From Methanoplanus endosymbiosus (GTDB lineage Archaea > Halobacteriota > Methanomicrobia > Methanomicrobiales > Methanomicrobiaceae), in assembly GCF_024662215.1 (NCBI RefSeq), contig NZ_CP096115.1, forward strand, positions 930,001 through 994,000: 64,000 nt of DNA, in the 5' to 3' direction. Position numbers and translations under genes: made by a program. Below the pieces are notes generated by a model. It was not told the DNA's origin. It saw only the letters and a program-made list of their open reading frames with translations, and did no database searches. Position 1 is the first letter of the stretch; the number at the start of each line of letters is the position of its first letter. This document shows positions 1 through 64,000 of the stretch, one piece after another.

Positions 1-99
1 GCATCCTCAAAACTGCATTCGATATCTATGAGAAAAGCAGCCTATACTATGGCACTCAATAAGCTTGTTGAGTCTATGGCTGCAAGGGGCTGGATCTGA
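1..99 (+). CDS. gdhA: Glutamate dehydrogenase, C-terminal end (partial)
   Basis: Frame 1 is open from the window edge to a TGA at 97-99. The last residues, an AAYTMAL segment followed by VESMAARGWI, match the closing helix of Glu/Leu/Phe/Val dehydrogenases, which typically end in a similar ARGW[IV] motif. The enzyme interconverts glutamate and 2-oxoglutarate plus ammonia. Only about 32 residues are visible, so cofactor preference and start cannot be judged. It converges on mmp10, whose 3' end lies 29 nt downstream. Confidence 0.75.
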   Translation, partial: ASSKLHSISMRKAAYTMALNKLVESMAARGWI

Positions 100-128
100 A
101 AATAAGGCTTTTTTAGGAGGAAAAATCT

Positions 129-1367
129 TTATTTTCCATACATATTTATCAGCCGGATTAAGTCAGCAAAGCCTTCCATCTCCATCTCAAGAACCTCATT
201 TTTTGTCATACCCATGCTGGTCTCGGCATCGGCTGTGAGCATATCAGGCCCTCTGACAACAGTTCTTTCTATGCCGTCTTCTGAGAGAATCTCCACTGCC
301 TCTGCTTCAAAGATAAATGACCTGCCGGGGATTATTACGGTTTTTTCAAGGCGGGATTTATCCAGTTTCCTGAGGTCGTCTGATGTTAAGAGACAGGCTA
401 TCTCCTTTTTTGCCGGAACAACCCATGTGTCATTTCCGCATGCGTCAAGGATCTTCTGTATCGGGTGTGCGGCTATGCTTCCGCTGATGACACTTGCCTT
501 TCCGGTTACACGGGGGAGTTTATCAAGGAGATCAGGTTCGTTGATAATTACGAAAGGTGAGCCGATTGACGGGTCATACATCGGCGTGCCGCTTATCTTC
601 ATATTGTAGCGGCTGTTTAAGCCCTCGACTATCTCTGCAAATTCCCTCACTGTATGCAGGAGGAAGACATCGTCCATTACAGGGGCATTGCCAAGGATTA
701 AACCCTGATCTGTCCGGTTCGCAAAGCGCATTATAATAAATCCCTTTGCGCCGGCTTCGTCAAGCCACCGGCAGGTCTCTTCGAGAACTTCGCCGTCGTT
801 TATGCCCGGAATTATGACTGCTGCGGCATAGACATCTATCTTTTCACAGAGGCGTTTTAGGACTGCGAGTGAGGCTTCAGGGTTTTTGTCGCCCATGTAT
901 TCGGCCCGGAGTTTTGGGTCGGATGCAAATATGGTAAATGATATCTCTGACAGGCCGCATTCTATCATGAAGTCGGCGAGGTCAGGATCGTCAAAGCCTT
1001 TTCCGCTGGTATAGCCTATATGAAGGGGAGCCTCCATTGAGCCGAGGATCTCCATTAGGTCTTTGAATTCCGGATAGCAGGACGGGTCTCCGCCGCCGCT
1101 TATTGTTATCTTGTCAAGAGAACCGCCTATCATCTGGAGGTTTGCAAGGACATCGTCTGCAACTTCTTTTAAGGGTTTGAAGTCCTCGTATCTCTCCCTC
1201 ACTCCGTCTGTGCAGTATTCACAGCCTTTTGAGAAAGGAAGACAGTATTTGCACCCGAATGGTTCGGGATTCTCTTCCTTTTTTAATTTTTTAAAGTAAC
1301 AGTAACTGCAAAAGCCCTGGCAGTCTATGCCAGGTCTTCCTCCTATATCCACGGTCAGGTGCGCCAT
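129..1367 (-). CDS. mmp10: Mmp10, radical SAM arginine methyltransferase for methyl-CoM reductase
   Basis: The 412-residue protein carries a radical SAM cysteine motif near the N-terminus (Cys16-x3-Cys20-x2-Cys23, in DCQGFCSYCYF), followed by a second cysteine-rich stretch (FGCKYC..GCEYC, about residues 38-53), both diagnostic of methanogenesis marker protein 10. A GGGDPSCYP stretch follows. Family knowledge: Mmp10 is a cobalamin-dependent radical SAM enzyme that C-methylates a specific arginine in the alpha subunit of methyl-coenzyme M reductase, stabilising that complex. It is a cytoplasmic, methanogen-restricted enzyme and so a strong marker of the host's lifestyle. Length is normal for the family. 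It is transcribed alone, convergent with the dehydrogenase gene. Confidence 0.9.
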   Translation of the reverse strand: MAHLTVDIGGRPGIDCQGFCSYCYFKKLKKEENPEPFGCKYCLPFSKGCEYCTDGVRERYEDFKPLKEVADDVLANLQMIGGSLDKITISGGGDPSCYPEFKDLMEILGSMEAPLHIGYTSGKGFDDPDLADFMIECGLSEISFTIFASDPKLRAEYMGDKNPEASLAVLKRLCEKIDVYAAAVIIPGINDGEVLEETCRWLDEAGAKGFIIMRFANRTDQGLILGNAPVMDDVFLLHTVREFAEIVEGLNSRYNMKISGTPMYDPSIGSPFVIINEPDLLDKLPRVTGKASVISGSIAAHPIQKILDACGNDTWVVPAKKEIACLLTSDDLRKLDKSRLEKTVIIPGRSFIFEAEAVEILSEDGIERTVVRGPDMLTADAETSMGMTKNEVLEMEMEGFADLIRLINMYGK

Positions 1368-1490
1368 TATCTTTCCTTCTTTAACATTGTAGGTATTCTC
1401 AGATTAATTGATTGGGTTTATGGCAGGTTCTGATTATATTTCAGGTCTTTTTCCACCACCGGCAACCCATGATGTCAGAACCAAATGACA

Positions 1491-1500
1491 GCTTATATAT
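1491..1500 (+). promoter_or_regulatory. TATA box of first tRNA-Thr gene
   Basis: A GCTTATATAT box ends 27 nt before the mature 5' end of the tRNA at 1527, the spacing expected for an archaeal TBP site. The same box and surrounding bases recur ahead of the second tRNA copy. Confidence 0.75.
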
Positions 1501-1526
1501 CGGAATAAATGCAACGTATATAGTGC

Positions 1527-1598
1527 GCCTCAGTGGCTTAGCGGTATAGCGGCTGATTTGTAATCAGCAGGTCACGAGTTCGATTCTCGTCTGAGGCT
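1527..1598 (+). tRNA. tRNA-Thr (anticodon UGU), copy 1
   Basis: Acceptor strands GCCTCAG and CTGAGGC pair over 7 bp. The anticodon arm GCTGA-TTTGTAA-TCAGC gives anticodon TGT at loop positions 3-5, and the T arm ACGAG-TTCGATT-CTCGT is canonical. The gene is 72 nt with discriminator T, no encoded CCA and no intron. It is identical in sequence to the copy at 1874-1945. Confidence 0.95.
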
Positions 1599-1743
1599 TA
1601 TTCTTTTTTTATGGTTTTGTTAAATCCTGTAATGTGAATCAGAATTGTAGTTAAATTATGTCATAAATTTTTAAAGAGAGACTGCCATATTTCTGTAAAT
1701 GGTCAGGATATACCAAATAATTATTTTACGATCATGGCAGCAG

Positions 1744-1776
1744 AAAGCCCACGACTTTAGCCGTGGGAGTATGTCA
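1744..1776 (+). repeat. Solo IS200/IS605-type right-end (omega-RNA-like) stem-loop
   Basis: The stem CCCACG/CGTGGG (1748-1767) closes a loop containing CTTTAGC and is followed by GAGTATGTCA. This is the arrangement of the 3' ends of IS605-family tnpB elements, where the structure forms the end of the guide-like omega RNA. No tnpB or tnpA lies nearby, so it is an orphan end or a minimal non-autonomous unit. A second, slightly degraded copy is at 48328-48355, and related stem-loops flank the tnpB at 56.5-57.8 kb. Confidence 0.6.
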
Positions 1777-1838
1777 GCGGAGAAAAGTGAACAGTCCGGA
1801 CAACTGTAATATTTCCGGATGCCGGCACCAAATAACAG

Positions 1839-1848
1839 CTTATATATA
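1839..1848 (+). promoter_or_regulatory. TATA box of second tRNA-Thr gene
   Basis: CTTATATATA ends 26 nt before the tRNA at 1874. The region from about 1828 to the tRNA is a close copy of 1481-1526, so the promoter was duplicated with the gene. Confidence 0.75.
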
Positions 1849-1873
1849 GGAATAAATTCAACCTAAGTAGTGC

Positions 1874-1945
1874 GCCTCAGTGGCTTAGCGGTATAGCGGC
1901 TGATTTGTAATCAGCAGGTCACGAGTTCGATTCTCGTCTGAGGCT
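1874..1945 (+). tRNA. tRNA-Thr (anticodon UGU), copy 2
   Basis: All 72 nt match copy 1: 7-bp GCCTCAG/CTGAGGC acceptor stem, TGT anticodon, canonical T arm, discriminator T. It lies 30 nt from the 3' end of the convergent PAS-protein gene. Confidence 0.95.
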
Positions 1946-1975
1946 TCAGGAATTTATATCCGGTTTTTCGCAAAC

Positions 1976-3637
1976 TTATTTATCTTCGTCCTGTTTTTTT
2001 ATGCCATGATGTTTCATGAGATAACTCCATATCTTCTCAGAGTCAACCCAGCCTACGTCAAGTTTAGTGATAAGGTCATTGATTAAACATATCTGTTCAT
2101 CGATTATTTTCCGGTTTGATTCAGTATTCTCAAATTCATTGAGAATTCTGATTATGGCCAGAGGGTTTCGTACTTCATCATTTAAGGTTGCAAGCTGCAT
2201 CATGTTCCGCTGGATCTGGGCGAGCGCCCTCTTTTCCCGCTCTTCCAGCCCGATGGTGTGCAGGCCAAAGGACACATCGTTGCAGACCTCATCAAAAAGA
2301 TCAGGGTCTTCTTTCCCCAGAATTACTTTTTCCGGCAGGATAACCGAGAGTACACCATAGATCTCCTTTTCATACCTGAGCGGGCAGGTCAGGGTAATTC
2401 TGCCGGCACATAGTCCAAAAAGGGGGCATGTTTTACATTTCTCAGAAAGTTTTTCAACCGGGAGAACACCTTCCCGTTTTACCGCTTCACCCAGGCACCA
2501 GGGAATGTTTCCCTCCCGCAGAAAGGAATTCAGATCAGCAGAGATCATACCCAAACCAGATGAATATAATTTCAGGAAGGCACCGTTTTCATCAAAACGT
2601 ACAATCCAGGCATCTTCAAACCCACGGTTTTCGCCCAGAATAATACAGACCTCCTGAAGAAGCTGATCAGGATCCCGCTCACGCACAAGGAGACGATTAA
2701 CATTTCGTGTGGTCAGAAGCACCTTATTCAGGTAGAGGATGTGCTCCGCAGATGCCTTCTGAACGGTGATATCGGAAAGCACGATCACCGAGCCGGGAAT
2801 TTCACCGGTCTCATTTCTCAGCGGTGATCCGCTGAAGAGGAGATCAAAACCCGCTGAATCTCCGCCTGCAAGATGCACCTCAACCCCCCGGAAGGTGCTG
2901 CCCGAAAGAAGAGCCTGAATCAGGGATTCTGCCGTTCTGTTTCCGGACGGAATCACCGGAAAGACTGTAGTAAACGGCTGAAAGACCGGATACGTCCCGG
3001 CCAGCCGGTTAGCCACAGCATTTGAACGTATAACAATTCCTTCGGGATTAATGACAACAATTGCCTCTCCTGCCTGCTCGAAGACGGAGCGGGCAAGCAG
3101 TTCTGACCGGATGACATCTTCAGTCTGTTTCCGGAAGGTCAGATCCGTGATAATCCCGCCGATGGTCTCAGAATCATCACCCGATATTCGTGAGAGTGAG
3201 AGCTGTACAGGCACCGGTTCTGTGCCGGTCTCTGAAGTGACCTTCAGGTTCAGTTCACCTGAGACCGGTCTTTTTATTGCTGTACTGAGCATTGCAGCAA
3301 CCATCTCCCGGTCAGAATCAGCAACCAAATCAGGGAATGCCGATCCGAGGATCTTTTCGGGAGGCAGACGGATTATCTCTGCAAACCCACGATTCCCATA
3401 GAGAAGAGTACCATCAGAGCTGAGGGTAACAGCACCCTCTGAGATCGTCTCAATAAAATGCCGGTATGGTGTCTCAGCGCCTTTGAGCGTATAGATCTTC
3501 CCTCCGGTATCAGGCATGCCGACAATGGCATCCACCTCGCCGGCACGGATCGCCAGGAGCACCTCCTCAGTCTCTTCGAGACGGGCTTTCAGGTCTTCGT
3601 TCTCAGCGAGAATATCAGCAGCAGTTCTCTCATTCAT
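1976..3637 (-). CDS. PAS-PAS-GAF protein ending in a His-less kinase dimerisation domain
   Basis: 553 residues, last gene of the kai operon; its ATG overlaps the upstream kinase stop codon (ATGA). Order: an N-terminal coiled segment with an AIRAGEVDAIVG motif (residues 1-60), PAS (about 65-170), a second PAS (about 180-290), a GAF-like domain with a C-x2-C...C cluster (KTCPLFGLC, about 310-465), then a module beginning LNDEVRNPL. That last motif aligns with the H-box of HisKA domains (HELRTPL), but the His position is Asp487, and no ATPase domain follows. The protein therefore cannot be a conventional kinase. The same module ends the protein at 16879-18438. Inferred role: dimerising partner or output of the neighbouring kinase. 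No membrane segment is seen, so it should be cytoplasmic. Confidence 0.8.
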   Translation of the reverse strand: MNERTAADILAENEDLKARLEETEEVLLAIRAGEVDAIVGMPDTGGKIYTLKGAETPYRHFIETISEGAVTLSSDGTLLYGNRGFAEIIRLPPEKILGSAFPDLVADSDREMVAAMLSTAIKRPVSGELNLKVTSETGTEPVPVQLSLSRISGDDSETIGGIITDLTFRKQTEDVIRSELLARSVFEQAGEAIVVINPEGIVIRSNAVANRLAGTYPVFQPFTTVFPVIPSGNRTAESLIQALLSGSTFRGVEVHLAGGDSAGFDLLFSGSPLRNETGEIPGSVIVLSDITVQKASAEHILYLNKVLLTTRNVNRLLVRERDPDQLLQEVCIILGENRGFEDAWIVRFDENGAFLKLYSSGLGMISADLNSFLREGNIPWCLGEAVKREGVLPVEKLSEKCKTCPLFGLCAGRITLTCPLRYEKEIYGVLSVILPEKVILGKEDPDLFDEVCNDVSFGLHTIGLEEREKRALAQIQRNMMQLATLNDEVRNPLAIIRILNEFENTESNRKIIDEQICLINDLITKLDVGWVDSEKIWSYLMKHHGIKKQDEDK

Positions 3638-5184
3638 GAATTATACTCTGCGAAACGCCAGGCACCCGTCGGAATCTGAATCTCAAACCGTGCACCTGAA
3701 CCGGGAATTCCTGTCTCAGAGAGCAGAGAACCCGTAATGTCAAGAATCTCACGGGCGAGAAAAAGACCGAATCCGGTATGTTCACCATAACCACGCCCAA
3801 AGATCTTTTCTTTCTGATCAGAGGGAATACCAGGACCGTTATCTTCAACATAGACAACCATCCCGTCTTTTTCCATGCAGGAGATCGTAACTTCTGATGC
3901 CCTCCCGTGACGGAGAGCATTATCAAAAAAGTTCCGGAAAACATTAATGATCATGGGATCAGCAAGGATCTCAATATTTCCGCAGTTTACACTGACATTT
4001 AGATCAGCAAATTCCGGAGATAACGAAGCCTCACGAATGATCTCCGGGAGATTATTCCAGACAGGAGCCTTCACACCGAGTTCCTGGTAATTACGGGTGA
4101 AGGAGATAATACGTGAGATAGTCTCAGCTGATTTTATGCACCGTTCGAGGTTCTCTCTGTTCTCTTCCGGATCAGAAACAGATTCAGAAGCCATATCAAG
4201 TGAAATTAAGAGCACTGTGATCTGGTTCAGGATATCATGCCGGGTAATGCTGGAGAGGATATTGAGTTTTTTGTTTGCTACCCGCAGCGTCTCCTCATAA
4301 CGGCGGATATCCGAGATGTCACGGACATCGATCGCCCATCCGATTATCATTTCAGACGCATCTTTCAGGCGGGAAGAGTGGACCATGAGGTTCATTTTCC
4401 CACCTCCTTCTGCCGGCAGTGTTACCTCAGACCATACTCCGTTTGAGGCATCATCAGGAGAAGGCAGTTTCCACGGAGTACTCTCCTCACCGGCAATGAT
4501 TAGCGGCATTATCTCCGGGAATAACTTATTGACCGGATTACAGTTACAAATACGGTATGCCTCATAATTTGCCCGGATAACAGTATAGTCAGTATCACAG
4601 ACAAAGACAGCATCACCAATATTCTCAAAGATGGACCGGGTGAAGTTCTCTGCCTGGATAATAATCTCATTTTTTTTCACGAGACTAAGGTCGGTCAGAA
4701 TAACAGAATAGCTGCGAACACCGGCGGTTTCTTCCAGCAATCCAACATCCAGATGAACCGGTGTCCGGTTCCCGTCGGGGCGGACAAAAATTATCTCTTT
4801 TGAGAGTCGCTCCTTTGAAGAGAGAGCAAGAATCGCCCCGCAGGTACCCACATCAGCAGGTGTAAGAAAATCACAGGCAGGTGTTCCAATTACTGAACGG
4901 ATATCACGACCAATAATGTCAGAAAATTTCCGGTTGCAGTAGAGCACTGTCAGATCACTGTCAAGGATAACGGCACCCTGATCCATATTCTCAACAAAAT
5001 GCCGGTACGGTGTCTCTGCACTTTCCAGAGTGAAAATCTGACCGCCCATATCAGGCGTGCCGACAATGGCATCCACCTCACCGGCACGGATCGCCCGGAG
5101 CACCTCATCCAGTTCTTCGAGACGTTCTTTTAGGCGTTCATTCTCAGCGAGAATCTCAGCAGAGGAACATTCGGATTCTTTCAT
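3634..5184 (-). CDS. PAS-PAS sensor histidine kinase of the kai operon
   Basis: 516 residues, soluble. The N-terminal ~60 residues (AILAENERL...AIRAGEVDAIVG...AETPYRHFVE) are nearly shared with the following gene. Two PAS domains follow (about 65-170 and 175-295). The phosphoacceptor is His316 in TRHDILNQ, the H-box variant common in methanogen kinases. The ATPase domain shows an N-box (NVFRNFFDNALRHG), a G1-type DNGPGIP motif and a GFGLFLAREI glycine box. It should autophosphorylate; no receiver domain is encoded in this operon, so its phosphate target is unknown. It starts 19 nt after kaiB and overlaps the next gene by 4 nt, implying translational coupling. Confidence 0.88.
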   Translation of the reverse strand: MKESECSSAEILAENERLKERLEELDEVLRAIRAGEVDAIVGTPDMGGQIFTLESAETPYRHFVENMDQGAVILDSDLTVLYCNRKFSDIIGRDIRSVIGTPACDFLTPADVGTCGAILALSSKERLSKEIIFVRPDGNRTPVHLDVGLLEETAGVRSYSVILTDLSLVKKNEIIIQAENFTRSIFENIGDAVFVCDTDYTVIRANYEAYRICNCNPVNKLFPEIMPLIIAGEESTPWKLPSPDDASNGVWSEVTLPAEGGGKMNLMVHSSRLKDASEMIIGWAIDVRDISDIRRYEETLRVANKKLNILSSITRHDILNQITVLLISLDMASESVSDPEENRENLERCIKSAETISRIISFTRNYQELGVKAPVWNNLPEIIREASLSPEFADLNVSVNCGNIEILADPMIINVFRNFFDNALRHGRASEVTISCMEKDGMVVYVEDNGPGIPSDQKEKIFGRGYGEHTGFGLFLAREILDITGSLLSETGIPGSGARFEIQIPTGAWRFAEYNS

Positions 5185-5203
5185 ACTATCATAACCGTAC
5201 TCT

Positions 5204-5569
5204 TCAGGAGATCTCTTTCTTCTTCAGACCCAGACCGGCCAGCACCCGTTCCCGGTCAGACATATCACCAACGAGCCGGCGGATAGGTGCAGGGAGTGTT
5301 TTTACCAGCGTTGGTGCCGCTACAAGCTCTGCATTCTTCGCAAGTTCGGGCTGCTGATAGATATCAATTATCTCCAGTTCATAGCGTCCCTGAAGCTCTT
5401 CATCGCAGATCTTTTTGATGTTTCTGATAGCCCGCTGAGAACCGGGTGTCTGACCGGTGATATAGAGTGTCAGAATAAAATTACCCTTTCCTATATTCTC
5501 TATCGCCTCTTCAAAACTCCGGGTTGTAGCCTGATCAGGATCAGAAGAATTTTCATCCATAGGAATCAC
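5204..5569 (-). CDS. kaiB: KaiB-like protein 2
   Basis: KaiB family, thioredoxin-like fold. The core, [20 protein letters not shown] through a QPELAKN segment to APTLVKTLP, matches KaiB almost throughout, with about 25 extra residues at the N-terminus. In cyanobacteria KaiB binds KaiC and recruits a kinase. The frame opens with a GTG inside the previous stop (GTGA). The internal ATG at 5560 has GGTGA upstream at suitable distance and may be the real start. Its residues differ considerably from the other KaiB copy, so this is an old duplication. Confidence 0.88.
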
Positions 5570-5868
5570 CGTTGCACAATATCGAGACCTATCAGCACCT
5601 TTTCAGTGTTTGAGAGGTCGCCGATTATCTTTCGAACCGGTTCAGGAAGATTTCTAATCAGCGTCGGAATGGCAATGATCTGATCGCCTTCTGCCAGTTC
5701 GGGTCTTTCCAGCAGATCAATTACTTCAATAATATAGCGGCCCCGCAGGTGTTCCTCACAGATCTTTTTCAGATTTGAAAAGGCGGCCAGTGATTTTGGA
5801 GTCTGGCCGGCCACATAAAGTTTTAACAGATATTGCTCATCGTTTCCTTCATTTACCATACTTATCAC
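5566..5868 (-). CDS. kaiB: KaiB-like protein 1
   Basis: About 100 residues, a typical KaiB length. The motif [20 protein letters not shown], a [13 protein letters not shown] segment and [20 protein letters not shown] follow the family. The gene overlaps the kaiC stop by 4 nt (GTGA). An ATG at 5859 with a strong GGAGTGA Shine-Dalgarno 5 nt upstream is a likelier start than the GTG at 5868. Direct kaiC-kaiB coupling mirrors cyanobacterial and other archaeal kai operons and suggests fixed stoichiometry with KaiC. Confidence 0.9.
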
Positions 5869-7571
5869 TCCAAATCGGCACCGCGGTGCTCTTCCATCTT
5901 TTTTCGTGTTTCGGCGATAATCTGACTGCTCCTCTCGGACTCCTCATTCTCAAGGCGGGACCTGGTCTTCTCAAGCAGCAGTTCGGCCTGTAGTCTGGCA
6001 ATTTCTCTCTCTATGCTCTTCTCTTTCTCCCCAAACATCAGCCGGTTCAGTTCACGTTCCTTTTGGGAACGGAGCAGTTCCCACTCTTCCTTTGACTCCT
6101 GAGCCAGGCGGGCAGCACCGGTTAAGACCTTCTCACCGCTTGCATATACATCTACAAGATCAATGCCGTCATCTGAGAGAATAAACTCACGCATCTGGTT
6201 TGAATGGGCCATCCCCCGTGATTTGAGGATATTAAGAACGCGGTTGCGCTCTCCGTTCCCTTCCACATATCCTAACAGAAGCCAGGTATCCATCAGGGAG
6301 GAGACTGCCTCCTGTGTGGATTCAGCAACGTCACCCCCGCGTGTCAGGTCTGTATAAAACGAGGTGATCTCCTTTATCTTCAGGAAGTCAATCAGGCGGG
6401 TGAGCATTGCTTTTACCTGCCGGTCGCTTCCAGCAGTGATGAGATTGGATATGGGATCTACCACAATGACATCCGGACTCAGGTCACGAATAATTTTGTG
6501 CATCCTTGCAAGATGCATCTCAAGGCCATACTGGGTCGGACGGGTACAGGAAAATATCAGCAGACCGCTTTTCACACCGGGATTCAGGTCAATACCAATG
6601 GATGCCATATTCCGGATGATCTGTGCCTCTGATTCCTCAAACGCAAAATACACACACCGTTCTCCCCGTGCCACCGCAGCAGCGGCAAAGGCAGCGGCCA
6701 TCGAGGACTTGCCGCACCCTGCCATACCACTGATAAGAATGGAACTGCCTCGATAGTAGCCCCCGGCACTGAACATGGTATCGAGACGGGGAATACCGCT
6801 TGATATGCGTTCGGTGGGGGCCAGAGACTGAAGCCCCAGCGAAGAAAGGGGCAGAACGTTTACCCCGTCTCTGCCAATCAGATATGGATACTCATCAAGT
6901 CCATGGGTGCTGCCGCGGTACTTGATGATACGGAGCCTTCGGGTGGCAATCTGGTCATCAATCCGGTTGTCAAGATAGATGACGCAGTCGGCAACGTACT
7001 CCTCAAGTCCATAGCGGGTAAGCGATTTAGCTCCTGCCTCGCCGGTAATAACTGCGGTCAGGTTGTTCTCCTTAAACCAGCCAAAGAGCCGCTGGAGTTC
7101 TGAGCGGATGATTGCATGCTCTGAGAAGGTGGAGAAGAGTACCTCAATGGTATCGAGAACAATTCTCTTTGCTCCAATCTTTTTAACATGCATACCCAGC
7201 CGGATAAAGAGACCGTCAAGGTCAAAATCACCTGTCTCCTGATAGTCGCTCCGGCTCAGCGGGATATGATCGATGATGATTTTTCCGTCGGCGACAAGCT
7301 GATCCAGATCAAAGCCAACTGACGCAAAGTTCCGGGAAAGATCGATCTGCCGCTCTTCAAAAGTTACATAGATTCCGGGTTCATCAAATTTGGTTATGCC
7401 ATTGACGATGAATTCCATGCCAAACATCGTCTTGCCCGAACCCGCACCCCCGGCAATAAGGGTCGGTCGTCCCTGTGGCAGACCACCAAAGGTTATCTCA
7501 TCAAAACCGGCAATCCCGGTGGCACATTTTTTGAGTGCTTTTGCAGATAACAAATTATTTTCTGTCATCAT
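5865..7571 (-). CDS. kaiC: KaiC, double-domain RecA-fold ATPase/autokinase
   Basis: 568 residues with two KaiC domains. Domain 1 has Walker A GGAGSGKT (residues 41-48) and the paired glutamates of FEERQ. Domain 2 has GMAGCGKSS (about residue 283) and FEESE, with [10 protein letters not shown] as its Walker B region. The cyanobacterial phosphosites T426/S431/T432 align with T419, S424 and S425 in [12 protein letters not shown], so both main sites are serine here. A charged coiled-coil tail of about 80 residues ([18 protein letters not shown]...) extends past the usual C-terminus. GGAG lies just upstream of the tandem ATG-ATG start. This is the first gene of a five-gene operon. Whether it drives rhythm or only ATP-dependent signalling cannot be read from sequence. 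Confidence 0.92.
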
Positions 7572-8100
7572 ATTTGCTCCGTATATTACGTAAATCTATT
7601 AGGAATTTGTCATTAAAACAAATGTAAGGTTGATCCCCCACCCTTTTTTTAATAATGCTTAATGTATGGGAATGGTAACTACGCTTAATTAAATGTATGT
7701 GTCACAATGCTCTCTCTGATGATTTGTGGTTAGTCACTGCGTTTGATCAGGAAGAATCCGGAAATGTTCATGAATCTGTCTCCGGAAAAATTTACATACC
7801 GGTTTTTATCATCTGTGATGCAGCCTGTCAGTTATCCGGCTATTAAGATTCCGGAAAAGAGGAGGAATTAAACCGTCATTGAAGGTTATCTCCATTTTTC
7901 CCGGATCACAGATTATGCCTCCACTAACCGGAATCAGAGGACTTAAATTATACAGTTAATATAACATAACTACATATCCGGAGAGGAATTACAGGGTTAT
8001 TTTTCAGACTAAATACAAAGCAGGAAAAATATGAATTTATCCTTATAATCTTATTTTAGGATATAATTCCGGATTACACACAACAAAAAGAGACGACATA
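7572..8100. other. Divergent intergenic region, kaiC/hsdM
   Basis: 529 nt, AT-rich, without a convincing ORF. It must carry the kai promoter (minus strand) and the hsdM promoter (plus strand); a CCTTATAATC stretch near 8040 could be a TATA element for hsdM. No repeat or stable hairpin was recognised. Confidence 0.5.
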
Positions 8101-9555
8101 ATGTTTGAACAGACCTTCAGAAATATTGACGATATCCTGTGGAAGGACTCCGGGGCTGACAGTGAACTTGACTATATCGGGCAGACATCATGGGTTCTTT
8201 TTCTCCGGTATCTTGACGAGCTTGAACGGACAAAGGCAGATGAGGCTGCATTAAGAGGGCAGGAATACGGGTTTATACTTGATGAGGAATTCCGGTGGTC
8301 TAAGTGGGCAATGCCAAAAGATGCTGACGGCAGACCTGATCATCACAGGGCTATGACAGGGCCGGATCTCGTCTCATTTGTGGATAATAAGCTCTTTGCC
8401 TACCTGGCAGAGTTCAAGCAGAAGGCTGACAGCCCCAGGACTATTGAGTATAAGATCGGCGAAATATTCTCTGAAATTCAGAATAAGATAAAGAGCGGCT
8501 ACAACCTGCGTGAGATTATTGACTATGCCGATGAGCTGGAATTCCGGTCATCAAAAGAGAAACACGAGTTAAGCAGTCTTTACGAGACCAGAATTAAGAA
8601 TATGGGAAATGCCGGACGAAACGGCGGACAGTACTACACCCCAAGACCTTTAATCCGTGCAATGATTCAGGTTATTGATCCGCAGATCGGCGAGACGATC
8701 TATGATGGTGCTGCCGGTTCATGCGGTTTTCTCTGTGAGTCCTATGATTATCTCTGCCGGAAGATGGATAAGACCACGGATAACCTGAGAGTTCTTCAGG
8801 AGGAGACTTTTTACGGCAAGGAGAAGAAGAACCTTGCGTATGTCATCGGGACGATGAATATGATCCTTCACGGGATCGAAGCTCCGAATCTTGTACATAT
8901 TAATACTCTTACGGAGGATATCCGGCACATTCAGGAGAAGGACCGCTATAATGTAATCCTTACAAATCCTCCTTTTGGCGGAAAGGAGAGAAAGGAGATA
9001 CAGCAGAATTTTGATATAAAGACCGGAGAGACTGCATTTTTATTCCTTCAGCATTTCATTAAGTTTTTAAAGACCGGAGGAAGGGCTGCGGTTGTTATTA
9101 AGAATACATTTCTGAGCAATACTGACAATGCCTCTGTGAGTCTTAGAAAACATCTCCTTAACTCCTGCAATCTACATACAGTTCTTGATATGCCCTCCGG
9201 AACTTTTCAGGGTGCGGGGGTTAAGACTGTTATTCTCTTCTTTGAGAAGGGTGAGCCGACTAAGAAGATCTGGTATTATCAGTTTGATCCAGGGCGGAAT
9301 ATGGGCAAGACCAATCCGCTTAATGATGACGACTTAAAGGAGTTTGTTAATCTTCAGCCTGAGATGCCGGAGACGGAGCATTCATGGAACTTTAATGTTG
9401 CAGAGATTAATGAGGAGACCTTTGACCTGAGTGTCAAAAACCCGAACACTCCAAAAGAAGAGCCTTTAAGAAGCCCGGAGGAGATTCTGGATGAGATGGA
9501 GAGGCTTGATGCTGAGACGGCTGAGGTGTTAAGGTCAGTTCGGGATCTGCTATGA
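8101..9555 (+). CDS. hsdM: Type I restriction-modification DNA methyltransferase subunit HsdM
   Basis: 484 residues, full length. An N-terminal HsdM helical domain (about 1-150) precedes an N6-adenine methyltransferase domain. Motif I is the variant DGAAGSCGFL (from Asp202) instead of the usual DPAxGSGGFL. Motif IV is NPPFGG (from Asn289). YTPRPLIRAM is the typical sequence just before motif I. The family needs HsdS for target recognition, and none is encoded here; HsdR is also missing. The next gene starts 11 nt downstream and is a DUF1016 nuclease often found inside hsd loci. It could be active only with an HsdS supplied from elsewhere, or be a relic. Confidence 0.93.
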   Translation: MFEQTFRNIDDILWKDSGADSELDYIGQTSWVLFLRYLDELERTKADEAALRGQEYGFILDEEFRWSKWAMPKDADGRPDHHRAMTGPDLVSFVDNKLFAYLAEFKQKADSPRTIEYKIGEIFSEIQNKIKSGYNLREIIDYADELEFRSSKEKHELSSLYETRIKNMGNAGRNGGQYYTPRPLIRAMIQVIDPQIGETIYDGAAGSCGFLCESYDYLCRKMDKTTDNLRVLQEETFYGKEKKNLAYVIGTMNMILHGIEAPNLVHINTLTEDIRHIQEKDRYNVILTNPPFGGKERKEIQQNFDIKTGETAFLFLQHFIKFLKTGGRAAVVIKNTFLSNTDNASVSLRKHLLNSCNLHTVLDMPSGTFQGAGVKTVILFFEKGEPTKKIWYYQFDPGRNMGKTNPLNDDDLKEFVNLQPEMPETEHSWNFNVAEINEETFDLSVKNPNTPKEEPLRSPEEILDEMERLDAETAEVLRSVRDLL

Positions 9556-9565
9556 GAGGGATTTT

Positions 9566-10675
9566 ATGATGCCTGATATTATCCGGTCTGATGAGGAGTA
9601 TAAGTCCTGGATTGCGGAGATCAAGTCGAGACTCCGGCAGGCACAGCTTAAGGCTGCTGTGTCGGTTAACACGGCCCTTCTTGAGTTTTACTGGCAGCTT
9701 GGTGCGGAGATTGTTGAGAAACAGAAGTCTGCCGCATGGGGGAGCGGTTTTCTAAAAAGGCTCAGCCATGATCTGATGGCTGAGTTTCCGGAGATGAAGG
9801 GATTTTCCGAGACTAATCTTCGTTTTATTCGCCGTTGGTACCTGTTTTACAATGAGGATCCATCTAATTCGGTCACAGGCTGTGACCGAATTGAACACGG
9901 GGACTTACCCGATACTTCAGGAGACAAAAATGGTGCACAGGCTGTGCACCTTTTGACAGAGATCCCATGGGGACACAACCGGGTGATAATTTCAAAGTGC
10001 AGTACCGTTGATGAAGCCCTATTCTATGTCAGGAAAACTATTGAGAACAACTGGAGCAGGAATGTATTAACTCATCAGATCGAAAGCCGCCTCTACGAAC
10101 GGGACGGAAGAGCGATCACTAATTTCTCTTCAGCTCTTCCTGCACCGCAGTCTGATCTGGCACAGCAGATTCTAAAAGATCCATACAAATTTGATTTTCT
10201 CTCCCTTTCTCCGGAATACACAGAAAGAGAACTGGAAAAAGGGCTTATTGAGCATATAACTCAGTTTCTGCTTGAACTGGGTTCAGGTTTTGCATATGTG
10301 GGAAAACAGAAGATGCTCAAAGTTGGAGAACGTGAATTTTTTATTGACCTCTTATTTTACCACACCCGGTTGCACTGCTATGTGGTAATTGAGCTTAAAA
10401 CCGGAGATTTTGAACCGGAATATGCAGGCAAGCTTAATTTCTACTTAAAGGCAGTGGATGCACAGTTAAAGACAGAAAAGGATGAACCAACGGTTGGCAT
10501 TCTTCTCTGCAAGAGCCACGATGCTCTGGTTGTTGAGTACGCCTTAAGCGATATAAAAAAGCCAATCGGAGTATCCGAGTATGATCTTGTGACCTCACTT
10601 CCTGAAGATTTAAAGGACAGTTTCCCGACAGTCGAACAGCTTGAGGAAGAATTAAGGAGGCTTGACGAACAGTGA
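9566..10675 (+). CDS. DUF1016 (YhcG-type) PD-(D/E)XK nuclease family protein
   Basis: 369 residues. The N-terminal DUF1016 domain (LLEFYWQLGAEIVEKQ..WGSGFLKRLSHDL, then FSETNLRFIRRWYLFY) leads to PWGHNRVIISK and a C-terminal PD-(D/E)XK core: FFIDLLFYH supplies the Asp and VVIELKTGDFEPEY the ExK. Residues about 98-135 form a low-conservation linker that encodes two DNA palindromes. The family accompanies type I restriction genes and other defence loci; its biochemical role is not settled. GAGAGGG at 9555-9561 serves the ATG-ATG start. The end overlaps the following RhuM fragment by 4 nt. Confidence 0.88.
   Translation: MMPDIIRSDEEYKSWIAEIKSRLRQAQLKAAVSVNTALLEFYWQLGAEIVEKQKSAAWGSGFLKRLSHDLMAEFPEMKGFSETNLRFIRRWYLFYNEDPSNSVTGCDRIEHGDLPDTSGDKNGAQAVHLLTEIPWGHNRVIISKCSTVDEALFYVRKTIENNWSRNVLTHQIESRLYERDGRAITNFSSALPAPQSDLAQQILKDPYKFDFLSLSPEYTERELEKGLIEHITQFLLELGSGFAYVGKQKMLKVGEREFFIDLLFYHTRLHCYVVIELKTGDFEPEYAGKLNFYLKAVDAQLKTEKDEPTVGILLCKSHDALVVEYALSDIKKPIGVSEYDLVTSLPEDLKDSFPTVEQLEEELRRLDEQ
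9866..9892. repeat. 27-nt perfect palindrome inside the DUF1016 gene
   Basis: Arms AATTCGGTCACAG and CTGTGACCGAATT (13 nt each) surround a single central G. It lies in the linker between the two conserved parts of the protein and is translated in frame. The core CACAGGCTGTG recurs in the palindrome 40 nt downstream. Confidence 0.85.
9928..9954. repeat. Second palindrome inside the DUF1016 gene
   Basis: Arms GGTGCACAG and CTGTGCACC surround a single G (9932-9950) and extend with AAA/TTT beyond one mismatch. It shares the CACAG-G-CTGTG core with the palindrome at 9866-9892 but has different flanks. Confidence 0.8.
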
Positions 10676-10887
10676 CAGAAATTAAAGCCGGCCGGTTAAC
10701 ACAGCACCGGATGACAGAACTTTTCAACACAACAGAGCAGAGCATCAGCCTGCATATAAATAATATCTATTCAGAAGGCAAATCCCACAGGGCAACTGTA
10801 AAGAAATACCTGACAGTTCAGAATATCTTAAAAGGAGAGAGCCATATCAGAAAAATATCAGGAGGTGTACCTGAATATGACAGATAA
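10672..10887 (+). pseudogene. RhuM-family N-terminal fragment 1
   Basis: 71 residues starting at a GTG that overlaps the DUF1016 stop (GTGA). TQHRMTELFNTTEQSISLHI, followed by NNIYSEG and KKYLTVQ, matches the N-terminal DNA-binding-like part of RhuM/virulence-protein family members common in hsd loci. The reading frame then runs out after about 70 residues, far short of a complete protein of roughly 330, so this is a remnant. The following fragment repeats the same domain, so two RhuM genes or a duplication decayed here. Confidence 0.7.
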
Positions 10888-11206
10888 AAAACTCATCAGA
10901 AACAGCACTGCTGAATTTTTGATCTTTACAGCAGAGGGCGGTGAAGAGTCGATTGAGGTCAGGTATGAAGATGAGACCATATGGCTGAGCCAGAAGATGA
11001 TGGCAGTGCTGTTTGATGTAAATGTCAGGACAATAAACGAGCACCTGAAGAATATCTACGCAAGCGGGGAGTTGTCACATAAGGCAACTATCCGGAATTT
11101 CCGGATAGTTCAGACAGAAGGAAACCATGAAGTCACCAGAGAAATTGACCATTACAGTCTCGATGCTATAATTCCGGGATTTACCCGGACCTGTGCCAGC
11201 GGATAG
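10877..11206 (+). pseudogene. RhuM-family N-terminal fragment 2
   Basis: The ATG at 10877 has GGAGGTG at 10861-10867, so it is preferred to the in-frame GTG at 10865. The product opens with STAEFLIFTAEGG.ESIEVRYEDETIWLSQKMMAVLFDV, the classic RhuM start, and runs to REIDHYSLDAII. It then departs from the family's LDAIISVGYRV consensus and stops 10 residues later, so the gene has lost its C-terminal two-thirds. Translation signals remain intact, and a short DNA-binding peptide could still be made. Confidence 0.75.
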
Positions 11207-11288
11207 TTATTAACTAATATTTCCTGAGAGAAAACCAAAGATCAGAGACACTTAATAAGGATCATATTCCGGATTATCATCTGTCAGT

Positions 11289-11573
11289 TCAGACCGGCCC
11301 GGACGGGTGTGATTCATCTGCCGGCACTGCAACCAGCATCTCGATATCCATTCTGTCTGCCCTTCTTAGAACCATATTCATTGCAGCCTTTTCGTCCAAA
11401 GCTTCAAACATGACAACTGTATCATACCGTCCAAGCGTCCAGTAGATACCAAGGTACTTAATCTGCCCCTCTGTATCGGTCTCTATATCTTTCATATTCT
11501 GCTCAACAACCTCTTTGCTGAGCGATTTTTTAAATTTTGCAAGTGCAATAAACATCATAGCAATAGCCCTCAT
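11289..11573 (-). CDS. GYD-domain protein
   Basis: 94 residues, or about 88 if translation begins at the paired methionines before FIALAKFKK, which have GAGG upstream. IKYLGIYWTLGRYDTVVMFEA is the GYD-family signature, a small ferredoxin-fold domain of unknown function. An AT-rich TATATAATT element near 11605-11615 fits a promoter on this strand with a very short leader. The gene is monocistronic. Confidence 0.8.
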   Translation of the reverse strand: MRAIAMMFIALAKFKKSLSKEVVEQNMKDIETDTEGQIKYLGIYWTLGRYDTVVMFEALDEKAAMNMVLRRADRMDIEMLVAVPADESHPSGPV

Positions 11574-11964
11574 CCTTCCGGAGGATAAGTTAACATTAGA
11601 GAAGATTATATATAATTATTAGCCGGAAACTGCACTTAAAAGAGAGGCCGGTTTTCCCGGATTCATCATTTACCGTTGCAGCCACGCCACAGAAAAATGC
11701 AACGGTAGCGAAGTTACTGTGCCATTTTCAGACATAACATTGTGGCACGGTAGAATGTAAATTACATAAACCCAAACAAGCCATAATCTGAGAATGATTC
11801 CTGGAAAAACAACCAAATTTCAGCCACAACGCAAAGGTAAAAATTCTCTCGCACCACTTCCGGGTGCAACAAAATGGTGCGACAGAGAATTAATAACACA
11901 GAATAAGCCCCATACCCCATATTATTTGCATAATAAACCCTTAATCACCAGTAAAAACACGAGT
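11574..11964. other. Intergenic region holding repeat copy A and a small hairpin
   Basis: 391 nt with the GYD promoter at its left, the 60-nt structured repeat at 11669-11728, a GTGCC/GGCAC pairing just after it, and a GCACCA...TGGTGC pairing near 11850-11880. A 79-codon ORF in this stretch has no family features and is not called. Confidence 0.5.
11669..11728. repeat. 60-nt structured direct repeat, copy A
   Basis: Matches 13260-13319 at 54 of 60 positions, and all six differences are transitions. TACCGTTGCA and TGCAACGGTA form a perfect 10-bp stem around a 17-nt loop. In the other copy the same stem is kept through two G-U type changes. The pair flanks the AlbA_2 gene. Confidence 0.85.
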
Positions 11965-13257
11965 TCACTTCCTAATCACATAATGCGTCTGTGCACCCGA
12001 ACCCTTCTTCTCGATAAGGCCAAGATCCCTTAACTTTTTAATTCTTCTTAAAACTGTATTTTTGGAAATCCCAAGCCGTACTGCCAGATCATTGCTCTGT
12101 AGAGGGACATTGAGATGCTTCAGTATCCGGTTATCAGTCTCATCAATAGCTGAAGATACGTCTTTTCTGAAGATCACTGTAAATGCGGCAGGAGTTGCCC
12201 GGAATTCGACCGAACAGAGCGGATGCTTATCCACCTCAGCCTCAATCATCTTAATTCCAAAACCATACCGCTCAATATAGCCGGTATCATATAACAGATT
12301 TGAAACTGAAGGATTCCTGGGGATGTGCTCCGGATCTTTAATATTCACACCCGGCATAAGCCCACCCGGATTTTTTATCTCAAACCTGTCAGGATAGCTC
12401 AGTATCCGGACATCAGCACTGATGGTATAATTCCGGTGTGCAACTGCATTGATTAATGCCTCACGAATTGCCCTTGGAGGATATTCTTCAATTTTAACCC
12501 TTCTTGTACCTATAACTACATCAGTTTTTTTCAGGTCATGAACCAGATCTGAATATGCTTCCTCAATAACCTTCCAGACCGGCCCTTCATATTCTTCACT
12601 CCAGACTGGGCCGTCCTCACCCATACCTGTTCTTCTTATCCTGGCACAGGAGATATTTTCTGTTGCTTCAGTGAAAAAGAGAATGCCTGCATTTGTCAGC
12701 CTTCCGTTTTTTATTGCCCCGTCACTTCTCAGATACCTTGACCTGTTGTCATCAGAAATTGTTTTTCCTCTCGTCTCCTTTACCCTTTCAAAGAACCATT
12801 CAATATATTCAGGCAGGGCATCTTCCTCTTCAAGCATGGGAATTTCATCCCAATTGATAGTTCCCATTTCTGAAGAGAGCATAATTATCTCCTGAAGTGA
12901 AAGCGGTCTTACTCCTGTACCTGTTCTGATATATACAACACCACCAAGAGAAGAGAGTGTTTTGCTTTTCTCAATACTTATTATGAGAAGATCTTTGTCA
13001 TCGATTGACATTTTCTGCGTCTTTATAACCGGAGGCGGAATTATTGACTGAATTGAACTTGTTAATTTCTCAATAGCCCCCTTTGCATCAGTTCCTGTTA
13101 TCTTCCCGTCATCTGTCACCCCGACAATTATTATTCCACCCTCTGAATTTGCAAAGGCAGCAACTTCATGATGAATATTTTTACCTGCTGTCTCTTTAAA
13201 TTCAAGAGTTTCAGATTCTCCTGACTTAATCAGATAAATCAGTTCTTCCAGATCCAT
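11965..13257 (-). CDS. AlbA_2 (Schlafen-type) domain ATP-binding transcriptional regulator
   Basis: 430 residues. An N-terminal AlbA_2 domain (ETLEFKETAGK, then FANSEGGIIIVGVTDDG; residues 10-120) is followed by a middle region with the HATPase_c_4-like stretch YPPRAIREALINAVAHRNY and FEIKNPGGLMPG. It ends in a winged helix (LQSNDLAVRLGISKNTVLRRIKKL, about 375-430). Proteins of this architecture are widespread, mostly uncharacterised, and are often annotated as transcriptional regulators. Its start codon lies 3 nt from repeat copy B, so the repeat occupies the promoter/5' leader, while copy A lies about 240 nt past the stop. Confidence 0.88.
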   Translation of the reverse strand: MDLEELIYLIKSGESETLEFKETAGKNIHHEVAAFANSEGGIIIVGVTDDGKITGTDAKGAIEKLTSSIQSIIPPPVIKTQKMSIDDKDLLIISIEKSKTLSSLGGVVYIRTGTGVRPLSLQEIIMLSSEMGTINWDEIPMLEEEDALPEYIEWFFERVKETRGKTISDDNRSRYLRSDGAIKNGRLTNAGILFFTEATENISCARIRRTGMGEDGPVWSEEYEGPVWKVIEEAYSDLVHDLKKTDVVIGTRRVKIEEYPPRAIREALINAVAHRNYTISADVRILSYPDRFEIKNPGGLMPGVNIKDPEHIPRNPSVSNLLYDTGYIERYGFGIKMIEAEVDKHPLCSVEFRATPAAFTVIFRKDVSSAIDETDNRILKHLNVPLQSNDLAVRLGISKNTVLRRIKKLRDLGLIEKKGSGAQTHYVIRK

Positions 13258-13888
13258 TGTTTACTGTTGCAACCGCACCACGGAAAAATGTAACGGTAGC
13301 GAAGTTACTGTGCCATTTTAGGGTGCAATGGCATGAGACGATAAACACTGAATACCGCAGACCACAACCGGACAAAAATCAGAGGTAATTCCGGAAAATA
13401 CGGCAGATTTCAGGCATTACTTATGGATTAAAAAAATTAGTACCTATAGGATCAGAGCTGACAATGCAGACACAGTATAACAGAGATATAACAGGATACC
13501 TGTTCACTATCGCTGTAAGAAACGGCACAGCCGGATTTTACAGTAATGTGTAAGTAGGAAAATGATTCTTCCGGCTTAAACCAACCGGAAAGGGAACCAA
13601 TCATTATGAATGATCAGTCATCACCGGAACTTCATACAGTTCCGGGGAACAGTTACAAATAAATACCCAAAAAATCAATTGTCAATTATCCGGCACTGAT
13701 AAATGTGAGCTTCTGAACATATCTGTAAATGGTCATGAGAAACTGATCGGTCTTTAACAGCTATTCCTCATTTAATAATCCGGCAGGGGATTAGCCTTGT
13801 ATGGAGAAGATCTGACTGCCAGTGGAACCACAAAAACACCCATCTGATGTAACGGCTGCCATTGGTTCTTAACAGGAGAACAATAATC
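13258..13888. other. Divergent intergenic region with repeat copy B
   Basis: About 630 nt between the AlbA_2 gene and the substrate-binding-protein operon. It holds repeat copy B at its left edge, a GCCATT/AATGGC pairing directly after it, and a CCGGAAC...GTTCCGG hairpin at 13624-13645. Only an 18-codon ORF (from about 13606) is seen there, and it is not called. Confidence 0.5.
13260..13319. repeat. 60-nt structured direct repeat, copy B
   Basis: Copy of 11669-11728 with six transitions. The stem TACTGTTGCA/TGTAACGGTA still closes, using two wobble pairs where copy A has Watson-Crick pairs. It lies directly upstream of the AlbA_2 start codon on the opposite strand. Confidence 0.85.
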
Positions 13889-14920
13889 ATGGATGAAACA
13901 AAAAAGCCCGCTGACAGAACTTCCCTGAAGCCTGCTGTCATTGTGATTGCTGCCGTCATCATACTTGTAGTACCCGTCATTTATTTCATGGCACAGACTC
14001 TGATGCCACCAGAACATTCAGAACCCCTCATCATAGCAACCGGCCCTCCTTATCTCTCTGCTCTGACCCTTATTGCCGATGAAAACGGATATTTTGAAAA
14101 ATACGGGCTGAATGTAACCCTAATCGAGACACCAACAGGCAATGATGCAGTGAGAAAACTCCTGGCAGGAACTGCGGACCTTGCATATGCAGCAGAGTAT
14201 GTCGGAGTTAAAAACAGTTTTGACGCACCTGACCTCAGAATTATTGCGAGCACTATGAAAGCAGACATCGTCTCAGTTATTGTCCGCAGTGACCGGGATA
14301 TATCTGTGCCGTCAGACCTGAAAGGAAAGACCATCGCTCTGTATAAAGGAACAATCGCGGACTATTACTTTGGAAAATTTCTCGCCGCAAATGGAATAGA
14401 TCCCACAGAGGTTAACATTGTTTATCTTACACCGGAAGAAGTCGCAGAAAGTATCATCAGTGGCGATGCCGATGCCGCTGTTATCTGGCAGCCGTTTGTA
14501 AGTCAGATTGAGCGGCAGCTTGCCGGAGACAGTATAACCTGGTCTGTACAGGGCGGGCAGCGTTACTATCGGCTGACTTTTGTAATGGAAGAGACTATCC
14601 ATGACCGTCCCGGTGTTTTACGTGATTACCTCCGTGCCATTGATGATGCAGAGACATTCCTTCATGCACATGAACCGGAGGCAAGGGAGATCGTCGGGCA
14701 GCGTGCAAATAAAACTTATGAAGAACTGGGCACAATCTGGGGAAATAACTGGTTTGTACTCTCACTTGATCAGGGACTTATCCCCACAATGGAAGATGAA
14801 GCACGATGGATGGCAGAGCAGAATATGACCGGCGGAAAAACCCCTCCATCGTATCTGGATATGATATACCAGGATGCAATGCTGGAGGTTAAGCCATCTG
14901 CTGTCACGGTGATCGGGTGA
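13889..14920 (+). CDS. Membrane-tethered NMT1/SsuA-type substrate-binding protein
   Basis: 343 residues. The ATG at 13889 is preferred to the TTG at 13862 because AGGAGA lies at 13875-13880. A single N-terminal membrane segment (PAVIVIAAVIILVVPVIYFM, residues 16-36) is not followed by a lipobox, so the protein is anchored with its binding domain outside. The mature part, with ENGYFEKYGLNVTLIETPTG, a GTADLAY segment and DLKGKTIALYKG, is a periplasmic-binding-protein-like II fold of the taurine/nitrate/thiamine-precursor group. No ABC permease or ATPase follows. The next gene, 18 nt away, is a transmembrane kinase, so the protein probably senses a ligand rather than importing it. The ligand is unknown. 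Confidence 0.85.
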   Translation: MDETKKPADRTSLKPAVIVIAAVIILVVPVIYFMAQTLMPPEHSEPLIIATGPPYLSALTLIADENGYFEKYGLNVTLIETPTGNDAVRKLLAGTADLAYAAEYVGVKNSFDAPDLRIIASTMKADIVSVIVRSDRDISVPSDLKGKTIALYKGTIADYYFGKFLAANGIDPTEVNIVYLTPEEVAESIISGDADAAVIWQPFVSQIERQLAGDSITWSVQGGQRYYRLTFVMEETIHDRPGVLRDYLRAIDDAETFLHAHEPEAREIVGQRANKTYEELGTIWGNNWFVLSLDQGLIPTMEDEARWMAEQNMTGGKTPPSYLDMIYQDAMLEVKPSAVTVIG

Positions 14921-14938
14921 TCTGCCCTGGGGTTTTTC

Positions 14939-16519
14939 ATGAATATTAAAGACCGTATCCGGCTCAGTGTCATAATATCCCTGATAATTGTCCTTGCTAT
15001 ATCGGGGTCCATTATTTATACCACTATGGAGATGAAGAATCTGCAATATCAGGAGAATCTTGCTACTGAAGTGGTACGTGGAGGATATGAACTATCTCAC
15101 CTTTCAAATGAATACAATCTCTTTGAAAAAACCCGTACTTATATCCAGTGGGATGAGAGTTATGCTTCTCTTCAGCCTGTTCTGAGCGGGCTGAAGCCAA
15201 CGGATGCACAGGAAGAGCAGAGCATCTTAATGATCCTGGAGAGTAACGAAGAAATCGGCCTGATCTTGGATGAGATCCGGCAGGAACAGGAATCTGATGC
15301 CGGAGATATATTGTTACCTGCTGCTGATTCAATGGCTCTCTGGAACCGGAATCAGGCGCTTGCCCAGGTAATGATCTTTGAGGGACTGCAACTCCGCCAG
15401 TCATATAATGATGACCTGAATGAAATCCAGTTCTGGAATAATATTTTCATCATTATATTTATCCTGGCAATGCTTGCCATAATCAGCGTCAACTACCTGC
15501 TTCTCAGCCGCCGGTTTGTACGGTCGATACAGGAGATCAATGAGGGAACCGGGGCCTTCACTCAGGGCAACTTTGACTACCGGATACCGGTAACCACGAG
15601 TGACGAGATCGGAGGTATTGCCTGCGGCCTCAATACAATGGCAGAGAAAATTAAGAGCGTGACAGCTTCCCGTGACGAGCTGAATACGGAGATTGTCGAA
15701 CGCAGACTCGTTGAAAAGCAGCTCAGGGAGGCTCATCGTGATCTGGAGCAGAAGGTTGCTGAGAGGACCAGTGAACTCTCAGATGCCAACCTTCATCTTC
15801 AGGAGCTTGACCAGCTCAAATCCATGTTTATCGCAGCGATGAGTCATGAACTCCGCACACCCCTCAACTCAATTATTGGTTTTACCGGGATTTTGCTGCA
15901 GGAACTTCCCGGAAATCTCAATGATGAACAGAAAAAGCAGTTATCAATGGTAAAAACAAGTGCTCACCATCTGCTCAGCCTGATCAATGATGTGATTGAT
16001 ATCAGTAAAATAGGTGCAGGGAAAATAGATTATGCCCACCAGACTTTTGATCTTGCTCCGGAGATCCGCGAAGTGGCAGCAGAGCTTGCCGGTAGTGCAG
16101 AAGAACAGTCCCTTTCCCTGACCATTGACTCACCGGAGCATCTGGAAATCGTAAGTGACCGCCGTCGTGTCAGGCAGATCATCGCAAATCTGGTCAGCAA
16201 TGCAATAAAATTCACAGATGAAGGATCGGTGCAGATAACTCTCAGTCAGGAGGAGGAAAACGCCAGGATAACTGTTCATGATACAGGTATAGGTATCAGA
16301 GAGGAGGAGATACCACGGCTTTTTAAGGCATTCTCCCGTATCACGACTGAGGGAAGATTAACGGAAGGGACCGGACTGGGACTCTACCTCTCTCAGGAAA
16401 TAGCGCAGGCTCTTGGCGGTAAAATCAGCGTAACCAGTGATTATGGGGCAGGCAGTATCTTTGTTTTGGTACTGCCCCTCAGACAAAAAGAAAAAATTAC
16501 TGAAAAGGAGGAGGGATGA
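14939..16519 (+). CDS. Transmembrane HAMP sensor histidine kinase
   Basis: 526 residues. One membrane segment at residues 9-30 and another near 166-188 bracket an extracytoplasmic sensor of about 135 residues. HAMP (about 189-240) and a coiled coil (RDLEQKVAERTSELSDANLH) follow. The HisKA H-box is SHELRTPLNSI with His303. The ATPase domain shows VSNAIKF, DTGIGI and GTGLGLYLSQEI. This bacterial-type H-box differs from the RHDI type of the kai-operon kinase. Its partner receiver begins 3 nt after its stop. The upstream tethered binding protein is the likely ligand-loading partner of the extracytoplasmic sensor. Confidence 0.92.
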   Translation: MNIKDRIRLSVIISLIIVLAISGSIIYTTMEMKNLQYQENLATEVVRGGYELSHLSNEYNLFEKTRTYIQWDESYASLQPVLSGLKPTDAQEEQSILMILESNEEIGLILDEIRQEQESDAGDILLPAADSMALWNRNQALAQVMIFEGLQLRQSYNDDLNEIQFWNNIFIIIFILAMLAIISVNYLLLSRRFVRSIQEINEGTGAFTQGNFDYRIPVTTSDEIGGIACGLNTMAEKIKSVTASRDELNTEIVERRLVEKQLREAHRDLEQKVAERTSELSDANLHLQELDQLKSMFIAAMSHELRTPLNSIIGFTGILLQELPGNLNDEQKKQLSMVKTSAHHLLSLINDVIDISKIGAGKIDYAHQTFDLAPEIREVAAELAGSAEEQSLSLTIDSPEHLEIVSDRRRVRQIIANLVSNAIKFTDEGSVQITLSQEEENARITVHDTGIGIREEEIPRLFKAFSRITTEGRLTEGTGLGLYLSQEIAQALGGKISVTSDYGAGSIFVLVLPLRQKEKITEKEEG

Positions 16520-16522
16520 GGG

Positions 16523-16882
16523 ATGAAGAAAATTCTTGTTGTTGAAGACAACCCGTCGAATCGATATCTGATCACGTATATTCTGGAAAAAAACGGATTT
16601 GAGGTAATTACCGCGGATACAGGGGAAGAAGGGGTACAGAAAGCAACAAAAGAAAGTTTTGACCTTGTTCTGATGGATATCCAGCTCCCCGGCATTGACG
16701 GTTTTGAGGCGACCCGTCAGATCAGGGCATCAGGAACTGACGGGACTCTTCCTATCATTGCTCTGACATCGTACGCAATGGTTGGCGACAGAGAGAAAGC
16801 AATTTCGATGGGATGCACCGGATATATCGAAAAACCGATAAATCCGGATACAATTATCGCAGAGATTCTTGAACATCTATGA
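16523..16882 (+). CDS. Stand-alone response regulator receiver
   Basis: 119 residues, a single CheY-like receiver: acidic pair at VVEDN, phosphoacceptor Asp52 in LMDIQLPGIDG, conserved Thr in ALTSYAM and Lys in YIEKPI. No DNA-binding output domain is attached. The gene starts 3 nt after the kinase stop, with GGAG upstream inside the kinase gene, and overlaps the next gene by 4 nt. Likely a phosphate carrier between the kinase and the receiver-PAS-PAS protein that follows. Confidence 0.92.
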   Translation: MKKILVVEDNPSNRYLITYILEKNGFEVITADTGEEGVQKATKESFDLVLMDIQLPGIDGFEATRQIRASGTDGTLPIIALTSYAMVGDREKAISMGCTGYIEKPINPDTIIAEILEHL

Positions 16883-18438
16883 CTGAGCATACAGAAAAAC
16901 TCACTGATAAAAAAAGCGGGGCAGTACCGGTTCTTATCATTGATGACCTGTATGAGAACCGGTACCTGCTTGAAGTAACTCTGAAATCAAAGGGATATCA
17001 GGTGATAACAGCCCGTAACGGGCAGGAAGCTATGGAATACCTCCACAATCATCCGGTTCGGCTGATCATTTCAGACATCCTGATGCCAAAGATGGATGGG
17101 TTCCAGCTCTGCCGTGAAGTAAAAAAGGATCCTGACCTGAAAAATATTCCTTTTATCTTCTATACAGCATCATATACCAGTGACAAAGACCGCGATTTTG
17201 GGCTTGATCTGGGTGCTGACAGGTACATCATAAAACCAACAGAATCCAGTGAGTTCCTTGCAGAGATCGATGACGTTCTTGCGGAATCAAACACCACCGT
17301 CAATTCTGAACCATTGCTGGGGCCGGAAAATGAGGGTGAATACCTGAAAGAATACAGTGAACGCATCTTTCACAAACTGGAGAAGAAGATCCGGGAGCTT
17401 GAAAAGAAAAATCAGGAATATGAAAAGTCTCAGCAAAACCTTCAGGAGAGCGAAGAGAAGTTCAGAGAACTGTTTGAGAATATCAGCAGTGGTGTGGCAG
17501 TCCTTGAGATGGCCGGAGAAGGAAGCGATTTCATCTTTGTGGATATCAATAAGGCATCAGAACAGCTGGATCATGTCAGAAGAGAGGATGTGGTTGGAAA
17601 CAGTATATTCGGGATCTTTCCCGGCATTGAGGAGTTTGACCTTATTTCTGTGTTACAACGGGTCAATAAAACCGGAACTCCCGAACATATTCCCCTTGCA
17701 GCGTATAAAGATGAACAGACACAGGTATGGCGTGAGAATTATGTGTACCGTCTGCCGTCCGGAGAGCTTGTTGTGGTATATAATGATGTCACCGGGAAGA
17801 AACGGGCAGAGGATGCTCTCATTGAGAGTGAATTCAAATATCACGAAATATTCAATAACATTAACGAAGCGGTTTTCCTGCATGAGGTGATGTCAGATAA
17901 TTCCCGGGGCAATTTCGTGGAGGTCAATGATGTTGCCTGTCATCGTCTGGGGTATTCACGTGAAGAGTTGCTGAATCGTTCTGTTGCAGATATTAATACC
18001 GCAACAGTTAGAAAAGATGACCCGGAACGGGTTCAGGCACTTCATAATAAAAAAGAGCTTTCGTTTGATGCTGAACATGTGCGAAAAGACGGGTCCGTCT
18101 TCCCTGTGCATGTGAATGCCCGGATGATTGAACTTCAGGGCCGTCATTTTATTCTCTCGATCGTACGTGATATGACGGAAGAATATGAGGCACGAAACCG
18201 TGAGGCAATTGCCCTTCGGCAGATTGAGCAGAACCTTACACAGCTTGCGATCTTAAATGATGAGATCAGAAACCCCCTTGCAGTGATCGCCGGTACTGTT
18301 GACCTTTATGATGAGAAGATAGCTACCCCTGTTCTTGAACAGGTTCAGATCATTAATGATATTATAATCCGCCTTGATCGGGGTTGGCTGGAATCAGAGA
18401 AAATACGTGAATATATGAGAAAATACCATGATATTTAG
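16879..18438 (+). CDS. Receiver-PAS-PAS protein ending in a His-less kinase dimerisation domain
   Basis: 519 residues, cytoplasmic. A receiver domain with DD at the acidic pocket and phosphoacceptor Asp66 (SDILMPKMDGF) covers residues 15-130. A coiled linker follows (FHKLEKKIRELEKKNQEYEK), then two PAS domains (about 190-305 and 312-430). The C-terminus, ILNDEIRNPLAVI...RLDRGWLESEKIREYMRKYHDI, matches the end of the PAS protein in the kai operon: Asp461 sits at the H-box His position and no ATPase domain follows. It overlaps the preceding receiver by 4 nt and is the last gene of the cassette. Inferred to be the phosphate-controlled output of the kinase, acting through dimerisation or protein contact. 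Confidence 0.85.
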   Translation: MTEHTEKLTDKKSGAVPVLIIDDLYENRYLLEVTLKSKGYQVITARNGQEAMEYLHNHPVRLIISDILMPKMDGFQLCREVKKDPDLKNIPFIFYTASYTSDKDRDFGLDLGADRYIIKPTESSEFLAEIDDVLAESNTTVNSEPLLGPENEGEYLKEYSERIFHKLEKKIRELEKKNQEYEKSQQNLQESEEKFRELFENISSGVAVLEMAGEGSDFIFVDINKASEQLDHVRREDVVGNSIFGIFPGIEEFDLISVLQRVNKTGTPEHIPLAAYKDEQTQVWRENYVYRLPSGELVVVYNDVTGKKRAEDALIESEFKYHEIFNNINEAVFLHEVMSDNSRGNFVEVNDVACHRLGYSREELLNRSVADINTATVRKDDPERVQALHNKKELSFDAEHVRKDGSVFPVHVNARMIELQGRHFILSIVRDMTEEYEARNREAIALRQIEQNLTQLAILNDEIRNPLAVIAGTVDLYDEKIATPVLEQVQIINDIIIRLDRGWLESEKIREYMRKYHDI

Positions 18439-18836
18439 CGATGAGGTGATAATATAACGGCTATATTGCCGGGTTATGACAGTCAGGCACTAAAAGAGGC
18501 TGCTGCACAAATAATATTTGTTTGACAATTTTATGATTTACAGGCATAATTGGCACAGTTATTGTGGTGATTAACCAAAATTTGCTATCTGATTGTCTCA
18601 CGGTCAGTTAAAAACAGCCATGCATAACTCCGGCATTTATTCTCTCAGCCTGAAGGCAGTCAGTCGAATAAGGGCGCAGGAGTGATCCTGTGCCCTTATT
18701 CGACTCATTTTTAAGCATAAATTACTTTTTAATCTGATCTAAGCTGACATTGTCTGTTTCAGACATCATATCACTGAAAAATACGACTGTGCCAGAGAAT
18801 GGATAGATTTATCACAAAAACATCCAAATAGACCAT
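18439..18836. other. Intergenic region with terminator-like hairpin
   Basis: 398 nt. Apart from the hairpin at 18662-18705 it is non-coding by eye. A short open stretch after 18465 (ILPGYDSQALKEAAAQ in one frame) looks protein-like but has no start and may be gene debris. Confidence 0.5.
18662..18705 (+). terminator. 20-bp hairpin followed by T-run; shares 20 nt with the group II intron 3' end
   Basis: AGTCGAATAAGGGCGCAGGA pairs with TCCTGTGCCCTTATTCGACT across a GTGA loop, with only one G-U pair. CATTTTT follows. As a terminator it would serve the sensory operon ending at 18438. The 3' arm is identical, base for base, to 54539-54559 region sequence at the 3' end of the group II intron. Confidence 0.65.
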
Positions 18837-20012
18837 ATGAACTTTTCGGCTATCAGCCGGGTGCATACATGTATTCTGTGTGTCGTCATCTTCGGACTGA
18901 TTTTTTCATGTGGATGTATCTCCGAATCATCTGTTTCTGAAAACACTTCACCCACAGAGGATACCATCCTGCCGTCTCCCCCGGAGGAGATCAGTGACGG
19001 ACTACAGGACATTGTTACAACAGGTCTTGAAAAGACCGGGATACCGGGATTATTAATCGAAATTTCGACACCTGAATGGATCTGGAGTTCTGCCGCCGGG
19101 AATGCCTCCATTTCCCCCAATGTTTTAGCAACGCCCGATATGCGTTTCATCATCGCCAGTGTCACCAAATCCATCACCAGCACTGCCATACTGAAACTCA
19201 GTGAAGAGGGGAAACTATCCCTTGATGATACTATCGATCACTGGCTGCCTGAAGAGATAGCAGAAAAAATACCTAATTCTTCCAGGATAACCATACGGCA
19301 GCTCCTTGACCATACAAGCGGCATTGCTGATTACAACGAAGACGAGATTATCCGGACTGAATACCCAAAACCCGATCTTCCGGTACCATACCAATATGGG
19401 ATGTGGCAGGGAATCAATGCAAGCCCACTCTTTGAACCGGGTTCGGACTATGAATATTCAAATGTGAATTATATACTCCTCACCCTGATCATTGACCAGG
19501 CAGCCCAGACACCGTATGAGGACTACATCACCAGGGCAATTCTTGTACCGGCAGGCATGAATCAGACCTTTGTCCACCGCACCAACAGCATCCCCGGACC
19601 ACATATGGGGTGCCCTGGAGAAGAGTACGTTGACGGAGAACTGCCTGATTTTTCAAACCTGTATATTCAGTTTGACAGGGGAGCAGGGGATATTGTCAGT
19701 ACACCGTCCGATATGAACAGATTCCATCTTTTACTCGAAGATGCGAAGATCATAAGTCCTGAATCACTTCAGGAGATGAAAACGATTAACAAAATGGATT
19801 ATGGACTTGGATACGCAGGCATCACCAACTCTTCAATGAATTTAACACTGTGGGGACACACCGGAGGATATCCGGGATCATATACTATGTGGTACTACTG
19901 GGAAGAGGAAGAGACTGCATTAACTATCAATATGAATTCACTTGGAGATATAGGAGGAGCAAACAGGGAGATTCTAATCCCCCTTCTCAGTTATATTCAA
20001 CAACAGGAGTGA
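18837..20012 (+). CDS. Serine beta-lactamase-fold lipoprotein (class C-like hydrolase)
   Basis: 391 residues. A signal sequence ends in FSCGC, a lipobox-like anchor, followed by a Ser/Thr/Pro-rich linker (to about 60). The catalytic domain has the SxxK motif SVTKS (about residue 110), a YSN motif in YEYSNVNYILL, and HTGG near the C-terminus, the three signatures of the beta-lactamase/penicillin-binding-protein-like family. Archaea lack murein, so the substrate is more likely a peptide or ester than a beta-lactam. ATG follows an A/T-rich stretch without a clear Shine-Dalgarno, so it may be leaderless. Monocistronic. Confidence 0.88.
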   Translation: MNFSAISRVHTCILCVVIFGLIFSCGCISESSVSENTSPTEDTILPSPPEEISDGLQDIVTTGLEKTGIPGLLIEISTPEWIWSSAAGNASISPNVLATPDMRFIIASVTKSITSTAILKLSEEGKLSLDDTIDHWLPEEIAEKIPNSSRITIRQLLDHTSGIADYNEDEIIRTEYPKPDLPVPYQYGMWQGINASPLFEPGSDYEYSNVNYILLTLIIDQAAQTPYEDYITRAILVPAGMNQTFVHRTNSIPGPHMGCPGEEYVDGELPDFSNLYIQFDRGAGDIVSTPSDMNRFHLLLEDAKIISPESLQEMKTINKMDYGLGYAGITNSSMNLTLWGHTGGYPGSYTMWYYWEEEETALTINMNSLGDIGGANREILIPLLSYIQQQE

Positions 20013-20601
20013 AATCACACCCCCTTTTTCTTAGACCATAACAATAGAATAGCAGGGAATACAATTCAGATAATCTAAATAAGACCGAACTCAATTTTTT
20101 GCCGCAGGCCCATATCAATAAAACTTCTGAACCCAGCAGAAAGTCTTCAGGAGCTAAAGAAAAGATTCAGGTTTTTCAAAGTCCTTCAGCTCAAATGATG
20201 CCAGTCGGAGATCCTTAAAATTATTCAGCGGTTTTATGATGCAGCTCCTCTTAACCCCGGAATTCTGATACAAATTCCTGAACTGACTGAAATGATTGTT
20301 TTGTCTGTTCTGTGAGAGTTATTACCACCCGTAACTTTATCATCTCCATCATATGCAACAGTAACAGAGACATTTATGCATTCAAAATGTATGAATGTGT
20401 GCAATGGAAATATATGAAAATGTGCAGCAGAAATATATGGATCTGTGCAATGAAAATATATGATCTGCCATATGGAATGTAAATATCAGCTGGAAGAACC
20501 GGAATCATAACAATAACAACTGCACCCCGGCCAATGCAGATATTAAAAGAGCAGACGGACTTCCGGCAGAAAAAAGGATTAATATTTCAGAGAACCGGTT
20601 A
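20013..20601. other. Convergent intergenic region with 23-nt iterated repeat
   Basis: 589 nt between two gene 3' ends. No credible gene is seen. The region holds the 23-nt repeat array at about 20352-20466. Confidence 0.55.
20352..20466. repeat. Five 23-nt imperfect tandem repeats
   Basis: Units start at 20352, 20375, 20398, 20421 and 20444, exactly 23 nt apart. The last three share TGTGCA at the start and AAATATATG in the middle. The first two keep TATGCA and lose similarity toward the right. The spacing, close to two helical turns, resembles iterons or multi-site protein binding arrays. Confidence 0.7.
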
Positions 20602-21486
20602 TCATCCCTTATTTATCGCATAATCAACAGCCGCCTGTGCATGTATCGTCATCGTGTCAAATACCGCAATATCAACATCCTCCTGAGATACAAGCAGTGG
20701 AATCTCAGTGCAGCCAAGAATTACACCCTCAGCTCCTTCTTCCTCAAGCCGGCCGATAATTTCAACAAACCCTGCCCTTGACTCATCAGTAATAATTCCG
20801 GCACATAGTTCATCAAATATCACGGAATTGACATAATCACGATCGGATTCATCCGGAACAATTACCTCAATACCATACTTATCCTCAAGAATATCCCTGT
20901 AAAAACTCTCCTCCATCGTATATTTCCTGCCCAGTAGTCCGACAGTCTTAACCCCTTTCTCCTTAATCCTCTCACCTGTTGCATCTGCTATATGAAGAAC
21001 GGGGATATCGACATTATCCTCAATATCTCCGGCAGTCGAGTGCATCGTATTGGAGCAGATGATAATAAAATCAGCCCCTCCGGCCTCAAGCCTCTTTGCA
21101 GCTTCAACCATAGTATTCCTCAGAGGCCCCCAGTCACCATCCTCTGCAAGCCTCTCCTGCTTTGAAAAATTCCCAAACTCCACCGAACACATGAGAATCT
21201 CAGCAGAATGCAGCCCACCAAGCCTCTCATTAGCCATCTCATTCATCATCCTGTAATATTCAAGAGATGAAACCCAGCTGATACCTCCGATAACTCCAAT
21301 AGTCTTCATCTCATCTGCCCCGGAAAAATAACCCAGATTACCGGTACCGGTATCCACACCTGAAGACTCCGGTTCAGCACATCCGGAATCAACACAACCT
21401 CCGGCTGCAAGTGACAGAGCAACCAAAAGCAGTAAAAATATCTCAAATATGTAACCAGGTCCAAATCTTTTCTTCAGTCCTGACAT
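20602..21486 (-). CDS. Aspartate/glutamate racemase-family protein with lipoprotein signal
   Basis: 294 residues. The first 60 form a lipoprotein leader: basic start, hydrophobic FEIFLLLLVALSLAAGGC with Cys31 as lipidation site, then a Ser/Gly/Thr-rich spacer. The catalytic domain begins at MKTIGVIGGISW (Met60) and carries both catalytic cysteines, in ICSNTMHS and LGCTEIPLL. Cytosolic members of the family normally start at the equivalent of Met60. As read, the enzyme would sit outside the membrane and act on extracellular Asp or Glu. An internal start at Met60 (21309) could also yield a cytosolic form, but no strong Shine-Dalgarno is seen there. Confidence 0.85.
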   Translation of the reverse strand: MSGLKKRFGPGYIFEIFLLLLVALSLAAGGCVDSGCAEPESSGVDTGTGNLGYFSGADEMKTIGVIGGISWVSSLEYYRMMNEMANERLGGLHSAEILMCSVEFGNFSKQERLAEDGDWGPLRNTMVEAAKRLEAGGADFIIICSNTMHSTAGDIEDNVDIPVLHIADATGERIKEKGVKTVGLLGRKYTMEESFYRDILEDKYGIEVIVPDESDRDYVNSVIFDELCAGIITDESRAGFVEIIGRLEEEGAEGVILGCTEIPLLVSQEDVDIAVFDTMTIHAQAAVDYAINKG

Positions 21487-21536
21487 AATCCTTAAAATTC
21501 TTTTGTTCCTTCAGATAATTACAATTAACCCCGTTT

Positions 21537-22097
21537 TCATTCATCACCAACAAGAATTTCTGTCAGATAACCGCTGATTACTGAAAATATAAGCATATAA
21601 ACAGTCAGCACAACGGTAAATAAGACCCCAAAGTAGAAGATCATCAGAGGCAGAAGCGGCACCTTAACAGCACGGTTGTACAGAAATACCGCAGCCAGGG
21701 ACGGTCTCATTCCCTTACGACGAAGTTCGGCAAGAAACGGAAACCAGACATATACAGGACCGGAAGAGATAATCCCGCCGGCAATTGCCACAAGCCAGCC
21801 TGTAATGCCCGACTCACTTCCGAGATATTTAATGATCTTATCAGGCTTAACCAGAAGATCAGTAACGAGAATAAATACAAAGACCAGGCTTAAAACAGGT
21901 GCAATCTGAACAATCAGCCCTGAAAATATGTTTAATGCCCTTAATACCGCAGATATGTCAAAAGCTGCCACAACCGCATATAGAATAAGCACAAAGGCAA
22001 AAAAATACCAGCCGGACTTTGAAATGCCCTTATTACCCTGACCGTTACCCCCTGCACCTTTTTTTGGGAGAACAACGCCGGAATCTCTGTTACTCAT
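21537..22097 (-). CDS. Permease subunit, C-terminal half (YraQ/ArsP-like)
   Basis: 186 residues with about four membrane segments after a Gly/Lys-rich cytoplasmic start. GGIISSGPVYVWFPFLAELR...GMRPSLAAVFLYNRAVKVPLLP resembles the second half of the predicted permease family that includes YraQ and ArsP. Its start overlaps the stop of the partner gene (ATGA). The pair replaces the usual single polypeptide, so the two must assemble together. Substrate unknown. Confidence 0.7.
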   Translation of the reverse strand: MSNRDSGVVLPKKGAGGNGQGNKGISKSGWYFFAFVLILYAVVAAFDISAVLRALNIFSGLIVQIAPVLSLVFVFILVTDLLVKPDKIIKYLGSESGITGWLVAIAGGIISSGPVYVWFPFLAELRRKGMRPSLAAVFLYNRAVKVPLLPLMIFYFGVLFTVVLTVYMLIFSVISGYLTEILVGDE

Positions 22098-22522
22098 AGC
22101 GAAACACCTGCAAAAATTAGTGTCAGCCCGACAAGAACAGCAGCAGCTATCGAAAATATAAACGAGAGCAGGTTTCTGACAAGAGCAAACCTTCGCCCCA
22201 AAATCTCCATCTCAGCCGGAAGCGAGATTAAGCCCACTGTCACCCAGGAGAGGATAAACGCAGTAACCGCCATAATACTCACATGAAGGGATAACAGTTC
22301 ACCGCCGATTATATAACTGGTAATAGGATTACCACCGGCAATACTCCCAAAAGCCGCCCCGATGAATGGATCAATAATCCAGTTTCCGGTAAAAAAACCG
22401 GCATAGACCTCAGGGGAAACTGTCGCATTCACGAGGCTTATCAGCAGCAGAACACCAAGCAGAACAGGAATAACCTGAAGAAATGACCTCCCCGTCTTAA
22501 GGGCACTCCGGGAAAAATTCAT
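22094..22522 (-). CDS. Permease subunit, N-terminal half (YraQ/ArsP-like)
   Basis: 142 residues with four hydrophobic segments. IDPFIGAAFGSIAGGNPITSYIIGGELL holds the conserved GN-P-T turn typical of one half of the same permease family. First gene of a two-gene unit, overlapping its partner by 4 nt. It is too short alone to be a transporter. Confidence 0.7.
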   Translation of the reverse strand: MNFSRSALKTGRSFLQVIPVLLGVLLLISLVNATVSPEVYAGFFTGNWIIDPFIGAAFGSIAGGNPITSYIIGGELLSLHVSIMAVTAFILSWVTVGLISLPAEMEILGRRFALVRNLLSFIFSIAAAVLVGLTLIFAGVSL

Positions 22523-22617
22523 AATATGCCATTTGATTCCTCAGATATTCAAATTAGTGGTGTAAAAATCTGAAAATAAAAAAATCTGTCTTAACCCATT
22601 CACAGGCAGCAAAAACA

Positions 22618-24759
22618 TCACCACCTCCGGCAGAAGTGCTTCATAATATACTCACCCGTATGCTTGGGCGAGAGTTCAACAGAAGATGAATCCTCCCGGA
22701 TATAAAACAACTCCTCACTTCTGCCCTCATGATTATTATCTCTCAGCACCACATAAAACGGAACATCCTCGGACTTAAAGACCTGAATCCAGCATAATAT
22801 CTCTCCTCTCACCTCGTGAAAATCTATAGCAAAATAACGGCTGAAATGGTTCTTCACATCCTTAGGATAGATCATCTTATTGATGACCTCATCAACAATC
22901 TTTCTCCGGTAGCCGTCCTTATTGCGGTTATCCAGCTTTGAAAACTCACTCTCAATTCCGACAATCTTTAATGAATCATCCTCCGGATTCTCCTTAACGC
23001 CGATAATAAGATTTCCGCCATTACTATTCAGAAAAGAGACTATATTCCTGGCAATCTTAAACTTTGAATAGTCACGCCCAAGCCACCAGAATCTCTTATC
23101 ATCAACAGTCTTCTCCGGATTCTCACTCCAGAAAATACTCGTCTTAAATTCAGCAGTGTCCCTCTCACCGGAATCAATAATATCCTGGAGATTCTGAAGT
23201 TTTTTCGGCTTAACCTCTTTATCCGGTCTTAAAGAACGGCTGAAATGAATATTATTAATACTAAGGGAATAGTCCAGATTCAGAATATCCTCATCACTCC
23301 TGGCAAAGATAACATCATTAACAAACTCACCAAAAAACTTCAGTGCCTTATCCCCTTCAGCCCATTCATGATAGCAGTGTAAAATTTCCACACCGGTCTC
23401 CTTCTCAACATATTCCCAGTCAATGCTTCTGTGATAACTCTCAACATCACAGTCTGTAAAATCAAAGATGAGCTTAATACCCCTCACAGTTACATAATCT
23501 GCCAGAATCTTAGAGAGGGTTTTATTCTTCGTCCACTGCCAGTAAGCCGCATTATCACTCCCAAACTGGCAGCTGTAATTCTGAACATACTCAAAAGGAG
23601 ATAAAAGGCCGTAACATGCAGAGATTATCAGGAAATGCTTATCTGAAGAGAGAAGCCTCACCCTTCCTTCATCATCAAGTCCGTCATAGAAATCGCCGTT
23701 ATACCTGAATACCGCCGGAAGATACTCCCCACTGTCATCACCGCCGGAAAAATCAGGGCCGAACCTGAGATCATCATTATTAATGATCTCATTCTCAAAA
23801 TTGTCCCAGACAATTCTGTTACTCTTTAGCTTCCCGTAGATCTCAGCCCTGTTCTCCATAACAAGCCTGACAGATTCCGGACCAATCCCACTCTTAGCAA
23901 TAGAAAATTCCGGCGAATAACCTGACTTCTCTTTATCAGACGATTTATGGAAGGAATCAATAGTTAGAATTAAAACAGAACCTTCAGGATTATAATCCGA
24001 AAAATTCAGATAAATGCCCTCATCCGGAAGTATAACCTCAGTTAAGGGACTGAGAACAACGCCATTAATCTGGGCATTGAATATTGCTTTCTCAACATCT
24101 GCCGCCCTCCACTTAGAGCCAGTCTTCTCCTCAAGAAGAGATGAATAATCCCGGCAGAACCCAGTCAGCCCCTTATATGCATTGTAATTGCTTATAGCGT
24201 CATCCTCACCTGTGCCGCTCACAACCCCTGACCGGAAAACAAAATCAGGCAGTCCGGAATAGCCAAACCTTCTCTTATTACTGTTCCACCATCTTCCGAT
24301 ATGCCGGTCAGTCATCGGATAATTGTCCGGATCATAAAATGAAAGAAAAGTAAGCGGAATGGCAAAACCGCCATCAAACCCGGAGAGGTGCCTCATATCA
24401 GAGAAATTTCCGATTGTGAAATCCCCGGCCAGCTTCTTAAGGGAATGTGCAAATTTATTCCAGACAACGGGATCAGAAAACCTTCTCAGTGTCCGGTATG
24501 TCAGCCTCTCCCTTCTCTCAGTACTGTAATAATTCTTCCAGAAGCAGACCTCACCGGCAACTGCAAAATTCGCAATACCTGGTTTTTTTACTGCCGACCG
24601 GAATTTTTTCTCAAATTCTGGGAGGTTTTCTGAATCAATCACTCCGGAAAAATAGCCGTCATATTCATGCGAACCGCTGAAATCAGAGAGATTCACATTC
24701 CAGGTGAATTCAGATGCAGCTTTCACCCAGGTCCCGGCTGCCTGATCAATACCCGCCAT
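22618..24759 (-). CDS. Large three-part protein with C-terminal AlbA_2 domain
   Basis: 713 residues, soluble, monocistronic. C-terminal residues about 530-713 are an AlbA_2/Schlafen-type domain (DTAEFKTSIFW, IVSFLNSNGGNLIIGVKE, LFYIREDSSSVEL). The N-terminal ~230 residues contain FAIPLTFLSFYDPDNYPMTDRHIGRWW, reminiscent of a helix-hairpin-helix/HhH-GPD-like segment, but I do not recognise the family. The middle (about 240-530) includes KHFLIISACYGLLSPFEYVQNYSC, similar in style to the YaaA/DUF6884 group. Both non-AlbA assignments are weak. Proteins with AlbA_2 and added domains are frequent in defence and stress loci, so a defence role is possible but inferred. Codon use appears like its neighbours. 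Confidence 0.7.
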   Translation of the reverse strand: MAGIDQAAGTWVKAASEFTWNVNLSDFSGSHEYDGYFSGVIDSENLPEFEKKFRSAVKKPGIANFAVAGEVCFWKNYYSTERRERLTYRTLRRFSDPVVWNKFAHSLKKLAGDFTIGNFSDMRHLSGFDGGFAIPLTFLSFYDPDNYPMTDRHIGRWWNSNKRRFGYSGLPDFVFRSGVVSGTGEDDAISNYNAYKGLTGFCRDYSSLLEEKTGSKWRAADVEKAIFNAQINGVVLSPLTEVILPDEGIYLNFSDYNPEGSVLILTIDSFHKSSDKEKSGYSPEFSIAKSGIGPESVRLVMENRAEIYGKLKSNRIVWDNFENEIINNDDLRFGPDFSGGDDSGEYLPAVFRYNGDFYDGLDDEGRVRLLSSDKHFLIISACYGLLSPFEYVQNYSCQFGSDNAAYWQWTKNKTLSKILADYVTVRGIKLIFDFTDCDVESYHRSIDWEYVEKETGVEILHCYHEWAEGDKALKFFGEFVNDVIFARSDEDILNLDYSLSINNIHFSRSLRPDKEVKPKKLQNLQDIIDSGERDTAEFKTSIFWSENPEKTVDDKRFWWLGRDYSKFKIARNIVSFLNSNGGNLIIGVKENPEDDSLKIVGIESEFSKLDNRNKDGYRRKIVDEVINKMIYPKDVKNHFSRYFAIDFHEVRGEILCWIQVFKSEDVPFYVVLRDNNHEGRSEELFYIREDSSSVELSPKHTGEYIMKHFCRRW

Positions 24760-24823
24760 ATATTAAAATGAACAGTAATGATAAAAAAGACCTTTTAATT
24801 GAAAGACAAAAAGGGAGAGATAG

Positions 24824-24979
24824 TTATTCCGGGTTAGAATCAGTTTTAATCCATTTTGTGCTGTCACATCTCGGACATGCCGGAAGCTTCTCTGAGTCTT
24901 CCTTAAGTATAATTATCTCAGAGCATAATATGCACCTGTAATTACCCTTACCGGCTGCCTCACCTGTTGAATGTTTCAT
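24824..24979 (-). CDS. Small zinc-ribbon protein
   Basis: 51 residues from ATG at 24979 to TAA at 24826. The start MKHSTGEAAGKGNYRC is typical of a small archaeal/bacterial zinc-ribbon family. Two metal-binding knuckles, CILC and CPRC, lie 19 residues apart. The product would be a cytoplasmic Zn-binding domain of unknown partner. It lies in the spacer upstream of the 713-residue gene, on the same strand. Confidence 0.8.
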   Translation of the reverse strand: MKHSTGEAAGKGNYRCILCSEIIILKEDSEKLPACPRCDSTKWIKTDSNPE

Positions 24980-25144
24980 TACATCACACCCTCATTTTAG
25001 AGCAGCTGACTGCCCGTACAGTATTGGAGCAGACAATATATAATACATTATAAAGATTATTATCCCACACAACAACATAAATAATACATAACAATTTATC
25101 AGTAAAATAAACAATATTGCCAAAAATGATAGTTTTTAGAAATA

Positions 25145-25882
25145 TTATACAATAAAAAACCTGAATACTTCATAGACAGGTGAAGAATCATAACTGTCCA
25201 CAGTATAAACATCCGGAATCATTTCCGGAAGAAGATACTCATTTATATCATATTTCAGTTCAGAACCATCCTTTGTTTCAAGACTGTCCGGAAGAACAAT
25301 GTTTACCTTAACAAAGAAGGACTCAGGTGATTCTGCCGGAATTAAAGGTGCAGACAATCTGACCTCCTTAAAGGACTCATTTGATAAATCCCCGACATAT
25401 ATTCTGTCTATACCGGATTTTGGATCATACCTGCTGTATTCACCATATGCGCCGTCTGCATTCTTCTTAATCTGAATATCAGATACTGTCTCAAATGTGA
25501 CATTGACGAGATCATAACCGACATTATTGAAGAGAAGAATATCAAAGTACAGCTTACCGTCCTTCACCTCTACATCAGGAGTATAAACCGGAAGATCAAA
25601 ACCGGGCGGGAAGTGAGTGCTTACAGCAAAAGAAGAGTCATACCCTTTCGGCTTCATATGCAGCTCCCACTCTCCGTCATTATAATTCACCTCAGTTTCA
25701 GCATGATAACCGGGGATACCGTCCGGGGATAAGAAATAAAATGTATCTGAATAGTGCACCTCAAATACAGGCCCACATCGCGGATTGCAGTCGTCCGGAG
25801 CCGTAACATGCAGAACAACCGAACCTCCGGCAAAGAAGATTACAAGAGCAATAAGGGCATACAAAACAATATTTTCCTTCAT
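25145..25882 (-). CDS. Exported membrane-anchored protein of unknown family
   Basis: 245 residues from the ATG at 25882, which overlaps the upstream stop (ATGA); the longer frame from 25918 lacks support. One N-terminal membrane segment (ENIVLYALIALVIFFAGGSVV) is followed by an extracellular domain of about 215 residues, rich in Asp/Tyr and beta-strand-like, with a CNPRC pair just outside the membrane. Not recognised. Last gene of a four-gene unit of lipo- and membrane proteins (29163 down to 25145), so probably part of a cell-surface complex. Confidence 0.75.
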   Translation of the reverse strand: MKENIVLYALIALVIFFAGGSVVLHVTAPDDCNPRCGPVFEVHYSDTFYFLSPDGIPGYHAETEVNYNDGEWELHMKPKGYDSSFAVSTHFPPGFDLPVYTPDVEVKDGKLYFDILLFNNVGYDLVNVTFETVSDIQIKKNADGAYGEYSRYDPKSGIDRIYVGDLSNESFKEVRLSAPLIPAESPESFFVKVNIVLPDSLETKDGSELKYDINEYLLPEMIPDVYTVDSYDSSPVYEVFRFFIV

Positions 25883-27570
25883 CTCACAACCTCCGCCTTC
25901 TCTGTAGTATATGCACACAGATAACCCCCGTCAGCGGTCTGCATGATTTTTATGCCGGCAAAACTTCCGGGGATGAGTGTTTCTCCTTCATGACATCCTT
26001 TATCATAATACTCTTCGTCAAACGGGCAGCTCTTCATATAAATACCACTCATTCCAACGGAAGTAATATCTCCTGCTGTGAAGATGTCATAACCGGAAAT
26101 TCCATCTTCAAAAACCTCCTGAGAGGAGGAAAAATCCACAAATACGTCATTATACTCTCCGGTATTGGTATTGTAAAACCTGAAATACCTGTCAAATTCA
26201 GAGACCGGCCGGTCATCATAGCGGATGATGTCTTCAGTCAGGACCATATCATCCCCGTTCTTACCGGCATATTCCTGAACAGTTGAAGCGTGACTGCTCC
26301 CGACAAACTCCTCCCTTACAAAATTTAAGGAATCATCAAGCCATACCACCTTAAGCCTGCCTGAATCATCATCTATCACTGATATGAAGTAACCTCCGCC
26401 TGAAGATGTCAGAATTCCTCCGGTATTCATACGATAAAGCCGCTCAGAATAACCAGACTCGCCGTATGACTTAATATCTGAGAAATTTCCGTCAAAGTTC
26501 ATAAATGCACAGTATTTGCCCCATCTGAGGAAGAGTTCTTCACCGCCCGGATATACCATCTCAACCCGGTTTCCGCTTCTCTTCAGATCGTCCGGTACAG
26601 ATGTGTGCAGGATGAGACTGCCGTCATAGTCTATGATGAATATATTCTTAGCCTCATCAGATATGGCAAAGCCGGTCCCAAAAATTTCAGTGCCACAGCT
26701 TACAGGGTGCGGACTTCTAAGGATGGGTATCTTATCCGAAGTTATACCATCATGATCGGTAAATGCCAGATAATTAATATCTCCCCTCTCTTTATAGTCA
26801 TGTCCGAATATGGCAAATGTCCCGTTTTTCATCTCAACAACAGGCACTGAGCGGCCATATGTGGTGTTAAACTGCCCGATCTTACTTATGCTGTTCCCAT
26901 CAGACGACATGAGAATTAACGAGAGATCATAATCATCATATTCTCCGTACCTGATAACCTCCGGCTCATACTGGTGAGCAAAAACAAGACCGAAAAATAC
27001 CGGGACAAATATTACCAGGAGGATTAACAGGATGGAATATATTGAACTTTTCCTGAGATAACCGGAATTTAACCTGCCGGCAGAGACCAGCCTTCCGGCA
27101 TAAAGAGAGCCGATAATCCCGGCCGCAGCTCCGGATATGACGAATGGGAAGAAGTTCATAAACGCAGAAATGAGTGTTCCAAACTGAAGTGCACTGTTAA
27201 AAAACCTTAAAGATGCAATGGCAAGCGGCAGCGCCAGTATGAAAATACCGGTAAAAAAACCTCCAAATGCCCCATAATATCTGAACTTTGCAGTATCGGG
27301 AGCACAACCCTTAAATTTCTCACAGATCAGAATTCCGGAGAAGAACCCGGCAAGGAACTGAACAAAGACGACAAGAAAGACAAACTGCCAGAATGCACCC
27401 GTCATAATGGCATACAGTCCATGACTCTCATAAAAATACACTATAACAAAATATGAGATCAGAATAACAGCAACCGCCAGTAAACCGCATTTCACGGATA
27501 TTTTAAGCGAACCGAGAAATACAGACCGATTATCACACAGAGAAGATTCCCTCATATCAGATGACCTCAT
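25879..27570 (-). CDS. Multi-span membrane protein with extracellular propeller-like domain
   Basis: About 563 residues. The ATG at 27570 overlaps the preceding gene by 14 nt; an ATG at 27555 directly after that gene's stop is an alternative. Residues about 20-200 contain four or five membrane helices with small glycine motifs (GAFGGFFTGIFIL, GAAAGIIGSLYAG). The remaining ~350 residues form repeated short motifs (NTTYGRSVPVVEMKNGTFAIFG, FGTGFAISDEAKNIFIIDYDG, TGGILTSSGGGYFISVIDDD) that look like blades of a beta-propeller facing outside. Family not recognised. Coupled to genes on both sides. Confidence 0.75.
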   Translation of the reverse strand: MRSSDMRESSLCDNRSVFLGSLKISVKCGLLAVAVILISYFVIVYFYESHGLYAIMTGAFWQFVFLVVFVQFLAGFFSGILICEKFKGCAPDTAKFRYYGAFGGFFTGIFILALPLAIASLRFFNSALQFGTLISAFMNFFPFVISGAAAGIIGSLYAGRLVSAGRLNSGYLRKSSIYSILLILLVIFVPVFFGLVFAHQYEPEVIRYGEYDDYDLSLILMSSDGNSISKIGQFNTTYGRSVPVVEMKNGTFAIFGHDYKERGDINYLAFTDHDGITSDKIPILRSPHPVSCGTEIFGTGFAISDEAKNIFIIDYDGSLILHTSVPDDLKRSGNRVEMVYPGGEELFLRWGKYCAFMNFDGNFSDIKSYGESGYSERLYRMNTGGILTSSGGGYFISVIDDDSGRLKVVWLDDSLNFVREEFVGSSHASTVQEYAGKNGDDMVLTEDIIRYDDRPVSEFDRYFRFYNTNTGEYNDVFVDFSSSQEVFEDGISGYDIFTAGDITSVGMSGIYMKSCPFDEEYYDKGCHEGETLIPGSFAGIKIMQTADGGYLCAYTTEKAEVVR

Positions 27571-28408
27571 AATTCCGGTTAAAGTCCCTGCCGTAAATCC
27601 GGCCAATGCTTACTGAGATATTATCGGTATCTGCCGGAACAGGGTCAGACCGTATAGTAAAGCCAACCGCATCACCATCCCACCTGACAGAATTAAACCT
27701 GTCAAAATCCTCAGCATCACGACCGGAGACTGAGATATTGCCGTTCAGCACAGGTCCGGGGGGCATATTACTCTTATTCTGCGGGGTTGCAACCTCTTTG
27801 ATAAACATTGCATGGGCCACAAAGTAAAACTCTGAACTCTTATTGGTAAACTCTGCCGACTCAAGTTTTACATCAAGACCGTCCTGCCGAAATGATATCC
27901 CCGGATATAATTTCGTATTCAGTGCACCCTTTAAAACAACATCATCGGGAAGTTTTGGTGCATACATCTCCGGATTGGAAGGTGTAATCATCGGCCCCTG
28001 GCTCACTTTCCGGTCAATCACCTCACCAGAACTTCCGACTGTGATGGTTATATACTGCAAAAGTCCGTAGCCTTTGGAAGGATAAGGCGAGAAACTAAAA
28101 GTATAAACCGGCCTTCCATCCTCCCCGACTGTAATTTCACTTTTATACTCTCCCGGATCGCTGCCCCCTGTCACATTCGTAAGGGCAGAATCATTAAGGG
28201 CGATTAGCAGTGCCTCATCTCCGTTAATCCCACCGCCGTCCTGAATACACCCGCAGACAGCACAGACAGATATTATTGTGACTGCCATCATTATTGTTAT
28301 CATTATAGCCCGCAGTCTGCCGGACATATCTCCCAAATCCATATCTAAATCCAAATTATCTAATTTCATTGTATTACTCAACGGAATTTTATTCATAGCC
28401 CACTTCAA
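27557..28408 (-). CDS. Lipoprotein of unknown family
   Basis: 283 residues. A hydrophobic stretch (IMITIMMAVTIISVCAVCGC) ends in a lipobox-like VCGC. The long N-terminal extension before it suggests a start nearer the signal, for example the Met before SGRLRAIM. The mature part has a region (EYKSEITVGEDGRPVYTFSF) that resembles PepSY-like repeats of its neighbour. Overlaps the next gene. Expected outside the membrane as part of the four-gene surface unit. Confidence 0.72.
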   Translation of the reverse strand: MKWAMNKIPLSNTMKLDNLDLDMDLGDMSGRLRAIMITIMMAVTIISVCAVCGCIQDGGGINGDEALLIALNDSALTNVTGGSDPGEYKSEITVGEDGRPVYTFSFSPYPSKGYGLLQYITITVGSSGEVIDRKVSQGPMITPSNPEMYAPKLPDDVVLKGALNTKLYPGISFRQDGLDVKLESAEFTNKSSEFYFVAHAMFIKEVATPQNKSNMPPGPVLNGNISVSGRDAEDFDRFNSVRWDGDAVGFTIRSDPVPADTDNISVSIGRIYGRDFNRNYEVI

Positions 28409-28458
28409 TCATATGTTTTTTTCCATACATCCCAGATTCTTTATTTATGTCCGGAAAT

Positions 28459-29163
28459 TTACTCATTTTCGCCGGAACTATTCAGCAGGACATCGGCACG
28501 GGTAGACTTACCGGAAAAATATTCCGGCGGAATAATATGCAGCGGTTCGTGTATGCCGGATTTCCGGTACACAACCCTGCCATTAACACTGGATATTGAA
28601 ACTTTGCTTATATTGTAATCTTCAGTCTGTATCCTGAAATTATATATTATATTTCCATCATTCTGACTTGTAACATCAAATGTGTAATACGGCTGCCCAT
28701 CCATCATGTAAGGTGAAATGCCCTGATCTCTAATATCTGATAGTGCCAGTTCCAGTGCCTCATCACGACTCACATGATGAGTATCATTATTATCCCCGTT
28801 CATCATCCCCGGAGGTCTTGGCGGCGGGAAAGAACTCCCGATATATACAACCTCACCATCCATACTCACCATCGGAATTACCTGTCCGGCAGGAAAACCG
28901 TCATCAGCATACTTCTGGATGACAATCATATAAACATCCCCTTCCGGAGATTCTGCCACTGCATAATCAGAGACAGTATAATTCACACCGCCAATATCAT
29001 CCAGAACCTCAGAATTCCGAAGAGAAAGCCCAACGGCCTCAGCATAAGTTATATTTTCAGCAGCATCCGCATATGTGGCACTATCAAGGCAGCCGCAGAA
29101 AAAAACAGCCACAATTACCACAGGCAGCAGATAATGCAGATATTCTGACATCCCCATAATCAT
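28459..29163 (-). CDS. PepSY-like lipoprotein
   Basis: 234 residues. The signal HYLLPVVIVAVFFCGC provides a lipobox cysteine. Two similar segments follow (ITYAEAVGLSLRNSEVL... and VSRDEALELALSDIRDQG...), each leading to a FDVTSQNDGNIIYNFRIQ-type hairpin, as in PepSY domains, which often inhibit peptidases or act in surface signalling. First gene of the unit. GGAG sits 8 nt before the second ATG (29157), a better start than the first. Confidence 0.72.
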   Translation of the reverse strand: MIMGMSEYLHYLLPVVIVAVFFCGCLDSATYADAAENITYAEAVGLSLRNSEVLDDIGGVNYTVSDYAVAESPEGDVYMIVIQKYADDGFPAGQVIPMVSMDGEVVYIGSSFPPPRPPGMMNGDNNDTHHVSRDEALELALSDIRDQGISPYMMDGQPYYTFDVTSQNDGNIIYNFRIQTEDYNISKVSISSVNGRVVYRKSGIHEPLHIIPPEYFSGKSTRADVLLNSSGENE

Positions 29164-29388
29164 ATCTCCTGAAATGCCGGTATATGGTTTACAGATTCAG
29201 TCAGATATAAATAGCAAACCGATGCCGGCATTTCCATAAATATATTAATGTCTAATCCACCCTTTACTTTTCCCCGGAAGATCTCCAGGTAAAATACCAC
29301 ATCTACCATTACAGATTAATTTTAATTTACTCAAATAATACTAATTAAGTAGTGTCAATTCATAACCATAGATCAGGAGAGAGAGATT

Positions 29389-30381
29389 GTGCAGTATAAG
29401 GAATTCATAAATTTTTCAGTATATGAGTATGACCTGAAGAAATTCGGAGGAGAGTGGGAGAGTATCCGGAAATTCCTGGCGGAAAATGAACTTGACGGGG
29501 TTGAGATGCTTGTAAACTTCGATGAAGTGCCAGAGAGCATCCCCCCTGATGTTGTCGGGGCTGTGCACCTGCCATCTTTTACAGGTTGGTACAGATTAAA
29601 AACCGATAACAGTTTCAAAGTCCCGGATTACTTTTCAGACGGTGGTGAGAAGTATTTCTACGGCGGAAGATCATATTCAGAAGTCATAGAGAATTTCATG
29701 GACTGCCTGACGAACGTCTCTTCCTTAAATCCTGCATATGGTGTATATCACGGTGGATATATAGAAACTGAACAGTCATTCTGCCGGGAAAAGTTCTGCT
29801 CAGACAGCGATGTGCTGACAGAAACAGCAGAATTCCTAAACGAAACTGCCTCCCGTTTTCCCGGAGGCGAACCTCCGTTTGATATATTCATAGAAAATCT
29901 CTGGTCTCCGGGACTTACATTCCTTGACTCAGGGGCAGTGGCAGAATTCTGCGACAGCCTCAAATTTAAAAAGTGGGGGCTTATGCTTGATACAGGTCAT
30001 TTAATGAATGCCTCAAAATGCTGTTATACTGAAGAGGAGGGTATAGACTGTGTTCTCTCAGTCCTTGATGAGCAGGAGAGAAAAGTTATTAATAATATCA
30101 GGGGGCTGCATTTCCACTATAGCGCATCAGCAGAATATCACAACAATATGGCAGAACCTGAAAATTTCAATGATATGAACCAGAATGACAAATTTATCTG
30201 TATTATGGAGCATTTTGGAAAGATTGACCATCACAGGCCGTTTTCATCTGAAAGATGCAGTGAGATAATTGATTATGTAAAGCCTGATTACCTGACACAT
30301 GAATTTATCATGCAGACATATGAAGAGATAGATTCAGCATTAAAACAGCAGAAAAATGCCATATGTGGCAAAAAAATATGA
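29389..30381 (+). CDS. Xylose isomerase-like TIM-barrel protein
   Basis: 330 residues from GTG at 29389, with AGGAGAG just upstream. Motifs fit the sugar-phosphate isomerase/endonuclease IV superfamily: YGVYHGGY, FDIFIENLWSPG, WGLMLDTGHLMNAS, LHFHYSAS and THEF are the usual metal-ligand strands. Two close cysteines (SKCC) and a Cys-rich segment near residue 120 are unusual. Members include isomerases, epimerases and AP endonucleases; the substrate cannot be told from sequence. It stands alone between divergent and opposing genes. Confidence 0.75.
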   Translation: MQYKEFINFSVYEYDLKKFGGEWESIRKFLAENELDGVEMLVNFDEVPESIPPDVVGAVHLPSFTGWYRLKTDNSFKVPDYFSDGGEKYFYGGRSYSEVIENFMDCLTNVSSLNPAYGVYHGGYIETEQSFCREKFCSDSDVLTETAEFLNETASRFPGGEPPFDIFIENLWSPGLTFLDSGAVAEFCDSLKFKKWGLMLDTGHLMNASKCCYTEEEGIDCVLSVLDEQERKVINNIRGLHFHYSASAEYHNNMAEPENFNDMNQNDKFICIMEHFGKIDHHRPFSSERCSEIIDYVKPDYLTHEFIMQTYEEIDSALKQQKNAICGKKI

Positions 30382-30393
30382 TAATCTGAGAAA

Positions 30394-30543
30394 TCAGCAG
30401 CTACAGCATGAGGAAAAACCTGTAATGTCCTTCTCCTCTTTTTTATAGCACTCCTCACAGATAAATACAGGCCCATAATATTTTTTATGATTTACCTTCA
30501 TGTATTTCTCCTTCTCTTCACCACAGATTCTGCATTTAACCAA
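30394..30543 (-). CDS. Small Cys-rich zinc-ribbon protein
   Basis: 49 residues from a TTG at 30543, with GGAGTGAT about 8-10 nt upstream. CRIC and CEEC make a zinc knuckle pair 25 residues apart, and the protein ends in CCSC. Lysine-rich between the knuckles, so nucleic-acid or partner binding is plausible. Opposes the TIM-barrel gene, with 3' ends 12 nt apart. Confidence 0.7.
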   Translation of the reverse strand: MVKCRICGEEKEKYMKVNHKKYYGPVFICEECYKKEEKDITGFSSCCSC

Positions 30544-30665
30544 GTTTTATCACTCCTCTTCTCTGTGTTAGTTCTCACAGGATAAAATAATAACCACAGG
30601 AAAGATCCGGCTAACATAATAACAGAACGAAAAGTGTATATTTTGATAACTGCAAAGGCAGTATC

Positions 30666-32594
30666 ATGCATAGAAGGGGCATATGCTCAGTCCTGACAGC
30701 CACAATGTTGATATTATTAACGGCATTTGCAGGATGCACAACGGAAACAGATGTTAATGGCGGGGATCAGATGAGCACAGTAACATATTATACTGAAGAA
30801 TACCCGCCGTGGAATTATGAAGAGAACGGTAAGGCAAGAGGAATATCGGTAGATCTGCTGACTGAAGCAGCCCTCCTGTCCGGAATTGTAATTAAAAATG
30901 ATGACATCACAGTTATGTCATGGTCTGATGCTTACAATAATACACTTAATAATGAAGACTCTGCCATATTTGCAACGGTAAAACTCCCCGAAAGGGAGGA
31001 CAAATTCAGATGGGCAGGACCTATCGGCACAGAAAAAATGGTTGTTTTTTCAAAAAGGAGTTCCGGCATAGTTATTGAAGATGAGAAGGACCTGAAAGGA
31101 TACAGAATTGAGGTTGTAAAAGACGATGCCGCAGCGGGTGAACTCATGGAAGCCGGATATGAGAGCAAATCCCTCGTAGTTGCCGGCAGCCCGGAGGAGA
31201 TGATAAATTCCGTAATCAGCGGTGATGCAGATCTCTTCTGCTACGGTGAGGAGGCAGCAAAGTACTACTCCGCAGAGATAACCGGCAGTTATAACTTCTT
31301 TGAAGAGGTTTACACCCTTAATGGGTCTGAACTTTATTACGCATTCAGCAGGGATACCCCGGATGAATATATAGATAAGATTCAGTCCGGAATTGAGAGT
31401 ATAAAGGAGAAGAAAGGTCAGTCAGGGCAGACAGGATATGACAGAATCCTCAGTGAATATCTCGCGTCCAAAGGATTGTCCGGATACAGTTACCTGACAG
31501 AGGAGTTCGCCCCTATGAATTACATGCAGGATGGTGAACTGAAGGGAATATCTGCTGAACTTTTAGAGATTATATTCGACCGCCTTGATGTGGAGAAAAC
31601 TGCCGGCGATATAGAGGTTATGGACTGGCCGGATGCCTATCAGAAGACTTTAAACGAGGAGAATACCGTTCTTTTCACAATGGCAAAAACCCCCGAAAGA
31701 GAGGATCTCTTCAGGTGGGCAGGGCCGATAATGAGCAATACAAATGCCCTCTTTGCGAAGAAGGAGAGCAATATTGAGATAAACAATGCCGAAGATCTTG
31801 TAAAATATAAGATCGGCGTAGTGAAGGAGACCGCATCTTTCTCACTCTTAAAGGAGGCCGGATATCCGGAAGAGAAGATAACAGGGGCAGATTCACCGGA
31901 AGATGCCCTGAATATGCTTGATAGCGGAGATATTGATCTCTGGTCAACAGGCAGAATTGCAGGTGCATATTACATTGCTGAATTATCCGGAAGTCCGGAA
32001 AGCTACCTGACAGCCTATGAATTTGAGCCGTATGAATTCTATTACGCCTTTAACAGAGAAACTCCGGAGAGGATTGTTGAAGCATTCCAGAGAACGCTTG
32101 AAAATATAATAGCCGACAGAAAAGAGAAAGGCTACAGTGAATATGATGAGGTAATTTACAGGTATGCGGGTGCAATGCACACCTCATCCCCATATTCTGA
32201 GGGCGATGTGACTGAACTGGTAAAACTGACAGCCGGAGATATAAAAACAGATGCAAAAGGCACAATAGAGAAGATAAATCTCGGAGAGGCCCCTTACAAA
32301 GACAAAACCCACCCAAATCTATACATATTTGTCTTTTCCGGTGACGGAACTGTAACTGCAAACGCAGAAAGTATTGCCCCGGTGGGGACAAACCTTCTGG
32401 ATAAAGGTGACATTACCGGAAAAATGTTCAGAAATGATATAATAAAAACCGCAACTGATGACGGTTCAGGATGGACTGAATATATCTATGTCAAACCTGA
32501 TACAGGCGGGCTTTATTACAAGAAATCATATTCGGAATCTGTAACCGGCAGTGACGGAGATACTTACATTGTCGGTGCAGGGATATATACCTGA
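30666..32594 (+). CDS. Lipoprotein with two SBP_bac_3 domains and a C-terminal Cache-like domain
   Basis: 642 residues. The signal ends in LLTAFAGC (lipobox Cys). Two tandem family 3 solute-binding domains follow (about 38-260 and 275-500). Each opens with YxTEExxPxNYxxxGxxxGIS and shares the W-A-G-P-I core, so they arose by internal duplication. The tail (about 515-640), with LGEAPYKDKTHPNLYIFVFSG and ending DTYIVGAGIY, resembles a single Cache domain. No kinase or permease adjoins. Probably a surface ligand sensor or scavenger for small acids or amino acids, acting with an unlinked partner. Confidence 0.83.
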   Translation: MHRRGICSVLTATMLILLTAFAGCTTETDVNGGDQMSTVTYYTEEYPPWNYEENGKARGISVDLLTEAALLSGIVIKNDDITVMSWSDAYNNTLNNEDSAIFATVKLPEREDKFRWAGPIGTEKMVVFSKRSSGIVIEDEKDLKGYRIEVVKDDAAAGELMEAGYESKSLVVAGSPEEMINSVISGDADLFCYGEEAAKYYSAEITGSYNFFEEVYTLNGSELYYAFSRDTPDEYIDKIQSGIESIKEKKGQSGQTGYDRILSEYLASKGLSGYSYLTEEFAPMNYMQDGELKGISAELLEIIFDRLDVEKTAGDIEVMDWPDAYQKTLNEENTVLFTMAKTPEREDLFRWAGPIMSNTNALFAKKESNIEINNAEDLVKYKIGVVKETASFSLLKEAGYPEEKITGADSPEDALNMLDSGDIDLWSTGRIAGAYYIAELSGSPESYLTAYEFEPYEFYYAFNRETPERIVEAFQRTLENIIADRKEKGYSEYDEVIYRYAGAMHTSSPYSEGDVTELVKLTAGDIKTDAKGTIEKINLGEAPYKDKTHPNLYIFVFSGDGTVTANAESIAPVGTNLLDKGDITGKMFRNDIIKTATDDGSGWTEYIYVKPDTGGLYYKKSYSESVTGSDGDTYIVGAGIYT

Positions 32595-32713
32595 AACTCT
32601 TTTTTTTAAAGATCAGGGCTTTTTCCGGCCGGAAATCTTCCACAAAAAAACCGGGAGAAAAAAGAGGGTCAGGTAAAAAACCTGCATTCTCTGAATTCCC
32701 GGACTGCCCGGTT

Positions 32714-33274
32714 TTATATTTGCAGGTTTTTACTCTCCTCCATAAGTTTTGCCATCCAGGCAAGATTTCTGACCAGATACCCCACTGTCAGGTTTGTATA
32801 AAAATGCTTATCCCCTCCTGCATTTGGAGGAATGATACATCCAAGGCAGTTAAGGTCAAAAAGTGTGTCTGCCGCAACATTATAGGCTCCGTCTTCCTCT
32901 CCGGAAATTATTACTCCGGCAACCTTGCCGTAGAGCGGATTATGCCCGGATTCAGGAGAATCATACGAATATGACCCGTACAGCCGCTCCACTACAAGCT
33001 GTGCAACACTTGATCGTACACCGGAAGATACCGGAGAACCGATGACTACAATATCAGACTGACGGATAATCTCATATATTCCGGGCCATTCGTCATCCCC
33101 GCCCATATCAAATGTTTTTCCGAATTTGATGTTGTAATCGGTAATCCTGATAACTTCACTCCCGATACCTGCTTCACCAAAAAGCTCAACTGCCCTGTCA
33201 ATCAGTGCCTGCGTCTCTGAAAGATCAGGCGGGTACTTTAAGGTGCAGTTGAGAAATACTGCATTTAACCCCAT
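32714..33274 (-). CDS. Flavodoxin-like/NADPH-dependent FMN reductase family protein
   Basis: 186 residues from the ATG at 33274 (MGLNAVFLNCTLK). Longer versions of the frame start inside an unlikely leader. VFLNCTLK...SETQALIDRAVELF followed by VVIGSPVSSGVRSSVAQLVVERL is the FMN phosphate-loop and isoalloxazine-loop pattern of flavodoxin-fold reductases. The C-terminus has LNCLGCIIPPNAGGDKHF. Likely a cytoplasmic flavoprotein of redox defence or electron transfer; electron partner unknown. Confidence 0.8.
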   Translation of the reverse strand: MGLNAVFLNCTLKYPPDLSETQALIDRAVELFGEAGIGSEVIRITDYNIKFGKTFDMGGDDEWPGIYEIIRQSDIVVIGSPVSSGVRSSVAQLVVERLYGSYSYDSPESGHNPLYGKVAGVIISGEEDGAYNVAADTLFDLNCLGCIIPPNAGGDKHFYTNLTVGYLVRNLAWMAKLMEESKNLQI

Positions 33275-33384
33275 ATGGCAGAATGGACATAAAAGAAGAT
33301 AAATGTTTCCCGGAAATCCGGTGAGATGCAAAAATGGTATATCTCCATATGGGAGATCTGCAAAAAATGATATTTATCTGAAGA

Positions 33385-34275
33385 TCAGATATTTCCGCCG
33401 GAGAATTTAACAGAACTGCTGCCTTTCTTCTCGACAAAGGCTTTCTCAATGAATTCCCGGTCAACAAGCGGTGAGATCTCGCCTGTCTTTGCATAGTGGT
33501 AGAGGAGAGCAACGAGAATGCCCTGAAGTGCGGATACTAATATTGCTGATACTGCAAAGACAAGTATTGTAAGTACAAGCATACCACCAAAGACAACAGA
33601 CGGCATAAACATCGCTGAGAAGAATGTGCCGATCATGAGCAGAAATGCCGGGATCATCACAATTCCGAATGAAAACCCGGCGATGACAGTCTCGCCCCAG
33701 GTCTGCTTAAAGAGATGCCATGATTCCTTAATAGAAGGGATGGCACCTTTATCCTCAAAGATCATAACCGGAATTACAAAGAAGGTTACCAGATTCCAGA
33801 CGGCACCGGCAATTCCGATTACAATTTCGGTGAGAAACCGGCCAAGAGGGTTGTCAGATTCACGCAGCAGGCTCAAAATAAGGCCGACTGTTGCCGCAAT
33901 GAGCGCCCATGTGAATATTGATCCAATTTTAGGCATTGCAGCACTGATTCCGTCTTTGAATGCCGGATCATTGCCCTTTATGACTTCAGTTGCATTGTGC
34001 ACAATTCCGGCTTTGAAGAATGACGACACAAATGCTGTCACCAGAAATATTACAAAGAGCATAACAATCCAGAGTGCATAGCCGGCAATGCCCATATTTT
34101 CAGGGTTTATCCCTGAACCCACAAATATAAAGAGTGTCGGGATAAAGAGCAGTCCGAGAATTAACAGAATTATAATTCCGGAGATGACCGGATATAATAA
34201 TAGGCTCTTCTCCCTTGAGAGAATGGCGAATGTCTGCTTAAACAGCTGCCATCCTCTTCCAATTCTTTGAAACAT
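33385..34275 (-). CDS. Multi-span membrane protein, DUF6159-type
   Basis: 296 residues with about six membrane helices in two similar halves. Each half starts with a GWxLFKQTF/SWHLFKQTW amphipathic segment (residues about 8-16 and 183-192), an internal duplication. The C-terminal HYAKTGEISPLVDREFIEKAFVEKK tail is cytoplasmic. Function unknown. Only gene of its transcript. Confidence 0.72.
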   Translation of the reverse strand: MFQRIGRGWQLFKQTFAILSREKSLLLYPVISGIIILLILGLLFIPTLFIFVGSGINPENMGIAGYALWIVMLFVIFLVTAFVSSFFKAGIVHNATEVIKGNDPAFKDGISAAMPKIGSIFTWALIAATVGLILSLLRESDNPLGRFLTEIVIGIAGAVWNLVTFFVIPVMIFEDKGAIPSIKESWHLFKQTWGETVIAGFSFGIVMIPAFLLMIGTFFSAMFMPSVVFGGMLVLTILVFAVSAILVSALQGILVALLYHYAKTGEISPLVDREFIEKAFVEKKGSSSVKFSGGNI

Positions 34276-34403
34276 ATTCTTCTATTTGCTCTTTGGATAT
34301 AATTTAATTCCGGAAAAACGGCTTTTTTTCTTAACTTTATCAAAACACGGATGCATCCTGAATTCCGGAAGATAATCTCTCATCTGCAAAAATGTTATAT
34401 AGA

Positions 34404-34449
34404 TCTAACAAGTTATATTATTCTAACAAAGTGTTGATTATTTCTAACA
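34404..34449. promoter_or_regulatory. Three TCTAACA repeats, probable operator
   Basis: TCTAACA occurs at 34404-34410, 34422-34428 and 34443-34449, 18 and 21 nt apart (about two helical turns), just upstream of the first gene at 34476. An AT-rich TTATATAG overlaps the left copy. The regular spacing suggests a site for a regulator, possibly the small HTH protein at 35500-35694. Confidence 0.6.
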
Positions 34450-34475
34450 CAGATGTGAATAAACGAGGTACATAA

Positions 34476-34742
34476 ATGGAAATTAACTCAGATAACAGGC
34501 GTATTGTTGTTATTACAGGACTGGGTGCTGCGGCACTGATATTTTCAGTCATAGCAGTACTTTTCACCGGAGTTGGACTGGACGCAATCCCGGTAATATT
34601 TGTAGTTATTATGGCTATAGTCGCAATTATTGTCCTGAGAACTCTTGTGAGCAGGAAGGTAATCTATGTACTGATAATTCTCGGTCTGGCTGTCAGGCTG
34701 TTCCTTTATCTTCAGGGTTTCAGCCCACAGATGCAAATATGA
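34476..34742 (+). CDS. Small two- or three-helix membrane protein
   Basis: 88 residues. The first 20 residues (EINSDNRRIVVITGLGAAAL) resemble the start of the next gene's product (EMNTNKRRIAVTAGLAVVAV), so both belong to one family, this one shorter. Three hydrophobic stretches leave almost no soluble part. Promoter with the TCTAACA repeats is directly upstream. Confidence 0.65.
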   Translation: MEINSDNRRIVVITGLGAAALIFSVIAVLFTGVGLDAIPVIFVVIMAIVAIIVLRTLVSRKVIYVLIILGLAVRLFLYLQGFSPQMQI

Positions 34743-34838
34743 AGATTACAGGAATAAACAGTATATATTTAACAATTCACGTCTTTCTGAAAAAAAGCGC
34801 TGATGATTTTGGGATAATTGTAAAACAGGTGAAAATAA

Positions 34839-35411
34839 ATGGAAATGAACACAAATAAAAGACGGATTGCGGTTACAGCGGGACTTGCTGTGGTGGCGGT
34901 AGTTGTTGCACTCATTGCAGTATTTTTAAGCGGAGCAAAACCGGGTGCTGATATTATCGGAATATCGCTCGTAATAATTCTGGCAATAATAACAGTTGCA
35001 ATCATTAAAACGGTTGAAAAAAAGAATATTCTTTACATCTGCCTTATCATTGGTATTCTTATGCTGGTGGCCGGCTCAGCCCTTGCCATGATTCCGGCAT
35101 CCAAAGATAGTTCAGGGTCTTTCTCTGCAATGGCTATTATGGGGCTGATTATGGTGATTATTGCCGGTGTCAGTCTCAGAAAACCTGCTGATTATAATCT
35201 CAGGGATGAGAGGTCTCTTAAGATCGGGACATGGGCAATATCCTATTCATGGTACCTGGCATACCTGTTGGTTATTCTTATGTTCTGGCTCTCATTCTTT
35301 GAGGTTGTCGCATTATCGGCAGAGATTGTTCTTGGGGTGCTGATGTTTCTTATGCCTCTCAGTGCAGTTGTATTTCAGTGTTACTTCTCAAAGAAGGAAG
35401 ATGTATATTAA
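34839..35411 (+). CDS. DUF2178-type membrane protein
   Basis: 190 residues with five or six membrane segments and a cytoplasmic DYNLRDERSLKIGTWAISYSW motif, typical of DUF2178 (the DERS motif before a helix). Such proteins are commonly next to small HTH regulators, as here. Function unknown. GTGAAAAT precedes the start at 34839. Confidence 0.78.
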   Translation: MEMNTNKRRIAVTAGLAVVAVVVALIAVFLSGAKPGADIIGISLVIILAIITVAIIKTVEKKNILYICLIIGILMLVAGSALAMIPASKDSSGSFSAMAIMGLIMVIIAGVSLRKPADYNLRDERSLKIGTWAISYSWYLAYLLVILMFWLSFFEVVALSAEIVLGVLMFLMPLSAVVFQCYFSKKEDVY

Positions 35412-35499
35412 TTCCAGATGAAAATCTTTTAAAAACGGATTTCAGGGCAGATCTTAGAAATAAAAATAAAGGACGAAAATTATTCCGGGCAATTAAAAT

Positions 35500-35694
35500 A
35501 TGGATACAAGAATACGGGAATTCCGGGCAAAGAAGGGCATGACACAGGCTCAGCTTGCAGAGGCTGTAGGGGTCAGAAGGGAGACCATTGTCTTTCTTGA
35601 GAAGGGTAAGTACAATCCTTCACTTAAACTTGCACATGATGTAGCAGTGGCTCTTGATTCAGCCATTGATGAGCTGTTTATCTTTAAGGATTAA
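35500..35694 (+). CDS. Small XRE-family HTH regulator
   Basis: 64 residues, entirely a helix-turn-helix: [40 protein letters not shown], ending DELFIFKD, as in the YgzD group that pairs with DUF2178 membrane proteins. Likely controls its own locus, with the TCTAACA repeats at 34404-34449 as candidate sites. Confidence 0.85.
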
Positions 35695-35892
35695 GCCTTT
35701 CATAAATTCTCTTTTCTGGCAGGAAAGTCAGGAAAAGCAGGTAAATTACTTAAAGCAACCTGATTTCAGGGAAATTACCTTATCGCACAAATAGAGATGA
35801 GGACTCATTTTGATTTTATGCAGCATAGGTACTAATGTCAGCGGTGCCGAAACGACCGAAAACTAAATGAAATCCTAAAATTAAAAGAATAT

Positions 35893-36645
35893 ATGGATAA
35901 CAATCCAATTTTTAAGATTTTTGAATCGTCACCCAGTCTGGGGCCGGGAGATGATGAGCACACGGAAAAGGCATTTTCAATCATCGCAGAACCACTAAAA
36001 GGAGGTGGTGAGATCCTTGATATTGGTTGCGGGAAGGGTGTACAGACGATGGCCCTTGCCCGCCTGTGCCCGTCCTGCAGGATAATAGCGACTGATATAC
36101 ACCAGCCTTTCCTTGATGTGGTGGATGAAAAAATTGCAGCCGAAGGTTTTTCCGGGAGAATCAAAACGGTCTGTGCATCTATGGACGATCTTCCCTTTGA
36201 AGAGGAGTCTTTCGACATTATATGGGCCGCAGGATGTTCATTCATTATGGGCTTTGAAAATGCTGTGAGGTACTGGAAAAAATTCCTGAAACCGGGCGGA
36301 CATCTGATGATATCTGATGTGTTCTGGTTCACGGAAAACCCATCGGCTGAGGCAGCGGAGTTCTACGCCGAAATACATCCCGCAATGATGATCGAAGATA
36401 AAGGATTTGAGATCATCCGGAATGCCGGATTTGAGCTGGTTGGATCCTTCAGGCTACCTTCACGGGTATGGGAAGAGAGCTTCTACGGTAAACTGAAGGG
36501 AAAGTTTGCAGAACTCGAAGAGGAATATGCAGATGATGAGGGCGCTCTGATGGTAATTGAAGGGTTGAAAAGGCAGACCGAAATCTTTGATAAATACTCA
36601 GATGAGTTTGGGAATACACATTATGTAATGAGAAAACCATTGTGA
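35893..36645 (+). CDS. Class I SAM-dependent methyltransferase
   Basis: 250 residues. Motif I EILDIGCGKGVQTMALA, then IIATDIHQPFLD (acidic end of strand 2), FDIIWAAGCSFIMGF and LKPGGHLMISD define the Rossmann methyltransferase fold, closest in style to UbiE/small-molecule methyltransferases. The substrate-side C-terminal region (about 150-250) is acidic and not recognised. No operon partner. Weak start context, possibly leaderless. Confidence 0.85.
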   Translation: MDNNPIFKIFESSPSLGPGDDEHTEKAFSIIAEPLKGGGEILDIGCGKGVQTMALARLCPSCRIIATDIHQPFLDVVDEKIAAEGFSGRIKTVCASMDDLPFEEESFDIIWAAGCSFIMGFENAVRYWKKFLKPGGHLMISDVFWFTENPSAEAAEFYAEIHPAMMIEDKGFEIIRNAGFELVGSFRLPSRVWEESFYGKLKGKFAELEEEYADDEGALMVIEGLKRQTEIFDKYSDEFGNTHYVMRKPL

Positions 36646-36820
36646 AGAATATTGTACTATATCACTTCTCATTTTTTTACCGGAAATTTATCGGCCATTT
36701 ATCTGCTGTCTGCTTAATCCTTCTGTTACAGAAAACATTCGTGGATCATTTCTTCTGAATCGGCCCTTCTGTTATGACCTCCGGTGGCAAACCAAAATAA
36801 TTTATAATCATTAGTCTAAA

Positions 36821-38083
36821 ATGAAAATCGTGAAAAATCCAGCATATATCATTCTGATATTACTTATTGTAGTTATCATAGCCATAATATTCTCATTGCT
36901 CCCGCCAATATCTCCGCAGGACAAACTGAGCGGCTCAAACGACTCATCTGATTCATGCGCAGCACCTGACGGGATAATGATAGACGGAGTGAGCCTTGAC
37001 ACCATATTATCGGGCGATATGGAGGCTTTTCGTGATGTCGATCCACGAGAGTTCGGCAGGGCAATGGATATCAGCATGTATGACAGTGATGACTTAAACA
37101 GGCAGGCCGGATTTATGGACTGTGCAGTAACGACGGATCAGTCTCCTGAGGCATTTGCAGACCTTGCAATGAATATTCAGACTGATCTTGTACTTGCAAT
37201 GCAGGAATCAAACAGGAACACACCGCGTTATTCTCCGTCAGAAGGGGCAGTGAGTGCTCTTCCGGAGAGTGTTTCACTTCTTGACAGATTTGCATATGTC
37301 CCTTCGGAATGGGACCAGACCGGCGGTTCACCTGATCACTGCGGCAACTGCTGGGTATGGGCAGATACAGGTGCACTTCAGATGGAACTTTTCCGGCAGG
37401 AAAACATAACTGACCGTCTGTCCGTTCAGTACTTCACATCAACATACCATAACGGAACAGGGATCTGGGCCTGCTGCGGCGGAAGTCCGGTATGGTTTGC
37501 AGATTTCTATAATACAACGGGAAAAGCAGTCCCCCTAAGCAACAGAAATGCAACATTTGCAGACTCTGCAACAATGTGCGAGAATGGTGAGTCAACCTCA
37601 GTTCCGGCAAAAACTATACAGACATCCCCGAATTACCCAATCGAAGAGATGCACGCCGAAATGATACCAACTAATTCTGCCTATGAAGAAGAGGATATAT
37701 CCAAAGATGACGCAGTCGGCCTGATTAAATCTGCAATCGCGGGTGGCAGGGCTGTGGTCATTCTCTATACCCCGGACAACTGGGACCCGTTTATGTCATT
37801 CTGGGAGAACGAGAATGAATCCGCTGTTTTCAGACCTGAATTAACACCCGGAACAACAGGAAACGACGGCGGCCACGTTATGCTTATACTCGGATATAAT
37901 GACACTGTCCCTGACGGGGGATACTGGACTGTGCTCAACAGCTGGGGTGCTCCGGCCAACAGGCCGGACGGGACATTCAGGCTTGATATGGATATGGACT
38001 ATTCAATGCAGAATCCGGACGGTGTGAATTCATTTGAATTTTATGTGCAGAATGTAACGTGGGGCAGTATTTCGGGCACATGA
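36821..38083 (+). CDS. Membrane-anchored papain-like (C1) cysteine peptidase
   Basis: 420 residues. An N-terminal helix (IILILLIVVIIAIIFSLL) anchors it with the enzyme outside. After a ~130-residue pro-like region, SVSLLDRFAYVPSEWDQTGG...DHCGNCWVWADTGALQMEL carries the catalytic Cys. NDGGHVMLILGYND gives the His and YWTVLNSWGAP the Asn. The order and spacing are those of C1 peptidases. The mature domain probably starts near residue 145. Proteolysis of surface proteins is the likely role; a second paired cysteine, ACCGGSPVWF, is also typical of the family. Confidence 0.87.
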   Translation: MKIVKNPAYIILILLIVVIIAIIFSLLPPISPQDKLSGSNDSSDSCAAPDGIMIDGVSLDTILSGDMEAFRDVDPREFGRAMDISMYDSDDLNRQAGFMDCAVTTDQSPEAFADLAMNIQTDLVLAMQESNRNTPRYSPSEGAVSALPESVSLLDRFAYVPSEWDQTGGSPDHCGNCWVWADTGALQMELFRQENITDRLSVQYFTSTYHNGTGIWACCGGSPVWFADFYNTTGKAVPLSNRNATFADSATMCENGESTSVPAKTIQTSPNYPIEEMHAEMIPTNSAYEEEDISKDDAVGLIKSAIAGGRAVVILYTPDNWDPFMSFWENENESAVFRPELTPGTTGNDGGHVMLILGYNDTVPDGGYWTVLNSWGAPANRPDGTFRLDMDMDYSMQNPDGVNSFEFYVQNVTWGSISGT

Positions 38084-38192
38084 AGAGACAACACTTCAAA
38101 GACTCTTCAGCCTGTTTTCAGGACCTAAACCGTATATGAAAACGGTGAACTCTCTCCTGTCACAGGTTATCGGGCAGGAATAAAAAAATAAA

Positions 38193-38597
38193 TTAAATTA
38201 ATTTTTTGCCGGCATCTGCACCAGGCATGCACTCAAATACTTCTGTTACCTTAATGATGACAAGTCCCTTTGCCGGAAGGTTAGGGTTTCCTTCATGAAA
38301 CATCTTCTTTGCTTCTTCATAGTCAGCGCCTGATGTTACAAGCTCTGCATCGCCTTTGATCTGGTAACATCCCTTAACACCGTCACCGTAGAGATAGATG
38401 GATGCCTTTGGGTTCTCTGCAACATTTGCGGCGGTCTTCTGCATGAAATTGTCAAGAATCCAGATGGTTTCAGAATCTTTTAAGTGCAGGGTTGCCATAG
38501 GTGCAACATTCGGGACACCGTCCTTTGATGCGGTTGAGAGTGGCAGGACTTTTGTATTTTTGAATGCTTCAATCATTTCTTCGCTTAATATTACCAT
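38193..38597 (-). CDS. Pyridoxamine 5'-phosphate oxidase-like flavin-binding protein
   Basis: 134 residues. LSTASKDGVPNVAPMATL, then IWILDNFMQKTAANVAENPKASIYLY and a GCYQIKGDAELVTSG strand follow the split-barrel FMN-binding PPOX family. Small archaeal members bind FMN or F420 and their substrates are mostly unknown. A GGAGGA precedes the ATG. Monocistronic. Confidence 0.87.
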   Translation of the reverse strand: MVILSEEMIEAFKNTKVLPLSTASKDGVPNVAPMATLHLKDSETIWILDNFMQKTAANVAENPKASIYLYGDGVKGCYQIKGDAELVTSGADYEEAKKMFHEGNPNLPAKGLVIIKVTEVFECMPGADAGKKLI

Positions 38598-38752
38598 AAT
38601 TATCCTCCTTTATACTCTGAATAATTAGACATAACATAGGTTAAGAATTTGCATTGCTTTTTTTTGGAATTTATGCTGGCCGGATGTTCTTTTGCCAGGT
38701 ATGACAGAAAATTCTGATGATTACAGACCCAATTATCCTTTATCAGACCGTT

Positions 38753-39322
38753 TCAGTACTCTATTGATGACAATTGTTTCCCATTCCTTTCGCAAAAGTC
38801 ATAAAGTGTATCCATCAGGGTGTCATAATAACCCCAACCCATATCAGCCGCCATATCAGCAATTCTTTCAAGCTGGGGAAGAAAATAATCTACAATCTCA
38901 TCAGACTGTGACTCAAGTTCTTCTGTAACCTTTTCAAACATATTTTCAAGACCGACATAGAAATTTTCATACATATCACCATACTCATCGGTAAACTTTG
39001 TGCCCGTCTCAACATAATGAACCATAAGTTCTATTTTCCCGACCTTATCGTTTGTAGCTTTAAAATAATCAGATATAGCCTTTTTACCGGCAGAAAAATT
39101 TATCCCTCTGTTCCCCGGCACGGGCGGATAAAGTGCATCTGAGATGATTTTACGATAAGGTTCAGAAGATACCACCCCTGTCGGGTAACAGGCATGAAGA
39201 AAAATTTTATTCTCCTTATTCAGCCTGTAGAGATCACCAATAAGTTTTATCAGTTCCTTCTTATCTTTCTCTGCAATAATTTTCTTTACATCTGTCCATG
39301 TCTCTTTCTTCTTTTCTGCCAT
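38753..39322 (-). CDS. DUF6155-like helical protein
   Basis: 189 residues from the ATG at 39322 (MAEKKKETWTDVKK). The longer frame starts in an unlikely leader. KELIKLIGDLYRLNKENKIF is the typical start of the DUF6155 family; the rest is helical and acidic. Function unknown. It follows the integrase-core-binding-like gene by 71 nt on the same strand and may be co-transcribed. Confidence 0.7.
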   Translation of the reverse strand: MAEKKKETWTDVKKIIAEKDKKELIKLIGDLYRLNKENKIFLHACYPTGVVSSEPYRKIISDALYPPVPGNRGINFSAGKKAISDYFKATNDKVGKIELMVHYVETGTKFTDEYGDMYENFYVGLENMFEKVTEELESQSDEIVDYFLPQLERIADMAADMGWGYYDTLMDTLYDFCERNGKQLSSIEY

Positions 39323-39393
39323 AATTAATCCCTGTATTTTAAAAACGGAATTCTTCCTGCTATCAGACACGCAATTTACATAAATTTCCGGGG

Positions 39394-39840
39394 CTAAAAA
39401 CCCCATACCTCATCCATGTCCTCAATGTCCTCATCAAGATATCTCTTTACCGTTGCTATCCATTCGGGCATACTCTCTTTTATTGCCTCTTTTAGATCAT
39501 CAAAGTCCTCTTTTGAGATTTCACCCTTCCCAAGCATGAACTGATAGAACTTCTTCAGGCTTGAAGCATTCTCTTTTATGGCCGCCGGCCCTGACCAGCA
39601 ACCCTTTCTGATATACCAGTAACCAAGATACACGCCGATCTCAGATACTCCGTCTCTGGCTTCAAGTCCCTCATTGTCCATCAGGTAGTCATTTATGAAA
39701 AATTCAACATTTGAGATATGCTTATCTACAGTCCGTGGAGTAAGTCCTTTTTCTGTGAGATAATCCTTATATTCAGAGAGCAGATTTTCGTTGTATAATT
39801 CTATATCTTCACATTCATCTTCGTAATCTTCTGATGTCAT
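39394..39840 (-). CDS. Integrase-type core-binding (SAM-like) domain protein without catalytic domain
   Basis: 148 residues. SEYKDYLTEKGLTPRTVDKHISNVEFFINDYL matches the N-terminal DNA-clamping domain of tyrosine recombinases, but the protein ends where the catalytic domain should begin. The C-terminus is very acidic (DEDIEDMDEVWGF). A paralogue with the same layout, frameshifted, lies at 48504-49012. So this is a stand-alone family, not a single truncation. A regulatory or DNA-bending role is possible; unproven. Confidence 0.75.
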   Translation of the reverse strand: MTSEDYEDECEDIELYNENLLSEYKDYLTEKGLTPRTVDKHISNVEFFINDYLMDNEGLEARDGVSEIGVYLGYWYIRKGCWSGPAAIKENASSLKKFYQFMLGKGEISKEDFDDLKEAIKESMPEWIATVKRYLDEDIEDMDEVWGF

Positions 39841-40090
39841 AATATTTGCCTCTGGAACATTAAGAGAGAAGTTTAACCGGATTTCCGGTAAAACTAAAGT
39901 ACTTTTATTTTGATCTCCGGGAAATAATTACTTTATTATCAAAAAAAGAATGAAACAGGCTTTGACACAATGCTTGATCGTTACAAAAGGAAGCCCAATA
40001 TGGGCCCCCGGCCCAGGAGATATTTAAATTGGATGACTTCGTCATTATATTTCGGTCACAGCCAGGAAATATTTATTAAAAACCCCGGCT

Positions 40091-42277
40091 CTACAGGCAC
40101 CCGCTCCATCCGCAGCTCTTGCAGATGCCATTGTTGCATCCTTCCCCGAAATCAAGCTCACAGCCGCATTCCGGACAGATGTTCTTCCCGGATTTTTTAT
40201 TCCCCGAAACATCAGAGACCTCCCAGTCCCCAAGTGTTGTAATCTTCTGCATTGATGCTGCCATGTCTATGCACCTGCCGACTACATCTGCACATGAGAG
40301 ACCTTCGGAATTTTTATTTCGTATCGCTGAGACGCAGTTCACCTTTGCAAACTGCCTGATGAACTTCTCATGCGGAACTCCGTTTTGCAGTCCGGTTGAG
40401 ATGGAACGTCCGAGGGCATTTGAATTCGCTTCGCAGCCGCCGATGCCGACAGTTCTGATAAACACCTCCCACGGCTTTCCGTCTAAGAGGTTCACAGTCA
40501 CATAGAGACGGCAGCACCCGGACTGGCAGAGATATGTCTTTCCGGAAAGCTCCTTTGGCCTTGTAACAGGATTTTCAGCCGGAATTTCATCGGGCTTCTC
40601 TTCCTTTTCAGAGAGTGACAGAACAACATCCTTACGGCTCCCCGTCCTGTAGATGGTAAGACCTTTGAGCTTCTCATGCCAGGCGAGAAGGAGGGCAGCC
40701 TCAATATCCTTCTTTGTTGAGGCGTTTGACATATTGATGGTCTTTGAAATCGAGGCATGGACATTCTCCTGAAATGCCGACTGCATCAGTATATGTGACC
40801 GCCAGTCAATGTCAAGGGCGGTCTTAAAGAGCCTCTTAAAGTCATCCGGCAGCCATGAAACATCCTGAACAGTACCTTTACTGTGGACATGCTTCATGAC
40901 ATCCTTCTTCAGATTTTCCGCCTCAGCAGGTCTTTTTCCAAGATCAAGAATTCTCTTTTCAAGCTCAGACTCAAATATCGGGTGAGTCACCTCAAATGTC
41001 TTCTGCACAGTATTCTTTCTGGTGTAGGAATACGAGAATACAGGCTCAATTCCGCTTGAACACTGTGCAAGAATGGATATGGTGCCTGTCGGGGCAATTG
41101 TTGTCACTGCGGCGTTTCTGACCGGAAAATCACCCCAGGAACTGCCTTCAAATGCCGGGAAAACTCCTTTTTCAGCTGCAAGTATGCGGGATTCGTCAAT
41201 TGAGATCTTATTTACAAAATCCATGACATCTTTACAGAATTCCCTTCCTTCAGCAGAGTCGTAGGGAATTTTGAGCATAAGGAGGGCATCATGCACACCC
41301 ATGAGGCCAAGGCCTATCTTTCTTGTCCTCTTTGTGGCCTCCTCTATCTGCGGAATGGGAAAGACATTACATTCAATGATACTGTCAAGGAACCGTACAG
41401 CTCTTCTCGTGCTCCTCTCAAGCATCTCCCTGTCAAGCGTTCTGCCTTCAGTAAACTTTGAGAGGTTTATGGAACCTAAGACACAGGACTCAAAATGTAA
41501 AAGCGGCTGTTCTCCGCAGGGGTTTGTAGTATCTATAGGGCCAAGGTTTGGGGTCAGGTTATTGCGGTTGATCTCGTCATAGAAGAGAACACCCGGCTCA
41601 CCATTTCTCCATACGCCGTCAATGATTCCCTCCCATACAGCACCCACTGTTATCTCTTCTCCGGTATTCGGGTGTGTCAGCCAGACCCTGTCCAGCTTTC
41701 CGGCCTCAACAAGCTGCATAAACTCGTCATTTAGCATAACCGAGATATTGAAGTTTGAGATCTCTCCTTCAGTACTTTTGCATTTAACAAATTTCAGGAT
41801 ATCAGGGTGCCAGACATTTAAGATACCCATATTCGCACCCCTTCTTCTTCCACCCTGCTTTATGACATCGGTTGCGGAGTTGAATACCTTCATAAAGGAG
41901 ATCGGCCCGGATGCAACACCGTCTGTGGAGTTCACTCCCGAACCTTCGGGTCTTATGTTAGAGAAATTATACCCCGTTCCACCGCCGGTCTTATGAATCA
42001 ATGCACCCCATTTTATCGCATCAAATATCTCCTCTATTGAATCACCAACGCGGAGGGTGAAGCAGGCCGAGAGCTGGCCGAGTTTAGTTCCGGCATTCAT
42101 GAGAGTGGGTGAATTCGGGAGAAAACGAAGTGATATCATCTCATCATAGAAATCTTCTGACTCTTTCTTATTATCCCCGATTGCATCGGCAACCCTCCTG
42201 CATATATCCTCAAAAGATGACTCACCCTCACGGAGGTACCTGGCCTTGATTATACTGTCTGTAATTGAACCTGTCAT
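40091..42277 (-). CDS. nrdJ: Adenosylcobalamin-dependent (class II) ribonucleotide reductase
   Basis: 728 residues from the ATG at 42277; a longer frame from 42397 has no supporting signal. The catalytic barrel has LRFLPNSPTLMNAGTKLGQLSACF, TGGGTGYNFSNIRPEG, NPCGEQPLL with its active-site Cys, and AQCSSGIEPVFSYSY. It is followed by a C-terminal TSCPD domain (CQSGCCRLYVTVNLLDGKPWEVFI) and a zinc ribbon (CPECGC...CKSCGWSGC). No N-terminal ATP cone is apparent. It makes deoxyribonucleotides in the cytoplasm. Its cobalamin need fits a methanogen, which is rich in corrinoids. Confidence 0.92.
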   Translation of the reverse strand: MTGSITDSIIKARYLREGESSFEDICRRVADAIGDNKKESEDFYDEMISLRFLPNSPTLMNAGTKLGQLSACFTLRVGDSIEEIFDAIKWGALIHKTGGGTGYNFSNIRPEGSGVNSTDGVASGPISFMKVFNSATDVIKQGGRRRGANMGILNVWHPDILKFVKCKSTEGEISNFNISVMLNDEFMQLVEAGKLDRVWLTHPNTGEEITVGAVWEGIIDGVWRNGEPGVLFYDEINRNNLTPNLGPIDTTNPCGEQPLLHFESCVLGSINLSKFTEGRTLDREMLERSTRRAVRFLDSIIECNVFPIPQIEEATKRTRKIGLGLMGVHDALLMLKIPYDSAEGREFCKDVMDFVNKISIDESRILAAEKGVFPAFEGSSWGDFPVRNAAVTTIAPTGTISILAQCSSGIEPVFSYSYTRKNTVQKTFEVTHPIFESELEKRILDLGKRPAEAENLKKDVMKHVHSKGTVQDVSWLPDDFKRLFKTALDIDWRSHILMQSAFQENVHASISKTINMSNASTKKDIEAALLLAWHEKLKGLTIYRTGSRKDVVLSLSEKEEKPDEIPAENPVTRPKELSGKTYLCQSGCCRLYVTVNLLDGKPWEVFIRTVGIGGCEANSNALGRSISTGLQNGVPHEKFIRQFAKVNCVSAIRNKNSEGLSCADVVGRCIDMAASMQKITTLGDWEVSDVSGNKKSGKNICPECGCELDFGEGCNNGICKSCGWSGCL

Positions 42278-42435
42278 GAAGACTCCTGGCTTATAGATTA
42301 ATATTTTCAGAACTGAAGAGAAGGATATTTCCTTTAAAATAAGTCTCAGTTTTCTGTTGTAGTTTTCCGGCAATCCAAAAATAATCCGGGGGAACATTTT
42401 GGACTTTTTACTTAATTTTAGTTATGGTTGATCTT

Positions 42436-42921
42436 TTACATCCGGTCACTTTCATCTGAAAGTTTCCGGCAGACACAATACCTGCAAAGAGAGGAACTGT
42501 CCTTAACATATCTGCTCTTTTCGCTGCAATAAAATAACCCGCCCTTCCTGATTATTGTAATCAACCCGGTCTTTGACATCTCCGGAGGATGCAGCGGTTT
42601 TTTGGCAATAAAAGTGAGATACAGGGAGACATTTAAGGTATAGATTTTCAGTTCAGAATCCCCGGGCGCATAGGTATCAAGGTACTTAACGAAAGCTTTG
42701 GTGAAACTTTCAACCCGGAAAGGGTCTATATCAAAGTCAGGGGAAATCCCGTTAAGGTCGCAGATATCCTTAAATGCTGAATAATTGTACTCCCTTAGAT
42801 ATGCGGAGACATCCGTTTTCTCTTCCCGGAAGCTCAGTGCCTTATTCTCAATCTCAGAGGTATAATCAGAGATTTTGATTAGTTCTGAGCGGATATGGGT
42901 TAGAAGTTCTGAAGCTTTCAT
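42436..42921 (-). CDS. DUF2115 (UPF0305) family protein
   Basis: 161 residues. The conserved end FYCSEKSRYVKDSSSLCRYCVC and the central KPLHPPEM region match DUF2115, an archaeal family restricted largely to methanogens, of unknown function. The cysteine pattern (C...C-x2-C-x-C) suggests metal binding. The 3' end is 158 nt from the nrdJ start, on the same strand. Confidence 0.82.
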   Translation of the reverse strand: MKASELLTHIRSELIKISDYTSEIENKALSFREEKTDVSAYLREYNYSAFKDICDLNGISPDFDIDPFRVESFTKAFVKYLDTYAPGDSELKIYTLNVSLYLTFIAKKPLHPPEMSKTGLITIIRKGGLFYCSEKSRYVKDSSSLCRYCVCRKLSDESDRM

Positions 42922-43042
42922 AACTGAAAATGGCCGGCATAACTGACTGCCGCTCTGTGACTGATCTCTATTGGAGAGTAATTAATTTATATCTTAGCGT
43001 CACAGAAGTGTATTTAAGTACTCCTGTACACTCTGATGACCT

Positions 43043-43825
43043 ATGAAGAACAAAATGATGACTCTCAAGACTGCCAAAAGCACAATGAATTCAGATGAAG
43101 TAGTAATGGCATTAAACAGCCTTTCTTCTGAGATTTCCGACCTGAAAAACGACCTTAAATACTATGCCAGAAAGACTGAGACAGGAATGATACATGCGGC
43201 GTATTCAGGCATGGGTGACAGCGCACTTCAAATGCTCTCAAAAGGATATGAGGAGGAAATCAGGGGAGTTATGGGGGTAATAGCCGGGGAATGCCCCATG
43301 CGTGAAGAATGCTCAGCCGCCTTCTCACAACTCCTCTCAGATATGATTACAGACTACAGAAAAGGGGAACTTGACGATGCAGGGGCTGATGAATACAGGC
43401 AGAAGATTACAGGGATGAGAGAGGCAGCACCATACCCGTCCTGCCAGAAATGCTTTGAAAAAAATGAGGATTTATTTAACAGGAGCATAAAAAGATGCTC
43501 GGCTTTCCAGGCTTTCTTCTCCGGAAGAACGCCTGCCTGTGAGGAAACACCTGTGCAGGAGATTAATCCTGAAAATATCGTGTCCTCCTACCTTGAACCG
43601 CTTGCGAATAAGCACAGGTTTAAGGTCTTACAGGAACTCTACTACGGCCCGAAATCCTTCTCTGAACTCTCGGAAGTTACAGGACTTCGCGGCGGAAACC
43701 TGCTCTTTCACATCGAAAAACTTGTTGGTACCACCATGATACTACAGAAACAGGAGAGGGGTGTGTATGTATTATCTGAAAAAGGCGCTAATGCTCTTAA
43801 AGTATCTGCCAGACTTTTGACATAG
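43043..43825 (+). CDS. Winged-helix (ArsR-like) transcriptional regulator
   Basis: 260 residues. The C-terminal winged helix, LANKHRFKVLQELYYGPKSF followed by SELSEVTGLRGGNLLFHIEKL and a RGVYVLSEKG wing, is clear at about 185-255. The N-terminal ~170 residues are helical, with a Cys pair in CPMREEC and another in CQKC, so a metal or redox ligand is possible. TTTATATC about 60 nt upstream looks like a TATA box. Divergent from DUF2115. Confidence 0.83.
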   Translation: MKNKMMTLKTAKSTMNSDEVVMALNSLSSEISDLKNDLKYYARKTETGMIHAAYSGMGDSALQMLSKGYEEEIRGVMGVIAGECPMREECSAAFSQLLSDMITDYRKGELDDAGADEYRQKITGMREAAPYPSCQKCFEKNEDLFNRSIKRCSAFQAFFSGRTPACEETPVQEINPENIVSSYLEPLANKHRFKVLQELYYGPKSFSELSEVTGLRGGNLLFHIEKLVGTTMILQKQERGVYVLSEKGANALKVSARLLT

Positions 43826-44378
43826 CCGGATAACGGCGAATCAGAGAAAAATCAGTTGAAATTCCGGACTAAAAAAAGGCAGATAAGACCCTGTTTGGGT
43901 AATATCTGCTGCTATTAATCTGGCTCTTATTTTATCTGGGCCTGGTCGTGTTATTACTGGTTTCTGGTCGTTTGGTTATTGCTTATTTTCTGGGACTTGT
44001 TGGGGGGGTTGTTATTGTGGGATTGTCTCTTCTTAAACCTGTTCTGGCATACAGGTTTTATAATGGCTGGATCAATATCTGGGTACAAGCGGAGGTAATC
44101 CGGGCCATTGCCAGGATATGCAGAAGAAAGGTCTGGTCTGTCTCCCTTTTCTGCCACCCTGATAAATAAGTCACCGCCTGAATATATAAATGGTTAAAAT
44201 CCCGGCGATTCATGTATTTAACCGGACGGTTGAACGGCAATGGCCGCCCTTATGCGGGAATATTCAAAAAGGATAGCCTGGTTATTGTTAATTTAACGCC
44301 CTTTTGTGACAATGATAAAATAAACAGGTGATGGAGTTCACCTGAAAATGGAGTAGTAAACTCCATTTATCAGGGCCG
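43826..44378. other. Convergent intergenic region
   Basis: 553 nt. Only a 73-codon ORF on the plus strand (GTG at 43948, hydrophobic, no ribosome site) is present and is not called. Two hairpins near the right edge form the terminator of the surface-protein gene. Confidence 0.5.
44326..44368 (-). terminator. Tandem hairpins after the surface-protein gene
   Basis: AAATGGAGT/ACTCCATTT (9 bp, 5-nt loop, 44346-44368) and AGGTG/CACCT (44326-44343) lie 10 nt and 35 nt beyond the stop of the 1290-residue gene. They may act as terminator or 3' stabiliser. Confidence 0.5.
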
Positions 44379-47300
44379 TTAGTCTTCTTTCCTTCTCCGC
44401 CATGTGAGAGCCGCGGCCCCGGCAACTACTGCAATTACCGCAACCAATGCAAATGCAGGCAGAGTTCCACTGGCATTGCTCTTAGGGTCTGCTGCATCTG
44501 TGCTCACGGATTCTGCCGGTACAGTCTGTGCAGACGGAATTTCTTCAGAAACAGGGGCATTAGTCTTTGTGGGTATCACTTCGGTTTCCTCACCCGGAAT
44601 TATTGTCTCACCAACAGCAATTCCTATTGCAAACCACGAAAATGACGGTGTTTCTGAGCTGTAATAGACATAGGTATTGTCTTCATGTATAAGAACAGTA
44701 GGGAGAGCCACCCACTTATCATTTATGTAGTGCAGCATGACCACATCGCCTTTTGTATATCCGTTTTTGGAAAGCCAGGCCTTTGCAACCCTGAATTCAA
44801 ACACTCCGCCTGAAACTGCGGATGCGTCCGCATGGTACATTTTAACATCCTCATACTCATAGACATCTGTATCCGGAGCACCTACAGATGGAGGATAACT
44901 CTGTTTATGCACTGTTACCATCAGTTCTGGTGTATCCTCGGTGACTTTTACAGAGAAATCATATACAGCACCTTTACCGTTAAAATCAAATGATGCAGAA
45001 TCTCCTGCTTTCAGATGTTTGGATGCACCAACACCCGTATCACTATTTGAACCACCGCCTGAGGAAGAACCGCCACCTGAAGGTGCTGCTGTCGGGGCAG
45101 GTGTAGGAGCAGCATTTACAGTAAACACACCTGTGACATTGACAGATTTCATATCCGGATTTGTGATATTAATGTCCCACATTCCGGTTGTAGCGCCGGT
45201 AAGATCAAATGAACAGGTGATGGTCTTATTTCCGGCAGAGACCAAAACTCCGGTTGCATTGATGTCAGACTGACCGGATTTTTTAAGGGCTACAAGGGGA
45301 GAACTATAAAAGTTAGCACCGGACACCGTAACTGCTACTGCCGGGTTACCGGTTGTACCTGTGGATGGGACAATGCCTGAAAAGATTGGTGCACCATATA
45401 ATACTGTAAACTTATCCACGGCATTGACAGACTGCATATCCGGGTTGGTGATATTGACATCCCACATGCCAGGCGATGCTCCGGTAAGGTTAAACGAGCA
45501 GGTGATGGATGTATTGCCGGCAGGGACAGAGACGTTTTCTGCCGTAATATCACTCTGACCGGCTTTTTTAAGTTTTACAACCGGAGTTCCGTAGAAATTT
45601 ATACCGGTTATTATAACTCCGGCAGATGCGTTATCAGCAGCACCGGACGACGGGGCAATTCCGGCAAAGACTGGTGCTCCGCATAGTACCTTAAACTTAT
45701 CAGCAGCATTTACAGACTGCATATCCGGGTTTGTGATATTGACATCCCACATGCCAGGCGATGCTCCGGTAAGGTTAAACGAACAGGTGATGGTTGTATT
45801 GCCGGCAGAGACCAGAACTCCGGTTGCATTGATGTCAGCCTGACCGGATTTTTTAAGTATCACAGCCGGAGGATTGTAAAAGTTCATGCCTTTTATTGTA
45901 ACATTGACTGAAGTATTGTCCGCAGCACCGGATGATGGAGTAATGCCCGAGTAGATGGGTGCTCCGTATAATACCGTAAAGGCATTGGCAGCATTGACAG
46001 ACTGCATATCCGGGTTGGTGATATTGACATCCCATTTGCCGGGTGATGCTCCGGTCAGGTTAAACGAACAGGCAATGGTTGTATGTCCGGCAGAGACCAG
46101 AACGCCGGTTGCGTTGATGTCATCCTGACCGGATTTCTTTAGTGTTACTTCAGGTGTGGTATAGAAGTTAGTGCCCGAAATTACAACTCCGGCAGATGCG
46201 TTATCCGCAGCACCGGACGAGGGTAAAATTCCGGTGAAGGTGGGGGCTGATGCGTTTATGAATACATAGGCCTGACCACGGTTGACACCGCCGGAACCGG
46301 CCCCAAGTGCTCCGATAAGGATGGTCTCACCACTGGCAGAGACCGAACTGCCAAACTTGTTATCATTGGCCTTATCAGAGGCGGCAAGAACCTGTACCTC
46401 ACCCCAGTTGTCCGCACCACCGCTGTCTTTACTGAAGAGATATACCTGTCCGCGATCGCTGCCGCCGGAATTTGCATCCGGAGCACCGACTATTGCAGTA
46501 CCATTGGCGATGAAGACAGAAGAGCCAAAGTAGTTGGCATAGCCTTTATCTGACGCAGTCAGGATTTTCACTTCGCCCCAGTTGTCCACACCGCCGCTGT
46601 CTTTATAGAAGATATAGGCCTTGCCAGAGTTAGATATTCCGGAATCTGCGTCTTTGGCTCCGACAATTGCCGTGCCATTATTGACATAAACGGAATTGCC
46701 GAAATGATCGGCATCAGCCCTGTCAGAGGCCGTGAGGATCTTAACCTCACCCCAGTTGTCCGCACCGCCACTGTCTTTATAGAAGACATAGGCCTGACCG
46801 CGGGCACTGCCGCCTGAATCTGCATAATATGCACCGACAATTGCAGTTTCATTGCTGAGTGAAACCGAATAACCAAAGTAGTCACTATTGGTCTTATCAG
46901 AGGCACTGAGAATATTAACCTCACCCCAGTTGTCCGCACCGCCGCTGTCCTTATAGAAGACATAGGCCTGACCACAATCATTCCCACCGGAATCTGCATA
47001 AGGAGCACCTATAACTACAGTGTCATTGCTGAGTGAAACGGAATAACCAAATTGGTCGCTATTAGCTTTGTCAGAGGCACTGAGGATTTTTACCTGACCC
47101 CAGTTGTCCGCACCGCCACTGTCTTTATTAAAGACATAGGCCTGACCACGGTACAAACCGCCCGATTCTGCATAACGAGCACCGACAACTACAGTATCAC
47201 CGCTTAGAGAAACAGAATAACCAAACTCATCTATATCAGACTTATCAGATGCAGTGAGGATTTTCACCTGACCCCAGTTGTCCGCACCGCCGCTGTCCTT

Positions 47301-48251
47301 ATAAAAGATATAAGCCTGACCGCGGCTGTTGCCGCCTGAATCTGCCCCTTTTGCACCGACAACGGCAACATCATCACTGATGGAAACCGAATAGCCAAAC
47401 AGGTCGCCGCTGGCCTTGTCAGAAGCTGTCAGGATTTTAACCTGTGTCAGCATAGGATCGATTGTAACCGGATATACGGCATCGCTGTCGTCAGCCTCCC
47501 AGATGATTTTATCACCCGAAATGGTCATTGACGAAGCAAGAGCTCTTCCGGAAGAGTCCCAGGCCTCAATTCCGCTGTACTTATAGACAGGTCCTTCACT
47601 GTCCAGCAGATATATGCTGCCGCCTGAAGAGGAGATGCTTAAATCTCCTGACACACAGAACTCTGCGACAAGACTGCCGTCACCTTCCGGTGCTGAAAAG
47701 ACAGTCATGCCATGCTCAATTCCTTCATCATGATTTTTGTACCACTCGGAAAAGCCGTTATATACAAAAGTCAGAGAACGCCCGTCAGCATCAGGCACAC
47801 CTTTTCCGGGAGCCTTCAGGTCAGCACCGTGTCCTACTCCGGCAAGGGCCATACCGAAAGTTCCCCTGCCGGTTGTAAAAACAAAAGAGCCTGAACTTCC
47901 GGCAGAGACCGTTATGTCCTCCCCGGAATTGTATGCCTGCCAGGTCCCTGAGTCTTTGTCATATGTGAAGGAGTGAAGCGAGTCCATTATACTGTGCTGA
48001 AGGTTTAAATCCGGCAAATCTCCGGAGAAAAGGCCCGTTGAAACCACATCGCCCCCTCCATTATCCACGCTAAAGACGGATTGGGCATCGTTCACTGCCG
48101 GAATATTAAAGACCGAAGCAGAGGCAGAAGCTGTAAAAAAAGCAGTCAGTATAAGTAAAACAGAAATCGCTACCATTCCGGCACGACGCCGGTCTCCTCT
48201 CATAAACGGAGGAGGATTAAGAAGTCTGTACAGAATTTCCATATAAAACAC
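44379..48251 (-). CDS. Giant surface protein: seven-blade FG-GAP-like propeller, four TIG-like repeats, PGF-pre-PGF domain, C-terminal anchor
   Basis: 1290 residues. A signal peptide (AGMVAISVLLILTAFFTASASAS) leads to a ~240-residue N-terminal domain. Seven repeats of about 58 residues follow (from about 270 to 670), each with ASDK..xxxFGYSVS, a VVGA turn and GQAYVFYKDSGGADNWG, which fits a closed propeller. Four repeats of about 94 residues (670-1045), each with GIxPSSGAADN, NFY, KKSGQ.DINATGVLVSAG and WDVNITNPDMQSVN, resemble immunoglobulin-like TIG domains. A Ser/Gly linker precedes a PGF-pre-PGF-type domain and a C-terminal LPAFALVAVIAVVAGAAALTWRRRKED tail (residues about 1264-1290), a hydrophobic segment plus basic end as used by archaeosortase-type sorting or membrane anchoring. 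It is probably glycosylated and adhesive. Confidence 0.85.
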   Translation of the reverse strand: MFYMEILYRLLNPPPFMRGDRRRAGMVAISVLLILTAFFTASASASVFNIPAVNDAQSVFSVDNGGGDVVSTGLFSGDLPDLNLQHSIMDSLHSFTYDKDSGTWQAYNSGEDITVSAGSSGSFVFTTGRGTFGMALAGVGHGADLKAPGKGVPDADGRSLTFVYNGFSEWYKNHDEGIEHGMTVFSAPEGDGSLVAEFCVSGDLSISSSGGSIYLLDSEGPVYKYSGIEAWDSSGRALASSMTISGDKIIWEADDSDAVYPVTIDPMLTQVKILTASDKASGDLFGYSVSISDDVAVVGAKGADSGGNSRGQAYIFYKDSGGADNWGQVKILTASDKSDIDEFGYSVSLSGDTVVVGARYAESGGLYRGQAYVFNKDSGGADNWGQVKILSASDKANSDQFGYSVSLSNDTVVIGAPYADSGGNDCGQAYVFYKDSGGADNWGEVNILSASDKTNSDYFGYSVSLSNETAIVGAYYADSGGSARGQAYVFYKDSGGADNWGEVKILTASDRADADHFGNSVYVNNGTAIVGAKDADSGISNSGKAYIFYKDSGGVDNWGEVKILTASDKGYANYFGSSVFIANGTAIVGAPDANSGGSDRGQVYLFSKDSGGADNWGEVQVLAASDKANDNKFGSSVSASGETILIGALGAGSGGVNRGQAYVFINASAPTFTGILPSSGAADNASAGVVISGTNFYTTPEVTLKKSGQDDINATGVLVSAGHTTIACSFNLTGASPGKWDVNITNPDMQSVNAANAFTVLYGAPIYSGITPSSGAADNTSVNVTIKGMNFYNPPAVILKKSGQADINATGVLVSAGNTTITCSFNLTGASPGMWDVNITNPDMQSVNAADKFKVLCGAPVFAGIAPSSGAADNASAGVIITGINFYGTPVVKLKKAGQSDITAENVSVPAGNTSITCSFNLTGASPGMWDVNITNPDMQSVNAVDKFTVLYGAPIFSGIVPSTGTTGNPAVAVTVSGANFYSSPLVALKKSGQSDINATGVLVSAGNKTITCSFDLTGATTGMWDINITNPDMKSVNVTGVFTVNAAPTPAPTAAPSGGGSSSGGGSNSDTGVGASKHLKAGDSASFDFNGKGAVYDFSVKVTEDTPELMVTVHKQSYPPSVGAPDTDVYEYEDVKMYHADASAVSGGVFEFRVAKAWLSKNGYTKGDVVMLHYINDKWVALPTVLIHEDNTYVYYSSETPSFSWFAIGIAVGETIIPGEETEVIPTKTNAPVSEEIPSAQTVPAESVSTDAADPKSNASGTLPAFALVAVIAVVAGAAALTWRRRKED
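44975..47460 (-). repeat. DNA-level tandem repeats in the surface-protein gene
   Basis: Seven units of about 174 nt (46250-47460) and four of about 280 nt (45110-46250) keep long identical stretches, for example the CCCCAGTTGTCCGCACC segment repeated in nearly every blade. The high identity shows recent expansion or gene conversion and makes repeat-number change likely. Confidence 0.8.
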
Positions 48252-48327
48252 CTCAAAAATGTATCCGAATAGTCAATAATATGATATAATCACATTTAAT
48301 AATTTATAATTCTGGGAACAGAAAAAA

Positions 48328-48355
48328 CCACGACTTTAGCCGTGTGAGTATGTCA
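48328..48355 (+). repeat. Second solo IS605-type right-end stem-loop, degraded
   Basis: ACCACGACTTTAGCCGTGTGAGTATGTCA corresponds closely to 1746-1776, except that one stem base is lost. No transposase gene adjoins. It lies 75 nt upstream of the surface-protein start, on the opposite strand. Confidence 0.5.
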
Positions 48356-48503
48356 GAACTCAGACTTTATCAAACATATGAAAAATGACAGCGGAAATCT
48401 GCCAGAGATCATAACTATAGTCGTAAAATAAAAAACAGGACAAACGCAGATCAGTGATCATATTTCCGGTGCACAACAAACACTACATAAAGACAACAAA
48501 AAA

Positions 48504-49012
48504 TTAACGCAGAGGAAATATATGCTCAGGTTCGGTTATCTCCGGGTCATTGTACCTGTCCATAGTCTCAAGATATTCCGGCATCTCCTCTGTAATACAC
48601 TCCTTTAGATCAGTGAATTCCTCTTCAGAAATTTCTCCTTTTTTAGCATGAATTGGTAAAACTTCTTAAGGCCTGCTGCATTTTCCTTAATTGCAGTTTT
48701 ACTGGCCCATCCTGCCGTTCTGATGAACCAGTAGCCAAGAAATGAATCTATATGTCCGGTGAACACACCCTCTTTTGCATCCTCCGGTTCATCATCAAAC
48801 AACATCAGAAATTCATTGATGTAAAAATCAGTATTTGACCTGTGCTTCTTAACTGTCTTATCTGAAAGACCTTTTTTCCGGAGCCAGTCTTCAAATTCAG
48901 AGAGTTTTCTTTCATTATCATTCCGGATACGCTCACATTCGGCCTCATATTTTTTATATTTTTCCTCCGGTGATAGTTCATCCTCATCCCTGTCACTGCC
49001 TCTTAATTTCAA
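48504..49012 (-). pseudogene. Integrase-type core-binding domain gene with frameshift at A_AAA_AAG
   Basis: From a TTG at 49012 the frame encodes a core-binding domain (EFEDWLRKKGLSDKTVKKHR, then FLGYWFIRTAGWASKTAIKE) homologous to 39394-39840. At CTA-AAA-AAG (48638-48646) it leaves the family frame and stops at 48605. Moving back one base on the AAAAAAG run restores GEISEEEFTDLKECITEEMP and continues to a TAA at 48504-48506, matching the paralogue to its end. Either a one-base deletion or a programmed -1 shift explains this. The sequence here decides nothing; A_AAA_AAG is the canonical bacterial -1 slippery heptamer. Confidence 0.75.
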
Positions 49013-49154
49013 TAAAAGTTTATCACGAAATTTCTCTGATTCAGCCAGCCTTTGCTCTCTCTTCAGATCTTAATTTATCCATATCTGTATTTTCACCATA
49101 TCCATATCCGTTATTTCTTTAAGCAGATGATATAATCTGACCAGTTAAGATTAA

Positions 49155-49499
49155 TTAATCTGTTTTTTCATCTGCCCTGCCTTTAAGGGCGGCTTCCCTG
49201 ATTTTCAGCTCAGTCAGTCTTTTTTCCAGGGCCTTGATCTCCTTTCTGACTTCCTTAAGCTCTGTTTTGTTCTTCTGCTCCATAAGGTAGCTATCTCCCA
49301 GTTCTGAAGAGATATAGTCTTCAAGTTCTCTTCTAAGGAGCTTAAAGTAAGGGTTGCCATAGATATTTCCTTCCTTAAATTCCAGTTTCCCTTCCCTTAT
49401 ACCTTTTAGAATGAATTCCTGACTTATACCATATTCTTTCTGTGCAGTCTTATCACTAAGAGTTGCCCCTTTCCGTGTCCATTCGCCATATTCTGCCAT
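49155..49499 (-). CDS. Small coiled-coil protein with HTH-like start
   Basis: 114 residues. KTAQKEYGISQEFILKGIREGKLEFKEG resembles a MerR/excisionase-type helix-turn-wing, where a DNA-binding helix is followed by a strand at NPYFKLLRRELEDYI. The rest is a coiled coil (ELKEVRKEIKALEKRLTELKIREAALK). Likely DNA-binding and dimeric. It lies upstream of the frameshifted core-binding gene on the same strand, so the two may have formed one unit. Confidence 0.65.
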   Translation of the reverse strand: MAEYGEWTRKGATLSDKTAQKEYGISQEFILKGIREGKLEFKEGNIYGNPYFKLLRRELEDYISSELGDSYLMEQKNKTELKEVRKEIKALEKRLTELKIREAALKGRADEKTD

Positions 49500-49579
49500 T
49501 TTGTTCCCCTGTAAAAGATTTCCTCAGTCATTCACCTGTGAATTATTATTCATGGGCATCTTTGGTAATATAATTCTTT

Positions 49580-49725
49580 CCACACCTGCATGCCCCATAG
49601 AGATACTCTCCGGTCCTCCGGTAAGCAGTCATCTGACATCTCAGGGATTACTGCATCTGTTTTTTTATATCCGGACGGCTCTTTTCTGTGCAGTATTTAT
49701 TTGCATATAAGCTTTAAATTCACCC
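49580..49725 (-). pseudogene. Fossil fragment of a second flavoredoxin gene
   Basis: About 145 nt aligns collinearly with 50171-50316 of the adjacent gene, sharing blocks such as CTTTCCACA, TCCGGACGG and GTGCAGT and GCATATA with scattered substitutions and stops. The matched part covers the region around TMTDNRYWRLGEF of the active copy. It is the remainder of a tandem duplicate that decayed; no ORF is left. Confidence 0.7.
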
Positions 49726-49776
49726 TTATTTTCCTGAAACAGCAGGAAATTCATTACTTTTACAACTATGAACCTT

Positions 49777-50721
49777 TTACCATTCAGGATATGCTTTCAT
49801 ACCTGCCTTCATTGCACCTGCAATTGTTCCGTCAATAAACTCTTCTCCGGGGAAAATAGCCTCATCGTCGTAGCACCGGTCACTCCACAGATATATTGCA
49901 AAATCCCAGTCATCGATGTCACCGTTGTAAGTCAGGCAGCATAAAGGATTTATTCTCCCATACTCAAATCTGTCCAGAAAGCATTTTTTACCCTGAAAAC
50001 GTGGAATGTAATAGCACGTCTCTACATCAAGATATTTCCGGTTGAAACCATCAACAATCTGCCGGACTTCCTCCCGGACTGCATCTTTGATCCATTTCCG
50101 GTCTTTTTTTACTTTAACTATCTCCGTTTCTTCACATAATTTATCTTTTTTCTCATCTGTGTAACCCTTTCCACATCCCCATGCCTTATCAACAAACTCA
50201 CCAAGTCTCCAGTAGCGGTTGTCTGTCATGGTAAGAACCATTGCATCTGCTTTCTTCATGTCCGGACGGTTCTTATCCGTGCAGTCTTCGTCTGCATATA
50301 CGCCTTTTATTTCACCAACGAAGAGGTAATTAGTGGGCAGTTCAACGGTCTCTACAAGTTCGCACTCCATCGTAACCGGACATTCACTTATCATGGGTGC
50401 ACCCTTAAGTTCGCCGCTGAAAGTTTCAAAAACTCCGGACTTGTCCGTTTTTGCTCCTGAAACAAGCCCGCAGTAGTCTGTTGCCTTAGCCATATCTGCG
50501 TCTGGGACATTCACACTAAACGTTCTGTTCTTTAAGATACCCTCCGGAGTTTTGTGCTTCTTATTTATCCCAACCGAGATCATAGGCGGATTTGCATTCG
50601 CCCTTGATGCCCAGCCGACTGTCATGAAATTTGCACGCCCTTCAATCTCAGTTCCGACAAGCACAACCGGCATCGGTATATAGACATTATTTCCGCATTT
50701 TATTTTTGACACTAAAATCAC
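49777..50721 (-). CDS. Flavoredoxin-type flavin reductase with C-terminal extension
   Basis: 314 residues. The N-terminal ~185 residues are the flavin reductase/flavoredoxin split barrel: MPVVLVGTEIEGRANFMTVG, ISVGINKKHKTPEGILKNRT, FSVNVPD and MISECPVTMECEL. The ~115-residue extension (YLDVETCYYIPRFQGKKCFLDRFEYG) is unusual and not recognised, with two cysteines. Family members carry FMN and pass electrons to terminal oxidoreductases. The gene stands alone with the fossil copy directly downstream. Confidence 0.85.
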   Translation of the reverse strand: MILVSKIKCGNNVYIPMPVVLVGTEIEGRANFMTVGWASRANANPPMISVGINKKHKTPEGILKNRTFSVNVPDADMAKATDYCGLVSGAKTDKSGVFETFSGELKGAPMISECPVTMECELVETVELPTNYLFVGEIKGVYADEDCTDKNRPDMKKADAMVLTMTDNRYWRLGEFVDKAWGCGKGYTDEKKDKLCEETEIVKVKKDRKWIKDAVREEVRQIVDGFNRKYLDVETCYYIPRFQGKKCFLDRFEYGRINPLCCLTYNGDIDDWDFAIYLWSDRCYDDEAIFPGEEFIDGTIAGAMKAGMKAYPEW

Positions 50722-50808
50722 CGCTGATAATAATAATAATTCATAACCAGAAATCTAAAAAAAGTTACAGGATCTGATTATCCTGCAAAAATATGAGATT
50801 AAAAGCCT

Positions 50809-51606
50809 TTAAGCTTCCTCAATGGAGACTGTCCATTCCCCGTCACATATGACATTCATGAGATAATTGCAGCTTTCAGTGATCTTCACCGTAACAACAT
50901 TATCATATGCACCCTCATGGTATGCAAGTGGCATCTCAGCGTTGTCAACCATAACCGGATTTCCATAGTAATCCATCAGGTGAACCTCAATTAACTGGTT
51001 ATTATCTGCCTTTATCGAGATATTGTAATCGCCTTCATTTATCTGGAAGAACGGTGTTGCCTTATTTCCGGCACCTGTAAATGTCTGTGGCACAATTCCG
51101 TTGATCATCTGCGGGAATGAGAAGTCAAGTGTCCATTCAGAGTCTGCATATACTTCAACGTCTGCAACTGCGTCCTCTTCAAGCATGAATGCCTGTGTCC
51201 AGTAATATTTGCCGTCCTTCATGGACTTGTCAGCGACTTTTTCATTGTACAGATTGGTAAGTCCGATGTAGTCCTTCTCTGTACGGACTGCAATCTCGCT
51301 CTTATCAGCCTTGTCCTGTGTAAATGTCAGGAGGTGGACTCCGCCTGCAAGCTCAACTGAGGCGTTGACATCGCCTTTTCCTGAAAGGGATGCTTTTTCC
51401 TCACCGGAAACCGGGGTTGGCTGTGGGGTCTTAACCGCTGTCTCTTCCGGAGTTGCAGCTGTAGTCTCTTCTGCTGTTGGAGCAGCAGTCGCTGCCGGTG
51501 TTTTGTCCGCACCGGAACTGCCCGTACATCCGGCTGATAACGCAAAACCTGCGATTAACAGAACCAGAAATGTAAATAAATAAATTCTGCCGTTTAACTT
51601 TGACAT
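50809..51606 (-). CDS. Thr/Ala-rich lipoprotein
   Basis: 265 residues. The signal LFTFLVLLIAGFALSAGC supplies the lipobox. A Thr/Ala/Pro linker (TPAATAAPTAEETTAAT), probably glycosylated, follows, then a beta-rich domain of about 190 residues not recognised. The C-terminus (YDNVVTVKITESCNYLMNVICDGEWTVSIEEA) has two cysteines likely to bond. The signal and C-terminus are shared with the 113-residue protein next to it. Confidence 0.75.
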   Translation of the reverse strand: MSKLNGRIYLFTFLVLLIAGFALSAGCTGSSGADKTPAATAAPTAEETTAATPEETAVKTPQPTPVSGEEKASLSGKGDVNASVELAGGVHLLTFTQDKADKSEIAVRTEKDYIGLTNLYNEKVADKSMKDGKYYWTQAFMLEEDAVADVEVYADSEWTLDFSFPQMINGIVPQTFTGAGNKATPFFQINEGDYNISIKADNNQLIEVHLMDYYGNPVMVDNAEMPLAYHEGAYDNVVTVKITESCNYLMNVICDGEWTVSIEEA

Positions 51607-51707
51607 GACAAAAAAATTAAACTCAAGAGTATATTTTACTTTTGTAACTATATGCCATTTTTAATTTAATTCAGAAAAAAGTATATATTAATTTTATTTT
51701 AAAATGT

Positions 51708-52049
51708 TCAGGCTTTTTTAACCGAAATATTCCATTTCCTGTCACAGTTTATATTTAAGAGATAATTATTGCTCTTCTCAATCTTTGCAGTGACTGTCCC
51801 GTCATACTCCCCATCCTGATATGGAAGCGGAACTGCATCATAGTCTTCGCTGAAGTCCTTAGTAAGAAGGTAAGTGCCATCATTAAGTGACATTCCAGTC
51901 TTTTTGCTTCCTGTACCGGAGACTGTCACGGAGTCCGGATCAGGCATTACAGCCGGATTTTCACCTGTACAGCCGGCTGACAGTGCAAAACATGCGATTA
52001 AAAGAAGAAGAACTGAAAAAAATTTTAATTTACTGTTTATCAGAACCAT
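51708..52049 (-). CDS. Short paralogue of the Thr-rich lipoprotein
   Basis: 113 residues. The signal ends in SAGC, like the neighbour, and the C-terminus (YDGTVTAKIEKSNNYLLNINCDRKWNISVKKA) aligns with the last 35 residues of the 265-residue protein, while about 150 central residues are absent. It is either a minimal form or a gene that lost its middle by deletion. No obvious stop or frameshift, so it may still be made. Confidence 0.7.
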   Translation of the reverse strand: MVLINSKLKFFSVLLLLIACFALSAGCTGENPAVMPDPDSVTVSGTGSKKTGMSLNDGTYLLTKDFSEDYDAVPLPYQDGEYDGTVTAKIEKSNNYLLNINCDRKWNISVKKA

Positions 52050-52452
52050 TGGGACAATATTAAAGCTGAGATTATATATCAGCTCCTGAATTGCCGGGCA
52101 GATCTAAACAGATAACAATCATTCCCTGAGATAAACAATCCCAAAAAGGTAGGTTAATATTTCCCAGGAAGAGAAATAGATAATATTGAAAATATACAGG
52201 TGCCCTTTCGCTGATCCGAGATCCTAAATCCGAGATTGATACAAATGTCCTAATTCACCACAAATTTCACCCAAAAAACATCTCAGATTTCCAGAGATGA
52301 GAAGTAAAACCAGAATGCCATCTTACTCTCTCATGAATAATAATTTCATCTACAATCTGACACATATGGCCTTAATGTATAAATTAATCCCAAATATGAG
52401 GATTTAAGATTCAATTTGATTATTTGCCTTTTGAAATGGGCGAAAGGTCAGA
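52050..52452. other. Upstream flank of the group II intron
   Basis: 403 nt without a gene or clear promoter. Short CCGAGAT duplicates at about 52220-52240 were noted. The intron interrupts non-coding sequence, as is common for these elements. Confidence 0.45.
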
Positions 52453-54558
52453 GTGCGACAAGGAAAGCTATAACATAGATTGCGTAAGCTATCCTTTTCG
52501 TTTGGGACATCTCTACCGCAGCATGCATTTCCGGTAACGGAATTGTGTGAAGCCTGCGGAACAACGTGGAGAAAATCAGGAGTCTAACCTGATCAATCTG
52601 CCAGAGAAAGGATGCCATGGAGAAGCAAACGCTGAATCATCGTATGGGTCGTTATTCGCGACAAGCGAAATTTAGACTGCTACGCTTGAACCAAAATGGT
52701 ATGGAATCAGGTTATAACGGTAACTGACACGATATAACGAACGAACAGACGATTCCCGGCCTAAAGATGACTCCTAAAGCATCTATATTATCTATGTTAT
52801 AGAACTTGGAAACCCGTATGCACTCCTCCATGGGGGTATGAAGGCTGTGAAGCCAACAAATGGTGTAGACGGAACAGGATGTCCTAAAAAGCTAATGCCT
52901 GCCGTAACGGGTGGGATAGAAGTATTTGCTTCAACCTGAAAGGGTGCTGACGTAGGACAGGTATTTCTAAGCAATGAAGGAAGGTAAACTTATGAAAGTA
53001 TGTCATTCAATGACGCAGAATTGCGAGAAGCATACTGACAGAGATCTTGCCCAGCAATGGAATTCTATTGACTGGTATAAAGTAAGATCTACTGTTAATC
53101 GGCTACAGATCCGGATTGCAAAGGCAACGAAAGAAGAAAATTGGAACTTGGTGAAACGTCTTTCTTACCTGTTAACTCATTCAAGGTCAGCAAAATTACT
53201 GGCCATACGAATTGTTACACAGAACAGAGGTAAGCGTACACCCGGAATAGATGGAGAAATCTGGAACTCAGCATCGGCAAAGATGCAGGCAGTTCTGAGC
53301 CTCACAGACAAAAATTACTGTGCAAAACCATTACGACGTATTTATATCCTCAAACCAGGTAAGAAAACAAAACGACCTATCTCAATTCCAACCATGTATG
53401 ACCGGGCAATGCAGGCACTTTATGGATTGGCACTTCAGCCAATCGCAGAAACAACAGCAGATCCCCGCTCCTTTGGATTTAGACTCTTCAGATCAGCACA
53501 AGATGCATCAGAATATGCATTCACATGTTTAGGAAGAAAAACGTCATCTACATGGATTCTGGAAGGTGATATCAAGGGATGTTTTGATAATATCAACCAC
53601 GAGTGGCTTAAGGAACACATACCTATGGATAAATCAATCCTCACACAGTTCCTAAAATCGGGATTTGTATTTGATAATTCTCTCTTTTCCACAGACAGAG
53701 GTACTCCACAGGGAGGCCTAATATCTCCAATCCTTGCAAACATGACACTTGATGGAATAGAGCACATTCTTAATGTACGATTCCCCAAGATGAAAATGCA
53801 TTTCATTCGCTATGCAGATGACTTTTTAGTTATCATACCTACAGCGGAGACTGCGAATGAAGCAAAGGAGATAATAAGAGAATTCCTCGCAATAAAAGGC
53901 TTGGAATTATCGGAAGAGAAAACAGTGATTACTAATATCAATGATGGCTTTGACTTTTTAGGGTATAATTTCAGGAAATATAAAGGAAAACTCCTTATCA
54001 AGCCCTCTAAGAAATCAATCAAGTTAATCACAGACAAAATCAGGGACAAAACCAGAAAAGCAAGAGCATGGTCCCAGGATGAATTGATAAAGGTATTAAA
54101 TCCAACAATACGGGGCTGGGTAAACTACCATCGCCATAATTCAGCCAAGGAGACTTTCCAGAAATTAGATAGTTATCTTTGGACAGTAACTTGGAAATGG
54201 GGAAAACGTCGGCACTCTAATAAAGGTCATAAATGGATAGCAAGTAAATATTGGCATGTAGAAGGTAAAAGGAACTGGGTTTTCAAAACAGAAGAGAATA
54301 CTTTAATACAATTCTCGGAAAACTCTATCCGTAGACATTCCTATCCAAAGTTGAATGCAAATCCATATCTTGACAGGAAGTATTTCCTCGAAAGAAAGGA
54401 ACGCATGAGAAGACAAACACCTTGGGTTCAAACCAATTTATTTTATTTCGCTGTGCCGCCCAAAAACGGGTAGTGAAATGCGTGAGCGTACTGCGGTGAA
54501 AGTCGCACGGTGCGTTCTTGGAAGAGGGCGTAGGAGAAATCCTGTGCCCTTATTCGAC
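52453..54558 (+). mobile_element. Group II intron (ribozyme plus reverse transcriptase)
   Basis: The 5' end GTGCGAC fits the GUGYG start. Domain V is the exact 34-nt form at 54484-54517 (GAGC...GGTGAAAGTCGCAC...GTTC). Domain VI (54518-54558) has a bulged A between CCCTT and TTC. The bulge is seven nucleotides from a final GAC, giving the AY end. The ORF at 52974 lies in domain IV. Total about 2.1 kb. The boundaries are by structure, not by an empty site. Confidence 0.8.
52974..54473 (+). CDS. Group II intron reverse transcriptase/maturase
   Basis: 499 residues; a second in-frame ATG at 52992 has GGAAGG upstream and may be the start. RVT_N (about 25-85, ending GKRTPGIDGEIW), RT palm with FRLFRSAQDASEYA, a GTPQGGLISPILANMTLDGIE stretch, and the catalytic RYADDFLVI (Asp281 and Asp282). 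Domain X/maturase is NPTIRGWVNYHRHNSAKETF and WKWGKRRHSNKGHKWI. It ends at AVPPKNG just before domain V, with no HNH endonuclease domain. Such endonuclease-free proteins can still splice and retrohome at replication forks. Confidence 0.92.
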   Translation: MKEGKLMKVCHSMTQNCEKHTDRDLAQQWNSIDWYKVRSTVNRLQIRIAKATKEENWNLVKRLSYLLTHSRSAKLLAIRIVTQNRGKRTPGIDGEIWNSASAKMQAVLSLTDKNYCAKPLRRIYILKPGKKTKRPISIPTMYDRAMQALYGLALQPIAETTADPRSFGFRLFRSAQDASEYAFTCLGRKTSSTWILEGDIKGCFDNINHEWLKEHIPMDKSILTQFLKSGFVFDNSLFSTDRGTPQGGLISPILANMTLDGIEHILNVRFPKMKMHFIRYADDFLVIIPTAETANEAKEIIREFLAIKGLELSEEKTVITNINDGFDFLGYNFRKYKGKLLIKPSKKSIKLITDKIRDKTRKARAWSQDELIKVLNPTIRGWVNYHRHNSAKETFQKLDSYLWTVTWKWGKRRHSNKGHKWIASKYWHVEGKRNWVFKTEENTLIQFSENSIRRHSYPKLNANPYLDRKYFLERKERMRRQTPWVQTNLFYFAVPPKNG

Positions 54559-54643
54559 TACAGAGACAGAAAAAAAGGGAGATGAGATCATTTCAGCAGG
54601 TGCACCTTCAGAATATAACAGAACAGAAATATAGTCACTGCTT

Positions 54644-56371
54644 ATGCCGGTTATAAATTCTGTCATAACAGTTACCACAGCATTCTGCCTGATATCGGCA
54701 TTTATTACCTGTGGTCTTGGTTTTTTTGTCTATGCCCAAAAACCCGCGTCCACAGTGCACCGTCTCTTTCTTGCAGTAATGCTTTCAGCAACATACTGGG
54801 CAACGGGCGAATTTTTCATATGGCAGGCAGAAAGCCTTCAGGAAGTGACAATCTGGCTGAAATTCAGTTCATTCTGGCCCATAACAATCGCTTTAGCCTC
54901 ACATTTTATACTGGCATTTACAGGCAGACTTCCGCATGATAAGAAAAAACGCAGAATAATCCTCACCGCATGCATATATGCCCCTGCTCTTATTCTCTCC
55001 ATAATCGGAATATTTACAGAATGCCTCTTCACTGCCGGGTATGATCCTCTTGCAGGGTATATCTACCTCCCAACCCAGAACAATATAATCTGCCCGATAG
55101 AAATTTTTTATACCACGTTCATAATGCTCTGGGCGCTATATGTCGGCTTTATCTCCTGGAGACGTGCAGTGCCGGAGAAGACCCGCAGGCAGAACAGGCT
55201 TCTCTTTGCAGGCATTATTACTGTCGTATTCTTCGGAGCACTCTCCGGAGCAGTACTCCCCCTGTTCAGCATCCATACCCCAAACCTCGTCTTCTTTGGC
55301 CTCGTCATCTTCTCAATAATAATCATCTATACAATACAGCGTTACGGGCTTTTTACTTTAAGCCCGGAAACAGCCGTTCCTGAGATAATGAAAACGATGC
55401 CTGACGGCCTTATTCTTGCAGATCAGAACGGTATTATCGTTGCCGCAAATAAATCTGCCACAAAGATATTTCCATCCTTAAAAGAGCCGGCTGCCGGCAG
55501 ATCTGTAAGCTCACTCATCACAGATGAAGAATACCTGACAATCAGTAATATCCTGGCAGAAAAGGGTGAAATATCCGACTTTGAGATCAGAATTACAGAA
55601 AAAAACCATCGGTATGTAAGCATAGCAGGTTCAGTTGTCCGGGACAGAAACAGCATACCGTCCGGAACTGTACTTATCATCAGGGATATTACGCACCGGA
55701 AAGCCTCAGAGACTGCTCTTCGGGTCGCAAATGACAAACTCTCCATGCTGTCAAGGCTTACCCGCCATGACATAGGCAACCTTGTAACTGCCCTCTCCGG
55801 CTACCTCTCAATTCTTGAGGGCAGAATCAAAAGTCCGGAAGAGAAGCATTACCTCTCACAGGCAACTGTTATTGTTGACAAAATTATGCTGCATCTTGAA
55901 TTCTCACGCAAATATCAGGCGATAGGGTCAAAAAAACCCCAATGGGAAAAACTCAGACAGATTATAAATTCTGCAAAAGAGAGTCTGAAACAGGATAATA
56001 TTGAGATCAATGTAAATATATCCGATATTGAGATGTATGCAGATCCTCTGCTGGAAAAAGTGGTGTACAACCTGCTTGAGAACGCTGTGAGGCATGGCGA
56101 TAAGATAACAGAGATAACGATCACAACAGAAGAGCAGAAAGACGGCAGTCTGGTCCTGAAATTTGAAGATGACGGCACAGGCATACCTGAAGAAGAAAAG
56201 GAGAAGATTTTTTCATACGGCTATGGCAGAAACACCGGTTTTGGACTTGCATTTGCACGTGAACTATTATCTGTTACCGGGATCGGGATAACAGAGAGAG
56301 GTTTGTCTGGAAAAGGTGCGTCTTTTGAGATACAGGTACCCCCGGATGCATGGCGGAAAACCGGAGGATAA
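54644..56371 (+). CDS. 7TM-type PAS sensor histidine kinase
   Basis: 575 residues. About seven membrane helices at residues 5-230 match the HisKA_7TM N-terminal region of archaeal kinases. A PAS domain (about 245-350) follows, with ILADQNGIIVAANKSATKIFP. The H-box is LTRHDIGNLVTALSGYLSIL and the ATPase part has NLLENAVRHG, DDGTGIPEEEKEKIF and GFGLAFARELL. The H-box form is the same RHDI type as the kai-operon kinase. It is immediately downstream of the intron (85 nt), so the intron lies within its upstream region. Confidence 0.9.
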   Translation: MPVINSVITVTTAFCLISAFITCGLGFFVYAQKPASTVHRLFLAVMLSATYWATGEFFIWQAESLQEVTIWLKFSSFWPITIALASHFILAFTGRLPHDKKKRRIILTACIYAPALILSIIGIFTECLFTAGYDPLAGYIYLPTQNNIICPIEIFYTTFIMLWALYVGFISWRRAVPEKTRRQNRLLFAGIITVVFFGALSGAVLPLFSIHTPNLVFFGLVIFSIIIIYTIQRYGLFTLSPETAVPEIMKTMPDGLILADQNGIIVAANKSATKIFPSLKEPAAGRSVSSLITDEEYLTISNILAEKGEISDFEIRITEKNHRYVSIAGSVVRDRNSIPSGTVLIIRDITHRKASETALRVANDKLSMLSRLTRHDIGNLVTALSGYLSILEGRIKSPEEKHYLSQATVIVDKIMLHLEFSRKYQAIGSKKPQWEKLRQIINSAKESLKQDNIEINVNISDIEMYADPLLEKVVYNLLENAVRHGDKITEITITTEEQKDGSLVLKFEDDGTGIPEEEKEKIFSYGYGRNTGFGLAFARELLSVTGIGITERGLSGKGASFEIQVPPDAWRKTGG

Positions 56372-56454
56372 TAAAACAGCTTTTGTATTACAGTCAGCAG
56401 GAAACTATATGAATTAAAAAGGCAACAGAATCTTACACCTTTTCACGTGAACTA

Positions 56455-56477
56455 CCTCTGGGCTAAAGACCCAGAGG
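56455..56477 (-). repeat. IS605-type right-end stem-loop (tnpB 3' side)
   Basis: CCTCTGGG/CCCAGAGG with loop CTAAAGA. On the minus strand it reads as AAGCCTCTGGGTCTTTAGCCCAGAGG followed by TAGTTCAC, the usual end of the omega RNA downstream of tnpB. The upstream part (rc of 56480-56550), with ACGAACAATGGTTCG and GGGGAAGGG, is also typical. Confidence 0.7.
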
Positions 56478-56551
56478 CTTCCTGCTTCATACCCCGAACC
56501 ATTGTTCGTAAGTCCACAGGCCCTTCCCCTCGTTCCAAGGGTGCAAAGATA

Positions 56552-57686
56552 TTATATTCCAATTAGATTCTGTCTATCTAAAGCAAATTTCCTGATATTT
56601 ATTGCGGCATTAATATCCCGGTCATGATGTATCCCACAATCCGGACAAATCCAGTCTCTATCAGATAAAGTCAAATCACGGTTGTAATACCCACATTCAC
56701 TACAGATTTTTGTAGATGGTTCAAATTGTCCTATCCGTAAGATAGTTTTACCGTGTTTCTGTGCCTTATATTCTAATTGAGTAACAAATGAACTCCATGA
56801 TGCATCAGCAATATGTTGTGCCAATTTATGATTTTTTAACATCCCTTCAACATTCAAAGTTTCCAGTGCAATTGCCTGGTTCTCGCATACTAATCTAAAA
56901 GAGAGTTTGTGCTGGAAATCGCTTCTTTGATTGTGAATTTTTTCATGAATTTTTGCTACTGCATTTTTTGCTTTATTTCTGTTGTTAGAACCTTTTTGTT
57001 TTCTACTCAATCGTTTTTGCAACACTTTCATTCGGAGAATTGACTGTTTCAAATATCGGGGATTGTCAATCTTTTCCCCATTGGAAAGTATTGCAAAATC
57101 TTTGATACCTACATCAACACCCATGGTTGTATTTACATCAAAACATTGTGCAGGAGGTTGCTCCTGTCCATCATCTATCAGAATACTAATGAAAAATTTG
57201 CCCGTTGAGGTGACTGACACTGTTGCAGTTTTTCCGGGCTCCTTCATATTTCCTGTGTAATTTTGTTTTAACCCATCCAATTTTAGGTAATTTAATTTTA
57301 TGAGTATCAAAATTCACAATATAATGTTGTGGAACTGAAAATGACTGCACTGGATTTTTTCGGGATTTGAATTTTGGAAATCCTTTCTTTTCCCGGAAGA
57401 AACGAGTAAATGCATTCTCAAGATTTAACAATGCACTCTGTATTGATTGCGAATTAACATCTTTCATCCAATCATGCTCTGATTTCAAATCAGGCAGCAT
57501 TTTTTGTAATGCAAATCTCGATATTGATTTTCCATCTGTTTCATAAGTTCGGATCTTATTTTCCAGACCCCAATTGTAGATAAACCTACAGGCACCGAAA
57601 TGCTGAAAGAACATTTTCTCCTGTTCTTTGTTAGGATAGATTCGGTATTTGTAGGCTCTCAACATATATATTTGGTTTGATTTCAA
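56552..57686 (-). pseudogene. tnpB: tnpB (IS200/IS605 RNA-guided nuclease), frameshifted
   Basis: A ~377-residue TnpB in two pieces. The first (57186-57686) has the OrfB helix-turn-helix start MLRAYKYRIYPNKEQEKMFF and the insert KSRKNPVQSFSVPQ. The second (56552-57310) holds the RuvC motifs (Asp in GVDVGIKDFAIL, Glu in ALETLNVEGM, Asp in HHDRDINAAINI) and the CSECGYY...CPDCG zinc finger. Frame is lost at a run of five A's near 57232; removing one base there would fuse ...YEGARK to TATVSV. Except for that shift the gene is complete. There is no tnpA beside it. Confidence 0.88.
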
Positions 57687-57759
57687 CCCCCCATATATTT
57701 TTTGGTAAAACTACAATTACGAAATATATATATGAGAACAAAGATGATGTCGCTTACAT

Positions 57760-57782
57760 CCCCTTGGCTAAAGACCAAGGGG
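57760..57782 (-). repeat. Stem-loop upstream of tnpB (left end or second solo end)
   Basis: CCCCTTGG/CCAAGGGG with the same CTAAAGA loop and orientation as the right-end hairpin, yet a different stem. It lies about 75 nt before the tnpB start. It can be the subterminal hairpin of the left end or a separate solo element. Confidence 0.6.
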
Positions 57783-57826
57783 ATTTACGCTAAATTTTTA
57801 AAGAAAAGTAGTGTCAGCGGCAGAAG

Positions 57827-58765
57827 ATGAACAATTCTGCGGCTGAGCTTACAGGAGAGAGTAATATGGACAACACTGAGAGCCTTGCTGCAATTTTGGG
57901 GAGTATTGCATCTTATCTCGTCAGTCTGCCGGAGAACGCACTGTCAGGTGATCTCTTTTCTGTAGTAATCCTGCTGATACTGTTGTATGCCATTGCCCTT
58001 CTGACAATCAAGGTTTCGTCAGTAATGATAAAATCAATCAAAATGATTGTCATTCTGGCCATAATCGCCATATCCCTCTACCTGTTCATTAATGACTTTA
58101 TTTTCAGGCTGATCCATGAAGGTCTTTCGGCTGACAATGTAGTATTCGGTATGACCGGCCTCATAGCAGGAGTTATATCCATCCTTCTGGCATGGCACAC
58201 AGCAAGGGTTTCAGTCAGAAAATACCGGGAGCATAAAGAAGAGAAGAAATTAAAAGAAGAGATCTCCCGCATTCAGAGGGAGAGAATGGAATATAAAAAA
58301 GTGGATACAGCAGCAGGAAATATCCCGGAAAAGAGACATCCTCAACCCGAAGAGGTTGCACAGGCAGCAGATGCAATGCCTGAACATGCCACCAATATAT
58401 TTACAGAATTTTCCAGGGACAACCCGATAGGGACAGTTATTCTCTACCTCATTGTAGCAGAATTCGGAATTTTTTCATCCAAAACAATCTCGGCCGCCAC
58501 ACCTCAAACCGGCCTTGTCTTCTTTGTAATATTTATGGCACTTGCCTTCATTTTCATAAAATTTACATATAAATGCTACATAACCGGGCTTAAACACCTT
58601 GCAGTCGCCTTCGTAATCGGTTTTCTCCTCTCAGTCGTGCTCGGGCATTTCTGGGGTGCAATACCCCCTGAAGAACTGCTCTCAATTAACTACTTCTCAT
58701 CCGATGCCCTCGTGGCTCTCATAACCGGACTGTCACTCAGCCTTTTTATGAGCAGCAAAGGGTAA
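57827..58765 (+). CDS. Membrane protein with four helices and a cytoplasmic coiled coil
   Basis: 312 residues. Helices at about 45-65, 70-88, 100-125 are followed by a charged coiled coil (VRKYREHKEEKKLKEEISRIQRERMEY), a linker, and three more helices (about 200-312). I do not recognise the family. The coiled coil suggests a scaffold or dimer. Upstream starts directly beyond the tnpB element. A second ATG at about 57866 precedes MDNTESLA; the first is listed. Confidence 0.65.
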   Translation: MNNSAAELTGESNMDNTESLAAILGSIASYLVSLPENALSGDLFSVVILLILLYAIALLTIKVSSVMIKSIKMIVILAIIAISLYLFINDFIFRLIHEGLSADNVVFGMTGLIAGVISILLAWHTARVSVRKYREHKEEKKLKEEISRIQRERMEYKKVDTAAGNIPEKRHPQPEEVAQAADAMPEHATNIFTEFSRDNPIGTVILYLIVAEFGIFSSKTISAATPQTGLVFFVIFMALAFIFIKFTYKCYITGLKHLAVAFVIGFLLSVVLGHFWGAIPPEELLSINYFSSDALVALITGLSLSLFMSSKG

Positions 58766-58851
58766 CATTCAGGTTATTCCTGACCTGTAAATAAGCCCGC
58801 TCCACCGCCGCAAACACTACCCTTATCCACCAAAAAAACCCAGTTATTAAT

Positions 58852-60378
58852 GTGAAACGTGAGCCATCTGCCAAAAATAACCTAAACTGGTGTAAAAACT
58901 GCAATATCCCCCTGATTGGAAAAACCTGTTCATGCGGCAGTGAACCAAAAAATATACCCCTGCTCCGCCCATATGAAATCAGACCGGCCCTCTCAGCCGA
59001 TTATAAACTGATTAAAACCCTGATAGAAGATAAATTCGGAGAGATACCATTATCACAGGTAATTCTCCTCAATAAAACCGGAGGAGCCGACCGTAACGAT
59101 CTAATTATCATGAACGGGGAGAGACTTGGCTGGCTCATCTTCGACCCGGTAAAACGGGAACACAGATTTGATATCGCTGTAGAGGCCCTGCCATTTATAT
59201 TCAGCCATATAACAAAAGGTATAATAGATATATATACAGATACCAATTACTCCAAAGAGCAGGGCAGAATAGGCGGAAAAAAACTAAAACTGAATTCTCC
59301 GGTTGAAAACGGGACATATATTGTAAAGTATAAGGCAAAGGCCGGAACCGGAATTGTAAAAGACGGCAGCATAAAAATTAAAGAGCTGATTCAGATTTTA
59401 CCTCAGGAAGTCCCCGATCCTGACTGGGATGAAGTAATACAGAAGAATAAATATCATCTCAAAAACCTTGAACGCTCGGCTGTCAGAAGCATAAAACAGC
59501 ATATTAACGACCGTCCGACTGCAAACGTCTCCTTCTCCGGAGGCAAGGACAGCACAGTAGTCCTCCATCTCGGTCAGAAAGCCGGCATAAAAAAAGCATT
59601 CTTCATAGATACAGGACTTGAATTTCCGGAGACAATAGAGTTCGTTGAATCAAAGGATCTGGATATAATCCGGAAAGGTGGTGATTTCTGGAAAAAGACA
59701 GAGACAGACGGCCCTCCGTCAAAGGACAGCAGATGGTGCTGCAAGCTGCTGAAGTTAATTCCCCTTAACGGATATCTCTCTGAGATCGGGCCCTGCGTTA
59801 CAGTTCAGGGCAACCGCTGGTATGAATCGTGGAACAGGGCAGACCTTGAAGAAACAATTGAGAATCCGGGAAATCCGCTCCAGCTCAATATTTCACCAAT
59901 TCGCAGCTGGAGAGCATTTGAGGTTTTTCTCTATATATGGTGGCAGGACCTCGAAGTAAATCCTTTGTATGAAAAAGGACTTGAGAGAATTGGCTGCTAT
60001 CTCTGTCCGGCCATGCTTGAGAGCGAATATGAAGTGGTGCGTAATCTTCATCCGGAATTTACAGAAAGCTGGGATAAATTTCTTACCCTGTGGGCGGAGA
60101 AGAACGGATTTCCGGACGAATACGTAAAATGGGGGCTCTGGAGATGGAAATCACTGCCGCCGAAGATGAAGGAGATATGCAGGGATAACGGTATTCCAAT
60201 AAACTATGGCAACTCCACGGATACAGAACCTTCAGATAACCGTGTAAAAGCCGGAGAGCCAAAACTCAGAAGGACACACGAACCTTCACGCAACTTAATG
60301 CCTGCCGGAAAGAAGAAAAATACTGAGAAATCTTCTGTAAGCAAAAAAGAGAAGACCAAAAGAAAAAACATCAGATAA
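58852..60378 (+). CDS. PUA/PAPS-reductase-like ATP pyrophosphatase protein
   Basis: 508 residues from a GTG. Order: a small zinc ribbon (CKNCNIPLIGKTCSCG), a PUA-like domain (about 40-180, PLSQVILLNKTGG, GERLGWLIFDP), then the PAPS reductase/ATP pyrophosphatase domain with P-loop FSGGKDSTVVLHLG (about 228), DTGLEFPETIEF, RWCCKLLKLIP and CYLCPAMLESEY. A Lys/Ser-rich basic tail ends the protein (KKKNTEKSSVSKKEKTKRKN). The RNA-binding PUA plus basic tail argue for RNA modification or sulfur transfer to RNA rather than assimilatory sulfate reduction. The exact reaction is unknown. Confidence 0.8.
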   Translation: MKREPSAKNNLNWCKNCNIPLIGKTCSCGSEPKNIPLLRPYEIRPALSADYKLIKTLIEDKFGEIPLSQVILLNKTGGADRNDLIIMNGERLGWLIFDPVKREHRFDIAVEALPFIFSHITKGIIDIYTDTNYSKEQGRIGGKKLKLNSPVENGTYIVKYKAKAGTGIVKDGSIKIKELIQILPQEVPDPDWDEVIQKNKYHLKNLERSAVRSIKQHINDRPTANVSFSGGKDSTVVLHLGQKAGIKKAFFIDTGLEFPETIEFVESKDLDIIRKGGDFWKKTETDGPPSKDSRWCCKLLKLIPLNGYLSEIGPCVTVQGNRWYESWNRADLEETIENPGNPLQLNISPIRSWRAFEVFLYIWWQDLEVNPLYEKGLERIGCYLCPAMLESEYEVVRNLHPEFTESWDKFLTLWAEKNGFPDEYVKWGLWRWKSLPPKMKEICRDNGIPINYGNSTDTEPSDNRVKAGEPKLRRTHEPSRNLMPAGKKKNTEKSSVSKKEKTKRKNIR

Positions 60379-60501
60379 AAAAACGGATTTCAGATATGAC
60401 CACAAAAGGATAAGGAGGAATTTATCCATTATCCGGAGATGTCATAAATTCCGCCTTAATTTTGCTTTTTTTAAGAGAATATTTATCATCTGCCTGAATA
60501 A

Positions 60502-61944
60502 TCAGGCAGATTCTGAGCTGATCCTCTCCTCAACACGGGTAAGCATTCTGAGATAGACCATAGCCCAGACGAGAGCCACAACTCCGCCAAGCACATCTCC
60601 GGCAACAATGCCCCACCAGACTCCTTCCTGTCCCATTCCAAGATAATATGTAAATATCCAGGCAATTACTGCAATAAACGCCAGATTTCTCAGGAAGTTG
60701 ATGAACAGAGATGTCATACCCTTTCCGACACCCTGAAACATAGAGCAGGTCATCATTCCGGGCGGGACAAAGATATAAAAGAAGCACATAACCTGCAAAA
60801 AGGCGATCATGCCGGGTGCTATATGGGCACTCTCAGGAGAATATGTAAACATAAGTGTAATCTGCGGTGCAAAAATCCATGTGAGCAGACTTGTCGCCAC
60901 GGCAATTATAAAGCCGAGCTTTAAGCTGTAAATATAGGCAATACGGAGTTTTCCAGGAAGACCTGCACCATAAGCCGCTCCTGCAACCGCAACGAGAGAT
61001 GTCCCTATGGCAATCTGCGGGATTATCGCAAACATAACAACCCTCCATCCGGTGGTGTATATCGCAACCGCATCTGTGCCTGCAACCGAGACAAGTATGC
61101 CGTTTAGTGTGATAACAAGAAATGACATCAGGAAAAACTCGGTGCTTGCCGGAATTCCGACCCCAAGGATATCCTTAATCACCGCTGCTTTTAGGCGGAA
61201 ATTTTTAAAGGAGATTGTAACATATGTATCCTTCTTAATCCAGATCCAGTAGAAGAGGATTACTGTCACAAACATAATCGAAATTACGGTTGCGAGAGCT
61301 GCACCGGTTATACCCATATCCAGATAGTAGATCAGAACCGGGTCAAGGATCATGTTAATAACAGATGATACTGCCATTGCATACATTGTCCTCTTTGTAT
61401 CCCCTTCTGCACGGAGCATTCCATAGACGATATTTGTGAAGAGGACAAATACCGTTCCGGAGAAGATTACAACACCATAATCCGCAGCAAGTCCTGCAAC
61501 ATCACCTGCACCAAGAAGCAGTGATATGGCGGTAATATTTGGGACAAGGACAATTGTCAGAATTACTGAAACTGCAAGCATTATCAGAATCGAATGTGAT
61601 GCCGCAAGATCTGCACCGGCCTTGTCCTTTGCACCAATCCTCCTTGATATTGCAGATGTCGCACCTGCCCCAATGCCATTACCAAAACCGATCAGGACCA
61701 TAAAAACAGGGGTCATAAAACCGACAGCAGCAAGGGCATCGCTTCCAAGTCCTGCAACCCAGAAAGCATCGACAATGTTGTAGATTGTCATCAGGAGCAT
61801 TGCTATAAACATAGGCCCGGCAAGTTTCCTGATTGCAGCCTTTGGATCTCCTGTTAAGACTGATACCCCTTTTGTGGCAATATCATGAATATCAGATTTT
61901 TCTGATAGTGAAGGTGATGATGTCATATTGATATGGCTCCTCAT
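60502..61944 (-). CDS. MATE-family efflux transporter
   Basis: 480 residues with 12 predicted membrane helices in two equivalent halves. The N-terminal LAGPMFIAMLLMTIYNIVDAFWVAGLG and GIGAGATSAISRRIGAKDKAGAD motifs, and the second-half GIPASTEFFLMSF match MATE exporters, which use Na+ or H+ gradients to export cationic drugs or metabolites. The gene is monocistronic. Confidence 0.88.
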   Translation of the reverse strand: MRSHINMTSSPSLSEKSDIHDIATKGVSVLTGDPKAAIRKLAGPMFIAMLLMTIYNIVDAFWVAGLGSDALAAVGFMTPVFMVLIGFGNGIGAGATSAISRRIGAKDKAGADLAASHSILIMLAVSVILTIVLVPNITAISLLLGAGDVAGLAADYGVVIFSGTVFVLFTNIVYGMLRAEGDTKRTMYAMAVSSVINMILDPVLIYYLDMGITGAALATVISIMFVTVILFYWIWIKKDTYVTISFKNFRLKAAVIKDILGVGIPASTEFFLMSFLVITLNGILVSVAGTDAVAIYTTGWRVVMFAIIPQIAIGTSLVAVAGAAYGAGLPGKLRIAYIYSLKLGFIIAVATSLLTWIFAPQITLMFTYSPESAHIAPGMIAFLQVMCFFYIFVPPGMMTCSMFQGVGKGMTSLFINFLRNLAFIAVIAWIFTYYLGMGQEGVWWGIVAGDVLGGVVALVWAMVYLRMLTRVEERISSESA

Positions 61945-62239
61945 GAAATTTACTGAAATACCGGATAATGCCAGTTTAAATTAATTTTCTGTCTGTCCAA
62001 CCGGAAAATATAGTTGTGGCAGGCTCTTTAACATTAATAATAAGGATTATTTATCATCCGGATAAAAAATTTCGTTATATTATATGTTTCAAAAGAGATA
62101 TATATATTGTACAACAGGAAATTTATCGTTAAGGCCGGAATTTACCACCAGAAATTATGACAGTTCAGGAGTATTGTCCAAAAAAAGCAACTCCTGAAGG
62201 CCGGCATTATTCCGGAAGAGACAATGTTATACCCCATAT

Positions 62240-62641
62240 TCAGTCTTTAACAAGGCATCTGCCATCATCAAGGGCATCTTTAAGGTTTTTAACCTCCTCT
62301 CTCTCCTCCATACCGAGCATCTCAAATATGCTGTCAATTAATTTAATTATCTCATCTGCCGCTGATATGAGCTGATCTATCAGTTCCTGAAGGGCACCAA
62401 GAGTCCCCAACGGATTTTCACTCAGATCAAGAGATTTTACCTCCGGGGAATATATCTTTGAAGTATTAATTTCAGTGTCAGTTAAGAGAGTACTCCCTTC
62501 TGTGAGACCTCCGGATATAAAATCACCTGACATTCCGGGAATAAAATATGAAGTACCTGCATATGCAGAACTGACAAGTGCAATCCCCATTACAAGTACA
62601 GGAATAACCCGCCTGTATATCATCATAAATAACTGGGACAT
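62240..62641 (-). CDS. Small exported protein of unknown family
   Basis: 133 residues. A signal peptide (VIPVLVMGIALVSSAYAG) has cleavage plausibly after AYA. The mature ~105 residues have a Ser/Thr-rich start and an amphipathic helical C-terminal half (LGALQELIDQLISAADEIIKLIDSIFEML) with one Cys near the end. Not recognised. Confidence 0.6.
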   Translation of the reverse strand: MSQLFMMIYRRVIPVLVMGIALVSSAYAGTSYFIPGMSGDFISGGLTEGSTLLTDTEINTSKIYSPEVKSLDLSENPLGTLGALQELIDQLISAADEIIKLIDSIFEMLGMEEREEVKNLKDALDDGRCLVKD

Positions 62642-63148
62642 ACATGAACTTATTATTTTGCAGGGAGAAAGCAGAAGCAGAAGTGCAGGTGCAAAATGAA
62701 CAACTGTATTTATAATTATTTATCATTAAAGACTGATAAGGCAGCCATAAATATATTAATAGATGGAAAATACAATGAAGCAATATATATTCATAACGTG
62801 TGAAAAAATTTTCACCAGATAATTATAGATTGAGTTAAGACAAAAATAAATCCAAAAATTTAGTACAGATCACAAGAGAAAATATCGCACAAAAACCATT
62901 ACTTTTAAAAAATAACCGAAATTTTCCAACAAAAATTATAATTTACCATCACAACCCCTCGCAGAAAATAAATTCACTTTTGATAAATGTTAATTGTTAC
63001 AATATAAAAAGAACACAGAAAAACAAATTTAATATACAGTTAGAGTATAATGATTTGTAAGACAAAAAATAAATCAGAAATGTACACCATGTGTGATATG
63101 CACATATGAATATGGAAACAATTGACAAACTAAAAAACAAGTGATCCC
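62642..63148. other. AT-rich intergenic region upstream of the chemoreceptor-like gene
   Basis: 507 nt, strongly AT-rich with poly-A stretches. No gene, repeat or clear hairpin was seen. Its right half should hold the promoter of the gene at 63149. Confidence 0.5.
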
Positions 63149-64000
63149 ATGCAAACCAAATCAGATATTGAAATACAGAAAGATCTCCTTTTAAACTTCG
63201 TTTCCAGCCTTTCAAACGGAGAATTGATTGAAAAGATCTCAGATGATTATTCAGGCGAAACAAAAGAAGTCGCTGATGAAATAAATAAGACTATAGACAT
63301 CGTTCATAACATACTCCATGAAACAGACAGGCTTACAGAGTCTGCAATCGCCGGAGAACTTGATGTAAGAGGAGATGCGGGCAGATTTCCGGGGGAATGG
63401 GCAAATATTATTGACGGAATAAACAACACCCTTGATGCTTCAACAGGGCCGCTCCTCTTAGCCGCAGAGCATATAGAGAGAATAAGCAGGGGAGACATCC
63501 CAAAGAGAATAACAAAGGAATACAACGGGGACTTCAACGAGATCAAGAACAATCTCAATCTCTGCATTGATTCCCTGAACAACTGCACATCCGACATCCA
63601 CATAATGATAGATGCAGCCTACAAAGGAGAGATCGACACAAAAGTGGACTCATCCAGGCATAACGGTGTCTATGCAGAGATGATCGAAGGATTCAATGAG
63701 AGCTTTGAAGAGATGGCAAGGATCATGCACATCACCGGGGCATTCATTGAGAGCATAAGCCACGGAAAAGATTTCCCAAAGATTGAGAAGGATACAAGCG
63801 GATATTACCTCACCTTAAGGGATGAGATCAACCACTGTATTGATACCCTGAATAAACTCACTTCAGAGACAGAAACGCTCATTGATGCCTCAGTCAATGG
63901 AAAACTTGACATTCGCGGGGATACTTCCGGACTTGAAGGAAGCTGGAATAATATCCTCAGTGGTATGAACCAGACAATGGACGCAGTTGTTGAACCCTTT
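63149..64000 (+). CDS. Poly-HAMP chemoreceptor/signal protein, N-terminal part (partial)
   Basis: ATG at 63149 and an open frame of 284 codons to the window end; no stop. Repeated units such as ESAIAGELDVRGDAGRFPGE and ASVNGKLDIRGDTSGLEGSW, each followed by a WxNIIDGINNTLD-type helix, are HAMP-like units common in cytoplasmic methyl-accepting proteins of methanogens. No membrane segment occurs in the first 284 residues, so the receptor is cytoplasmic. The signalling domain would lie beyond the window. Confidence 0.8.
   Translation, partial: MQTKSDIEIQKDLLLNFVSSLSNGELIEKISDDYSGETKEVADEINKTIDIVHNILHETDRLTESAIAGELDVRGDAGRFPGEWANIIDGINNTLDASTGPLLLAAEHIERISRGDIPKRITKEYNGDFNEIKNNLNLCIDSLNNCTSDIHIMIDAAYKGEIDTKVDSSRHNGVYAEMIEGFNESFEEMARIMHITGAFIESISHGKDFPKIEKDTSGYYLTLRDEINHCIDTLNKLTSETETLIDASVNGKLDIRGDTSGLEGSWNNILSGMNQTMDAVVEPF

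Follow-up and report, generated by a model that had tools for sequence, protein, structure and literature searches.

The 64,000-nucleotide stretch of the Methanoplanus endosymbiosus chromosome analysed here (the window, G000:C1:930001-994000) carries on its minus strand a gene for a protein of 430 amino acids. G000 denotes this genome and G024 its sister genome. Pfam recognised in the protein SLFN_AlbA_2 (5.5e-21; 75.7 bits against a cut-off of 25.3), HATPase_c_4 (6.3e-18; 65 against 26) and the winged helix HTH_24 (2.5e-8; 33.8 against 21.9). With all three domains above the Pfam cut-offs, the protein belongs to the AlbA_2/HATPase_c_4/HTH family, and the solved structure 3lmm is a relative (match over residues 24-342 at 2.5e-9).

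The gene lies beside a defence-like neighbourhood at 8101-11206, which contains a type I methyltransferase, a PDC-S02/YhcG nuclease and a RhuM-like fragment; the methyltransferase and the PDC-S02 protein occupy 8101-10675. PADLOC returned only partial matches (pAgo, Csa3, CARF). A dispersed repeat of ∼120 nt at 13524-13644, with six copies at 77-82% identity in G024, is unrelated to the leader described below. Elsewhere in the window there are pieces of a group II intron (52490-54558) and, 275 nt from each other, two tRNA-Thr (TGT) genes that score equally (1527-1945). The features at the locus are as follows.

11289-11573, minus strand: GYD-domain ORF, 94 aa, the next gene downstream of copy A; in the sister genome, too, its region is found next to A
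11651-11728, minus strand: repeat copy A, an orphan leader that retains some six decayed codons and stands upstream of the GYD ORF
11671-11680, minus strand: A half-site, reverse (TGCAACGGTA)
11698-11707, minus strand: A half-site, forward (TACCGTTGCA)
11715-11724, minus strand: A half-site, reverse (TGGCACAGTA)
11743-11752, minus strand: A upstream half-site, forward (TACCGTGCCA), beyond the 78-nt repeat
11965-13257, minus strand: AlbA_2 (Schlafen)/HATPase_c_4/winged-helix gene, 430 aa, by Pfam domains; proposed maker and target of the operator
13242-13319, minus strand: repeat copy B, the leader and first five codons of the AlbA_2 gene
13262-13271, minus strand: B half-site, reverse (TGCAACAGTA), the closest to the start codon
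13289-13298, minus strand: B half-site, forward (TACCGTTACA)
13306-13315, minus strand: B half-site, reverse (TGGCACAGTA)
13334-13343, minus strand: B degenerate upstream half-site, forward (TATCGTCTCA)

Copies A (11651-11728) and B (13242-13319) are direct repeats of 78 nt each, 85% identical. A search of the whole genome, a single contig of 3.16 Mb, matched them to each other at E = 1.7e-18 and found no third copy. A preliminary description of this DNA had reported 60-nt repeats that differ by six transitions and bracket the AlbA_2 gene exactly. The pair is real and those 60 nt do hold six transitions, but the full repeats are longer and their 12 differences are 12 transitions and no transversions. 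Nor do they bracket the gene exactly: B overlaps its start codon (ATG at 13257), and A lies 236 nt past its stop (11965) and 77 nt upstream of the GYD-domain ORF.

The transition excess is real. A tree of A, B and the sister's A requires 14 changes, all of them transitions (P about 0.001), against 25 of 41 (61%) in the flanking DNA of the two genomes. Since half of the 12 A/B changes fall in the start-codon region, outside both of the stems that had been proposed, RNA structure does not account for this bias.

Protein searches for orthologs covered 28 genomes of the family and 232 of the order, the Methanomicrobiales. Those in the order show 53-84% protein identity and come from five families, and every one with a readable start has a similar leader directly upstream (23 leaders including that of this gene). 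The same leader type precedes the gene in two further genomes (L109 and L110) from another family of the phylum, outside the order. Each leader consists of up to six copies of a 10-nt word, TAYYG[T/A]TNCA, at fixed positions and in the order F F R F R R. Across the 23 leaders the half-sites stand at about −85F, −75F, −57R, −40F, −23R and −13R; some of the upstream sites have been lost in a few leaders, and the sixth, the reverse site at −23, is present in a more distant group. The array has dyad symmetry, its outer, middle and inner pairs sharing a centre at about −44.5, spans about 85 bp and stops 3-4 bp short of the start codon. In the 15 leaders inspected for it, the word is restricted to the last 100 nt before the gene. 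Of B's upstream half-sites, one is degenerate in this genome and its neighbour, at about −76, has been lost. Part of the transition bias between A and B is accounted for by the C/T freedom that the half-site has at its positions 3 and 4.

In L109 and L110 the six half-sites lie at −94, −84, −67, −40, −23 and −13, exactly symmetric about −49. Compared with the order, the dyad is the same and its left half has moved by 10 bp, one helical turn, added at the centre. The word drifts in concert inside one leader, reading TACYGTTNCA here and TACTGTAAAG in L109 and L110. The paired pattern occurs in 12 of the 232 genomes of the order, solely at leaders or relics of this gene, with no control hits. One extra match to a looser inverted pattern, searched genome-wide, was treated as chance, the control count being no lower.

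The loci of most orthologs are unrelated. For most pairs the similarity at DNA level sets in at about −85 to −92, which indicates that the leader travels with the gene. Two genomes have a second leader copy upstream of the one that belongs to the gene: in G208 it is about 180 bp away (L096 4730-4800), and in G016 it is decayed and 1.8 kb away (L045, reverse complement, about 4120-4200). Seven orthologs have a GC-rich tag (CCCGCGGAGCATGCCCGG or close) 10-20 nt past the stop codon (L092 from 6303, L102 from 2616, L098 at 1913 and 3797, reverse complement), also found at solo 3′ ends of the gene in G013. The tag also forms the left end of a 250-nt repeat, of which several genera have 1-9 matches in each genome.

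The preliminary description had taken the changes between A and B as stem-preserving and as a sign of selection for RNA structure. The wobble pairs on which this rested form on the plus strand only; the AlbA_2 gene is encoded on the minus strand, and in this sense strand TACCGTTACA and TGCAACAGTA of B pair with two A·C mismatches. An RNA element to which the AlbA_2 protein binds, whether a hairpin or a pseudoknot of the mRNA leader, would fit the way the CACAG/CTGTG and TACCGTTGCA/TGCAACGGTA arms interleave, in the fashion of an H-type pseudoknot, and the strong fold of the plus strand of A (z −5.4), although such a value is expected of near-perfect palindromes; the plus strand might also be transcribed. 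The sense strand argues otherwise. Read in the direction of the forward word, the −40 site has C at position 4 where the −57 and −13 sites mostly have T, giving an A·C mismatch: this position is unpaired in 26 of 29 leaders between −57R and −40F (paired in 3) and in 21 of 29 between −40F and −13R (paired in 8). Sense-strand folds are unremarkable (z −1.6 for B and −1.0 for A), the repeats have no Rfam match, one word fills all the arms, and the 10-bp phased shift in L109 and L110 preserves the dyad. On the conserved mismatches, the Rfam null, the folds and the helical phasing, a structured RNA leader was rejected as a candidate, and we hold an RNA element to be very improbable.

Repeated half-sites, conserved order and helical spacing are all present, as in a DNA operator, and the shift by one turn that keeps the dyad points to a DNA-bound protein. 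We therefore favour, with a probability of roughly 70%, the reading that the repeats are DNA operator arrays placed before the AlbA_2 gene, that this gene controls itself through its own winged helix, and that A is a relic. Copy B would be the promoter-proximal operator of the gene. The product most likely binds the array cooperatively through its C-terminal winged helix, the presence of which counts for self-binding, and the bound protein may block a core promoter, probably one inside the array or next to it. A convincing archaeal TATA box was not found, so that the choice of repression over activation is a guess. Autoregulation by the AlbA_2 protein, one of the possibilities raised in the preliminary description, thus survives as the best reading, transferred from RNA to DNA.

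Four half-sites and a remnant of the start region survive in copy A; unrelated sequence follows up to the GYD-domain ORF. Some changes are common to A and B and were not seen in the remaining leaders (CCGTGGTGCGG, for one, is shared by B and the A of G024), which makes A and B sister copies; A would be the orphan leader of an adjacent or older gene copy that lost its body, and is probably inert. G024, the sister genome, contains copy A with the GYD region and lacks a close AlbA_2 ortholog. Both of A's own flanks are preserved there (91% identity to 11261-11856); 11857-18793 (6.9 kb) is missing, replaced by about 93 nt. Because the missing block is not the A-B interval, this locus is not a product of A/B recombination, and recombination or excision between the two copies was ruled out on these grounds. 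The suggestion of a deletion-prone repeat pair accordingly found no backing in the one sister genome compared: no A/B recombinant was seen, and the single copy there has both flanks of A.

Comparable leader relics exist in five other genomes (G011:C76, G008:C25, G002:C62, G003:C13 and G018), most of them with deletions in the gene. In the G011 relic 18 codons are fused to the last 18, with TTGAA common to both sides at the junction. The relics were found through the leader pattern, a search that favours those that keep the leader, and the intactness of their leaders is thus weak evidence of function.

We also considered that the leader might mark one end of a mobile gene cassette, or a site of recombination, with A and B as its two ends or as an integrated site and a copy. 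Several observations are in keeping with this: the unrelated loci of the orthologs with homology largely confined to leader and gene, the existence of 5′ leaders and of 3′ ends that stand alone, and the dispersed 250-nt repeat that adjoins the gene in some genera. However, in other genomes no leader copy was seen at the 3′ end of the gene, the extra copies in G016 and G208 being upstream, and the relic junctions in G011 and G008 fall inside the gene, that of G011 at the short shared match. In this window the cassette-end proposal is not supported by the sister locus, which is not an A/B recombinant: G024 keeps A's flanks around a single copy and lacks a block of 6.9 kb. Precise cassette ends with a matching empty site were not found in that genome. 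We consider such a role for the leader improbable.

If the array were a DNA operator for some other regulator, such as a paralogous winged-helix/AlbA_2 protein, orphans like A would be live and other genes, here GYD, would belong to the regulon of that protein. Orphan leaders with good half-sites persist in genomes without a close ortholog (G024, G003 and G018), and those of G018 and G024 could be read by another protein; several AlbA_2 paralogs, at about 30% identity, are available in these genomes; and only one of the eight differences between G000 and G024 in copy A falls inside a half-site. Against this, in the 232 genomes the pattern is confined to the gene itself or to its relics, and it travels with the gene; no comparable array was seen in the leaders located among 12 distant paralogs, a few of which were not properly placed. 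When helix and operator covariation was compared, recognition-helix differences between clades were inseparable from phylogeny. A different reader seems unlikely, and the gene's own product is the preferred binder.

Archaeal winged-helix regulators, for example of the MsvR or Lrp type, have autoregulatory operators. Like the array described here, these are inverted half-sites just upstream of the regulator's own start codon; they differ in that they belong to classical small regulators, whereas here up to six half-sites form a dyad in the fixed order F F R F R R before a Schlafen/AlbA_2 protein. As a kind, an autoregulatory operator is ordinary; a six-half-site dyad before a Schlafen-type protein is new. 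The AlbA_2/HATPase_c_4/HTH proteins, which we take to be the COG2865 type, share with this protein the domain order AlbA_2, HATPase_c_4, winged helix, but no operator for that family was found in the literature searched, whereas this gene has a predicted one.

The case illustrates that wobble-like pairing, when taken from the wrong strand, can look like a conserved RNA structure. A more speculative extension, to which we give little weight, is that gene and operator form a high-turnover, horizontally moving single-gene unit of methanogens in which the 5′ operator (and in some genera the 3′ GC-rich tag) outlives the gene, and that surviving operators such as copy A are captured, placing neighbours under the remaining Schlafen-type regulators. 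The array offers a concrete candidate binding site for the poorly understood Schlafen-domain regulators of archaea, and its motif locates both live genes and relics.
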